Source of the DNA: a virus
Strand: one strand, 5' to 3'
DNA length: 39,194 bases
IMG/VR virus record: IMGVR_UViG_3300025671_000173
Location: 1-39,194 of that record
Positions 1-39,194 of the stretch are shown here, one piece after another. The position numbers were made by a program, and so were the translations under genes. Position 1 is the stretch's first letter. Each line of letters opens with the position of its first letter. The notes under the pieces are model-generated. The model made no database searches. It saw nothing but the letters and a program-made list of their open reading frames with translations, and had not been told where the DNA came from.

Positions 1-181
1 CTGTGTGTGAGTCAGCAGCTTGGATTTGCCAGAAAGTAGATTGTAAAACCTTACCTCCGTTTAATCCACCTGTTGCAGATAAGAAAGGAGTTCTTTGACC
101 ACCTACACGGAATAGCTCCCCAGAAAAGTTATTAATATTCTGAGAATAAATTGCGTTACCTGTCAGCGATATTGCTGCCAT
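1..181 (-). CDS. Major capsid protein, N-terminal 60 codons (partial)
   Basis: The gene starts at 181 and runs off the left edge of the window. The visible protein begins MAAISLTGNAIYSQNINNFS and continues with a TPFLSATGGLNGG stretch, the kind of N-terminal arm (residues about 25-45) seen in HK97-fold capsid proteins of the SU10-like group. A strong ribosome binding site (GGAGGT) lies 7 nt upstream. It directly follows the scaffold gene, the classic scaffold-capsid order. The call rests on context plus the N-terminal pattern; the fold-defining part lies outside the window, so another abundant head protein cannot be fully excluded. Confidence 0.72.
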   Translation of the reverse strand, partial: MAAISLTGNAIYSQNINNFSGELFRVGGQRTPFLSATGGLNGGKVLQSTFWQIQAADSHT

Positions 182-218
182 AAAACACCTCCGTATGTGT
201 CGTATTAAATTCTTTTAC

Positions 219-680
219 TTATTTTTTTTGTTGGTCCATAATGTTTAGCTTGGCTCTCAAAGAATCTTTTACTGAAGCTCCTTTAAGTGCAGCAGCTAAT
301 TGCTCATTTATGTCCATAGGTACTTCTGAAGCAGAATTTGCATCAAGTGCAGCTACTCTAGACCTAGCATCATCTTGTACAACTGGTGCAGGTTGTGACT
401 GTGGTGTAGTAACAACAGCTCCTGTTGGTTCAAAACCATACTCATCTTTAGCAAACTGTGCGATAGACTCTAAATCTACAGGTCCATCGTACACTTGTTT
501 CAACGCTTTACCGAAACCTTTGTCAGTAGATAATCCTAATTTTCCAAAGACATTGCTAATTTCTTTATCTTTATAAGAAGCTAACTCTGCCTCTAGTTTC
601 TTGATAGTATCATCTTTTCTATCAATTGTTTCTCTCATTTGTTTTACACCATGTTCTTGCGGTGCATCAAATTCTTCCAT
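219..680 (-). CDS. Capsid assembly scaffolding protein
   Basis: This 153-aa acidic protein has a predicted coiled coil near residues 10-40 (heptad-like run through RKDDTIKKLEAELASYKDKE), a Gln/Pro/Ala-rich middle, and a basic helical C-terminus (SLRAKLNIMDQQKK) of the kind scaffolds use to bind capsid subunits. It lies just before the major capsid gene. An in-frame GTG at 692 would add four residues, but a GGAGG motif falls 7 nt before the ATG at 680, so 680 is the better start. Scaffolds diverge strongly in sequence; the assignment is from architecture and position. Confidence 0.75.
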   Translation of the reverse strand: MEEFDAPQEHGVKQMRETIDRKDDTIKKLEAELASYKDKEISNVFGKLGLSTDKGFGKALKQVYDGPVDLESIAQFAKDEYGFEPTGAVVTTPQSQPAPVVQDDARSRVAALDANSASEVPMDINEQLAAALKGASVKDSLRAKLNIMDQQKK

Positions 681-692
681 TTGTACCTCCAC

Positions 693-889
693 TATGTGTT
701 AACCTATCTGACAAGACCATAGGCATCTTGCCGTGGTGCTACCTTTACCACTTGACTTATCTCTCTGGTAGCTAAAAGCTATAAGTCCATTACTCTACGG
801 TTTTTAATACGAGCTTTCTACGTAGGCTGTGAAAGCTGAATGCAGGTCTATTTGTAGCGGACCACGCAACGCCTAATATTTATTATACA
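693..889 (-). ncRNA. Structured intergenic RNA candidate between the 343-aa gene and the scaffold
   Basis: About 197 nt without an ORF, in a module where other neighbours overlap or nearly touch. Read on the minus strand it holds several helices in order: AGCTTTC/GAAAGCT (7 bp), GACTTAT/ATAAGTC (7 bp, enclosing AGCT/AGCT), GTGGT/ACCAC (5 bp) and GGCAAGA/TCTTGTC (7 bp with one G-U, 9-nt loop). It could be an untranslated leader of the scaffold-capsid transcript, a processing site, or an independent small RNA. No known family was recognised. The folding is by eye, without energy calculation. Confidence 0.5.
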
Positions 890-910
890 CTAATCTGCTA
901 TAAGTCCAGT
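882..910 (-). promoter_or_regulatory. Possible promoter before the structured RNA and capsid genes
   Basis: On the minus strand a perfect TATAAT (887-882) sits just after the stop of the 343-aa gene. Seventeen nt upstream is only ACTGGA, a poor -35 box. If used, transcription would begin near 875, at the 5' end of the structured region, giving capsid genes extra expression. An AT-rich chance match is possible. Confidence 0.3.
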
Positions 911-1921
911 AATTTGTTTATCTTTTTTAGCAGCACCTAATTGTACACCTTGTGTAGATGCTAGTTCTGATTGTATTCTTTGTACACGTTTAGCAGCAGT
1001 AATATCACCAACTGCATAATCTTCTAATGTAGATAAGTCTAATTCTCTACCAATAGTTTTTGCTTGTTGCATCATAGCTCCAGCAGTTCTATATAATTCT
1101 CCAGCTTTATCTACACCTAATCCAAGTTTTCTTAATCTTTCAAAGTTTTGGAATGTACCTGTAAATCCTCTAGATGTAGCTTGTGCTTGTAATTGTAAAG
1201 TAGCTATGTCACCTTCTAATATTTTATCTTGTATTTTAGGATTAATTAATGCAGCAAATACAGTTCCACTATCTAATGGTATGTTATATCTTTCTTTAAA
1301 TAATTTTTCTACTTCAGGTATTTGATTTTTAACACCAGCATAAACTAAATCTATTCTAGCTTGAAATTCTTCTGCAGATACTGGGTCACCAGTATTATAA
1401 CCTACAGCCATATCAGTAAATTCATCTTCAAAATCTGTAAAATCTGTAACACCAACTTCAGCTAATGTTTGTTTATAAGATGCTTTAACACCCATAAAAG
1501 AAATTTCACTCATAATTAATGTTCCATCATCACGCATTAATTTACCAAAGTTATCTTTCCAAGCTTTAGTTTGTCTAGTTAATCCTACAGCTACATCTTT
1601 ATCTCCAGTTTTAACCCAAGCTTTAGCATATTCTTGTAATACAGCTTCTGGTAAAAATGACATCATACCTTTAGCTACATCTAAACCTTGTGATAAAGTT
1701 CTACCATTATTAGATTCTGATGCTGTAGGTTGATAGCCACCATAATCTCCAGCATAAGTTTCATCTCGTACACCTTGTACTGATGCACCAGCAAATCCTT
1801 CTCTACCAGGTATTTTTCCTGATAATAAACGTTCTAATTCAGATTCACTTTCGCCAGGTCTAGCTGTATCATTAGCTGTTGTTCTAGCTCCACCTGGTCC
1901 TATAACTACTACTTGTGCCAT
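890..1921 (-). CDS. Virion-module protein, 343 aa (unknown)
   Basis: I do not recognise the family. It is an alpha-helical, Gln/Ala/Lys-rich soluble protein with a disordered Gly-rich N-terminus (residues 1-60, with two Tyr/Gly-rich motifs) and no membrane segment or catalytic motif that I can see. The start overlaps the stop of the upstream 416-aa gene by one base (TAATG), so translation is probably coupled. It is the last of five virion-module genes between portal and scaffold. By position it could be a minor capsid or ejected internal protein; that is inference from gene order only. Confidence 0.6.
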   Translation of the reverse strand: MAQVVVIGPGGARTTANDTARPGESESELERLLSGKIPGREGFAGASVQGVRDETYAGDYGGYQPTASESNNGRTLSQGLDVAKGMMSFLPEAVLQEYAKAWVKTGDKDVAVGLTRQTKAWKDNFGKLMRDDGTLIMSEISFMGVKASYKQTLAEVGVTDFTDFEDEFTDMAVGYNTGDPVSAEEFQARIDLVYAGVKNQIPEVEKLFKERYNIPLDSGTVFAALINPKIQDKILEGDIATLQLQAQATSRGFTGTFQNFERLRKLGLGVDKAGELYRTAGAMMQQAKTIGRELDLSTLEDYAVGDITAAKRVQRIQSELASTQGVQLGAAKKDKQITGLIAD

Positions 1922-3171
1922 TATCCTACAAAGCTCCTACTTGTAATAATACCTTCACCAAATGCTGAGAATGCAGCTTTAGCAAGGTCATTTTTAACTT
2001 TTGCATAACCACGATTTAAACCTTCTTCTCTCATCAACTCAAGTTCTTTACCATAATCATTAGTTTTAATTAACTTGTCTAGTAATGGGTCATCATCTTT
2101 AAGATTAACACCCATAGTTATTGCAGCATTTTCTTTTTTATTTGTCACAATACTAGCCCAATCAATTTCTCTATCATACATATCATAAAATTGATATCTT
2201 CTATCTTTAAGTTCATTAATAAAATTATCTTTAAATAAAGCATTGTTACGCATTTTACCTGCAAGTTCACCAATCTTTGAAGTGTATTGTCCTTGTAAAT
2301 GTTTTGGTAAATAAGTATCTAATAAATTTTGAACTTCAGTTTCTTTATCTGTAGTAGTACTAATAGTTTGTCCACTTAAAGCATTAACTAATCCTGAATC
2401 TAATGTTACATCTGCGTATGGGTCAAACACTCCTTGCATCTGCATTATTGCTTCTTGTTGTGTAAAGTATCCACGTCTAGTCATATCAGCTAAATAATAC
2501 ACAGCATTTTCTGGTAATTTACTACCATAAGTTTTCATAGCTGTTTGATTAAATATATCTGTATATAAAGATAAATTCTTTTCAAACTGTACAGGGTCTG
2601 TAAATTCAGACCTTTCTGCTATAAGTTGTGATTGAGTTACTTGTAATCTTTCTAATATAGCTCCATACAAATCTGTTTCTTCAAAAGCTTCAACAGCTTT
2701 AGCCATATCACCGTTATTAGCAATGTAATATCCAGCTAAATTATTTATATATTCATCATCAGCTAATAATCTAGAAGTAATTTTTCTTCTATTATTTTCT
2801 GCAGCAGTTAAAAAATTATTTGCTATTTGGTATGCGTCACCTTCAATATCTAATATTCCTGCTGGTACGCTAACTAATTTATCTCCATTTAAAAATCCAC
2901 TTTCAAAACTACTAATAGATATAGTAGGTATACCATAATCTTCTCTAGCATATTTTTCTTCATCATCTGTAGCTTTAGGTTCTTCTCTGTTATCGTAATA
3001 ATTACTAATGTCTTTAAGTGTTAAATTTTTTGGTAAATCTAATGCATATGAATAACTACCAAGGTCAATAATAATTTTATATCCTTCACCTTCAACATAA
3101 ATTATTTGTGTACCTTGCCAATCAGATTTTATACCACCTTGAAAACCAACATTTGTTTCTATTTCAGACAT
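1921..3171 (-). CDS. Virion-module protein, 416 aa (unknown)
   Basis: A 416-aa protein, family not recognised. The N-terminal third (about 1-90) is rich in beta-prone residues (GGIKSDWQGTQIIYVEGEGY onward). The remainder is helical, with several Asp/Glu-Lys runs, and contains the segment FDPYADVTLDSG near residue 245. It overlaps both neighbours by one base (TAATG at each junction), consistent with a translationally coupled operon. No membrane segment. Likely a structural or ejected protein by its place in the portal-scaffold block. There may be distant kinship with the adjacent 489-aa and 343-aa products, which have similar helical composition, but I cannot show it. Confidence 0.6.
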   Translation of the reverse strand: MSEIETNVGFQGGIKSDWQGTQIIYVEGEGYKIIIDLGSYSYALDLPKNLTLKDISNYYDNREEPKATDDEEKYAREDYGIPTISISSFESGFLNGDKLVSVPAGILDIEGDAYQIANNFLTAAENNRRKITSRLLADDEYINNLAGYYIANNGDMAKAVEAFEETDLYGAILERLQVTQSQLIAERSEFTDPVQFEKNLSLYTDIFNQTAMKTYGSKLPENAVYYLADMTRRGYFTQQEAIMQMQGVFDPYADVTLDSGLVNALSGQTISTTTDKETEVQNLLDTYLPKHLQGQYTSKIGELAGKMRNNALFKDNFINELKDRRYQFYDMYDREIDWASIVTNKKENAAITMGVNLKDDDPLLDKLIKTNDYGKELELMREEGLNRGYAKVKNDLAKAAFSAFGEGIITSRSFVG

Positions 3172-4598
3172 TATTTATTACCTCCAAATAAATTTTTAAT
3201 TCCATTAATACCTTGACCAGCATATTTAAAAGCTGCTTCACCAATAACACCTTGGTCTTTTCCAAAAATAGGTTGTAAAATTCCTTTATCTACTATTAAA
3301 TAAAAAGGGTCATATTCCATTTGTTTAGTAAACTTTTGTAATCCTTCTCCAAATGATTCTTGCACAGCTTCTTTAAAATTTTTTTCTGGTACTTCACCAG
3401 ATAATATAGCATCCATAGCTTTAGTTGTATCTCCACCATATTCAGATGCAAATGTAGTAGCACCTTTAACAGCAGCTAAAGCAAGATTGCCTATTGACCA
3501 ATAAGCTATACCTTGTAATAATAATCCACTTGCACCACCCATAACACCAGCTAATGCAGTTCCTGCAAATAATTTAGGTATTCCTTTACCTAAAGTGTAG
3601 GTTATAATTTCATCAACAGGTCCAAATATTTTTCCTACTACATCTAAAGATTTCCTTCCAAGACCTGGTGTACCTGTTTGTTTATCTATATTTTCTGCAA
3701 TATTATTTTCATAAATAGGAATATCTCTATCCATTGTTTGTGCGTCATAAGCAGGTCCATCGTACCCTTCTAAAGGGTCAAAATATTCTGCACGATTAGG
3801 ATAATTATCTAAACTATCTGCATTAGCTCTATCTGCACGTTGTGCATCTTCTATGTCATCATTAAAATATTGGGGTAAATCAGCATCCATTGTTTGTGCA
3901 TCATATGCAGGTCCATTGTAACCTTCAAAAGGGTCAAACTCATCACCTGTAGGTCGCATGTTTACATCTTTTGGTGTATTTATAGATTCGTAATCTATTT
4001 TTTTATTATTAATTTTAAAATTACCATTATCAACAAAAGATAAACCATTACGATTTAATTTTAAAGTTAATCCTGTTTCATTATGTGTTATAAAAGATGC
4101 TCTATTTTCATTTTTAACAGTCCATGAATCTTTAGGAGCATAAGCACTGTTATCATCATAATATGCAACACTAATATTACCGTCAGGAAAAAGATTGTCA
4201 TCAAAACCTTGTGTAGTTAATGCTTGTTTAATACTGTCTATTTCATTATTTCTTAAATTTTCTGCAACACCAATAACTGTTTTTTGAGATGCAGTTCCTA
4301 ATTTTGCATTATTAATTACTTTAGATAATTGTTTTTTTAATTCATTAAAATCTCTCATAAAATTAATTCTTGTACTATTACGAGATTGACCAGTAGTAGG
4401 TATAGTAAGAATATTATCCATTAAATTTTTTTCAAAAACTGTTAATTGATTTCCTACTTTAATATCTAATAAATTTTTTTCATTAGACCACCATTTTTCC
4501 CAATCTAAATTTAAACTACCACGCTGATTATTTATAATCCAATCTGTTTCAGTACGTTTATAACCAGGTGCTTCTATTTCTTGTATTTTTTCAGCCAT
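3171..4598 (-). CDS. Virion-module protein with glycine-zipper membrane-like helices, 475 aa
   Basis: Unrecognised family. Residues about 210-300 contain two copies of an acidic repeat (FDP-F/L-EGY-N/D-GPAYDAQTMD) separated by roughly 50 residues. After residue 330 comes a long hydrophobic, Gly/Ala-rich stretch (LFAGTALAGVMGGASGLLLQ and following) that could insert in a membrane. That suits a phage protein ejected with the DNA, or a pore-forming internal protein, but this is inference. The C-terminus is helical and Lys/Gly rich (KYAGQGINGIKNLFGGNK). One-base overlaps at both ends indicate coupled translation with the neighbouring 489- and 416-aa genes. Confidence 0.6.
   Translation of the reverse strand: MAEKIQEIEAPGYKRTETDWIINNQRGSLNLDWEKWWSNEKNLLDIKVGNQLTVFEKNLMDNILTIPTTGQSRNSTRINFMRDFNELKKQLSKVINNAKLGTASQKTVIGVAENLRNNEIDSIKQALTTQGFDDNLFPDGNISVAYYDDNSAYAPKDSWTVKNENRASFITHNETGLTLKLNRNGLSFVDNGNFKINNKKIDYESINTPKDVNMRPTGDEFDPFEGYNGPAYDAQTMDADLPQYFNDDIEDAQRADRANADSLDNYPNRAEYFDPLEGYDGPAYDAQTMDRDIPIYENNIAENIDKQTGTPGLGRKSLDVVGKIFGPVDEIITYTLGKGIPKLFAGTALAGVMGGASGLLLQGIAYWSIGNLALAAVKGATTFASEYGGDTTKAMDAILSGEVPEKNFKEAVQESFGEGLQKFTKQMEYDPFYLIVDKGILQPIFGKDQGVIGEAAFKYAGQGINGIKNLFGGNK
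3732..3945 (-). repeat. Imperfect direct repeat inside the 475-aa gene (two about 55-bp units)
   Basis: Two units, about 3732-3786 and 3887-3945, share tccattgtttgtgc and aaagggtcaaa blocks and encode the duplicated GPAYDAQTMD motif. Many differences are at third codon positions (for example tcgtac versus ttgtaa in reverse sense), so the peptide appears to be kept by selection. Confidence 0.7.
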
Positions 4599-6067
4599 TA
4601 CGCTCCAAACATATACAGTATCATATCTTGCTGCATCTTTCTAACATCTTTACCATTCTCTATAGCTTTAGTTACTTTGCCATATTCTTTTTCAAATTGT
4701 GCATCACGTATAGCTTCAGGTGAATCAATAGCAAACATAGATAAATCTACTTTACCAGTACCAGGTTGAAATGTTCCTGTTTCATCTCTACCTATTTGTT
4801 GTAATTGTTGGTAAGCATCAGTAGATAATGCAAAGTTATAGTTATTTAAAAACTCATTTTTAGCTCGTTGTTTAGCTGCAGTTAAACTATAAGAATCATA
4901 AAATTTATCTGACCAAGTACTAAGTTCTTCTTCTGTAGGAGGTCTATTTAACTTAGCTTCAAAATAATCGTTAACAAGTTCTTTCATTTCTAATGGACCA
5001 GGAATATCCATCTTAGCTATTATTTGTTTAGCTATTTCACCTTCTTGATATCTAGCGTTAGCATTAGTTACTTTAGCAAATTCTTTTAAACCATAATTAA
5101 ATAACTGTCTTTCAAAACTAAATTCATTATTAAGTTCTTGTGTCTTTGTGAAAAATACAGATTGACCTGTTTCCATTTCTTTCATTAATTGTTTATATAA
5201 ATCAGAACCTTCTGTTGCATCTAAGTTTCTATCAATCCAATCCATAACTAATTGAATAGATTGTCTTAATGGTTCACCATATTTACCTTCATAACCTACA
5301 AACCAATCTGGAGAAACTATTTTATTTTCTAATAAAAACTTTTGATATGAAGATATTTCTTGTGTACTAGCATAATTATCTATAATTCCAGCTATTGGTG
5401 CAGCAACAAAATAACCTGCATGTGGTTTTAAAACTACACTATTTCCTTGTACTGTAGGTCTTAATGGTGAATCTGCTGAAGCTGCTAATAAAAATTCTAA
5501 ATCTTCTGCTGGTATAGTAATACCATTTTCTTGTGCATTAGAAATATAATTTTGAACTGCAATTTCGTTACCAATTAAACCTAACTTTGCGTATTTTTCA
5601 TATGTAGAAAAATCTAATTGAGGTCCTATAGTTTGTTCAGAAGGTGTTATAGCTGTTTCACCTTCACGCCTTCTTCTAGATTTATCAATCCAACTTTCAT
5701 CAGAAGTAGAAGTTACTACAGGAGAACCCATATTAGGACCAGAAGGTGCAGCAATTTTATTATTTTCTTGTACTTGTTGCTCTACTGGTTTTTCATTAAA
5801 AGCTGCAGAAAAATCATTTCTAAAACTTTCTAAAGGAACTGAATCATTTTTAATACTTTCTAAAGCTTCAGCTTTTAATTTACGTTCAGAATCTGTACTA
5901 GGTTCAAATGAATTAATAAAATTAATAAATGATTCTTTAGTAACTTCAGCAATACCAGTAGAAAAAGCATAAGTGCTATCTAATTTTACAAGTTCTGAAT
6001 TTGGTTCTGCTTCTTTAAGTTTTCTAAACCATTCACCTAATCTTGTACCTAAACTTTTTTTTGCCAT
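4598..6067 (-). CDS. Virion-module protein, 489 aa (unknown)
   Basis: A helical 489-aa protein with no recognised family. The N-terminus is short and basic (MAKKSLGTRLGEWFRKLKEA), amphipathic in appearance, followed by a low-complexity linker near residues 95-140 with SRRRREGE. Near residue 385 is the segment EAKLNRPPTEEELSTWSDKF, resembling short helical motifs I associate with phage internal proteins. It overlaps the 475-aa gene by one base (TAATG) and follows the 1907-aa gene after 3 nt. By position it is part of the late head unit, possibly a minor virion protein. No enzymatic motif seen. Confidence 0.6.
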   Translation of the reverse strand: MAKKSLGTRLGEWFRKLKEAEPNSELVKLDSTYAFSTGIAEVTKESFINFINSFEPSTDSERKLKAEALESIKNDSVPLESFRNDFSAAFNEKPVEQQVQENNKIAAPSGPNMGSPVVTSTSDESWIDKSRRRREGETAITPSEQTIGPQLDFSTYEKYAKLGLIGNEIAVQNYISNAQENGITIPAEDLEFLLAASADSPLRPTVQGNSVVLKPHAGYFVAAPIAGIIDNYASTQEISSYQKFLLENKIVSPDWFVGYEGKYGEPLRQSIQLVMDWIDRNLDATEGSDLYKQLMKEMETGQSVFFTKTQELNNEFSFERQLFNYGLKEFAKVTNANARYQEGEIAKQIIAKMDIPGPLEMKELVNDYFEAKLNRPPTEEELSTWSDKFYDSYSLTAAKQRAKNEFLNNYNFALSTDAYQQLQQIGRDETGTFQPGTGKVDLSMFAIDSPEAIRDAQFEKEYGKVTKAIENGKDVRKMQQDMILYMFGA

Positions 6068-6070
6068 TAA

Positions 6071-9000
6071 TTATCCTTCTGGTAAATAATCCAAGTATTC
6101 TTGGTCATCTCTATATAACTTTAACATAACACCTGTCCATACAGCCCAAAAATCTGGATAATTTTCAATAATACCATTAGCTTCATTATACATCCACAAC
6201 CTAAGTGCTTTAGCTCTAACATCATCTGATGTTAACCACCAGTCTTTATTTCTTGTAGGTGAGTATTGTATAGACAATTGTTCAGCTTCTTCCCATTTAA
6301 CTAATGCTTCAGCAAATCCTTGTGCAGCAGCAAATTCCATAATTTTAGGATTAGTTGTCCAGTATTCTCTCATTTCATTAAATATATCCATTGTTGCTGG
6401 TGGAGATAATAAACCATATTCATCAGCTTGAAATCCAGGTAAAGCTTCTTTTAATTGTTCTCTATATAATCTTTTAATAACAGTTTTCTTAACTGATGGT
6501 ATTGTTGTTTTGTCTAAGTTCTTAGTAAATGTTTTATATCTAAAGAAACCAATTGTATCATTAACAGCTCTACGATATTGGTCAGGACTTAATAAATTCT
6601 TTTCACGAATAATATCATTATAATTTTTTTCTTCATAAGGATTGTCAATGTTTAAATAATAACCACTAACTTTTAGTGTACTAAAAATATCTGCGTTTTC
6701 TTTTTGAAATTGTTGTACTCTAACACTGTAAGGTTGTTTACCAGTTTCTGATTGTGTTCTAGGACTTAACAAATAAGGATGTTCTACTCCATATAATTCT
6801 AAAAATTCATTATATGTAGCTACATCATTACCTTCATTTTTTTCTTTAATACGTACATATTCTTCATACAATACAGCTTGACCCCATAAGTTTCCTTGTT
6901 TGTCATCAATAAAATATTCTGGTTGAAATCCTGTAGGACCAAAGAATTGATAAATAAATTGAAAACCAAACAAAGTTCCTGATTTAACTTTTGCATATTC
7001 TAAATATGCATTTTCTATTTCACCTTTATTTAATTCATTAACAGATAAACCTGGATACAATTTGTTAATATATTTATCTAACTTACCAGCTTTATATAAT
7101 CTTTCAGGTTCACCAGCAGATACACCCCATCTATACAAATCAATAGTAGCTTTAGCTCTCATACGTTCTGCTTCTGTACTTGCATCAGATATAACATCAA
7201 ACTCATCAGCACCAAGTAACCAAGCATTTAATTTTTTATATACAGGTGATATAGAAAATACATCAGTTAATTTTTCTGGTGGAGGAAACTCTCCAAATAA
7301 AGTTTTTTCTAAACTGTTAGCCCAACCATACTCTGCACCTAATTTAGTAGATGCAGTTTCAATTGGAGGTAAAACTTTATTTAAAGCAAAACCTACAAAT
7401 GGGTTAGGTCCAGGTACAAATCCTTGTCCTAACAAGTTAACACCTTGTACATATCCTCTAGGTGATATTTGTACTTGTTGTTCTCCTCCTGATAATTCAT
7501 CATCAAAAATTAAACTTGACATAAAACCACCAAATGGCATGACAAACATATCTTCTTGTGGGTCTTGTGGATTAGCTACAAAAAATCCATCATTAGAACT
7601 ACTACCTAAAGCATCTGCAGCACTGCCACCTCTAAAACCTACATGCCCTTTACGTAATACATATGGATTTTGTGCAAGTAACTTACCCCATGTTTGAAAT
7701 ACTTCAAACCACACTTCAGCAAATGGAAAAACATTTACTAACTTGTCAGATATAGTATGTCTTTGTTTTGTATCATACAATAATTCTTTTACACCAGCTA
7801 ATGCATAAGCTTTAGATTCTATATTCATAGCTTCGTAATCATCAATTTTTCCTGGTTTATACAATTTACTAGCACCTGTAAGTTCATCAATAATTTTTTT
7901 AGGAACTGCAGCATCTTTAGCTTCTTTAATAAATTGTTTTCTTAATCTTGGTGTAAAATCAGCAAATCTTTCACCAACATACATCCATCTAAATTGTTTA
8001 AATGTCGTAGACCTATTAAGAATACCAATAGGTTTTGTCATTAAATGGTCAAATACTGTTTGATAAAATATATCCATACCATCTTGAAACATTCCAAGAA
8101 AGTTTTTGTCAGTAGATTCATCAGCAAGATTTCTAGTAATTGTCATCATACCTGGGTCTAGTCCATCTTGTTTGTTGTAATATAACTTTAATTCATCTAG
8201 TACTTTTGATTTTTTAAATTTCTTTAACAAATTTTCTTCAGAACTAAAAAACTCAATTACATTTTTTTCATCAACACCATCAGTACCAAATTTAGCTAAT
8301 GTACCTTCACCAATCATTTTTCTAATATTTTGATTACCAGTATTAGTATTTAGTCTTAATTTATATTGATAAGTACCATCAGCTTGTTTAAATATATCTT
8401 TACCTTCAGATATTTGACCACCAGCACTAATACGTATTCTTGATTCTAAAAATTGTAAATGTTGGTCTAAAGTAACAGAACCATCTCTTAAAATTTCTGA
8501 CCATTTATTGCCACCGTATTTAATTAATTGTATTCTAGCTTCTCTACCTGCAGGAGATAATAACCATTCATTTAATTCTTTAGAGCCATAACCAAACTTA
8601 GCTACTTGTCTAGCAATAGGGTCATTTCTTAAATGTCTTAACTCTGCATACATTGATTCTGCTATTTGGTCTATTGTTAATTCAGATTTATCTTTTGCAA
8701 GATATTCTAAATATTTATTTTGTTTACGTCCTCTAGCATCAGCTATGTCATTAGGTCTAAATGTTTTTTGCATAGCTTCTATAACTTCTTCTTGCATTAA
8801 AAACTCTACAGCATCATTGTTTTGTTTAGCTTTTGTATATTTACCTAATGAAACTTTTTCTAACATAGCTCCAACTTTACTGTTTGGATTATGTGCAAAA
8901 ACCCATTGCAAATATTCATGTGGTTTGTTATAAAATCCTGATAAACCTTTAACAGCTATACGTGCTTGTTCTTCTAAAAACACACGTGTAAAAAATGCAA

Positions 9001-11794
9001 ATCTCATAAGTACTAATGGTTTAAATACATTTCTTGTATAAAAATTAGCTAAGTTAGTAAAGAAATTATTTTCTAATCTTTTAACAGATATAGCACCAGC
9101 TTCAAAAGGATTAGGTAAATCATCTGGGTTTTTAGCCCAAGGTGCATGATATTTTAACCATTGTTTAGTATCGTATGTGAAACTAGACCTAACATATACA
9201 CCCTCCCCTATTTCTTTATACGGTTTAAACATTCTTCCCATAGCTTTATCTAATAATCTATAATCCAGTAGGGGAGCAATGTTATCTTGCATTTCATCAA
9301 ATAAAGATGCAGTCATTGTTTGTACTACTTTTTTATTATTAAATATTGCTTCACCATCATCATTAATTTCATATCCATGAAAACCAGAACCTATGTTTGG
9401 AAGTATCTTTTTATTTTTACCTGTAGAATATATTTTCATTTTACTTTGACCTTCAAACATTTCTTTAGCAGCTTTAGCTACATATTCCCAGTTACCACCA
9501 CGTGCTGCAATTAATTGGACATCTCTTTGTGCTTGTGTATTAGCAAAACTTCTTAAAGCTTGTTTATCCATTGCATCAATAGAAGAAAATTCTTTTAATA
9601 TTTTTGATGCTTCTGTAGGGTCATATCCATTAATTTGTAAATGAGATGCAAGTTGTCTATAACCTACTTCAATATTACTTAAAGGTATTCCCATTTCAGG
9701 AACTACACCTAACATCTTTCTAAAGTAAGGATTGTATGTAGAGTTAAAGTTAGAACTAAAACCTAAATATCTTTCAAATTCAGGTAACTCTAATCCTTTT
9801 TCTACATCTACTTGTCTATATCTAGCTACGCTATCCATTTTATCTACTACTTCATCAACAGAATCTTCTACTCTTAATAATCTTGTAGGTTGTTTTCTAT
9901 AAAGAACTTCACGTACACTTCTAGTTTTTTCACCAGCCCAGCTACCAAATGTTCTATAAGCAGCATTAGGATTAATACCAGATTGGCGTAATGCTTTGTT
10001 AACTACTAATGAACCTGTCTTAGGTAACATTTTTCCAGGTAATGTATAAGGAATTAATTGTCCAGCTTCATCTTTAATTGAATATCCTGACTTACTAATT
10101 AAATCACCAAACATACTTTGTATTTTTGTCCAGTCAGTTTCTGTTGCTATTTCATCTCTAATTTGATATGGAAGATGTTTAGTAATTGGATTAGTTGCTA
10201 AATAAAATAAATCATCTTCTGTTGTAGCAGCTAACGATTTAAAAAAAGCTACATTAGTAGGCTGGTTTAATATTTCGTCAGATGTTAATTGAAAAAATCT
10301 TGGTACTCTACCAAATAATGTACTTTCTTTTTTAATCTTTTTTAAACTCTTTTTAACAGCACGTCTATCTTTAACATATTCTTTATTTTTAATAAAACGT
10401 CCAGCATCATCTTGATATTTAGCTAAGTTACCTGTACCTGTTAATCCATCAATTTCATCAGCTACAGTTTCTAAAATATCATCAGCCATAGCTCTAGGAT
10501 TTATTTTTATAGATTTACCTGTTTTTTTAATACGTCCCATTTGTACTAAGTCAAATGCTTGATTAGTTCCACGTAATCCACGTATTAAATTTTTAGCACC
10601 TTTAACACCTTTACCAGCAAATACTTCAGGTAAAATTTGATAACCAGCATCAGTTAATCCTGACAATACTTCAAATGCTTTTGTACCTGGTTCATAAAAT
10701 TCAGAAGCTGTTACTTTACCTGGTGAGTATTCCATAAGAATATTTTTATTAGCCCAATCTGGTCTGTAATAATCTTGTTCTGTTTGTCCAGCCCAAAAAT
10801 ATCTTTGTCTTGCTCTACCTGCATAAAAGTTTATTTTGTTTGGGTTATATGCAGATGTGTAATGTATTTCACCATTTTCATCAAATTGTTTAATTGGTTC
10901 ACCAATATGCTTGTAAATAAAATCACTAGCTTGTGTTGGTGTCATACCATAATTTTGTGTTAAATCTATGTAGTATGGTGTATTTTCAGCTTTAATACTT
11001 TCTAAAGTTATTTTTGTAGCTCTATCAAAGTTAAGTGGTTTACCTTGTATAACATTACGAAACATATTAGCTAATATTGGTTCTCCACCCATATCATGTG
11101 CTTCTTGTAACATATCAATAAATTTTCCTATATTACCTGCACCACCTAAATCTTTACCTAATCCTTCTACAGATGTATTACTTAAATCAATTTGCAACAT
11201 ACTTTGTGCTTTAGAAGGTGAATAACCATCTCTAAGTAATTTATCGTATGCACGTATATCTCTAAGATATGCTTGTGACCTACCAACTTTCATTGGTTGT
11301 CCAGGTGCTAATGCATTAACTGCACTAGATATAACAGACCATTTACCTGATGGACCTATTGTTTGAAATACAGCATCTAAAGCAGCAAATGCCCATACAC
11401 CGTATTGAACATCTCCTGGTTTAGCTCCACCTGGAAATAAACCTGCTGTTAACAAATCACCAATACTCATTTTCATATTATCTTCTGTATGTTCGTATTG
11501 ATATTGTTGTTGTAACTCTTGCCAAATTTTAGCTTCGTTATAAATACGATTATTTGATATTTCTTGTGCTATTACTTTATTAGCTTGAAAGTTAGGGTCT
11601 ACTCCTGCTAATGATAATGATGCAATTACATCTGCAGGCATTTCAGGAAATCTTTCTGCATAAGTTTGTAGGTCCTGTTGTATTAAATTGTTTTGTTCTA
11701 TTGCACCTTTGTATAAACCAACTTGTGCATCATCTCTATTAACACCACGTAAAATATCGTAGTATTGATTTCGGTCATATAAAATAAAACCCAT
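6071..11794 (-). CDS. Giant virion protein, 1907 aa (probable internal or ejected protein)
   Basis: The largest gene in the window, one uninterrupted frame of 5.7 kb with no frameshift. Mostly alpha-helical; around residues 930-970 is a stretch rich in aromatic and hydrophobic residues (FYTRNVFKPLVLMRFAFFTR, then EEQARIAVKGL), possibly membrane-interacting. I saw no convincing lysozyme, protease, ADP-ribosyltransferase or polymerase signature, but could not search. Position between portal-linked genes and scaffold, and large helical content, match ejected internal proteins of podoviruses or very large head proteins of actinobacterial phages. A tape measure is less likely since tape measures sit in tail modules. 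The start overlaps the upstream stop by one base. Confidence 0.7.
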   Translation of the reverse strand: MGFILYDRNQYYDILRGVNRDDAQVGLYKGAIEQNNLIQQDLQTYAERFPEMPADVIASLSLAGVDPNFQANKVIAQEISNNRIYNEAKIWQELQQQYQYEHTEDNMKMSIGDLLTAGLFPGGAKPGDVQYGVWAFAALDAVFQTIGPSGKWSVISSAVNALAPGQPMKVGRSQAYLRDIRAYDKLLRDGYSPSKAQSMLQIDLSNTSVEGLGKDLGGAGNIGKFIDMLQEAHDMGGEPILANMFRNVIQGKPLNFDRATKITLESIKAENTPYYIDLTQNYGMTPTQASDFIYKHIGEPIKQFDENGEIHYTSAYNPNKINFYAGRARQRYFWAGQTEQDYYRPDWANKNILMEYSPGKVTASEFYEPGTKAFEVLSGLTDAGYQILPEVFAGKGVKGAKNLIRGLRGTNQAFDLVQMGRIKKTGKSIKINPRAMADDILETVADEIDGLTGTGNLAKYQDDAGRFIKNKEYVKDRRAVKKSLKKIKKESTLFGRVPRFFQLTSDEILNQPTNVAFFKSLAATTEDDLFYLATNPITKHLPYQIRDEIATETDWTKIQSMFGDLISKSGYSIKDEAGQLIPYTLPGKMLPKTGSLVVNKALRQSGINPNAAYRTFGSWAGEKTRSVREVLYRKQPTRLLRVEDSVDEVVDKMDSVARYRQVDVEKGLELPEFERYLGFSSNFNSTYNPYFRKMLGVVPEMGIPLSNIEVGYRQLASHLQINGYDPTEASKILKEFSSIDAMDKQALRSFANTQAQRDVQLIAARGGNWEYVAKAAKEMFEGQSKMKIYSTGKNKKILPNIGSGFHGYEINDDGEAIFNNKKVVQTMTASLFDEMQDNIAPLLDYRLLDKAMGRMFKPYKEIGEGVYVRSSFTYDTKQWLKYHAPWAKNPDDLPNPFEAGAISVKRLENNFFTNLANFYTRNVFKPLVLMRFAFFTRVFLEEQARIAVKGLSGFYNKPHEYLQWVFAHNPNSKVGAMLEKVSLGKYTKAKQNNDAVEFLMQEEVIEAMQKTFRPNDIADARGRKQNKYLEYLAKDKSELTIDQIAESMYAELRHLRNDPIARQVAKFGYGSKELNEWLLSPAGREARIQLIKYGGNKWSEILRDGSVTLDQHLQFLESRIRISAGGQISEGKDIFKQADGTYQYKLRLNTNTGNQNIRKMIGEGTLAKFGTDGVDEKNVIEFFSSEENLLKKFKKSKVLDELKLYYNKQDGLDPGMMTITRNLADESTDKNFLGMFQDGMDIFYQTVFDHLMTKPIGILNRSTTFKQFRWMYVGERFADFTPRLRKQFIKEAKDAAVPKKIIDELTGASKLYKPGKIDDYEAMNIESKAYALAGVKELLYDTKQRHTISDKLVNVFPFAEVWFEVFQTWGKLLAQNPYVLRKGHVGFRGGSAADALGSSSNDGFFVANPQDPQEDMFVMPFGGFMSSLIFDDELSGGEQQVQISPRGYVQGVNLLGQGFVPGPNPFVGFALNKVLPPIETASTKLGAEYGWANSLEKTLFGEFPPPEKLTDVFSISPVYKKLNAWLLGADEFDVISDASTEAERMRAKATIDLYRWGVSAGEPERLYKAGKLDKYINKLYPGLSVNELNKGEIENAYLEYAKVKSGTLFGFQFIYQFFGPTGFQPEYFIDDKQGNLWGQAVLYEEYVRIKEKNEGNDVATYNEFLELYGVEHPYLLSPRTQSETGKQPYSVRVQQFQKENADIFSTLKVSGYYLNIDNPYEEKNYNDIIREKNLLSPDQYRRAVNDTIGFFRYKTFTKNLDKTTIPSVKKTVIKRLYREQLKEALPGFQADEYGLLSPPATMDIFNEMREYWTTNPKIMEFAAAQGFAEALVKWEEAEQLSIQYSPTRNKDWWLTSDDVRAKALRLWMYNEANGIIENYPDFWAVWTGVMLKLYRDDQEYLDYLPEG

Positions 11795-12183
11795 TAGTAA
11801 ACCTGTCTGTTATTAATAATTTCTAATATGACAGGTGATGGGTTTATTTGATATATTGCCTCCAGTATTGTATCTACGTTATCTTGTATTTTATTTGGAC
11901 CTGGTCCTGGACCTATAGGTAATCCAGCTGTAGCTGGTTCTCCTGGTCTTTCGGTAGGTGCAAAAACATTTGGTGCAGGAATATTAGATTGTTGCATTGG
12001 TAATGGTGCAGCTTGTTGTTGTGCAACAAATGCTTTATTTTCACCGTAATCAGCGTCAGGAAGCCTTCTAAGAGGTTGTTTAGCACTTCCTGGACCTCCG
12101 TCAGTTCTTTGCCCACCTTGTGGTGTAGCTACTGCTGCAGGGTTATTTGGTTGTCTGTAACCACCTCGTCTACTCTTTGCCAT
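11794..12183 (-). CDS. Proline/glycine-rich head-module protein, 129 aa
   Basis: A largely disordered protein. It has a basic, Gly/Pro-rich N-terminus (MAKSRRGGYRQPNNPAAV), a Gln/Pro middle with FAPTERPGEPATAG, and a helical C-terminal segment (about 100-129, DNVDTILEAIYQINPSPVIL). Short proteins of this style, with a similar SRRGGYRQP start and APTERP motif, recur next to portal genes in actinobacterial phages as far as I recall; this is one reason for the host suggestion. Function unknown. It overlaps the preceding 52-aa gene by 14 nt and the following giant gene by one base. Confidence 0.65.
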   Translation of the reverse strand: MAKSRRGGYRQPNNPAAVATPQGGQRTDGGPGSAKQPLRRLPDADYGENKAFVAQQQAAPLPMQQSNIPAPNVFAPTERPGEPATAGLPIGPGPGPNKIQDNVDTILEAIYQINPSPVILEIINNRQVY

Positions 12184-12328
12184 AAAACTCCTTTGTAATC
12201 AAAATAATAATACCTGGCATAGGTGTTATGTATTCAACTACCGATTCAGATAATATATCTAATTCGTCTGTAACACCATATTCTGCATACACCATATCCC
12301 AAAAATCTACATCATATTTATCTTGCAT
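12170..12328 (-). CDS. Small acidic protein after the portal, 52 aa
   Basis: Begins with ATG at 12328, one base after the portal stop codon, and ends overlapping the next gene by 14 nt. Acidic N-terminal half (MQDKYDVDFWDMVYAEYGV), hydrophobic C-terminal half (PMPGIIILITKEF). A longer in-frame reading to 12370 would sit inside the portal gene and lacks support. Tight packing in the late operon supports a real gene. Function unknown; small genes between portal and internal proteins are common in this gene order. Confidence 0.6.
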   Translation of the reverse strand: MQDKYDVDFWDMVYAEYGVTDELDILSESVVEYITPMPGIIILITKEFYGKE

Positions 12329-12329
12329 G

Positions 12330-14108
12330 TTACATTCCAAAAGCTTGAGCCATTGTAGGTATACCGCCACCCATTTGTTGTTGCATCATTTGTTGTTGTA
12401 TCATCATTTCTTCTTCAGGTGTCATCTGAGGTTCTTGTGGTGTATAAAACTGTTTCATAATATCTGTTATAGCTGAAGGATACTCGTAAATAGCTATAGC
12501 AGCCATTGTTGCTGCAGGGTCACCTTGAGCAGACCTAGCTAAAATAGAATCAAATAAAACTTGTTCAGCTTTATTTTTACGTATACGTTCTTGTACTTTA
12601 GCTATGTTTTCTAAACCATCAATGTTATCTTGTAATGTTTCTACGTCTATAACACCTGCTTGCAATAATTGCAACCCAGTTACAATTTTTTGTGGTTCAT
12701 CAAATCCAGCCATAACACCATAGATACGTCTAGTTTTAAAGTCACCACCAATATCATTAAGTGGTTGATAGTTTTCAGAAAAAGCAGAACCATTTAAGAA
12801 ACCAGCCATAGGTTTTTTACTAATACCCATAGAGTAAGAAAGTACTACATCCATTTCTAATCTCTTATGGTCCATCTCTACTAATGATTGTTTAAATATA
12901 TCCCTATACTCAGAAATCATTAAAGACATAGTACTGTTAAGTTCTGATAGTCCAGCACCAGTAACAAAGCTATTAGGTGATTGGCTATCGTCAGTTACAG
13001 GATATCCACCAACCATACGCAATTGTCTTTCTAATCTATCTATCTGTTGAAATAATTGATATGGAATATTATTCATTGGTTTAGAAACTTGTGTACCAGG
13101 AGCTAGATAATTGACCGCAAATCTACCTTTTCTGTATTGACCGGATTCTATCTCTCCTGATATGTTAGTTTCTGTAAACACAGAATCTTCCATGGCTATT
13201 GCCGACATAATGTTAATTTTTGCCATCATTGCCATCAAACCTATTACATGGTCATATTGTCCTTTTAATTGGTCAAATGATACACGTTTCATAAATACAA
13301 ATGGTGGTGTAGATAATACGTTAGGTATAAAGTCTAAAATCATATTACGCTCTGGAAATACTACATAAGTACCACCCATGTCATAATATTCAATAACTCT
13401 TACACCAGAGTATGTGTTATCTTCCCAACCTTGTTCTCTGTTGTTCTCATAAGATAAAAATGGTGTAGCTGTATCTGTTTGTGCGTCTTGTGCATCTTCA
13501 TCTTGTTTTAAAATTTCTTTTGCAAACTCAGGATATATCTGTGCAAGTTTATATCTAGGTATACGTCTTAGTACTGCTAATTCTCTTGGTTTTTGGTCTG
13601 GTCCAAAGTTTCCTGGAAATGTATCATAAGGGTCACGTAGTTCAGCACTAGGGTAAAAGAAACCATTATTATCACGTTTAGTTGTAATAACCCAAGCACA
13701 GTAACCATAACCAGGTAACCATCTAGCTGCTTGTTGTAACTGTCCTAGTAAGTTTTGTTTTTCATCATAGTTAGTAACAATACGTTCTAGTTTTTCTGCA
13801 CGTATTTTACTTCTAGCTGAATCATTATCATTAGGAACATCAACTCTAACTTGAGGTATTCCTGAAATCTTTTGTGCAAGTCGGTCAATACCTGATTGCA
13901 ACATGTTAGGAGCTGGTAATAAATCAGCATCAGAGGTTTCCATTGTATTACCTAGTAATGCTTTTATACCATCTGCACCACCGTTGAGGATAGCTTTTAT
14001 TCTAGCTTTCTGTACTTGTCTTTCTTGTACTAACTTACCTGATGTAAGTTCAGCAGCATTTCTAACTATCTCTTTGTATGATTTGATATCTAAATTTTCT
14101 ATGCCCAT
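12330..14108 (-). CDS. Portal protein
   Basis: A 592-aa protein of typical portal length, immediately downstream of the terminase with a 10-nt overlap. It would form the dodecameric ring at one capsid vertex that passes DNA during packaging and ejection. Sequence features fit SPP1 gp6-like or podoviral portals: a helical N-terminus, a tryptophan-containing segment near 150-165 (AARWLPGYGYCAWVITTKRD), PYDTFPGNFGP around residue 180, a long helical clip/stem region, and a Met/Gln-rich C-terminal tail (EEEMMIQQQMMQQQMGGG). No start ambiguity seen. Assignment combines size, position and overall pattern; no domain search was possible. Confidence 0.85.
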   Translation of the reverse strand: MGIENLDIKSYKEIVRNAAELTSGKLVQERQVQKARIKAILNGGADGIKALLGNTMETSDADLLPAPNMLQSGIDRLAQKISGIPQVRVDVPNDNDSARSKIRAEKLERIVTNYDEKQNLLGQLQQAARWLPGYGYCAWVITTKRDNNGFFYPSAELRDPYDTFPGNFGPDQKPRELAVLRRIPRYKLAQIYPEFAKEILKQDEDAQDAQTDTATPFLSYENNREQGWEDNTYSGVRVIEYYDMGGTYVVFPERNMILDFIPNVLSTPPFVFMKRVSFDQLKGQYDHVIGLMAMMAKINIMSAIAMEDSVFTETNISGEIESGQYRKGRFAVNYLAPGTQVSKPMNNIPYQLFQQIDRLERQLRMVGGYPVTDDSQSPNSFVTGAGLSELNSTMSLMISEYRDIFKQSLVEMDHKRLEMDVVLSYSMGISKKPMAGFLNGSAFSENYQPLNDIGGDFKTRRIYGVMAGFDEPQKIVTGLQLLQAGVIDVETLQDNIDGLENIAKVQERIRKNKAEQVLFDSILARSAQGDPAATMAAIAIYEYPSAITDIMKQFYTPQEPQMTPEEEMMIQQQMMQQQMGGGIPTMAQAFGM

Positions 14109-16021
14109 GGTGCGTTATTTATCTCCGTCATCTTATAATCTCCATAACTAGGATTATAATCTAATCCCATATCAGCAGCATGCTCTTTTTGCATACGTCT
14201 AAAAACCTTCATTGGAAACCAACTAGCCATAACTATATCAGTTTTTTCCTTGTTTCGTTTAGAAACAGGTTTACCATCAAAGTATAACAGTTGTTGCCTG
14301 TATTGCTGTACTTTTGCATTTGACATACCATCACCTACAGGTAAATGTATTCTTCTATCTTCAAATAAATCTGCCATAGCACCTACACCATAAAGTGGGT
14401 CATGTTTGTTTTTACCTGTAAGATGTCCTTGTACAGTTATACCAGTACGTAATGTAAATTCTTTAATAGCAGCATCTTGTCGTATAGCAGTTTGAAATCC
14501 GTTTTCTTCTACTATCCAATGTCTACAATCGTACTCGTGTAACCATAAAGCCATTTGGTCAAGTGCAGCTCTAATACCACCACCACGTTTATTTTCTAAA
14601 TCTACTAAATACAACTCACCTCTGTATTGGTCTATACCCCAAAGTACAGATGCTTGGTAACCAGATGATGCAGGGTCAAGTCCAGCAACAAGATATAAGT
14701 TTTTATATACTTGTCCTAGTACTAAGTCAGGTCGCATACATTGGTCAATAATATTCATAGTAAAGATTTGTGTACCTTCTACATATGCTTGGTTGTAATA
14801 TACCATTTCAAATGTTTGTCTACCGCCTGTAGATTCTGCAGAATGTAATCTAGACATTAACCATTTAAAAGAACGTTTACTTGCCCATAACATACAATCA
14901 ATATGTTCATCTTCAAGATGTTCTGGTATAGCACAATCAAGTGCATGTGCAGTTTCTACTATTGATGTAAAGTTATCTGATTCAAGTAAGTGATTATATA
15001 AATCATCAGGATGTTGTCTAGAACCAATTACAACAACAGCAGTATGTTCCTCTTTACGACTTGATAATGTTGTTGTCCACCATTGTCTTGTATTTTCTCT
15101 TGCAGCAGGTTGCATTGTAGTTTGATGGTCCTCAATGTCGTCTGCAATTATTAAATCACAGTCACGAGATAATATCTTTCCACCTTTACCTACAGCAACC
15201 ATAGTTGGTGATTTAATACCTGCTACTGTTCTAGTACCTACAGTAAATTGATTTTGTGACCAGTTTTTACCAGACCTGTTATCAGGTTTAAATGTTGTAC
15301 CTGGTATACAAAAATCTTCTTGTAAATCTTGGTTAGTATCTAACACATCTAGTACAGCAGACAATGCATTTTTAGCTATATCTTCGTTACCACCTACCCA
15401 CATAATACGTATGTTAGGGTTTTTACATATCTGATATACAGCAAAGTGTATTAACAATTCAGTCTTTCCATGTCGTGGGGGTGACAGTATCAATAATTCT
15501 TTACCGTTATCTATAGAATCTATAATGTTATTAATCCAGTTCTCATGAAAGTCAGCGGTTTCGTAGTGTTTACCTAGTTCGGTTCGAAAATATTTGTGTC
15601 GGAAGTTAGAAAAATTTTTTAATGATTCTTTGGCATCTTGGCTTAATTCCCAATCTTCTGCAGCTACTTCGTTCCTAGTATCAATCTTGTAGGCACCAAG
15701 CATGCGACTGACAGTAGCAGAAGTGCAGCCAAGGAGGGAAGCTGCGTGTGCTACTGTCATATCGCCAGTTGCAACCTCATCAGCTATACCTTCACTTACG
15801 AAAGCTCGGTAATACTGTCCTCGTCTAACGGAAGCATAGTCGCCTTCGTCAGACTTACGTTCAATATTAATAGGTTTTGGGTCTGCTGTCTTGTTATGTC
15901 TACTATCTCTAGCAAACTGTCTTTTTTGACAAGTGGGGGTGCAGAATTTGCGTTGTTTCCCCTTTAATTTTTTCCTGCAACCCTCTGCTATACAGATTAC
16001 ATTTTTATTGGTATCTACCAT
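14099..16021 (-). CDS. terL: Terminase large subunit with N-terminal zinc finger and helix-turn-helix
   Basis: A packaging motor of 640 aa. Residues 10-31 form a CX4CX11CX3C zinc-finger-like motif (C10, C15, C27, C31). Residues about 89-112 (TVAHAASLLGCTSATVSRML) look like a helix-turn-helix. The ATPase has Walker A SPPRHGKT at 180-187 and Walker B CDLIIADDIED at 288-298. The RNase H-like nuclease has GLDPASSG (D449), VEEN (E505/E506) and KTDIVMA (D595). The N-terminal 130 residues exceed the usual core and may provide the DNA recognition normally supplied by a separate small subunit, which I do not see in this window. First gene of the leftward late unit, 31 nt or so after the predicted start of transcription. 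Confidence 0.93.
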   Translation of the reverse strand: MVDTNKNVICIAEGCRKKLKGKQRKFCTPTCQKRQFARDSRHNKTADPKPINIERKSDEGDYASVRRGQYYRAFVSEGIADEVATGDMTVAHAASLLGCTSATVSRMLGAYKIDTRNEVAAEDWELSQDAKESLKNFSNFRHKYFRTELGKHYETADFHENWINNIIDSIDNGKELLILSPPRHGKTELLIHFAVYQICKNPNIRIMWVGGNEDIAKNALSAVLDVLDTNQDLQEDFCIPGTTFKPDNRSGKNWSQNQFTVGTRTVAGIKSPTMVAVGKGGKILSRDCDLIIADDIEDHQTTMQPAARENTRQWWTTTLSSRKEEHTAVVVIGSRQHPDDLYNHLLESDNFTSIVETAHALDCAIPEHLEDEHIDCMLWASKRSFKWLMSRLHSAESTGGRQTFEMVYYNQAYVEGTQIFTMNIIDQCMRPDLVLGQVYKNLYLVAGLDPASSGYQASVLWGIDQYRGELYLVDLENKRGGGIRAALDQMALWLHEYDCRHWIVEENGFQTAIRQDAAIKEFTLRTGITVQGHLTGKNKHDPLYGVGAMADLFEDRRIHLPVGDGMSNAKVQQYRQQLLYFDGKPVSKRNKEKTDIVMASWFPMKVFRRMQKEHAADMGLDYNPSYGDYKMTEINNAPWA

Positions 16022-16059
16022 TATTTAACTATCTTTCATTAGATGTTTGTATAGTGAGA

Positions 16060-16088
16060 ATTATATGCTATAGTTCAGTTAATTACAA
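16060..16088 (-). promoter_or_regulatory. Late promoter (leftward) for the head module
   Basis: On the minus strand, TTGTAA (16088-16083), a 17-bp spacer and a perfect TATAAT (16065-16060) give a near-ideal sigma70-type promoter. Transcription would start near 16052, about 30 nt before the terminase ATG at 16021. No other good leftward promoter was seen before the terminase. Confidence 0.7.
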
Positions 16089-16385
16089 ACACTAAACCAT
16101 AGTATTTTGTAACAGGTAAAGCGGTGACCGGGACATCAAAAGCTGCTCACAGGTAAAACTGTACACTAGAAAGACAAAGGCAGTACCCAAGAACACTAGA
16201 AAAGGTTTAGTCAGCATCAATAAAGACTATGCCCGCTCACGCCCATTCTTACTGGGTTTCTACAGAAATTACCAGCATATTTTCTAGACCTTACGTACTA
16301 TAATGAGTAGGTCAACATTGACATATGCTAGTCAAAGGTTATATGTACAGAGATAAATGAATAGTATGTATAAAATATTTATGTA
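16089..16385. other. Gene-free divergent control region (possible origin or regulatory RNA)
   Basis: Roughly 300 nt between leftward late and rightward early transcription, with no ORF. It is less AT-rich than its surroundings around 16120-16260. It has short direct repeats (ACACTAGAAA at 16173 and 16194; ACAGGTAAA near 16112 and 16150), an 8-bp long-range pairing CTAGAAAA (16196-16203) with TTTTCTAG (16280-16287), an inner TAGTC/GACTA hairpin (16208-16229), and a CCCA/TGGG hairpin (16242-16256). It also holds a TATAAT at 16299-16304 without a good -35 box. A replication origin, operators or a leader RNA are all possible; none is proven. Confidence 0.4.
16318..16345 (+). promoter_or_regulatory. 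Early promoter (rightward)
   Basis: Consensus TTGACA (16318-16323), a 16-bp spacer and TATATG (16340-16345) lie upstream of the whole plus-strand early module. A start near 16352 would place the first family hairpin (16386-16439) about 35 nt into the transcript. The -35 box is perfect; the -10 box is moderate. Confidence 0.6.
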
Positions 16386-16439
16386 TATATGTCTATATCC
16401 TTCTGCTGTCCTATAGGACAGAAGGATATAGTACATATA
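16386..16439 (+). repeat. Family hairpin H0
   Basis: Basal helix TATATGT/ACATATA (7 bp, 1-nt bulge), perfect 13-bp middle helix CTATATCCTTCTG/CAGAAGGATATAG, then a 13-nt terminal segment CTGTCCTATAGGA in which CTG forms a bulge and TCC/GGA an inner stem. No clear ribosome binding site follows, so this founder-like copy may sit in the untranslated leader. It lacks a U-run after the stem, so it does not look like an intrinsic terminator. Confidence 0.75.
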
Positions 16440-16508
16440 TAAATTAAAATATACCTATATGTAGTTTAATTACTTACCTATGAAGTTATATGAAATCTAT
16501 ATATTATG

Positions 16509-16563
16509 TATCCTTCTAATAAAGACTTGTTGACTTAAAAGTCAAGTCTTTATAGAAAGGATA
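16509..16563 (+). repeat. Family hairpin H1 (includes the ribosome binding site)
   Basis: Middle helix ATAAAGACTTG/CAAGTCTTTAT (11 bp), terminal segment TTGACTTAAAAGT with bulge TTG and inner ACTT/AAGT. The basal helix TATCCTT/AAGGATA (7 bp) uses the AAAGGA ribosome binding site of the next small gene (ATG at 16566). Folding of the basal helix would therefore hide the site. Confidence 0.78.
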
Positions 16564-16565
16564 AT

Positions 16566-16664
16566 ATGAATAAAAATAAAAAGTATGTTGATACTAATAA
16601 ATGCAATAAGAATAAATTTCAAGATACTTATTGTTATATATGCGATATTGTTCACATTGCTTAA
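16566..16664 (+). CDS. Small Cys/His-rich protein, 32 aa
   Basis: A tiny frame starting 3 nt after hairpin H1, with AAAGGAT at 5-6 nt before ATG. The product MNKNKKYVDTNKCNKNKFQD followed by TYCYICDIVHIA is basic with Cys13, a CYIC pair and a His, resembling a partial zinc knuckle. It is the first of a run of very short Cys-containing proteins. Supported by the ribosome binding site and by its place between two family hairpins; coding reality is not certain at this length. Confidence 0.5.
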   Translation: MNKNKKYVDTNKCNKNKFQDTYCYICDIVHIA

Positions 16665-16665
16665 T

Positions 16666-16712
16666 TATCACTCAGTATTCTGCTGACTTAAAAGTCAGAA
16701 TACTGACTGATA
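16666..16712 (+). repeat. Family hairpin H2
   Basis: Basal TATCA/TGATA (5 bp), a C-C mismatch, middle helix TCAGTATTCTG/CAGAATACTGA (11 bp) and terminal segment CTGACTTAAAAGT, in which CTG is bulged and ACTT/AAGT pair. It begins two bases after a small gene and precedes the ribosome binding site at about 16738 of the 74-aa gene. Confidence 0.82.
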
Positions 16713-16749
16713 CTTAATGTATCTTTATCTATAAAAGAAAGGAAATAAA

Positions 16750-16974
16750 ATGGATAAATTTAATAACAAAAAAGTATGTCGTGTATGTAAGCGAGAAATC
16801 GTCTTTAAGAAAGACGCATACTGGAAACCAGCTAAAAATGGAGTAACATATCCATTAAATATACACTATGGTGCTTGCACAGAAAGTGTATATCTTAATG
16901 GCTTAGACGCTTGGAAAGTTTCTAAGCAAGAACTTACACGTCTAGATAAATTACAATTAGCACTATTTAGATAA
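16750..16974 (+). CDS. Small zinc-finger-like protein, 74 aa
   Basis: Starts after GAAAGGA (7 nt spacing). It has CRVC at residues 10-13, then a basic region and a further Cys near residue 43 next to His40 (IHYGAC), giving a possible C-C-H-C zinc site. The C-terminal half is helical and basic (KVSKQELTRLDKLQLALF). Family not recognised; small Cys-rich early proteins in phages often bind host transcription or translation factors, but nothing here identifies a partner. It is framed by hairpins H2 and H3. Confidence 0.72.
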   Translation: MDKFNNKKVCRVCKREIVFKKDAYWKPAKNGVTYPLNIHYGACTESVYLNGLDAWKVSKQELTRLDKLQLALFR

Positions 16975-16975
16975 T

Positions 16976-17022
16976 TATCTAACTGCCTTCAGCAGACTCT
17001 TGAGTCTGAAGGCAGATAGATA
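16976..17022 (+). repeat. Family hairpin H3
   Basis: Basal TATCTA/TAGATA (6 bp), A-A mismatch, middle helix CTGCCTTCAG/CTGAAGGCAG (10 bp), terminal segment CAGACTCTTGAGT with CAG bulged and ACTC/GAGT paired around TT. Relative to the H1/H2 sequences both inner strands have changed together (ACTT/AAGT to ACTC/GAGT), a compensatory change. A GAAAGGA site and a 5-codon frame (ATG at 17040) follow. Confidence 0.82.
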
Positions 17023-17056
17023 CTTATTAGAAAGGATATATGAAAGTAAGTATATA

Positions 17057-17165
17057 GTTGCAATGATACATACTCTTGAGTAGGGAGTTTATGACTTGAG
17101 TATGAGTAGCAACCAAAGGTACAAACCAAGGGGAACATAACGCTGAGCATAACCAGAGTTCCCTT
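17057..17165 (+). ncRNA. Structured non-coding stretch, about 110 nt
   Basis: No ORF of note. Helix 1 pairs GTTGC (17057-17061) with GCAAC (17109-17113); inside it CATACTC (17069-17075) pairs with GAGTATG (17098-17104). Helix 2 pairs AAGGGGAAC (17128-17136) with GTTCCCTT (17158-17165), one bulged G. It precedes the ribosome binding site of the 27-aa gene. It is not a tRNA: no T-arm motif or 7-bp acceptor stem. A leader RNA controlling the next gene is possible. Confidence 0.4.
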
Positions 17166-17180
17166 GATGAAAGGAAAACT

Positions 17181-17264
17181 ATGAATGATGATGTATTATA
17201 TTGTCCAGCTTGTCTGGAACCAGAAACTAATGAATGTATGTGTTACATTCTAGTTATGGTGTAA
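17181..17264 (+). CDS. Small Cys-rich protein, 27 aa
   Basis: Frame with an AAAGGA site 6 nt before ATG. The product starts MNDDVLYCPACLEPETNE and contains CPAC followed by CMC, a compact CXXC...CXC arrangement suited to binding one zinc ion. Acidic and short. Placed between a structured stretch and hairpin H4, in the same pattern of hairpin, ribosome binding site and mini-gene as its neighbours. Function unknown; could be a zinc-stabilised mini-protein. Confidence 0.5.
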   Translation: MNDDVLYCPACLEPETNECMCYILVMV

Positions 17265-17265
17265 C

Positions 17266-17312
17266 TATCTAACAGCAGTCTGCTGACTTAAAAGTCAGAC
17301 TGCTGATAGATA
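17266..17312 (+). repeat. Family hairpin H4
   Basis: Basal TATCTA/TAGATA, A-A mismatch, middle helix CAGCAGTCTG/CAGACTGCTG (10 bp), terminal segment CTGACTTAAAAGT. The basal helix and mismatch equal those of H3 while the middle helix is different yet fully paired. It starts two bases after a mini-gene stop and is followed by GAAAGGA and the 28-aa gene. Confidence 0.82.
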
Positions 17313-17340
17313 TTTATGAAAATTAACTTGAAAGGAAGTT

Positions 17341-17427
17341 ATGAAAACTATAAATATAAATACATATTGTCACGAATGTGATAGTAGTCACGAAAGTGAC
17401 TATATATATTTACAATATCATCAGTAA
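17341..17427 (+). CDS. Small Cys/His protein, 28 aa
   Basis: ATG follows GAAAGGAAGTT, a good ribosome binding site. The product MKTININTYCHECDSSHESD then YIYLQYHQ has CHEC plus His17, another potential zinc knuckle. It lies between hairpins H4 and H5 with only two bases to the H5 basal helix, so the gene and hairpins alternate with almost no other sequence. Coding status rests on this regular arrangement and the ribosome binding site. Confidence 0.5.
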   Translation: MKTININTYCHECDSSHESDYIYLQYHQ

Positions 17428-17429
17428 AT

Positions 17430-17482
17430 ATATATCAATCAGTTGTCTGTAGACACTCGTGTCAGACAACTGACTGATATAT
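17430..17482 (+). repeat. Family hairpin H5
   Basis: Basal ATATATCA/TGATATAT (8 bp), A-C mismatch, middle helix TCAGTTGTCTG/CAGACAACTGA (11 bp), terminal segment TAGACACTCGTGT with inner ACAC/GTGT. The inner stem differs from H2 and H3 at paired positions on both strands, again preserving pairing. It precedes the 90-aa gene. Confidence 0.82.
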
Positions 17483-17527
17483 ATAGTTAATATGTATATC
17501 AATTTAGCTAACAGAAAGGATATAACA

Positions 17528-17800
17528 ATGGCTAAAGCAATGGACCCAGTAGTTTGCGGACTTACTGGCAAAACACTAACCGAATGGCGTGAAAGACTAT
17601 TCGTTCAAAGATATATTGGAGGAAAGTTACAAACTATTCCATTATATCTTGATGTCAATGCAATAATAGAATTGCATAGACAATCTCCAACATATATCGC
17701 TAAGAAATCTGGCGATAGTGCAGAGGCATCTGCACCAGCTACTGAAGAAGTAGCTGTTACCGAAAGCACTGAAGTGCTTGAGGAAGTAGCACCCTATTAA
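17528..17800 (+). CDS. Early protein of 90 aa with acidic C-terminal tail
   Basis: The start chosen is ATG at 17528, preceded by GAAAGGATATAAC; an in-frame ATG at 17492 has no such site. The N-terminal 55 residues appear folded (AMDPVVCGLTGKTLTEWRER then LFVQRYIGGKLQTIPLYLDV), and the last 30 are Ala/Glu/Thr rich, probably disordered. Family not recognised. Its codons and ribosome binding site match other early genes. Acidic tails of this sort are common in small phage proteins that mimic DNA or bind polymerase, but no function can be given. Confidence 0.7.
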   Translation: MAKAMDPVVCGLTGKTLTEWRERLFVQRYIGGKLQTIPLYLDVNAIIELHRQSPTYIAKKSGDSAEASAPATEEVAVTESTEVLEEVAPY

Positions 17801-17812
17801 AATCGTATAGAT

Positions 17813-17850
17813 TTTATAGTGCCTATGTTGTATAATGTAGGCACAATAAA
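17813..17850 (+). repeat. Divergent member of the hairpin family
   Basis: Basal TTTAT/ATAAA (5 bp), A-A mismatch and a 7-bp helix GTGCCTA/TAGGCAC, the same plan as H2-H5. The terminal segment is 12 nt (TGTTGTATAATG) and lacks the AC signature. It also contains a TATAAT (17831-17836) with only a weak -35 box (TAGATT). It may be a decayed copy or a promoter that happens to lie in a palindrome. Confidence 0.45.
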
Positions 17851-17898
17851 GTTTATAGTGAATATATACTATGAGCTTTACAAAAAAGAAAGGAAACT

Positions 17899-18108
17899 AT
17901 GGATATAAATAAAGTTCGTAATGCATTAGAAACATTATCTGCAATTCTAAACGCTGACCAAATAGGACAGCTAGAAAGAATGGTAGCACAAGGTGTTATT
18001 AATCATCACGAAAACGTAGCAAGTAATCGTTCTGAAACAGATTTACAACAGCTTGGTATAGATGCAAAGCTTGATGTAGATATGTCATTCTACGAGGACC
18101 CGTTTTAA
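17899..18108 (+). CDS. Early protein, 69 aa (unknown)
   Basis: Starts after AAGAAAGGAAACT. It is helical (MDINKVRNALETLSAILNAD, then QIGQLERMVAQGVINHHENV) with an acidic end (DVDMSFYEDPF). The amphipathic N-terminal helices suggest a small dimer-forming protein. No Cys and no membrane segment. Family not recognised. It sits between the divergent hairpin at 17813 and H6. Confidence 0.7.
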   Translation: MDINKVRNALETLSAILNADQIGQLERMVAQGVINHHENVASNRSETDLQQLGIDAKLDVDMSFYEDPF

Positions 18109-18114
18109 TTAATC

Positions 18115-18170
18115 CATATCGTTGCGTCTGTCGTTGTTTACTTATGTGTCAACGACAGACACAACTTATG
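18115..18170 (+). repeat. Family hairpin H6
   Basis: Basal GTTG/CAAC (4 bp, extendable by CATA/TATG), C-A mismatch, middle helix GTCTGTCGTTG/CAACGACAGAC (11 bp), terminal segment TTTACTTATGTGT. The inner stem is only partly paired, but the 13-nt length and AC at positions 4-5 are kept. The GAAAGGAAACT site of the next gene starts right after the hairpin. Confidence 0.8.
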
Positions 18171-18180
18171 AAAGGAAACT

Positions 18181-18387
18181 ATGTTAAATATAAATGACAA
18201 ACTAGACAGCTTAACTGAACAACAGTTAAAAGCTGTTATTAAATGGACACTCAGTGATTTGTATAGAACAGTGCATGAATACCAAGGACTTAATGAACAT
18301 GTTAAAGGTTGGTGTTCAATGCTTGACGAAGCTATTAAATATCAAATAGATAAACAATACAATTCAACTGTTAACGAGGAGGAATAA
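18181..18387 (+). CDS. Early protein, 68 aa (unknown)
   Basis: Follows hairpin H6 with a GAAAGGA site. A helical protein (LTEQQLKAVIKWTLSDLYRT onward) ending NEEE. The terminal GAGGAGGAATAA encodes the acidic tail and also serves as the ribosome binding site for the next gene, whose ATG begins 3 nt after the stop. No recognised family. It heads a tightly coupled run of five genes up to 19775. Confidence 0.7.
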   Translation: MLNINDKLDSLTEQQLKAVIKWTLSDLYRTVHEYQGLNEHVKGWCSMLDEAIKYQIDKQYNSTVNEEE

Positions 18388-18389
18388 AT

Positions 18390-18737
18390 ATGCGTATGTA
18401 TACAGACAGTGCAGATGCTATCAAAGCTTATGCAGAAGAAGTTAACTTTGACTTATCTAAATGTGATGAGGTAATTGAAATTAAGGAAAGCGATAAATCA
18501 AGAGGTGGTTTGCAGATTAAGTTTCCTAATTATAATAACAAACTTATGACAGTTACAATACATCACACTTGGGGAGATTTGTTTGACATTACATTTCATA
18601 CCAGTGATAAAGGAGAACAAACAATTAATGATGTTTTCTTTGATGATTTAATGGCAACATTTAATGCTTTAAAAGTAGCAATGACTGGTGTTACTAAAGA
18701 AGAATGGAGAGATATTTTATTTAATGAGGGAGAATAA
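18390..18737 (+). CDS. Early protein, 115 aa (unknown)
   Basis: A mixed alpha/beta protein with a likely small beta-sheet core (GGLQIKFPNYNNKLMTVTIH, then HTWGDLFDITFHTSDKG) and a helical, acidic C-terminus ending FNEGE. The start is the first of two close ATGs, directly after GAGGAGGAATAAAT. The GAGGGAGAATAATG at its end doubles as ribosome binding site and start for the following 49-aa gene (one-base overlap). Family not recognised. Confidence 0.7.
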   Translation: MRMYTDSADAIKAYAEEVNFDLSKCDEVIEIKESDKSRGGLQIKFPNYNNKLMTVTIHHTWGDLFDITFHTSDKGEQTINDVFFDDLMATFNALKVAMTGVTKEEWRDILFNEGE

Positions 18738-18886
18738 TGATTACAGACGTTAAAAAACTAGTAGCAATTATAAATGTATTACGCAAACAAATAGACGTAG
18801 CATTTGAATTATTAACACCTGAACAACAGGCATATTTTTTAACTGCTATTAAAACTATTGGCGAACCATATAAAGAGGAGGAATAA
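18737..18886 (+). CDS. Early protein, 49 aa (unknown)
   Basis: A short frame filling the gap between two coupled genes. It begins with the TAATG junction at 18737 and ends with GAGGAGGAATAATG, which starts the next gene. The product is helical (MITDVKKLVAIINVLRKQID, then VAFELLTPEQQAYFLTAIKT) and ends KEEE. The coupled junctions on both sides make it very likely to be translated despite its length. Function unknown. Confidence 0.65.
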   Translation: MITDVKKLVAIINVLRKQIDVAFELLTPEQQAYFLTAIKTIGEPYKEEE

Positions 18887-19164
18887 TGGATACAAAAACT
18901 AGTCTTATTGAAATGTTAAATTCTATAGAAAAATCTATAGAAGCACTTCATCATAGACAAAAATTTATTGGTAAAACACAGCTGTTAATTGTTCAACATT
19001 TATCAGATAAAGATGAGAAGTTTGAAAAACAATTTATCTTACAATCTTTAATGGACAATAAATTGCGTAAAGGTTTTACCGATTTTGTAATGGAACAAGA
19101 TGATTGTCCAGACAATATTAAGACATTGTTAATGGACATATCAATGGCAATGGAGGAGGAATAA
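18886..19164 (+). CDS. Early helical protein, 92 aa (unknown)
   Basis: A charged, helical protein with probable coiled-coil character in residues 1-30 (SLIEMLNSIEKSIEALHHRQ) and an acidic end (SMAMEEE). It is joined to both neighbours by TAATG one-base overlaps, and its terminal GGAGGAGGAATAATG carries the ribosome binding site for the YubB-like gene. Family not recognised. Confidence 0.68.
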   Translation: MDTKTSLIEMLNSIEKSIEALHHRQKFIGKTQLLIVQHLSDKDEKFEKQFILQSLMDNKLRKGFTDFVMEQDDCPDNIKTLLMDISMAMEEE

Positions 19165-19775
19165 TGCCTAATTGGACAGACAATACAATAGAAATCAGTG
19201 GTGCTGTAAAAGATGTTAATGATTTTATGGATACCATTACAAACAAAGTTACTGTTGACGGAGAACCAGAAGTTATATTTAATTTAACTGATTGTTTTCC
19301 TTTACCTACAGAAATGAAAGAATTACATCAAGGTAGTCGTGAGATAGATGGTGTTAAATGTGACGCATGGTATGACGATGCAGATGGAGTAAGACCATTG
19401 CTTGATGTAACTAAGAATGAACTCATTGCTAAGTATGGTGTATATGCACCTATTGATTGGCAATATAGATTTTGGGGAACTAAATGGGGAGATTGTAATA
19501 CTGAATTATTATCAGACATAACATCCCAAGGTACAAGAGAACTTGTATTTACATTTGAATCTGCTTGGGGAGAACCATTTATGTTACTCAATGACATAGC
19601 TAATAAATATAACTTATCAATAATTAATACTGTTCGTCACGAGTTTGAAGATGATGAAGTTACTACTGAGTATCCTTGGACACCAGAAGAAACACTAGAT
19701 GTTTATCGTGACCATAGAAAATTATTAGATAATAATAAAGAAATGCTAAAGAAAGTGGTAAATGATAATGCTTAA
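19164..19775 (+). CDS. YubB/Api92-like protein with ferredoxin-like fold, 203 aa
   Basis: The N-terminus MPNWTDNTIEISG, a cluster DWQYRFWGTKWGD at residues 98-110 and SAWGEP at 133-138 are hallmarks of the YubB ferredoxin-like domain family (DUF1281-type; Api92 of phage APSE), found on plasmids and phages. In the family the function is unknown; the fold suggests nucleic-acid or small-ligand binding. Beginning immediately after the coupled junction at 19164, it ends 14 nt after the start of the next gene. Recognition is by the conserved N-terminus and the tryptophan cluster. Confidence 0.82.
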   Translation: MPNWTDNTIEISGAVKDVNDFMDTITNKVTVDGEPEVIFNLTDCFPLPTEMKELHQGSREIDGVKCDAWYDDADGVRPLLDVTKNELIAKYGVYAPIDWQYRFWGTKWGDCNTELLSDITSQGTRELVFTFESAWGEPFMLLNDIANKYNLSIINTVRHEFEDDEVTTEYPWTPEETLDVYRDHRKLLDNNKEMLKKVVNDNA

Positions 19776-19995
19776 AGAATTATTAATAGAACAGTACGCA
19801 CATTGCGGAGAATGTTTAAGAGAAAAACCAGATGATATAGCACCAGTTGATTATGCTAAATACTCAATTGGTATTACTAAAGACAAATCATATGTTCAAG
19901 TATGGTGCGAACATCATCAAGGAGAAGTTGCATTGTTACAATTAGCAAAACCATTAGATATAACTAATAGTTGTAATTGTGAACACTGCGAATAG
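19762..19995 (+). CDS. Small Cys-rich protein, about 75 aa
   Basis: Starts either at 19762 or, in the same frame, at 19768 (AATGATAATG); neither has a strong ribosome binding site, so coupling to the preceding gene is likely. It has a CGEC motif at about residues 15-18, WCEHH near residue 49 and a CNCEHCE end, giving six or so Cys plus His that could bind one or two zinc ions. The stop codon overlaps the first helix of the structured RNA that follows. Family not recognised. Confidence 0.65.
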   Translation: MIMLKELLIEQYAHCGECLREKPDDIAPVDYAKYSIGITKDKSYVQVWCEHHQGEVALLQLAKPLDITNSCNCEHCE

Positions 19996-20189
19996 TTTCA
20001 ATGCAGAACCACTGTAGTTGATAACGCAAGAGCTACTTACATTGCTAGTTTATAAGGTTGTTCATGCCTTTCCCTTGCTAGCCGTAAGACCAAAATGTAG
20101 GTAGCTTGTAGCACATAAGTATGTCGACCATTTGGTAACCAATCCATTAGGTCTAATCAACTGTGTGTTACAAGCTATCTATTGAAACT
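19994..20189 (+). ncRNA. Structured RNA candidate, 196 nt, closed by a 9-bp stem with a possible pseudoknot
   Basis: P1: AGTTTCAAT (19994-20002) pairs with ATTGAAACT (20181-20189) and closes the domain. P2: GCTACTTACATT (20032-20043) with AATGTAGGTAGC (20094-20105), 12 bp with one G-U, extended inward by GCTAG/CTAGC. P3: AGCTTGTAGCACATA (20103-20117) with 20162-20176, 15 bp with two G-U. P3 encloses a TTGG/CCAA hairpin. AGTTGAT (20016-20022) can pair with ATCAACT (20156-20162), crossing P3 as a pseudoknot. No ORF covers it. No known family was recognised; not tRNA, tmRNA, 6S or RNase P by motif. Confidence 0.68.
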
Positions 20190-20240
20190 TAATATCCTAT
20201 GGATGAATAAGTACAGAGATAGATAGCATCTTAATATAAA

Positions 20241-20301
20241 CAACTGATGAAGGAAGGATACAGCATATGCCCTTGTTCAACTTCCTTCCTTCTGTCAGTT
20301 G
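20241..20301 (+). promoter_or_regulatory. Alternative hairpin competing with H7
   Basis: CAACTGA-T-GAAGGAAGG (20241-20257) pairs with CCTTCCTTC-TG-TCAGTTG (20284-20301), 16 bp with one small bulge. The 3' arm is also the 5' arm of hairpin H7, so the two folds exclude each other, as in attenuators or switchable leaders. A CTGATGA within it is not a hammerhead core. Confidence 0.55.
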
Positions 20302-20338
20302 TAAACTTTTGTATCAACTGACAGAAGTAAGAAAGGAA
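20282..20338 (+). repeat. Family hairpin H7 (includes the ribosome binding site)
   Basis: Perfect 13-bp middle helix CTTCTGTCAGTTG/CAACTGACAGAAG, terminal segment TAAACTTTTGTAT (13 nt, AC at positions 5-6 or AA-AC by register), basal TTCCTT/AAGGAA that includes the AAAGGA site used by the ATG at 20342. The upper segment has no inner stem. Confidence 0.75.
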
Positions 20339-20341
20339 AAT

Positions 20342-20791
20342 ATGCATAGCATAGAAGTAATGGAAAGACCGACTAAAGTATATGAAGTACAAATAGCATA
20401 CTACAATATTGATAGTCATAATGACAAGCCTTCGTTTGATGAACCAGATGTATGGCGAGTATTAGTTCCATCAGTATCAAATATAAATGCAATACAAACT
20501 GCATTACATATTGTTCAAATAAGTAGAGCAGAAATTATGACAGCATTTATACCATTTGATATGGGTAAACACGAACTAACTCTTGACGAAATTGAACAGA
20601 TTAGACAAGAGGCAGAAGATAAAAATGTGTTTAAATCATGGCTTGACATAGAGCCTACATCTATTCAATGTACATTGAAAGATGATGTAGAAACACTAAA
20701 AAATATGACCATATCAAACTTATCTAAACAGATAACTGATATAGGTTCAATGGCAGAAGATTACTTAAAGGAGTTAGATAAAGATGCCTAA
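20342..20791 (+). CDS. Early protein, 149 aa (unknown)
   Basis: The ATG at 20342 follows GAAAGGAAAAT, whereas an earlier in-frame ATG at 20267 lies inside the hairpins and is rejected. N-terminal half is beta-prone (KVYEVQIAYYNIDSHNDKPS), with VWRVLVPSVSNINAIQTALH typical of a small alpha/beta domain; the C-terminal third is helical and acidic. Family not recognised. Its expression may be controlled by the alternative hairpins just upstream. It overlaps the next gene by 8 nt. Confidence 0.7.
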   Translation: MHSIEVMERPTKVYEVQIAYYNIDSHNDKPSFDEPDVWRVLVPSVSNINAIQTALHIVQISRAEIMTAFIPFDMGKHELTLDEIEQIRQEAEDKNVFKSWLDIEPTSIQCTLKDDVETLKNMTISNLSKQITDIGSMAEDYLKELDKDA

Positions 20792-21086
20792 TATAATACA
20801 AGCTACACCACCTGAACCATACGGAAATAGAAAAGGTAAACAACCTAATTTATTATCAGATGATGTAGTAAGAATTTTGTTATCATCACCTAACACTTGG
20901 TTCAAGATAGCATCAAAACCTAACTGGATTAGTGGTGTAAAACAAAATATAGAGTCAATGACTCAACGCAATATACAACACTTAGCTGATAAAGGTAAGT
21001 TTAATATTGTACAAAGAAAGAATACAGATACAAATGACATAGATATTTATTGTCGTTTTGTAACTGCAGAACAAGAAGAAGAATAA
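20784..21086 (+). CDS. Early protein, 100 aa, possible winged-helix type
   Basis: Begins inside the end of the previous gene (GAGTTAGATAAAGATG; GGAG lies upstream). Residues 25-75 read as three helices followed by a beta hairpin (DDVVRILLSSPNTWFKIASK onward, then FNIVQRKNTDTNDIDIYCRF), the layout of a small winged-helix DNA-binding domain, but no family is recognised. It ends EQEEE. It directly precedes the MoxR-type ATPase gene. Confidence 0.6.
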   Translation: MPNIIQATPPEPYGNRKGKQPNLLSDDVVRILLSSPNTWFKIASKPNWISGVKQNIESMTQRNIQHLADKGKFNIVQRKNTDTNDIDIYCRFVTAEQEEE

Positions 21087-21100
21087 TAGAAAGGATAACA

Positions 21101-21820
21101 ATGTCAGAAAATGATTGTTGGAAAATGGTAGCATCAGTGCTAGGTAAGTCAAGACGAGTATTATTATACGGACCTCCAGGTACTGGTAAAACCTATAGTG
21201 CTGTTAAACAAAGCACACCATTAGATATAAATGGTAACCCTAATGTATATCAAATAACCATGACCGAAGATACAGCGTCAGCAAACTTGGAAGGTTTTTA
21301 CAAACCAAGTAGTGACGGTGGATTTGAATGGCATGACGGTATTGCAATACAAGCATGGCGTAATGGTGGTAGGTTAATTATTAACGAGATTGACCACGCA
21401 TCACCAGACGCAATGACATTCTTGCACGCCATATTGGATGACCAAGACATAGCAATGTTGACACTAAACAATGACACAAAGGAAACTGTTAGACCAGCTG
21501 AAGGCTTTCAAGTTGTAGCTACAACTAACAGTCCACCTGAATCATTGCCACTTGCGTTAAAGGATAGATTTCCTGTAAAAATACATGTCGATAAGATACA
21601 TCCAAAAGCTATGGCACAATTCCCAGATGAATGGCACAGTGTTATCAATGATACAACTATGATTGATGACCCTGAAGAACGTATATCTGTACGTGCTTGG
21701 AAAGAATTCTTTGACTTACAAGACAAAGGTTTCTCAGCACAAGTTGCAGGTAGATTAGTATTCGGTTACAAATCTGAAGAATTAGTAGACGCTATTACAT
21801 TAAGTAAAGCTAATGACTAA
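21101..21820 (+). CDS. MoxR-type AAA+ ATPase
   Basis: A 239-aa AAA+ protein with Walker A GPPGTGKT (24-31), Walker B RLIINEIDHA (91-100), sensor-1 VVATTN (138-143) and a DRFPVK region (155-160) holding the likely Arg finger. The ATG at 21101 follows AGAAAGGATAACA; an upstream in-frame ATG at 21050 lies in the preceding gene. MoxR ATPases work with VWA-domain partners, remodelling protein complexes or aiding metal-cofactor insertion. The next gene is such a VWA protein, with an 8-nt overlap. The length is shorter than most cellular MoxR proteins (about 300 aa), lacking much of the C-terminal lid. Confidence 0.88.
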   Translation: MSENDCWKMVASVLGKSRRVLLYGPPGTGKTYSAVKQSTPLDINGNPNVYQITMTEDTASANLEGFYKPSSDGGFEWHDGIAIQAWRNGGRLIINEIDHASPDAMTFLHAILDDQDIAMLTLNNDTKETVRPAEGFQVVATTNSPPESLPLALKDRFPVKIHVDKIHPKAMAQFPDEWHSVINDTTMIDDPEERISVRAWKEFFDLQDKGFSAQVAGRLVFGYKSEELVDAITLSKAND

Positions 21821-23231
21821 ACCTAAAGCATATCCATATCCCCAGATTGTAACTGGGGATGAATGGCATGTACTAGAACCTACAGATTCAAACCCTGTAC
21901 CTAGAACAGATAACTTAAACAAACAAATGTATGTTCCTATGGATAGGGAATGTGAAAGATGTGGTGTCAATCACAGTAGAATGATACGTAGACACGAACT
22001 AGGTCATGCTAAATGGTCACCTAAAACTATGGGTAAACTAATGCGTGGTACAAGGTCAGATGCTATAGAAGCGTTAGAAGAAGTACGTATTAACTACAGA
22101 TTAGGTAAAGCTAAATTACCTATGGATGAGTTCATAGAATGTGAAGATAAAATAAAACTACATGTAACAGATATGATGTTTCATGCATCAATAGCTGATG
22201 TAATATTATATGTAATATCTTCAGCTGCTTTTGATAGAGGTAATGACTATACTGAACCATTTGAATATGTATTAAATGTATTAAATAGTTGTATATCTAG
22301 TCCTGATATATCAGTATTGCGACAAGCTGAATTAAAGTTTGCAAAGAATACTGCAACAGGATTTATACGTAGAATGATTACACATAAATATGGTCAGTTG
22401 CCAAGCTATCGTAAAACACAAAAGTTAGCAGAACAATTATCTTTTATTCTTAATGAATTTATAGATAAACCTAAACCTGAAGATGTTAAACCACAACAAC
22501 AAACAGGTAATGGTCAAGGCGAAGGTGAAAGCACTGAAGGTAGTAATGAATCTGATGGTGAAACATTAGGTCCTACTGTTGATGACTTAGAAAAACGTAT
22601 GCGTAAACAACTTGTAGAAGATATGCAATATTCTAGTGGACGTGGTATTGGTCGCTGGGGTGAGATGACTATACATACACCAGCTATGTCTGTAAATCTA
22701 CAAGGTAGATTAAAGAATGGTAGGTTGTATCGTCCATCTGATTATGGTTACAATCCTAAGTACATTAATAGGTATTGTATTGATAAGAAAATCTTTAAAC
22801 AAAAACAACGTGTTAAAGGTGGCACAATACTTATAGATGCATCAGGTTCTATGAACTTTAATGGTAATGACATACTAGAAATTATGCAGTTATTACCTGC
22901 AGTTAACATAGCAATGTATAACGGTAGTTATAACACAGGTGATTTACATATCATTGCAAAGAATGGTATGCGTGTTAATGATATATATATAGCTAGACAT
23001 GTAGGTAGAGGCAATGTTATTGACGGTCCTGCACTGCAATGGTTAGCATCAATGCCTGAACGTAGAATATGGGTATCAGATATGCAAGTATTTGGTAGTA
23101 ACCATGGTGACTCAGCAGGTTTTAACTTGTTGAAAGATTGTTACAACATATGTACAGCTAACAAAATTATTAACCTCAAAGATATAGAGGAAGTAAAGGA
23201 ACATGCACTTAAATTAAATCAAGTGCTATAG
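21813..23231 (+). CDS. VWA-domain protein with HExxH metallopeptidase-like domain
   Basis: A 472-aa partner of the AAA ATPase. The N-terminal part has CERC (47-50) and HELGH at 61-65, an HExxH zinc site, with EALEEVR at 86-92 as a possible third ligand, like gluzincin peptidases. A Gln/Gly/Glu linker (about 225-255) leads to a C-terminal VWA domain with the MIDAS motif DASGSM (342-347). CobT and related phage VWA proteins share the ATPase-VWA pairing. The pair may remodel or cleave a target protein; the target is unknown. The stop codon TAG forms part of the first helix of the RNA that follows. Confidence 0.82.
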   Translation: MTKPKAYPYPQIVTGDEWHVLEPTDSNPVPRTDNLNKQMYVPMDRECERCGVNHSRMIRRHELGHAKWSPKTMGKLMRGTRSDAIEALEEVRINYRLGKAKLPMDEFIECEDKIKLHVTDMMFHASIADVILYVISSAAFDRGNDYTEPFEYVLNVLNSCISSPDISVLRQAELKFAKNTATGFIRRMITHKYGQLPSYRKTQKLAEQLSFILNEFIDKPKPEDVKPQQQTGNGQGEGESTEGSNESDGETLGPTVDDLEKRMRKQLVEDMQYSSGRGIGRWGEMTIHTPAMSVNLQGRLKNGRLYRPSDYGYNPKYINRYCIDKKIFKQKQRVKGGTILIDASGSMNFNGNDILEIMQLLPAVNIAMYNGSYNTGDLHIIAKNGMRVNDIYIARHVGRGNVIDGPALQWLASMPERRIWVSDMQVFGSNHGDSAGFNLLKDCYNICTANKIINLKDIEEVKEHALKLNQVL

Positions 23232-23480
23232 TGGTATGGAATACAGTAAACACGCAAGTGTGTTAGTGTTCCTTTCCACTAATTAAAACTGTACTCAGTA
23301 GCAGAATAGAGTGCAGGGAGAACCTGCAACAGGTGATAACCTCTGAATGTCAACAATCAACCCATAGTGAACACTGCTACACATACCATTTGACTACGAC
23401 TTGCCAGGAAGGTTCTAGTGACGAAGCGTACAGCACCTTTCGCAGGTGCGAAACGCTGAGGATACAAGAACCGGTGGCAA
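23229..23480 (+). ncRNA. Structured RNA candidate, about 250 nt, three domains
   Basis: Domain 1: TAGTGG (23229-23234) with CCACTA (23276-23281), containing a CAC-GCAA-GTG hairpin (GNRA tetraloop). Domain 2: GTAGCAG (23298-23304) with CTGCTAC (23374-23380), containing GCAGG/CCTGC and AGGT/ACCT hairpins. Domain 3: a long hairpin 23401-23480 with TTGCCA/TGGCAA, GGTTCT/AGAACC, AGCGT/ACGCT and GCACCT/AGGTGC (loop TTCGC). No ORF fits the stretch, and it is GC-richer than flanking genes. Not recognised as a known family; lacks tRNA, tmRNA or group I intron motifs that I could spot. Confidence 0.65.
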
Positions 23481-23512
23481 AAAGTAATTACTAATTAGAT
23501 TTATTTAAAACG

Positions 23513-23540
23513 TTGCATTAATATTAAATGAATATATAAT
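23513..23540 (+). promoter_or_regulatory. Promoter for a probable leaderless transcript
   Basis: TTGCAT (23513-23518), 16-bp spacer, perfect TATAAT (23535-23540), then 7 nt and ATG at 23548. The transcription start would coincide with the ATG, and no ribosome binding site is present. The same TATAAT-N7-ATG geometry occurs at 24840-24855. Confidence 0.55.
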
Positions 23541-23547
23541 GAAACCT

Positions 23548-23787
23548 ATGATAGATATAGAACAACTGTTGACTGAAGCAGAAACAGGAAAAGTTAATCG
23601 TATATCAGAAAGAATAACTGACGAAGCTAAACCTTTTTGGGATGGTATAGAGTCAAGAGTTCTAGCTGGTAAACAAATAAAACCATTTGTTGTAAGCAGA
23701 TTGCTTAAAGAACATTTTGGTATCAAGATAAGTGAAACAGCTATACGTAATCACTTCTCATATTTAGTAGATAATGTCAAAGAATAA
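23548..23787 (+). CDS. Helix-turn-helix protein, 79 aa
   Basis: A small helical protein with an N-terminal heptad motif (IEQLLTEAETGKV) and a C-terminal three-helix region (about 45-75: KPFVVSRLLKEHFGIKISET, then AIRNHFSYLV) that reads as a helix-turn-helix. The ATG at 23548 is preferred because it lies exactly 7 nt after TATAAT; an in-frame ATG at 23539 overlaps that box. It overlaps the next gene by 14 nt. The adjacent phosphoesterase has a similar N-terminal motif (IEKLLAEAESIKI), suggesting that the two proteins associate or share a domain. Likely a DNA-binding regulator or recruitment subunit. Confidence 0.7.
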   Translation: MIDIEQLLTEAETGKVNRISERITDEAKPFWDGIESRVLAGKQIKPFVVSRLLKEHFGIKISETAIRNHFSYLVDNVKE

Positions 23788-24838
23788 TAACGAAATAGAA
23801 AAGTTATTAGCTGAGGCTGAATCTATTAAGATTCAAGAACTCAAAGCAGATAATCTTAAACTTCTTAAATCATTAGAAAAAGCTAAGAATAAAAAAGCTG
23901 ATATGATTGATGCAGTTTTTGATGCAGTTAGTACAAACCTACGGACGTGGGACAAACCTATTATACCTAAGCCTACACTACATAAACCTAATAAAAATAG
24001 TGAGGTAGCTATTGCTGTATTATCTGATGTTCAACTAGCTAAAGTAACTCCAGATTATAACACACAAGTAGCAGAGGAACGTGTAATTGCATACGCAAAT
24101 AAGATAGTTGAATTGACAAATGTTCAACGATATGCACATCCTGTTAACAAATGTGTAGTCCTAGCTGCTGGTGATATTGTAGAAGGTGAACTTATATTTC
24201 CAGGTCAACATCATCTTATTGATGCGTCATTATATAACCAAGTTACTATTGACGGACCTAGAATATTGACACAGTTCTTTGACATATTACTAGCAAACTT
24301 TGACGAAGTAGAAGTACACTGGGTGATTGGTAATCACGGTTCATTAGGTGGACGTGCAAGAAAAGACTACCATCCAGACTCTAATGCAGACAGAATGCTA
24401 GGCAAGATAATGGATATGGTATATAAACATGATAAAAGAATACAATTTATTATTCCGGATTCTGAGGGTGATAATCATTGGTTTGATATTGCTGACTTGG
24501 GTAAAGGATGTAAGTTCTTTGTATGGCATGGTGATAATATCAGAGGACACAGTGGTTTCCCATGGTATGGCTTTGGTAAAAAGCTATTAGGTTGGAAAGC
24601 ATTAGCATCAAGAGGCTTAATGCCAGACTTTGATTATGCTATTGCAGGACACTGGCATACACCTACAACTATGTACGTCAATGACATACGGTTATGGGTA
24701 AATGGCAGTACTGAAAGCTATAACACTTATGCATTAGAACAGTTAGCAAGTATGGGTAGACCATGTCAATGGTTATTATTTGCTAAACCTAATCACGGTG
24801 TTACTGCAGAATACCTTGTAAAACTAGATAAAGTATAG
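23774..24838 (+). CDS. Calcineurin-like metallophosphoesterase (SbcD/Mre11-type nuclease candidate)
   Basis: A 354-aa protein with an N-terminal coiled coil (about 5-45) and a metallophosphoesterase domain. Motifs: SDVQLAK (D85), AAGDIVEGE (D134), VIGNHG (N187/H188), WHGD (H252), GHWHT (H293/H295). Motif I is normally DxH; here it is D-V-Q, with Gln at the His position, which may reduce or alter metal binding. Phage members of this superfamily are often DNA repair-like exonucleases or phosphatases. Nearby annealing protein and HNH gene support a role in DNA processing. The start overlaps the previous gene, without a clear ribosome binding site. Confidence 0.85.
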   Translation: MSKNNNEIEKLLAEAESIKIQELKADNLKLLKSLEKAKNKKADMIDAVFDAVSTNLRTWDKPIIPKPTLHKPNKNSEVAIAVLSDVQLAKVTPDYNTQVAEERVIAYANKIVELTNVQRYAHPVNKCVVLAAGDIVEGELIFPGQHHLIDASLYNQVTIDGPRILTQFFDILLANFDEVEVHWVIGNHGSLGGRARKDYHPDSNADRMLGKIMDMVYKHDKRIQFIIPDSEGDNHWFDIADLGKGCKFFVWHGDNIRGHSGFPWYGFGKKLLGWKALASRGLMPDFDYAIAGHWHTPTTMYVNDIRLWVNGSTESYNTYALEQLASMGRPCQWLLFAKPNHGVTAEYLVKLDKV

Positions 24839-24845
24839 GTATAAT
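24816..24845 (+). promoter_or_regulatory. Promoter for a second probable leaderless transcript
   Basis: TTGTAA (24816-24821), 18-bp spacer, perfect TATAAT (24840-24845), then exactly 7 nt and ATG at 24853, without a ribosome binding site. It lies in the end of the phosphoesterase gene. The -35 box is identical to that of the late promoter at 16083-16088. Confidence 0.55.
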
Positions 24846-24852
24846 ATATATT

Positions 24853-25026
24853 ATGACTAATATAAATGTCAAGTCTAAATGGAAATTGACAGGTATAGAA
24901 TACAGTGGACTTGGTGACAAGCCATATTTTATATTAACTAATAACCAAGGCGAAGTTAAGTTAGTACCACTAGAACGTGGTGTGCATAACTTACGAGTCT
25001 TATTAGACTTAGAAGAAGAAGAATAA
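24853..25026 (+). CDS. Small early protein, 57 aa (unknown)
   Basis: A frame of 57 codons with no ribosome binding site but a TATAAT box ending 7 nt before ATG. The product is beta-prone (KWKLTGIEYSGLGDKPYFIL, then NNQGEVKLVPLERGVHNLRV) and ends LDLEEEE, resembling a small beta-barrel with an acidic tail. Codon use is like its neighbours. It lies between the phosphoesterase and hairpin H8. Function unknown; might act near single-stranded DNA metabolism given the next gene. Confidence 0.6.
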   Translation: MTNINVKSKWKLTGIEYSGLGDKPYFILTNNQGEVKLVPLERGVHNLRVLLDLEEEE

Positions 25027-25028
25027 TC

Positions 25029-25079
25029 TTTATCTTATACGTTTGTACATACTTTTGTACTACAAACGTACAAGATAAA
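25029..25079 (+). repeat. Family hairpin H8
   Basis: Basal TTTATCTT/AAGATAAA (8 bp), A-C mismatch, middle helix TACGTTTGTA/TACAAACGTA (10 bp), terminal segment CATACTTTTGTAC (13 nt, AC at positions 4-5). It precedes the GAAAGGA site of the annealing-protein gene. This copy lies more than 4.6 kb from H7 yet keeps the full architecture. Confidence 0.82.
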
Positions 25080-25093
25080 TAGAAAGGAATGTT

Positions 25094-25660
25094 ATGGCTA
25101 ATAACGTTGACTTGTTATCTCCTTTTCCACAGGAGTTAGTAAGAAAAGCACCAGCTGGTAAGTTTGGTGATTATGTTCCACACGCACATTATGTTGAGCG
25201 TTTAAGGGACAGTGGAGTTAAATACTCATGGCAATGTGAACCTGTATATGGTACACATAACGGTGAAAAAAGAATAGTAGGTGCTAAAGGTACTATAACT
25301 ATTGAAGGTATGGGTAGCTATGATGGCTTTGGAGATGTTGATACATTTAAGTTAGGCAACTCTAAGTTCAATGATGGTACTAACCTTAAAGATGCAGAGT
25401 CTGATGCATTTAAACGTGCATGTATGCGATTTGGTCTAGGCGTAGAACTATGGTCAGGTTCAGTACAATCAGAAGAAGAAGCTACATCTATAGCACCTGA
25501 TGGCTATACACAAGAGATGGCTGATAAAGATGCTATGGTTGAAGTTCATAAAGTAGATATGCGTAAGAAAGAAAACAAACCTAGTAAGGAAGATGTTCAA
25601 CGCATGAATGATATTATGAATAGTATCTTAGATACTGATAACAACGAAGCACCTTTCTAA
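25094..25660 (+). CDS. Rad52-like single-strand annealing protein
   Basis: A 188-aa protein with the motif LKDAESDAFKRACMRFGLG at about residues 98-116, matching the Rad52/Rad22-family signature (ESDALKRAL-R-FG). Such phage proteins anneal complementary single strands during recombination-dependent replication or repair. N-terminal half carries the expected beta-strand core (QCEPVYGTHNGEKRIVGAKG and GTITIEGMGSYDGFGDVDTF); the last 60 residues are a charged tail, probably for partner binding. ATG follows AGAAAGGAATGTT. It is coupled to the zinc-ribbon gene (one-base overlap, TAATG). Confidence 0.87.
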   Translation: MANNVDLLSPFPQELVRKAPAGKFGDYVPHAHYVERLRDSGVKYSWQCEPVYGTHNGEKRIVGAKGTITIEGMGSYDGFGDVDTFKLGNSKFNDGTNLKDAESDAFKRACMRFGLGVELWSGSVQSEEEATSIAPDGYTQEMADKDAMVEVHKVDMRKKENKPSKEDVQRMNDIMNSILDTDNNEAPF

Positions 25661-26199
25661 TGCAAGACTTAAACTTTATAGTACAGACTATACAGTCTAT
25701 GACTGCATCAGTTCAGAATAAAGAAACTCTAAACAAAATTCTTGGCACTGCTAATCAATACGCTAGTGCTATGAAGTTTCCTGCTGATAAAAAAATATGG
25801 ACAGACAAGCAATTAGATAAGTATTTCAACATGATTGAACGACTTGTTGATATGCCTGTTGAATATTCACAAGATGACTTTGAAAATATGTCTATACAGG
25901 AGAAGTTGTCAGCAGTAGGTATAGAGTCAGAAGATATAACGCCAGGATTGCAAGGTTCTGGTGATATGCTAGGAGGCATAGTAGATAAGATGGAACAACA
26001 AAATAAGTATAGAGATGACTTGAAATGTCCATATTGTGGACAGATGGTGTACGATAATCGTAACAGCAAGAAGTCAGATAAAAGTCCAGACTTTACATGT
26101 TCTACAAATGACCCTGCTATATGCGGTGGACATAGTGGGAAGTGGCGTAAGTCTTGGTGGTTAGATAACAGTGACATTCCAGAAGAATGGGGTATCTAA
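25660..26199 (+). CDS. Protein with C-terminal zinc ribbon, 179 aa
   Basis: Starts within the stop of the annealing-protein gene. The first 110 residues are helical; the C-terminal 60 contain CPYC at 123-126 followed by C147 and C155 and aromatic residues (KWRKSWW), a zinc-ribbon arrangement. Similar helix plus zinc-ribbon genes lie next to annealing proteins in many phages, with unknown role, perhaps binding single-stranded DNA or the recombinase. It overlaps the next gene by one base. Confidence 0.7.
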   Translation: MQDLNFIVQTIQSMTASVQNKETLNKILGTANQYASAMKFPADKKIWTDKQLDKYFNMIERLVDMPVEYSQDDFENMSIQEKLSAVGIESEDITPGLQGSGDMLGGIVDKMEQQNKYRDDLKCPYCGQMVYDNRNSKKSDKSPDFTCSTNDPAICGGHSGKWRKSWWLDNSDIPEEWGI

Positions 26200-26471
26200 T
26201 GATACCTGAATACTTTCGTGGTACTAAAGTACCTGCATATATTAAATCCAAAACACAATTAATTGCTTGGGCATTTACTGAGTTTATGGATGATGAACCA
26301 ATTAGTAATTGGGAGTTTGTGGTTGACTTATATTGCCACAGGTTCGGTGGGATAATACATAATCTTAGGCAGGAAGGTTATGAAATTACTACTTTACCTA
26401 GTAAAAAGAGAGGGTTAGTACATTACTATTGTACAAAATTACCTTCTACGAAAGCTGCTACCATTAGCTAA
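26199..26471 (+). CDS. Helix-turn-helix / winged-helix protein, 90 aa
   Basis: The ATG at 26199 forms a TAATG junction with the previous gene; an in-frame ATG at 26187 is possible. The sequence ISNWEFVVDLYCHRFGGIIH then NLRQEGYEITTLPSKKRGLV, ending with VHYYC, matches a small helix-turn-helix family common in phages, where a conserved R-x-L-R-x-x-G-Y-x-I segment forms the recognition helix and wing (compare Pfam HTH_39-like). Probably a DNA-binding regulator or a packaging/replication accessory. Coupled to the transglycosylase gene (one-base overlap). Confidence 0.72.
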   Translation: MIPEYFRGTKVPAYIKSKTQLIAWAFTEFMDDEPISNWEFVVDLYCHRFGGIIHNLRQEGYEITTLPSKKRGLVHYYCTKLPSTKAATIS

Positions 26472-26920
26472 TGATAGAAGTATTTGTGGGGTGTTTGTTT
26501 CCGATTTTACTTACACCTCACAACTTGCCAGATTATTTAGAGTGTACTGACGTGTTACCTAAAGTAGAAAGTGTGTTAGTTCATTATGAGGTAGTAGAAG
26601 AACACTTTAAAAAGGACGACATCTTACGTGCATTAGGTGTTATATACTGCGAAAGCTCAGGTAAAGCTGGAGCAATTGGAGTTAATACTAATGGTACAAA
26701 AGATGTCGGACTCTGGCAATTCAATGATAATACTTGGTTATGGTTAAAACCTAAACTAGGTATAATAAGTAAAAGAACTAACGTAGAAGTATCAACAGCA
26801 GTGGCTTCTTGGTTAGTTTACAATGACGGATGGCATCATTGGAACAGTAGTAAACACTGCTGGAAAGGAACTGATAATGAATTGTTGTGGATACACACTA
26901 ACAGTATGTCCAGTAACTGA
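26471..26920 (+). CDS. Lytic transglycosylase / lysozyme-like muramidase
   Basis: A 149-aa protein with an N-terminal hydrophobic segment (about 5-16) that may act as a signal or signal-arrest sequence. The catalytic region has CESSG at 60-64 (E61 as candidate catalytic Glu), AIGVNTNGTKDVGLWQFND leading to the conserved GLWQFN motif (80-85), and a C-terminal helix (VASWLVYNDGWHHWNSSKHC). This is the soluble lytic transglycosylase/goose-lysozyme pattern: cleavage of peptidoglycan glycan strands. It may be the endolysin, although it sits in the early-strand module, far from the holin. Four Cys may form disulfides after export. Confidence 0.82.
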   Translation: MIEVFVGCLFPILLTPHNLPDYLECTDVLPKVESVLVHYEVVEEHFKKDDILRALGVIYCESSGKAGAIGVNTNGTKDVGLWQFNDNTWLWLKPKLGIISKRTNVEVSTAVASWLVYNDGWHHWNSSKHCWKGTDNELLWIHTNSMSSN

Positions 26921-26978
26921 CATAGCATATTGTGATTATTGTTCTAAGAACTGGGGTCATGCAGATGACTTGGTCTAA
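26877..26978 (+). CDS. Overlapping small Cys-rich protein, 33 aa
   Basis: A frame overlapping the transglycosylase end in +1. The ATG lies 7 nt after AAAGGA. The product MNCCGYTLTVCPVTDIAYCD continues YCSKNWGHADDLV, with CC, C and CDYC plus His, plausible for zinc binding. It bridges the gap to the next gene, whose ATG lies inside its end. Overlap with a conserved gene lowers confidence, but the ribosome binding site and Cys pattern resemble the mini-genes at 16566-17427. Confidence 0.42.
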   Translation: MNCCGYTLTVCPVTDIAYCDYCSKNWGHADDLV

Positions 26979-27132
26979 CATTAATCAAGAATTTAAAAAA
27001 GAAATTAATAAAATATTAAATCTTAAATGTGAATTATGTGGTAACAGTTACATGACAGATTTTACTTTAGTTAAGTATTGTAATGATTGTATAGAAAAAC
27101 TAGAACTAGAAATGGACGATATTGATGAATGA
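26965..27132 (+). CDS. Small zinc-ribbon protein, 55 aa
   Basis: Start taken at 26965 (8 nt after GGGG); in-frame ATGs at 26959 and 26932 are less well placed. The product has CELC at residues 22-25 and CNDC at 39-42, a four-Cys zinc ribbon, with a basic N-terminus (NQEFKKEINKILNLK) and an acidic C-terminus (EKLELEMDDIDE). Function unknown. It overlaps the next gene by 8 nt. Confidence 0.65.
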   Translation: MTWSNINQEFKKEINKILNLKCELCGNSYMTDFTLVKYCNDCIEKLELEMDDIDE

Positions 27133-27322
27133 AAAAATAGATATATTAAAAATAAATATATTTAGTAATCCTAAATATTTAAAAGTCTGGGCTAGTCAAT
27201 TCAGTAAAGCATGTGGTAGTGATACATTTAATGTAGCACCTGACATGTTAAGATTAAAATTTTTAATGGACAAGTTTGTCCAAGATTATAACTGGCACTT
27301 AGCACAGTTAGAGGAGGAATAA
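27125..27322 (+). CDS. Early protein, 65 aa (unknown)
   Basis: The ATG at 27125 lies inside the end of the previous gene. A helical product (MNEKIDILKINIFSNPKYLK, then VWASQFSKACGSDTFNVAPD) ending QLEEE. The last codons GAGGAGGAATAATG supply the ribosome binding site for the next gene, with one-base overlap. Family not recognised; the pattern matches the coupled genes at 18181-19164. Confidence 0.65.
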   Translation: MNEKIDILKINIFSNPKYLKVWASQFSKACGSDTFNVAPDMLRLKFLMDKFVQDYNWHLAQLEEE

Positions 27323-27894
27323 TGGTATATAATACCGAGTTTAAATCTTTAGTAACAGCTAAAGAAAAGTTTCATATAACAGATGATAAAGTTAAAAAAG
27401 CATTCAGAGATTGGAATAAAGAAAAATTAGAACTTGCACGACAAGCTACAAGTTTTGGAGGTCGTAGGTTACTAGGTGTAACAGATAACAATGTACCAAT
27501 TTTTGCATCATATGAAATAGATAAAAAAACATTAACGTTAACTTTAAAATTAACACATAGTATAGATACTATACGTAATTCTAAGTATTGTCCTAGACGT
27601 ATTACATTAGGTACTAATGAAAATCTAAATAATTTAGAGTTTGCTATGCGTCCTGCTAGTAAATTAGACCATGGTGAGATTACTGATAAAAGTATTGATT
27701 ACCTTGAGAAATTAATAACTATGGTTGAATCAAGCAGTATAGGTAAAGTTAATGGTAAATGTAGTACACAATTGTTTATGCATGTGTCTAACTTTATTCA
27801 TGCTGGTTCACCAGAAACAGGTAAGTTTAGATGGCATGATGTAATGAAAACCTGGAATATGCCATCAGGACAGTACTTAACTATTTATGGATAG
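27322..27894 (+). CDS. Early protein, 190 aa (unknown)
   Basis: A basic, mixed alpha/beta protein with no recognised family. It has an N-terminal helical part (SLVTAKEKFHITDDKVKKAF), a central beta-rich part (PIFASYEIDKKTLTLTLKLT), and a helical C-terminus. No Cys cluster or membrane segment. It begins at a coupled GAGGAGGAATAATG junction and overlaps the HNH gene by 8 nt. Its place beside an HNH nuclease and near recombination genes suggests DNA metabolism, but that is inference. Confidence 0.65.
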   Translation: MVYNTEFKSLVTAKEKFHITDDKVKKAFRDWNKEKLELARQATSFGGRRLLGVTDNNVPIFASYEIDKKTLTLTLKLTHSIDTIRNSKYCPRRITLGTNENLNNLEFAMRPASKLDHGEITDKSIDYLEKLITMVESSSIGKVNGKCSTQLFMHVSNFIHAGSPETGKFRWHDVMKTWNMPSGQYLTIYG

Positions 27895-28159
27895 TCTTTC
27901 AGAGATAAGAAAAGAAGCTATGGAGCGTGCTAATGGACGCTGTGAATGGGCTTATTGTAATGATGATAAGTGGTTAGAGTTAGCACACATACAGGGTATA
28001 GGTATGGGTGGTAATAAAAAACGTAAATATGACATAAATAATGTATGTATATTATGTAAGTATCATCACGATATTTATGATGGTCGTAGACCTAACGGAA
28101 GTAAACGTGCATATAGAGATTTATTACAAGGTTTTTTAAAAAGAAAAGCTTCAGAATAA
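27887..28159 (+). CDS. HNH endonuclease
   Basis: A 90-aa protein with the complete HNH fold: RCEWAYC (C19, C24), LELAHIQGIG (first catalytic His34), DINNVCILCKYHH (Asn51/52, C54, C57, His60/61). The C-x4-C and C-x2-C pairs bind structural zinc. HNH enzymes cut double-stranded DNA; in phages they assist terminase in packaging or nick DNA for recombination. This copy lies at the end of the early strand, far from the terminase. It is the last plus-strand gene and ends 10 nt before the converging minus-strand gene. Confidence 0.9.
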   Translation: MDSLSEIRKEAMERANGRCEWAYCNDDKWLELAHIQGIGMGGNKKRKYDINNVCILCKYHHDIYDGRRPNGSKRAYRDLLQGFLKRKASE

Positions 28160-28169
28160 ACTACGGACG

Positions 28170-28496
28170 TTAGTTACCTAATTTATTGTAGAACTTATTC
28201 CATTTTTTAGCAGAATTATAATTTGATTGAGCTTTAACATAAGCTTTGTCTGCTTCTCTATATAAAGAATCTGAGTCTGCAGTAGTAAGTTTATCACCAT
28301 GTTGTCCTATAACTTTATAGTATTGTTTATAAGTACCTTCATATTGGTTACCTTTTTTTAAAGCAGCATCACGCATAGCTAGATGTTGTTTTTTTCTAGC
28401 TTTTAATTCTTTTTGACCAAGACCTTTATAACCTTGACCAACTAGATTATCTAGTGATGACATTTTTCTAGGTGTACCGTCTTTTTTACTAGGCAT
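28170..28496 (-). CDS. Basic helical protein, 108 aa (unknown)
   Basis: Highly basic (MPSKKDGTPRKMSSLDNLVG, then QKELKARKKQHLAMRDAALK) and helical; its C-terminal half repeats AYVKAQSNYNSAKKWNKFYN-type helices. Family not recognised. It may bind DNA or belong to the virion. It is the last gene of the rightmost leftward unit, touching the previous gene by one base (TAATG). No terminator with a U-run is seen between it and the converging HNH gene; only a weak AACTA/TAGTT hairpin spans the 10-nt gap. Confidence 0.62.
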   Translation of the reverse strand: MPSKKDGTPRKMSSLDNLVGQGYKGLGQKELKARKKQHLAMRDAALKKGNQYEGTYKQYYKVIGQHGDKLTTADSDSLYREADKAYVKAQSNYNSAKKWNKFYNKLGN

Positions 28497-28768
28497 TATC
28501 TGTTTAACTTTGTTCCATCATTATTACTATTACGGTCATTCCAAATTTTAATAACAACATTTTTTAAATCTTCTTTAGGCATAGCATTAGGTTTTCTATT
28601 AGAACCTGTTGAAGGATAATAAGGCATTGGTTCAGCTTGTGCTGGTGGTTTAGGTCTATTTGGTTTAGGTCCAGGTTTAGGTAAAGGTTTACGTGGTTGT
28701 GTTTTAGGACGAGTTTTTTTAACTGTAGATTTTCCAGCACCTGTAATATGTTTAGTTGATTTAGCCAT
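28496..28768 (-). CDS. Proline/lysine-rich protein, 90 aa, with shared C-terminal motif
   Basis: A largely disordered protein: basic N-terminus (KSTVKKTRPKTQPRKPLPKP), then PKPNRPKPPAQAEP, and a short C-terminal motif KIWNDRNSNNDGTKLN. The next upstream gene ends with the near-identical KVWDDRNVKNNGTKLN, so the two proteins share a C-terminal tag. This may be a targeting or virion-binding signal. Family not recognised. One-base overlaps on both sides. Confidence 0.6.
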   Translation of the reverse strand: MAKSTKHITGAGKSTVKKTRPKTQPRKPLPKPGPKPNRPKPPAQAEPMPYYPSTGSNRKPNAMPKEDLKNVVIKIWNDRNSNNDGTKLNR

Positions 28769-29028
28769 TATGGATTTAATTTTGTTCCATTATTTTTTAC
28801 GTTTCTATCATCCCATACTTTTAAAGTTGGATTATCCATTTTAACTTTGTTAGGATTAGGTATATCAATACCAGTAGTAATCTTTAAAACACCTTTAGCA
28901 AATGTTGTTATAGGATTATCAGCACCACCTGGTAACCAACCTTTATTATATTTTTTATCCCAATCATAATAGGTCATACGTTTTGTTTTACCTTTTCCAC
29001 CACCTTCAATTCTTGGTACATTAGGCAT
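28768..29028 (-). CDS. Small basic protein, 86 aa, with shared C-terminal motif
   Basis: Product begins MPNVPRIEGGGKGKTKRMTY, contains a Trp/Gly segment (WDKKYNKGWLPGGADNP), and ends KVWDDRNVKNNGTKLN, the motif shared with the downstream neighbour. Otherwise the two differ, so the tail seems modular. Function unknown. It begins 1 nt after the holin gene stop (29030) and overlaps the next gene by one base. Confidence 0.6.
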   Translation of the reverse strand: MPNVPRIEGGGKGKTKRMTYYDWDKKYNKGWLPGGADNPITTFAKGVLKITTGIDIPNPNKVKMDNPTLKVWDDRNVKNNGTKLNP

Positions 29029-29029
29029 A

Positions 29030-29239
29030 TTATTTACTCACTTTCTTATCTACGACTGCTAATTGTTTTTTAGCAAATTCTTTTATTACTACTAACGAAG
29101 CAGAGGCACCTGATATTGCAGCAAGTTGTACTGTGTTAATATCAACACCTACTAATGGAGCAACTGTTAACGCACCAAGGAATGCTTGAACAAATGTCCA
29201 TAATGTTTTTTCTAATACTAATTTATATTCGTTACTCAT
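29030..29239 (-). CDS. Holin (two transmembrane helices)
   Basis: A 69-aa protein with two hydrophobic segments, about 12-32 (TLWTFVQAFLGALTVAPLVG) and 37-58 (TVQLAAISGASASLVVIKEF), a short polar N-terminus and a Lys-rich C-terminus (KKQLAVVDKKVSK). Size, topology and charged tail fit a class II holin, which forms membrane lesions to release the endolysin at lysis. It is joined to the 636-aa gene by a one-base overlap (TAATG). The DUF5675 gene lies one gene away. Confidence 0.82.
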   Translation of the reverse strand: MSNEYKLVLEKTLWTFVQAFLGALTVAPLVGVDINTVQLAAISGASASLVVIKEFAKKQLAVVDKKVSK

Positions 29240-31149
29240 TAGTAACCTCCACTTCTACGTCCTGGAAAAAACTGTTCTAAGAATTTATCTGCAGAACCTT
29301 TTGTCATCATTGGTATACTTAACATATTAGTCTTTTTCATTACAGATTGTGCAGCTTTTACAGCTTTACTTGCAGCAATAGCAGCAGCTACTTCATCCAA
29401 ACCTCTAGCTAAACCTTTTTGAAATGCTTTTTGATAATTAATATCTGTTTCCAAAACTGCTTTAGGTAAATCAGTTGGTTTAGTATTTTTAGAACCAGCA
29501 ACTACATTACCAGCTCCATATTTAGTTTTAAAAACTGCTCGTGACCTATCACCAGAACCAACACCTGGTTGTGGTTTAGGTTCACCAAAACTTTCATTTA
29601 TATCAGATTGACTAATACCTTCTGGTAACATATTAGGGTCTGTTAATGTAACTTTTTTACCTAGTACATTTTCCCACCATCCAAGACCTGTTTTTCCAGA
29701 ACTTAAGTTTTGATTTTTCATTGTAGTTTGATTAAAAAAATCACCTTCTCCTTTTGTTAAATAATCAAGTTTGTCATATTCTATAGTTGAAGGTTTAGCT
29801 GTTGTAGAATATCTAGGGTTAGGTTGTGATGAAACACTATATGTTTTATTAGCTGTTCCTGGTTCTATAGGTAATCCTTTACCTTCTCCTAATCTTAAAC
29901 TTGTATCTTTAATACCAGCTGAATATCTTTCAGATTTTACTATATCTAATCTTGGTGCATTATCCATAATTATTGCTTTACCTTTTGCTGAATTGTAATA
30001 ATCTACTTTATATTTTGTTACAAGTTTATCTATTGTATAATCTCTTGCATTTAAATTAGCTTTAGCTTTATTCATTATTTGTTCTGAAATAGGTTTTTTA
30101 GATTTAGGACTAGGTTTAAAATTATCAGATACTTGAGCAATTTCTTTTTGTAAAGCATTGTTATAATTTTTTTCTGCTACTTTTCTAAATTCTTTTGTTA
30201 TACCAAATTCTTCTAAATCTTTATCAAATCTACCAAAAGTACCTTGACCCTTAAATATATCTCCAGTTTCTTTAGTACCTTTAGGTACTTGATTTATTGC
30301 TGCAGATATATCTTGTCTTGGTCTAGCTACATCAGTATCAAATTTACCAGTATATTTAATTGAATCTTTTGAACGTTTAGAAGGTTTTTTCATAAGACCT
30401 TCTTCATTTATAGCAAGTTCTCTATCTACGGCATCTAGTCCTTGACCTTGAGTAGCTCTGTCATAATTAATTTCTCTAGCAGTTTGTTCATATGAAGTAC
30501 CCATTTGCATTTTAGATATTTCAATATCTGATTCTAAATCTACAATAATTTCGTTATAGTATTCTCTATAAGTTTTAGGAGTACCATCTTCTTTAAAAAA
30601 TTCTTGATTAGTAACAAGTTTATCTCCAGTTAAACCTTTACGTTTTGCTTTTTTCATTTCATATTCGAAATCAATATCAGCAGATTTTTTTCTAATAGCA
30701 TCTACTTGAGGGTCACCTGTAGGTATAAATTTTTTAGGACCTTTAGATACTGTCATTGGTTCATCAACTAAACTAGCGTCTACACTACTAGCAGCTTTTT
30801 TTACAGCATCTAATTCTTGTTGTAATGCAGCAACTGATTTAGATTGTTCTGTTTCAAAAGGAACCATATCAAAATCACCAACATCACCAAACTGTCTTAA
30901 TGAATCAGGATTTTGTCCACCTGTTGTTACTGAACTAGAAAATCTTTCATCAATAAAAGTTTGAGCATCATAATCTAATAATCTATCTAATTGTCTTTGA
31001 CGTTCAGCACTAGATGATTGTGCTGGATTATAATCCTCAGCACCTTCGCCCATATAAGGACCTTCTTCGTAACCTTCAGCTAATCCAGTAACATCATCAT
31101 CTCCGCTAAATGCAGAGCCTTTTTTAAATGGTTGTCCAATTTTTGGCAT
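29239..31149 (-). CDS. Large charged protein, 636 aa (unknown)
   Basis: A soluble, strongly charged protein, mostly helical or disordered. N-terminus acidic with Gly (GDDDVTGLAEGYEEGPYMGE), a middle rich in Lys-Asp/Glu, and a C-terminal helix (VAAAIAASKAVKAAQSVMKK) followed by FFPGRRSGGY. No signal peptide, no enzymatic motif seen. It sits between DUF5675 and the holin. It could be an ejected or DNA-associated virion protein; it is also reminiscent of disordered phage proteins with scaffold-like composition. Not recognised. Confidence 0.6.
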   Translation of the reverse strand: MPKIGQPFKKGSAFSGDDDVTGLAEGYEEGPYMGEGAEDYNPAQSSSAERQRQLDRLLDYDAQTFIDERFSSSVTTGGQNPDSLRQFGDVGDFDMVPFETEQSKSVAALQQELDAVKKAASSVDASLVDEPMTVSKGPKKFIPTGDPQVDAIRKKSADIDFEYEMKKAKRKGLTGDKLVTNQEFFKEDGTPKTYREYYNEIIVDLESDIEISKMQMGTSYEQTAREINYDRATQGQGLDAVDRELAINEEGLMKKPSKRSKDSIKYTGKFDTDVARPRQDISAAINQVPKGTKETGDIFKGQGTFGRFDKDLEEFGITKEFRKVAEKNYNNALQKEIAQVSDNFKPSPKSKKPISEQIMNKAKANLNARDYTIDKLVTKYKVDYYNSAKGKAIIMDNAPRLDIVKSERYSAGIKDTSLRLGEGKGLPIEPGTANKTYSVSSQPNPRYSTTAKPSTIEYDKLDYLTKGEGDFFNQTTMKNQNLSSGKTGLGWWENVLGKKVTLTDPNMLPEGISQSDINESFGEPKPQPGVGSGDRSRAVFKTKYGAGNVVAGSKNTKPTDLPKAVLETDINYQKAFQKGLARGLDEVAAAIAASKAVKAAQSVMKKTNMLSIPMMTKGSADKFLEQFFPGRRSGGY

Positions 31150-31150
31150 A

Positions 31151-31756
31151 TTATATCATTCTCTTTTCATTTAGTTTAGCAGATAATATTTGCACTTCGC
31201 CACTTATCTCTTGTAATTTTTCCATAACATCTTTAGAACTAATTAAATCTGATGGACTATCATTACTTGCTACTATTGATAGCTTACCATCATAATCTAT
31301 ATATTCAACCTCTACATTTAAACCTGACTGAATAGCTGCTAATACACGTGGATATACAAGTTTATATGCATCAACACTATTACCTACAAACCCATCTTTG
31401 TTTACTAGGTTACTAGTTTGTGTATTTCCCAACAGTAAACAACCTGCAGTATTCTCATCTGTGTTACCTACGTGCCATAGTATGTACTCAAATCCTGGTA
31501 CATCTAGTACCCATATCATACCTTTATGGAAATCTGCACCATACTTTGATATATATTTATTATGAAATCCACCTTCAGTACGTAGTCCTAGCTTATAAGT
31601 ACCAGCAGGTATGCGTGTTTCACCCCAGACTTTAACATCACGTTGTTCATCTTCTAATGTGTAACAAAGAAATGTACGCTTACCATTGTTGACTTCAAAT
31701 AGCAAACCTGATGTAGAGTCTTTTTGACTACTTACTCTAAGAACTTCGTACTTCAT
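31151..31756 (-). CDS. DUF5675-family protein, possible cell-wall-acting protein
   Basis: A 201-aa protein with IPAGTYKL (48-55), GGFHNKY (62-68), WVLDVPGFEYILWHVGNT (82-99) and GCLLLG (105-110), the hallmark pattern of DUF5675 (Pfam PF18925-type). In the family these proteins occur near phage lysis genes; the HxGN...GC arrangement recalls the L,D-transpeptidase active site, but activity is unproven. The C-terminus (about 170-200) is a coiled coil. It lies in the holin region, so a role in lysis or wall attachment is possible. It overlaps the 54-aa gene by 20 nt. Confidence 0.8.
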   Translation of the reverse strand: MKYEVLRVSSQKDSTSGLLFEVNNGKRTFLCYTLEDEQRDVKVWGETRIPAGTYKLGLRTEGGFHNKYISKYGADFHKGMIWVLDVPGFEYILWHVGNTDENTAGCLLLGNTQTSNLVNKDGFVGNSVDAYKLVYPRVLAAIQSGLNVEVEYIDYDGKLSIVASNDSPSDLISSKDVMEKLQEISGEVQILSAKLNEKRMI

Positions 31757-31901
31757 TTACTGATTCCCATACTGCACACCAACCATAAGGTGCTACTTGT
31801 TCTTGGAATTTAATGCAATAGTTATTAGAATAATATTCGCAATTACTACAATACTCACCAATTGTATTACTTCTGTTAACATACGCTCCTGGTAATGACA
31901 T
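31737..31901 (-). CDS. Small HiPIP-like four-cysteine protein, 54 aa
   Basis: A short frame with a clear cysteine pattern: YCSNCEYY (C18, C21), NYCIKFQEQV (C29) and GWCAVW (C42). Spacing CxxC...C...GWC-x-x-W matches high-potential iron-sulfur proteins (HiPIP), which hold a 4Fe-4S cluster, though typical HiPIPs are longer and exported. No signal peptide. It overlaps the next gene by 20 nt and the previous stop by one base. Whether it binds iron-sulfur or zinc is unknown. Confidence 0.62.
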   Translation of the reverse strand: MSLPGAYVNRSNTIGEYCSNCEYYSNNYCIKFQEQVAPYGWCAVWESVNEVRSS

Positions 31902-32194
31902 TACCACTTAACTTTATGTGACCAATACTTAGCAGACAACTTAGATGTAGGTTTACCTTGTGCATTATGTCTAGCATAATAAGACTTTTTACGTGCTTTA
32001 TCTTTTTTACTTTTAGGATTTTTACCAGCACCTTTAACGCCTTGTTGTCCAAATCTAACTAACTTGTATGTATTACCTTCTTTAGCCATAACAACATGCG
32101 ATTTAGTTTTGTGGCTAGGTGTACGTTTAGGTTTATTAACACCACTAAGACCTTCTTTTTTCATTGTGTTTTTAATACGTTCAGGTATTGCCAT
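31901..32194 (-). CDS. DUF6321-like basic protein, 97 aa
   Basis: Highly conserved-looking basic protein: GLSGVNKPKRTPSHKTKSHV, VMAKEGNTYKLVRFGQQGVK, GAGKNPKSKKDKARKKSYYA and SAKYWSHKVKW. This is the pattern of the DUF6321 domain, widespread in aquatic phages and plasmids and of unknown function; basic charge suggests nucleic-acid binding. A good site AGGAGATATA precedes ATG at 32194. Confidence 0.82.
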   Translation of the reverse strand: MAIPERIKNTMKKEGLSGVNKPKRTPSHKTKSHVVMAKEGNTYKLVRFGQQGVKGAGKNPKSKKDKARKKSYYARHNAQGKPTSKLSAKYWSHKVKW

Positions 32195-32247
32195 TATATC
32201 TCCTGTTTTCTCGTTTAACTAAGTATAATGATATCTGATTTGTAAAG

Positions 32248-32334
32248 CTATTTATTACTGCAGTTATCACTGCCATGCTTACAATTACAAATTTGAACAA
32301 ACGAACCATCTTCTTTTTTTTCTACCATGCACAT
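32248..32334 (-). CDS. Possible small Cys-rich protein, 28 aa
   Basis: The frame MCMVEKKEDGSFVQICNCKH followed by GSDNCSNK carries four Cys plus His. It begins just after the stop of the coiled-coil/TM gene with no clear ribosome binding site, so translation would rely on coupling. The length makes it uncertain. Confidence 0.33.
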   Translation of the reverse strand: MCMVEKKEDGSFVQICNCKHGSDNCSNK

Positions 32335-32336
32335 AA

Positions 32337-32513
32337 TTACATTATAAACGCTGCAATAACTATGGCTACTGTTCCTACTAATCCTAGTATTTTATGAAAC
32401 TCTGATTTATCTAATTTAGTATCTAATTGATTTTCTATTTTGTCTAACTTTTCTAATATCATTATATTTAATTCCTTCTGTGTGAAGCCATTACTATATT
32501 TTTCGTTAGACAT
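32337..32513 (-). CDS. Hemolysin XhlA-like small membrane protein, 58 aa
   Basis: An amphipathic coiled-coil N-terminal part (about 12-40: KELNIMILEKLDKIENQLDT) and one C-terminal transmembrane helix (about 43-58: LGLVGTVAIVIAAFIM). This is the architecture of XhlA-type phage proteins, which help holins or anchor lysis complexes. It starts with a TAATG junction. It may be a holin-like accessory; sequence alone does not decide. Confidence 0.65.
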   Translation of the reverse strand: MSNEKYSNGFTQKELNIMILEKLDKIENQLDTKLDKSEFHKILGLVGTVAIVIAAFIM

Positions 32514-32662
32514 TATGGTAGGTCATCCTCTCTAAGTGAAATAAAATCCCATTCCTTATCAAAGGATGAACGATTATCCCAATCCCAGTTACTTAATCTT
32601 TTAATATAAGAACTAATCTCTTTTAAAAAATAACCTATTAAGAAACCTATTATAAAATCCAT
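32513..32662 (-). CDS. Small membrane-anchored protein, 49 aa
   Basis: An N-terminal hydrophobic segment MDFIIGFLIGYFLKE and a charged, Trp/Asp-rich remainder (RLSNWDWDNRSSFDKEWDFI) ending REDDLP. A single transmembrane helix with cytoplasmic or periplasmic tail resembles small spanins or antiholins, but there is no lipobox and the helix is short. Coupled to the XhlA-like gene by a one-base overlap, consistent with a membrane/lysis cluster. Confidence 0.6.
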   Translation of the reverse strand: MDFIIGFLIGYFLKEISSYIKRLSNWDWDNRSSFDKEWDFISLREDDLP

Positions 32663-32685
32663 AAGCAGGATTATAACATAAAATG

Positions 32686-32988
32686 TTATGCAGGTTTTGG
32701 ATTATCAGATTTGACTTTTGCTATGTGGTCTGCCCAAACAGTAGTTCCATTAACGCTATCCCAGTACATCATATCTAACTGGTCTGCAATAGAACCATAA
32801 GCATCTTGTCTAGCTTGGATATAACCAAACTGTTGGTCATTCCACATAGAATTAGCTCTATCAATAATTGCTTGTTGATATTCTGTTTCAGTAAATTCTT
32901 TTACACCATTTGCGTCTTGACCAAACAATGGTTTAGCGTCCTCAACTTGTTGAGTTGCTATAACTGTTAGTTCTTCTAATGTTGCCAT
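32686..32988 (-). CDS. Fibre-module protein, 100 aa (QxDAYGSIADQLDM type)
   Basis: Contains RQDAYGSIADQLDMMYWDSV near residues 59-78 and the end DHIAKVKSDNPKP. This pattern (AYxSIxDQLDxxYxD) occurs in a family of short proteins found with tail-fibre genes in aquatic phages; function unknown, perhaps fibre assembly or a virion protein. ATG at 32988 follows AGGAGAGAT, a good ribosome binding site. Confidence 0.7.
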   Translation of the reverse strand: MATLEELTVIATQQVEDAKPLFGQDANGVKEFTETEYQQAIIDRANSMWNDQQFGYIQARQDAYGSIADQLDMMYWDSVNGTTVWADHIAKVKSDNPKPA

Positions 32989-33030
32989 ATCTCTCCTATA
33001 TTACCATATATTTCTTATACTTACTTGTTT

Positions 33031-33555
33031 TTAACTATAAGCAATTCCATATAAACTAAAATCTCCACTCATAGTTCCTGCTGAAACAAAAAACTTTACA
33101 CCATTATTTGCTTGTGCAACATAATGAGAGCCACCACCTATTTGTGTTTGTATTTCGCCTGTATCTCTTGTTCCACTACAATTACCAAACCACATTGGAT
33201 ATTTAGAACTTTCATTGAAATTACCTAATACAAATTCGCCTGACGCTACTTCCCCTGTTGAGTTTCCTAAGTTATTGTAACTAACATAAAATCTATCATA
33301 ATTTTGTAAAGCATTATTATATTCGCTTACTGATGTTTCAACTATAAGTGCTTGATTATAATTTGCACCTGTTTGTTCAGTACTACTTGCAAAAACTCTC
33401 ATTTGAAAAGAAATTCCGTCATTACTAAAAGTAACATTTCCCCACCTAACAATGTAATGATAATAATTTGTATTCCAATTTGTTAAACCTAAATCAACAT
33501 AACTTACTGCTGAAGCTGATGTATGTTGCAATAATTCTAAACTACCTGAAGCCAT
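33031..33555 (-). CDS. Fibre-like beta-sandwich protein, 174 aa (paralogue A)
   Basis: A Tyr/Asn/Ser-rich protein with alternating strands (YYHYIVRWGNVTFSNDGISF) and an end FSLYGIAYS. Similar strand order and endings occur in the next two genes, so three paralogous receptor-binding or fibre-tip proteins appear in tandem. No anchor domain, so it may attach through the larger neighbours. Family not recognised. Confidence 0.68.
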   Translation of the reverse strand: MASGSLELLQHTSASAVSYVDLGLTNWNTNYYHYIVRWGNVTFSNDGISFQMRVFASSTEQTGANYNQALIVETSVSEYNNALQNYDRFYVSYNNLGNSTGEVASGEFVLGNFNESSKYPMWFGNCSGTRDTGEIQTQIGGGSHYVAQANNGVKFFVSAGTMSGDFSLYGIAYS

Positions 33556-33557
33556 TA

Positions 33558-34076
33558 TTAACTCTCCCTATATCCAAAAACTCTAATCTTGCCACTTGTA
33601 AAAGTTTGTCCTGAATTAACTGTTATATATTTAAAACCTCTGCAACTTGTTGTAGCATTTAATTGCCCACCATAAATAACTAATCTTCCTGTAGTATCGC
33701 CTGAATAACTTGTAGAAAATATTTGTGTATAAACACTCTCATAAGGTTGTGAAATATTTATCCAACCACTCAAACCACCATTAGCAGAAAATACATCTGT
33801 TAAAACTGATTGCCACTCAGTATCACTAGAACTATATAAAGTTGCATTATTACCTGCCGTATCTTTAACTCTAAATCCATAAGAATAATTTGAAGTAATT
33901 TCTGTTCCTGAACTATCTAATAATCTTAAATCACTTCTTGTATTTGAACTGTTGCAAGATACATTAGAAAATACTATTTTATAATTTGTATAAGTGCTTG
34001 AAAAAACATTATCAACTGTAAAAGAAGTAACACCTGTTGTTATATCCAAATCTGCAATAGGTATTAATTTACTCAT
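33558..34076 (-). CDS. Fibre-like beta-sandwich protein, 172 aa (paralogue B)
   Basis: Begins MSKLIPIADLDITTGVTSFT and carries the same strand pattern (YTNYKIVFSNVSCNSSNTRS, then LRLLDSSGTEI) and a C-terminal end (GKIRVFGYRES). Likely a jelly-roll type fibre domain binding the host surface. It overlaps the upstream gene by 4 nt and ends 3 nt before paralogue A starts. Assigned from composition, neighbours and pattern. Confidence 0.68.
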   Translation of the reverse strand: MSKLIPIADLDITTGVTSFTVDNVFSSTYTNYKIVFSNVSCNSSNTRSDLRLLDSSGTEITSNYSYGFRVKDTAGNNATLYSSSDTEWQSVLTDVFSANGGLSGWINISQPYESVYTQIFSTSYSGDTTGRLVIYGGQLNATTSCRGFKYITVNSGQTFTSGKIRVFGYRES

Positions 34077-34732
34077 AGCACACCATATAAAGACATTGTT
34101 GTTCCTGCAATTATATTGTAACTAGCATTATTTGCATAAACTCTAAAAGAATTAAAAGCATTAAGAGTTGTAGTTGTATATAAAGTTTGATTTCTATATA
34201 TAGAAGTATCATTTGTGTTATATCCTAAATAACCACCAACTGCACTATCATATTTTGAAGTGCTTAACCAATTATCAAAAATATACCAACCTATAGCAGT
34301 TGCAGTAGTGCTAGAGTTATCACTTGAAACTGCATAAGTATAAGCAGTATCAGTAGCAGAACTTGTATTAGTATTAACTGTTTTATTATTACCATAAATA
34401 GATGCTTTTCTATGTGTTGCACTTGTATAAAAAGTTGAACAATTATTAGTTGATAATCTAATATCTAAGTGTTGTCCATTAGTAGTTCCACCACCATTAA
34501 AAATAAATAATTGTTGTGTATAAGTATCATTTTGAATATTTGTAAAATCAACATAATTAGTTGAGCCTGTTGCAATTTGTGTAGATATATGAATTAAACC
34601 TGTTAGCTCTAAAGACCATTGTCCTGCATTTAATAAATCTACAACATCATTAACTTCAAATATACCTGTGTTAGAACCATCTGCTTGTGTAGGACTTTGA
34701 GGTATATATCCGTATTCGTTGCTTTTACTCAT
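34073..34732 (-). CDS. Fibre protein with virion-anchor N-terminus, 219 aa (paralogue C)
   Basis: Residues 1-40 include YGYIPQSPTQADGSNTGIFE then VNDVVDLL, closely matching the N-terminus of the Gly-rich fibre gene upstream (NSGVFEVNDVVELLRKGQF), so both probably attach to the same virion site. The rest is a Thr/Ser/Asn/Tyr-rich beta domain (LFIFNGGGTTNGQHLDIRLS) ending TMSLYGVL, related to paralogues A and B. Likely a receptor-binding fibre. Confidence 0.74.
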   Translation of the reverse strand: MSKSNEYGYIPQSPTQADGSNTGIFEVNDVVDLLNAGQWSLELTGLIHISTQIATGSTNYVDFTNIQNDTYTQQLFIFNGGGTTNGQHLDIRLSTNNCSTFYTSATHRKASIYGNNKTVNTNTSSATDTAYTYAVSSDNSSTTATAIGWYIFDNWLSTSKYDSAVGGYLGYNTNDTSIYRNQTLYTTTTLNAFNSFRVYANNASYNIIAGTTMSLYGVL

Positions 34733-35123
34733 TTACTAAATCCCAATTTTGTGTTTCTTCGTTCCAAATATATGTTGTATCTTTACTTGTTTTTTGAGGA
34801 CAAGCTATAGGTGGTTGCCAAGTCCAAGTAGTATTATCTAATGTCCAACTTGGATAAGGTTGTGGTGCATAAAAGACATCATTTACTTCGTCATAAATTG
34901 CACCTATACCTGCATAATTACCACGATAAGCAGTTCCACCAAGTATATGTTCATTATTATATGTATTATAAGAAGTTCTTTTGCAAGTCATACCTAATAA
35001 ATTTGTATAGTGTTCTTCCCAAGATGATACATTGTCAGGTAATTCTGTTAAATCATTTTCATCTATTCCTACATATACTGCTTGAACAATATTATTTTCA
35101 TCTAAAAATGCGTAATGTGCCAT
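34725..35123 (-). CDS. Fibre-associated protein, 132 aa (MAHYAFLDENNIVQAV type)
   Basis: A member of a family seen in many aquatic phages (MAHxAxLDENNxVxxVxV start, then SYNTYNNEHILGGTAYRGNY, AGIGAIYDEVNDVFYAPQPY and PSWTLD). It is usually beside tail-fibre genes and may be a fibre tip or chaperone. The start is ATG at 35123, within the previous stop (TAATG); a TTG three codons upstream is not needed. Several Trp and Tyr residues suggest a carbohydrate-facing surface, but that is inference. Confidence 0.76.
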   Translation of the reverse strand: MAHYAFLDENNIVQAVYVGIDENDLTELPDNVSSWEEHYTNLLGMTCKRTSYNTYNNEHILGGTAYRGNYAGIGAIYDEVNDVFYAPQPYPSWTLDNTTWTWQPPIACPQKTSKDTTYIWNEETQNWDLVNE

Positions 35124-36022
35124 TAGGTCCAACTCACAGTTCCACTAACACCTGCTGTTATAGCAGTAACTTTATCGCTACCTACTGTAAATGTTGTAGC
35201 AGTTAAACCTGAAGTTGTTATTGTATGCGTACTAGGATAGCGTAAAATTACGATACCACTTCCACCACTTCCACCATTACCAAAACCATAAGCGTTGTCG
35301 TGACCACCACCGCCACCGCCACCTAAATTAGTAACACCGAATTGTCCGTAGCTTTCGTCAGTTCCAGCACCGTCGCCACCGCCACCTTGGCCACCGCCAC
35401 CTCCATTAACTCCGTCAAAATCTACGCCTTTACCTCCGCCACCACCTCGTCTTGTAGCAATACCTGTAATTGAAGAAGAAAGACCGTTACCACCAGCTCT
35501 GCCACCTGCATTTTCAGAACCACCACCACCTCCAGCTGAACCACCAACTTGACCTTGAATTGGATTAGTTACTCTTGCACCGTTCCAACCACCACCAGAA
35601 CCACCTGTATTACCTGTAGTCCTAAAGTTATTTCCTCTACCACCACCTGTAGCAGTTATTGTTGCAAATACTGAATTGCTACCATTATAACCACCTGAGC
35701 CAGATGTAATGCCACCACCACCTGCACCAACAGTTACTGTATATGAAGTGTTAGGTAATACTGTTAATGGTGTTTCTGTAGGTTGCTGACCACCTGAGTA
35801 TTCTGAAGCATAAGAATTGCGATAGCCACCGCCACCGCCACCATTACCATTATCAGAACCACCTCCACCTCCACCTGCAAGAACGAGGTATTGAACTTGA
35901 AATGTTTGTAATTTAAACTGACCTTTTCTTAGTAATTCAACAACATCATTAACTTCAAATACGCCTGAGTTTGCAGAACTAGATTGTGTAGGTTTAGCAC
36001 CTGTAAAGCCATACTTTGCCAT
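35123..36022 (-). CDS. Glycine-rich receptor-binding fibre protein, 299 aa
   Basis: N-terminal anchor as in paralogue C (NSGVFEVNDVVELLRKGQF, residues about 19-37), then QVQYLVLAGGGGGGSDNGNG and long Gly-rich blocks to about residue 275 (GGGGGG runs), and a short beta C-terminus ending SGTVSWT. Gly-rich domains of this type form stiff polyglycine-II lattices or loops in phage adhesins that bind hosts. ATG follows AAGGAGTACCT. Simple-sequence Gly codons may permit length change and host-range variation. Confidence 0.78.
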   Translation of the reverse strand: MAKYGFTGAKPTQSSSANSGVFEVNDVVELLRKGQFKLQTFQVQYLVLAGGGGGGSDNGNGGGGGGYRNSYASEYSGGQQPTETPLTVLPNTSYTVTVGAGGGGITSGSGGYNGSNSVFATITATGGGRGNNFRTTGNTGGSGGGWNGARVTNPIQGQVGGSAGGGGGSENAGGRAGGNGLSSSITGIATRRGGGGGKGVDFDGVNGGGGGQGGGGDGAGTDESYGQFGVTNLGGGGGGGHDNAYGFGNGGSGGSGIVILRYPSTHTITTSGLTATTFTVGSDKVTAITAGVSGTVSWT

Positions 36023-36034
36023 AGGTACTCCTTA

Positions 36035-36382
36035 TTAAACTGTGATTTCTAATGCAGACAAATATGCTTCTAAATCTCCTGAAGCTGCAGCACCTGTTAT
36101 TTTAATTTGTTCTCCACTTTCAAGAACAAGTTTAGAAGTACCTGCTAACTCTAAAGAGCTATCTGCAGGAACTGTCATAGTGTGTGCAATTTCGGCTTTT
36201 TTAGTTGTTCCATCACTCTGATATATTGTACAAGTTACTGTATCATCAGCAGCACCATCAATGTTAGTAACACGAAGTGATATGATGATTGCAACATCAG
36301 CAGCATCTGCTGAAGGTGCAGTATATAGTAATTGTTCAGAGCTAGTAACTGCTATATTTGCTGTGTTAAATGCTTCTGCCAT
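36035..36382 (-). CDS. Virion structural protein, 115 aa (beta-rich)
   Basis: A beta-rich small protein (VAIIISLRVTNIDGAADDTV, then KLVLESGEQIKITGAAASGD) ending LEAYLSALEITV. It has the look of a small Ig-like decoration or fibre-base protein commonly encoded beside tail fibres in aquatic phages. Cysteine is present once (residue 51 or so). It starts after a GGAGATAAG site and is followed 12 nt later by the Gly-rich fibre gene. Confidence 0.65.
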   Translation of the reverse strand: MAEAFNTANIAVTSSEQLLYTAPSADAADVAIIISLRVTNIDGAADDTVTCTIYQSDGTTKKAEIAHTMTVPADSSLELAGTSKLVLESGEQIKITGAAASGDLEAYLSALEITV

Positions 36383-36403
36383 TTATCTTATCTCCATATA
36401 TTT

Positions 36404-36604
36404 TTATATGCTTCCCATTACTATAGCACGAGCCTTTGTACTTGTCGTGTTAGTAACAGAAAGTGCTTCCATTATTTCCCTAAATGCTAGTGATATTGCA
36501 CCACCAGTATCAGGTAATAAATCTATATCTTCATCTATTGGTAAATTACCTATAGTGTCTATTCCTAGACTTCCACCTTCTTTGAGCATTAATAATATAC
36601 CCAT
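36404..36604 (-). CDS. Small virion-module protein, 66 aa (unknown)
   Basis: The product MGILLMLKEGGSLGIDTIGN then LPIDEDIDLLPDTGGAISLA ends with a helical stretch. Not recognised. It lies 3 nt after the 171-aa gene and 21 nt before the 115-aa gene, in the compact tail-fibre operon, which supports its reality. The hydrophobic N-terminus is short and followed by acidic residues, so a signal peptide is unlikely. Confidence 0.58.
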   Translation of the reverse strand: MGILLMLKEGGSLGIDTIGNLPIDEDIDLLPDTGGAISLAFREIMEALSVTNTTSTKARAIVMGSI

Positions 36605-36607
36605 AAA

Positions 36608-37123
36608 TTATCCTAAAGCTATTACTAAACCAAGACTTGCTTTTGTAGCAACTTGTGTATCTGTATACGCTTTAATACTTTCAGAACTAGCTACATCTGT
36701 AGCTGTTGCACTTGCAAATGTATCATCATCTTGTATATCTGCTACAGGTATAGCTGCATTAGCAACTGTAGAAACTGCATCAACTCTGTCATTTAAATCT
36801 TCCATATGTTCTGCTAATACAGCTAAACGTACAGTTGTTCCAATTTGATGGTCAGGTGGAGTACCACCATATCTGTTTTCTAAATCTCTTGTTATTGTAT
36901 TTAACGAAGTTCCTGATGATGATGTAACAGATACAACTTCTCTGTTACCAGAGTTATCTGGGTCTAATACTAAATAAATAGGACTACCTGCACTAGCATT
37001 AATAACTGAAGTACCATTAGTTGTAGGTGCAGTAGCAACTGTAGTTGATGTAGCACCACTAGCTAAAAGAGTAGCTAAAGTACTTTCGTAAAAGTTTACT
37101 ATTTGACTTTCTATATTTGCCAT
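36608..37123 (-). CDS. Fibre/baseplate-type protein, 171 aa
   Basis: The N-terminal helical start (MANIESQIVNFYESTLATLL), a Thr/Ser/Ala-rich beta part containing SPIYLVLDPDNSGNREVVSV, and an RDLENRYGG segment followed by a Val/Ala-rich helix (LNDRVDAVSTVANAAIPVAD) resemble small virion proteins adjoining tail spikes in aquatic phages. C-terminal region may be a trimeric coiled coil. It starts one base before the 661-aa gene's stop. Confidence 0.65.
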   Translation of the reverse strand: MANIESQIVNFYESTLATLLASGATSTTVATAPTTNGTSVINASAGSPIYLVLDPDNSGNREVVSVTSSSGTSLNTITRDLENRYGGTPPDHQIGTTVRLAVLAEHMEDLNDRVDAVSTVANAAIPVADIQDDDTFASATATDVASSESIKAYTDTQVATKASLGLVIALG

Positions 37124-39109
37124 TTATGCTCCAAATCTCATAATACCATAAGCTGCAATACCTACTGTGTTTACAGATGTTACATCTTCTAGCGATGGTT
37201 GTCTAGTTCCACGCACTGTAATGATAGCATAATGCGTATCACTTCCAACAACTTCATTAGATTGTATTGGATAACTTATTTGCTCTACAACACCACGTAT
37301 AATTTCAGTAGGTTCAAATAACTCTAATGTTACAGATGTACCTTCTTTATCTCTTAATGCTCTATATAATGCTTCTCCTAAACCTTTAACACGTATCGGT
37401 TTTCTACCAGGTCTTTCTACTCTATCAGATATATTGATAGGTATTTGTGCAACTACAAGTTCTGGTCTTGCTAATGCACGAAACTGTACAGATTTGACTT
37501 CAGGAGTTGACACATTATTTGTACTTTTAAGAACTATTTTACCAACAATATACCTTGACACTTCTGCTATTTGTTTTTCTACATCTCCAGTACCAGATAT
37601 TTGTGTTAATGCTGAAACAAATGATGAATCATTAGGATTATTTAATGCTTCAAATTTAGTTGAGTATAATAATTCTACTTCTGTATTTGCAGGCATATTT
37701 ACTGTAGATATTTCTGCACCAACAAACTGTTTACTTTCTGCAGTAAAAAAATCTGCAGCAGATGTTATTAAATAACCTTCAGATTCATATGTAGATTGTT
37801 CTTTATATACGTCAGAACCCATACTTACCATTACAAACATTCCACCTGTTTGTGTAATTCCAGATATTGGACCTGTTCCTGTTGTTTGCAAATCTCTAGC
37901 CAAACCACCTGTTGGTAAATAGTATCGCCACAAATTTGCTTCGTTAGTTCCTTCTTGTACACCTATGTAAACACTATCTCTTGATGTAAACATAGATGTA
38001 GGTGTTGTATTTATACTATCTTCAACCCATTCTTTTACTAACTGTCTGTTAGCAAGTACATATAAATCATCAGCTGCTACAAGTTCTGCTCTGTACAAAC
38101 GTCCTATATTTCTAGTATTTTCTTTTGTACCAAAAAATATTATTCCTTCAGATGCTGCAAGAGAATGTACTTCTTCAAAAGGTATAGTTGATTGTCCTTG
38201 ATTAACAAATGTTCCACTAGATAATTTAAAAGAATATATATTACCATCAGTGCTTGCAGCTAATACTGCAGCTCCTGCATCAACAATGTCTGTTATTCTA
38301 TGTGTAGGTTCTACTTCAATTATTGCATCAGCAACAGCTAAATTAGATGCTGACCAACTATCAAAAGGATTAATATCCCAAACATGTTCTGCAGTGCCAT
38401 CATTTCCTGTAATCCATAATGTATTTTTTACAAACCATATACCTGTTAATCCACCATTACTAGTTTGAGAATTATTTAATTCAGTCCAAGTACTACCGTT
38501 ATAATATATTAACTGTGAACTTGATGTTCCATCTTTGGTAGTAAGATATAAACTATTTCCAAATGTAGCTATTCCAGTAAAATTATGTGTAGCACCATTA
38601 ACTGTATTATTAATTTCTGTCCAACTTTCAGCATCTGCAGAATACCATACGCTAGTACCATCTGTTACCCAAATAGTTCCATTTGTAGTTTGTGCTAAAT
38701 AATTATTATCACTAACAAAAGATGTACTAGCTCCTCTAACATTCATGTCAGCAGTTTGATGTAATAAATGTATATTGTAAGCTGTTTCATCATCTCCGTG
38801 AAATACATCAATACCTTTGCTATCCCAAAATCTATTTACATCATCTGGTTTACCATCACTTCTATGTGCTGTATCTAATCCTTGACCTGCATCAAATTTA
38901 TTTCTTGAATATATACGACCTAAGTTAGAAGTAAAATCTTCAGGATTTTGTTTAACATTAACTTGTTGTCCTGCTTGTACGTCAGATGATTGTATAGTCA
39001 TTTCACGATTAGGACCTACAGCAGTACGTAAATAAATATTATCTAATTGTAAATCATAACCATATCTTTTTGGGTTACGAATATTTGATGTAGTAGCTAC
39101 TCTAGGCAT
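37124..39109 (-). CDS. Tail protein with beta-propeller-like repeats, 661 aa
   Basis: After an N-terminal virion-type part (about 1-105), residues 120-430 contain repeated strands of the type TIWVTDGTSVWYSADAESWT, SLYLTTKDGTSSSQLIYYNG, IWFVKNTLWITGNDGTAEHV and IIFFGTKENTRNIGRLYRAE, a Kelch/BNR-like propeller. The final 180 residues form another beta-rich domain (VELLYSTKFEALNNPNDSSF onward). Likely a tail hub, nozzle or spike base that mediates host contact. It overlaps the upstream partial gene by one base. Confidence 0.72.
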   Translation of the reverse strand: MPRVATTSNIRNPKRYGYDLQLDNIYLRTAVGPNREMTIQSSDVQAGQQVNVKQNPEDFTSNLGRIYSRNKFDAGQGLDTAHRSDGKPDDVNRFWDSKGIDVFHGDDETAYNIHLLHQTADMNVRGASTSFVSDNNYLAQTTNGTIWVTDGTSVWYSADAESWTEINNTVNGATHNFTGIATFGNSLYLTTKDGTSSSQLIYYNGSTWTELNNSQTSNGGLTGIWFVKNTLWITGNDGTAEHVWDINPFDSWSASNLAVADAIIEVEPTHRITDIVDAGAAVLAASTDGNIYSFKLSSGTFVNQGQSTIPFEEVHSLAASEGIIFFGTKENTRNIGRLYRAELVAADDLYVLANRQLVKEWVEDSINTTPTSMFTSRDSVYIGVQEGTNEANLWRYYLPTGGLARDLQTTGTGPISGITQTGGMFVMVSMGSDVYKEQSTYESEGYLITSAADFFTAESKQFVGAEISTVNMPANTEVELLYSTKFEALNNPNDSSFVSALTQISGTGDVEKQIAEVSRYIVGKIVLKSTNNVSTPEVKSVQFRALARPELVVAQIPINISDRVERPGRKPIRVKGLGEALYRALRDKEGTSVTLELFEPTEIIRGVVEQISYPIQSNEVVGSDTHYAIITVRGTRQPSLEDVTSVNTVGIAAYGIMRFGA

Positions 39110-39194
39110 TAGGTAGGATACAATATACTATTTAACTGAACTGGTTCTGGATATTTAGACCTTAAATTACTTCTAGCTTGTTGTATTAATAACT
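39109..39194 (-). CDS. Tail-module gene, C-terminal 27 codons (partial)
   Basis: Visible end of a leftward gene that enters from the right edge: VLIQQARSNLRSKYPEPVQL then NSILYPT, followed by a TAATG junction with the 661-aa tail gene. The helical, basic segment is typical of tail or connector proteins, but too little is present to identify it. Confidence 0.6.
   Translation of the reverse strand, partial: LLIQQARSNLRSKYPEPVQLNSILYPT

Follow-up and report, generated by a model that had tools for sequence, protein, structure and literature searches.

The window analysed is a single IMG/VR virus record of 39,194 bases, in which two adjacent small genes encode proteins with a common C-terminal tag. 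The holin-like gene (29030..29239, minus strand; phrog_443, E=8e-6) lies upstream of the tag locus and is its conserved neighbour. The first gene after it (28768..29028, minus strand) encodes an 86-aa carrier with the body MPNVPRIEGGGKG...NPTL, and its tag (28771..28821, minus strand) reads KVWDDRNVKNNGTKLNP up to the stop codon. This gene overlaps the next one as TAATG; the latter (28496..28768, minus strand) encodes a 90-aa carrier in which an unrelated Pro/Lys-rich body with a PYYPSTGSNRKPNAM module precedes the tag KIWNDRNSNNDGTKLNR (28499..28549, minus strand), which likewise ends at the stop codon. The last gene of the late operon follows (28170..28496, minus strand) and encodes the 108-aa GLG protein, with the motif VGxGYxGLGxxELxxRxKQHxAL. 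Upstream of the holin-like gene lie the gene for a 636-aa variable protein (29239..31149, minus strand) and the DUF5675 core gene (PF18925; 31151..31756, minus strand), which was used as the tag-independent anchor of the locus. The 636-aa protein has a weak Pfam match to Colicin_D (E=0.007, below the cutoff). The gene at this position encodes about 400-840 aa in relatives, some of which have two genes in its place.

Aligned at their stop codons, the two carriers agree at 11 of their final 17 residues. The next-best pair among all pairs of the 45 window proteins has 6 identical end residues, and 2,000 shuffles of the residues gave a maximum of 8 over all pairs, which rules out a chance likeness. 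Both genes are on the minus strand, at the place given in the original prediction. The protein ends quoted there omitted the last, differing residue (P/R). The statement that the proteins differ elsewhere was right for the bodies, which are unrelated, and missed a loose N-terminal motif common to both (PNVPRIEGGGKG / AKSTKHITGAGK), which many relatives also have. At the DNA level 35 of 51 nucleotides of the two tag copies are identical, with different codons at the conserved D, R, N, K and N; because codons differ at five conserved residues, the copies are not a fresh DNA duplication. The different synonymous codons and the unrelated bodies together rule out recent duplication of the two genes. 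An AlphaFold model of the 86-aa protein gave no confident fold (mean pLDDT 58.8, pTM 0.24).

To determine the extent of the tag, 2.9 million viral contigs were scanned with degenerate DNA patterns; 51 and 85 stretches matched and, with looser patterns, 102. The tag comprises 14 residues, W-x-D-R-N-x-x-N-x-G-T-K-L-N, with the looser form W-x-D-R-N-x2-N-x-[G/x]-[T/S]-K-L. The original prediction had suggested a search of related phages for the motif at other C-termini; it is present on no fewer than 86 distinct full-length carriers, which are 27-222 aa long (median about 88 aa) and bear 57 distinct tags. In 67 of the 86, exactly two residues separate the tag Leu and the stop, and in some carriers the tag lies further in, with 16 or more residues between it and the stop. 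W, D, R, N, N, K and L do not vary across the set, several of these positions being fixed by the scans themselves, for which reason loci collected independently of the tag are the fairer test. All true matches belong to one uncultivated podovirus-like group known only from metagenomes, and the tag sites lie either next to the holin of the group or between p268 and a 661-aa protein. A further 17 loci from the last scan were examined, and every one was in the same phage group and at one of these two sites. The loci examined earlier were placed likewise, except three pattern matches outside the group (L071, L087, L096), which were rejected as chance. Some phages have two or three carriers. Each of the 13 group genomes compared has at least one, a count that is not independent because the genomes were chosen by their tag matches. 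Four carriers of 27 aa consist of little more than the tag, and one of these (MPAPKTKTNVPAWQDRNVKNRGTKLNK) is the only carrier found in its genome (G013). A resemblance of DRNxxNxG to a calcium loop was dropped, as Q, R, I and M occur at the positions in between.

A tag-independent set of 80 loci was fetched through the DUF5675 gene alone. The order in these loci is fixed: DUF5675, variable protein(s), holin, tag carrier(s) and GLG protein, commonly with start/stop overlap between the holin and the following carrier. The tag is present after the holin in 52 of the 58 loci with at least 1.2 kb of sequence after the holin, and absent from this position in six. One of the six (L145) belongs to a genome (G012) in which a 46-aa carrier lies between p268 and the 661-aa gene; for another (L133; record G033, 42.7 kb) no tag carrier was found anywhere in the record. 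In L108, L110, L113 and L136 the GLG protein bears the tag instead. Outside its motif the GLG protein is as variable as the tag bodies, and it sometimes bears the N-terminal modules of the carriers. Five loci (L108, L110, L117, L135, L145) have two variable genes before the holin and, right after it, an 81-83-aa MPGHYHNKHE...KIDERNVY protein with conserved ends of its own. Two isolate phages with distant DUF5675 relatives have no similar locus.

The bodies in front of the tag fall into about 19 classes without detectable similarity (first 18 residues trimmed, E<1e-3). Median pairwise identity is 81% for DUF5675, 72% for the holin, 71% for the tag, 24% for the bodies and 23% for the GLG proteins; the value for the bodies is background. 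Among 45 pairs of loci with DUF5675 proteins at least 97% identical, 16 have bodies less than 40% identical. In one pair (L154/L155) DUF5675 is 99.5% and the body 21% identical, and the DNA is at background upstream of the tag and approximately 93% identical from the tag on. In another (L122/L143), the tags agree at 44 of 45 nucleotides, and the DNA on either side of them is at background. The same peptide has therefore been transferred between unrelated bodies; homologues without the motif had been named as evidence against a signal, and the tag is instead retained where everything else in the protein has changed. The carriers are built as mosaics from short modules (I-x-G-x-G-K-G near the N-terminus, RGD[TM]HAL[DE], PYYPxTGSN, GVYxKLDxxDxKAY). 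Some GLG proteins begin with such modules too, and among the carriers only a subset has the N-terminal I-x-G-x-G-K motif. The bodies are basic, with a median pI of 10.0 and 88% above 9.

Conservation of the tag acts on the peptide. Identical tag residues use identical codons in 71.5% of cases in 1202 tag pairs with unrelated bodies, which are not independent pairs, and the expected same-codon rate for the tag is 70.7% from DUF5675 and 63.4% from the holin. As codon identity in the tag is not above that of the core gene, selection is on the peptide, and there is no sign of an extra constraint at the DNA level.

The second tag gene, present in some genomes, is located in the head-tail region, after the major capsid protein (MCP), p110 and p268 and before a probable tail nozzle. 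This 46-aa gene fits between the p268 and 661-aa genes, which otherwise overlap directly. In the window the gene for the 661-aa protein lies at 37124..39109 on the minus strand. The best PDB matches of its model include the podophage tail proteins of Pan3, Sf6 (gp8), Pam1 and P22 (E 4e-10 to 5e-8); a tail nozzle is likely, and not certain because the model is of low confidence (pLDDT 46) and the TM-scores are at most 0.41. The capsid protein of the group matches SU10_MCP (PF17236, 6.3e-40) and a PHROG major head protein (1.3e-27). Full-length terminases of the tagged phages are 73-94% identical to that of the window, and the best-ranked isolates stay under about 27% identity to the window TerL, so that the collection searched holds no close isolate of the group. 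A 1907-aa late protein (6071-11794) is conserved in the group and has no match in PHROGs, Pfam or the isolate phages. The window record starts inside the capsid gene (1-219; other end 39109-39194) and does not contain the p110 and p268 of its relatives; it is therefore nearly complete and not closed, and a tag gene in the head region of the window phage is possible.

The tag is not described in the family libraries or literature searched. PHROGs and Pfam assign the neighbours of the tag to known families (holin phrog_443, DUF5675, SU10-type MCP), whereas none of the 26 tag carriers scanned matches any family in either library, and there is no credible match in the PDB. Among isolate phages, neither the 86-aa nor the 90-aa protein has a match above noise, the 5-kb DNA of the locus is unmatched, and so is the tag peptide, a short query of low sensitivity. 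Bacterial genomes gave three matches only, in Frankia, which do not read as the tag. No relevant paper with the motif, or with a similar C-terminal signal, was found in the literature.

Since the peptide is kept while its carrier is replaced, the tag must be read by a conserved partner. The late expression, the copy in the head region and the basic, soluble bodies favour a partner in the virion. The best explanation, to which we give slightly less than even confidence, is that the tag is a C-terminal docking motif that loads exchangeable cargo into the virion. Its conserved binding partner would be available late in infection and is most likely part of the head, portal or tail; any protein that precedes the tag in the fusion would thereby be loaded into the particle and delivered from it with the DNA. 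The bodies would then be an interchangeable repertoire of small basic cargo, which phages exchange with one another through recombination at the tag and which probably acts in host take-over or anti-defence. The original suggestion of a modular sorting or interaction signal is well supported by the 86 carriers, the approximately 19 body classes, the conservation of the peptide and the exchange boundaries at the tag; its capsid-specific part is no more than plausible, with the late operon, the head-tail tag gene, the basic bodies and the T4 precedent in its favour. A wider version, a group-wide C-terminal loading code in which one portable 14-residue tag and other swappable modules load constantly exchanged small basic effectors, may hold and is put forward with more reserve.

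Alternatively, the tag itself may be the functional peptide, such as a cement, a plug, a tail-tip element or a blocker of one host target, with the bodies as optional decoration or protection. The carriers that approach a bare tag would be surprising if the tag served only to label cargo and had no function itself, and the 27-aa protein that is the sole carrier found in its genome points this way, as do the 46-aa carrier, whose start and stop are fitted into a translationally overlapping gene pair next to the probable nozzle, and the better conservation of the tag than of any body. We consider this rather unlikely, as it leaves unexplained why the bodies are kept, basic and rapidly exchanged, and why some phages have two or three carriers.

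Binding to a conserved host protein (a chaperone, protease adaptor or polymerase), by which the bodies would be brought to a host machine or protected from it, would suit a short, near-terminal sequence with its invariant residues, which resembles a linear motif, and the recurrence of other short modules in the carriers and the neighbouring GLG protein. It is nevertheless distinctly unlikely: neither the late-operon nor the head-region position calls for a host partner, and apart from the chance matches in Frankia the search of bacterial genomes did not find the tag.

The position of the main locus, directly after the holin in nearly all tag-bearing loci of the tag-independent set and often with overlapping start and stop, also fits a role in lysis, in which the tag would bind the holin, DUF5675 or another lysis protein and tune lysis, and the bodies would differ with the host envelope. 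The second locus lies far from the holin, and the holins found in tagged phages differ from one another in both length and sequence. A membrane segment (a 19-residue window of mean hydropathy above 1.6), as expected of a spanin or other membrane lysis protein, is absent from all 78 carriers, which also speaks against an adaptor of this kind, an improbable reading. Least credible, and largely refuted by the codon test, is a DNA-level element that happens to be translated (a recombination site, terminator, packaging site or translational-coupling signal): the body exchange boundaries do fall at the tag, but its codon choice is as free as that of the core gene (0.715 vs 0.707), codons differ between the two copies in the window, and the tag is not confined to the vicinity of the stop.

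Loading of cargo through the tag would have a precedent in phage T4. The internal proteins of T4 are small and basic (PMC9026906), and Ip1-3, which have only an N-terminal leader in common, are packaged into the capsid through that leader, are injected, and differ in the GmrSD enzymes that they inhibit (PMC12373910). Like IPI, IPII and IPIII with their capsid targeting sequence (CTS), the tag carriers are small, basic and hypervariable, have unrelated bodies with one short shared terminal sequence, and are encoded at more than one locus. Unlike the CTS, which is N-terminal, about 10 residues long and cleaved by the prohead protease, the tag is C-terminal and about 14 residues long, and its carriers occur in podovirus-like phages of approximately 40 kb that are known here from sequence alone. 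Of the T4 features compared, unrelated bodies with one terminal sequence and small basic proteins were found, and the N-terminal position was not; no sequence relation to known internal proteins was detected in Pfam, PHROGs or PDB. Among the annotated genes of the window, none is identified as a protease. The tag system probably works like the T4 internal-protein system without being a member of it, and is not filed as one because there is no family match and the terminal position differs.

In phage T7, the ejection proteins gp14-16 are carried in the head and injected with the DNA. The ejection proteins of P22 and T7 are a fixed set of conduit-forming proteins that are not known to share a short tag. 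For P22, PMC8402733 describes gp7, gp16 and gp20 as carried in the podovirus head and injected with the DNA. The tag carriers would resemble these proteins in being head-carried and injected, and differ from them in being small, variable and tag-bearing.

If the tag loads virions, sequence alone would mark the injected cargo of a widespread group of uncultivated phages, new anti-defence proteins would be likely to be found among the carriers, and a short C-terminal tag would be usable for loading proteins into particles. Should the wider loading code hold as well, new effectors could be found by tag search alone. Even with a partner of another kind, an unchanged peptide on ever-replaced carriers still points to one conserved binding site. 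If virion loading is correct, the phage group would possess an independent parallel to the internal-protein locus of T4.
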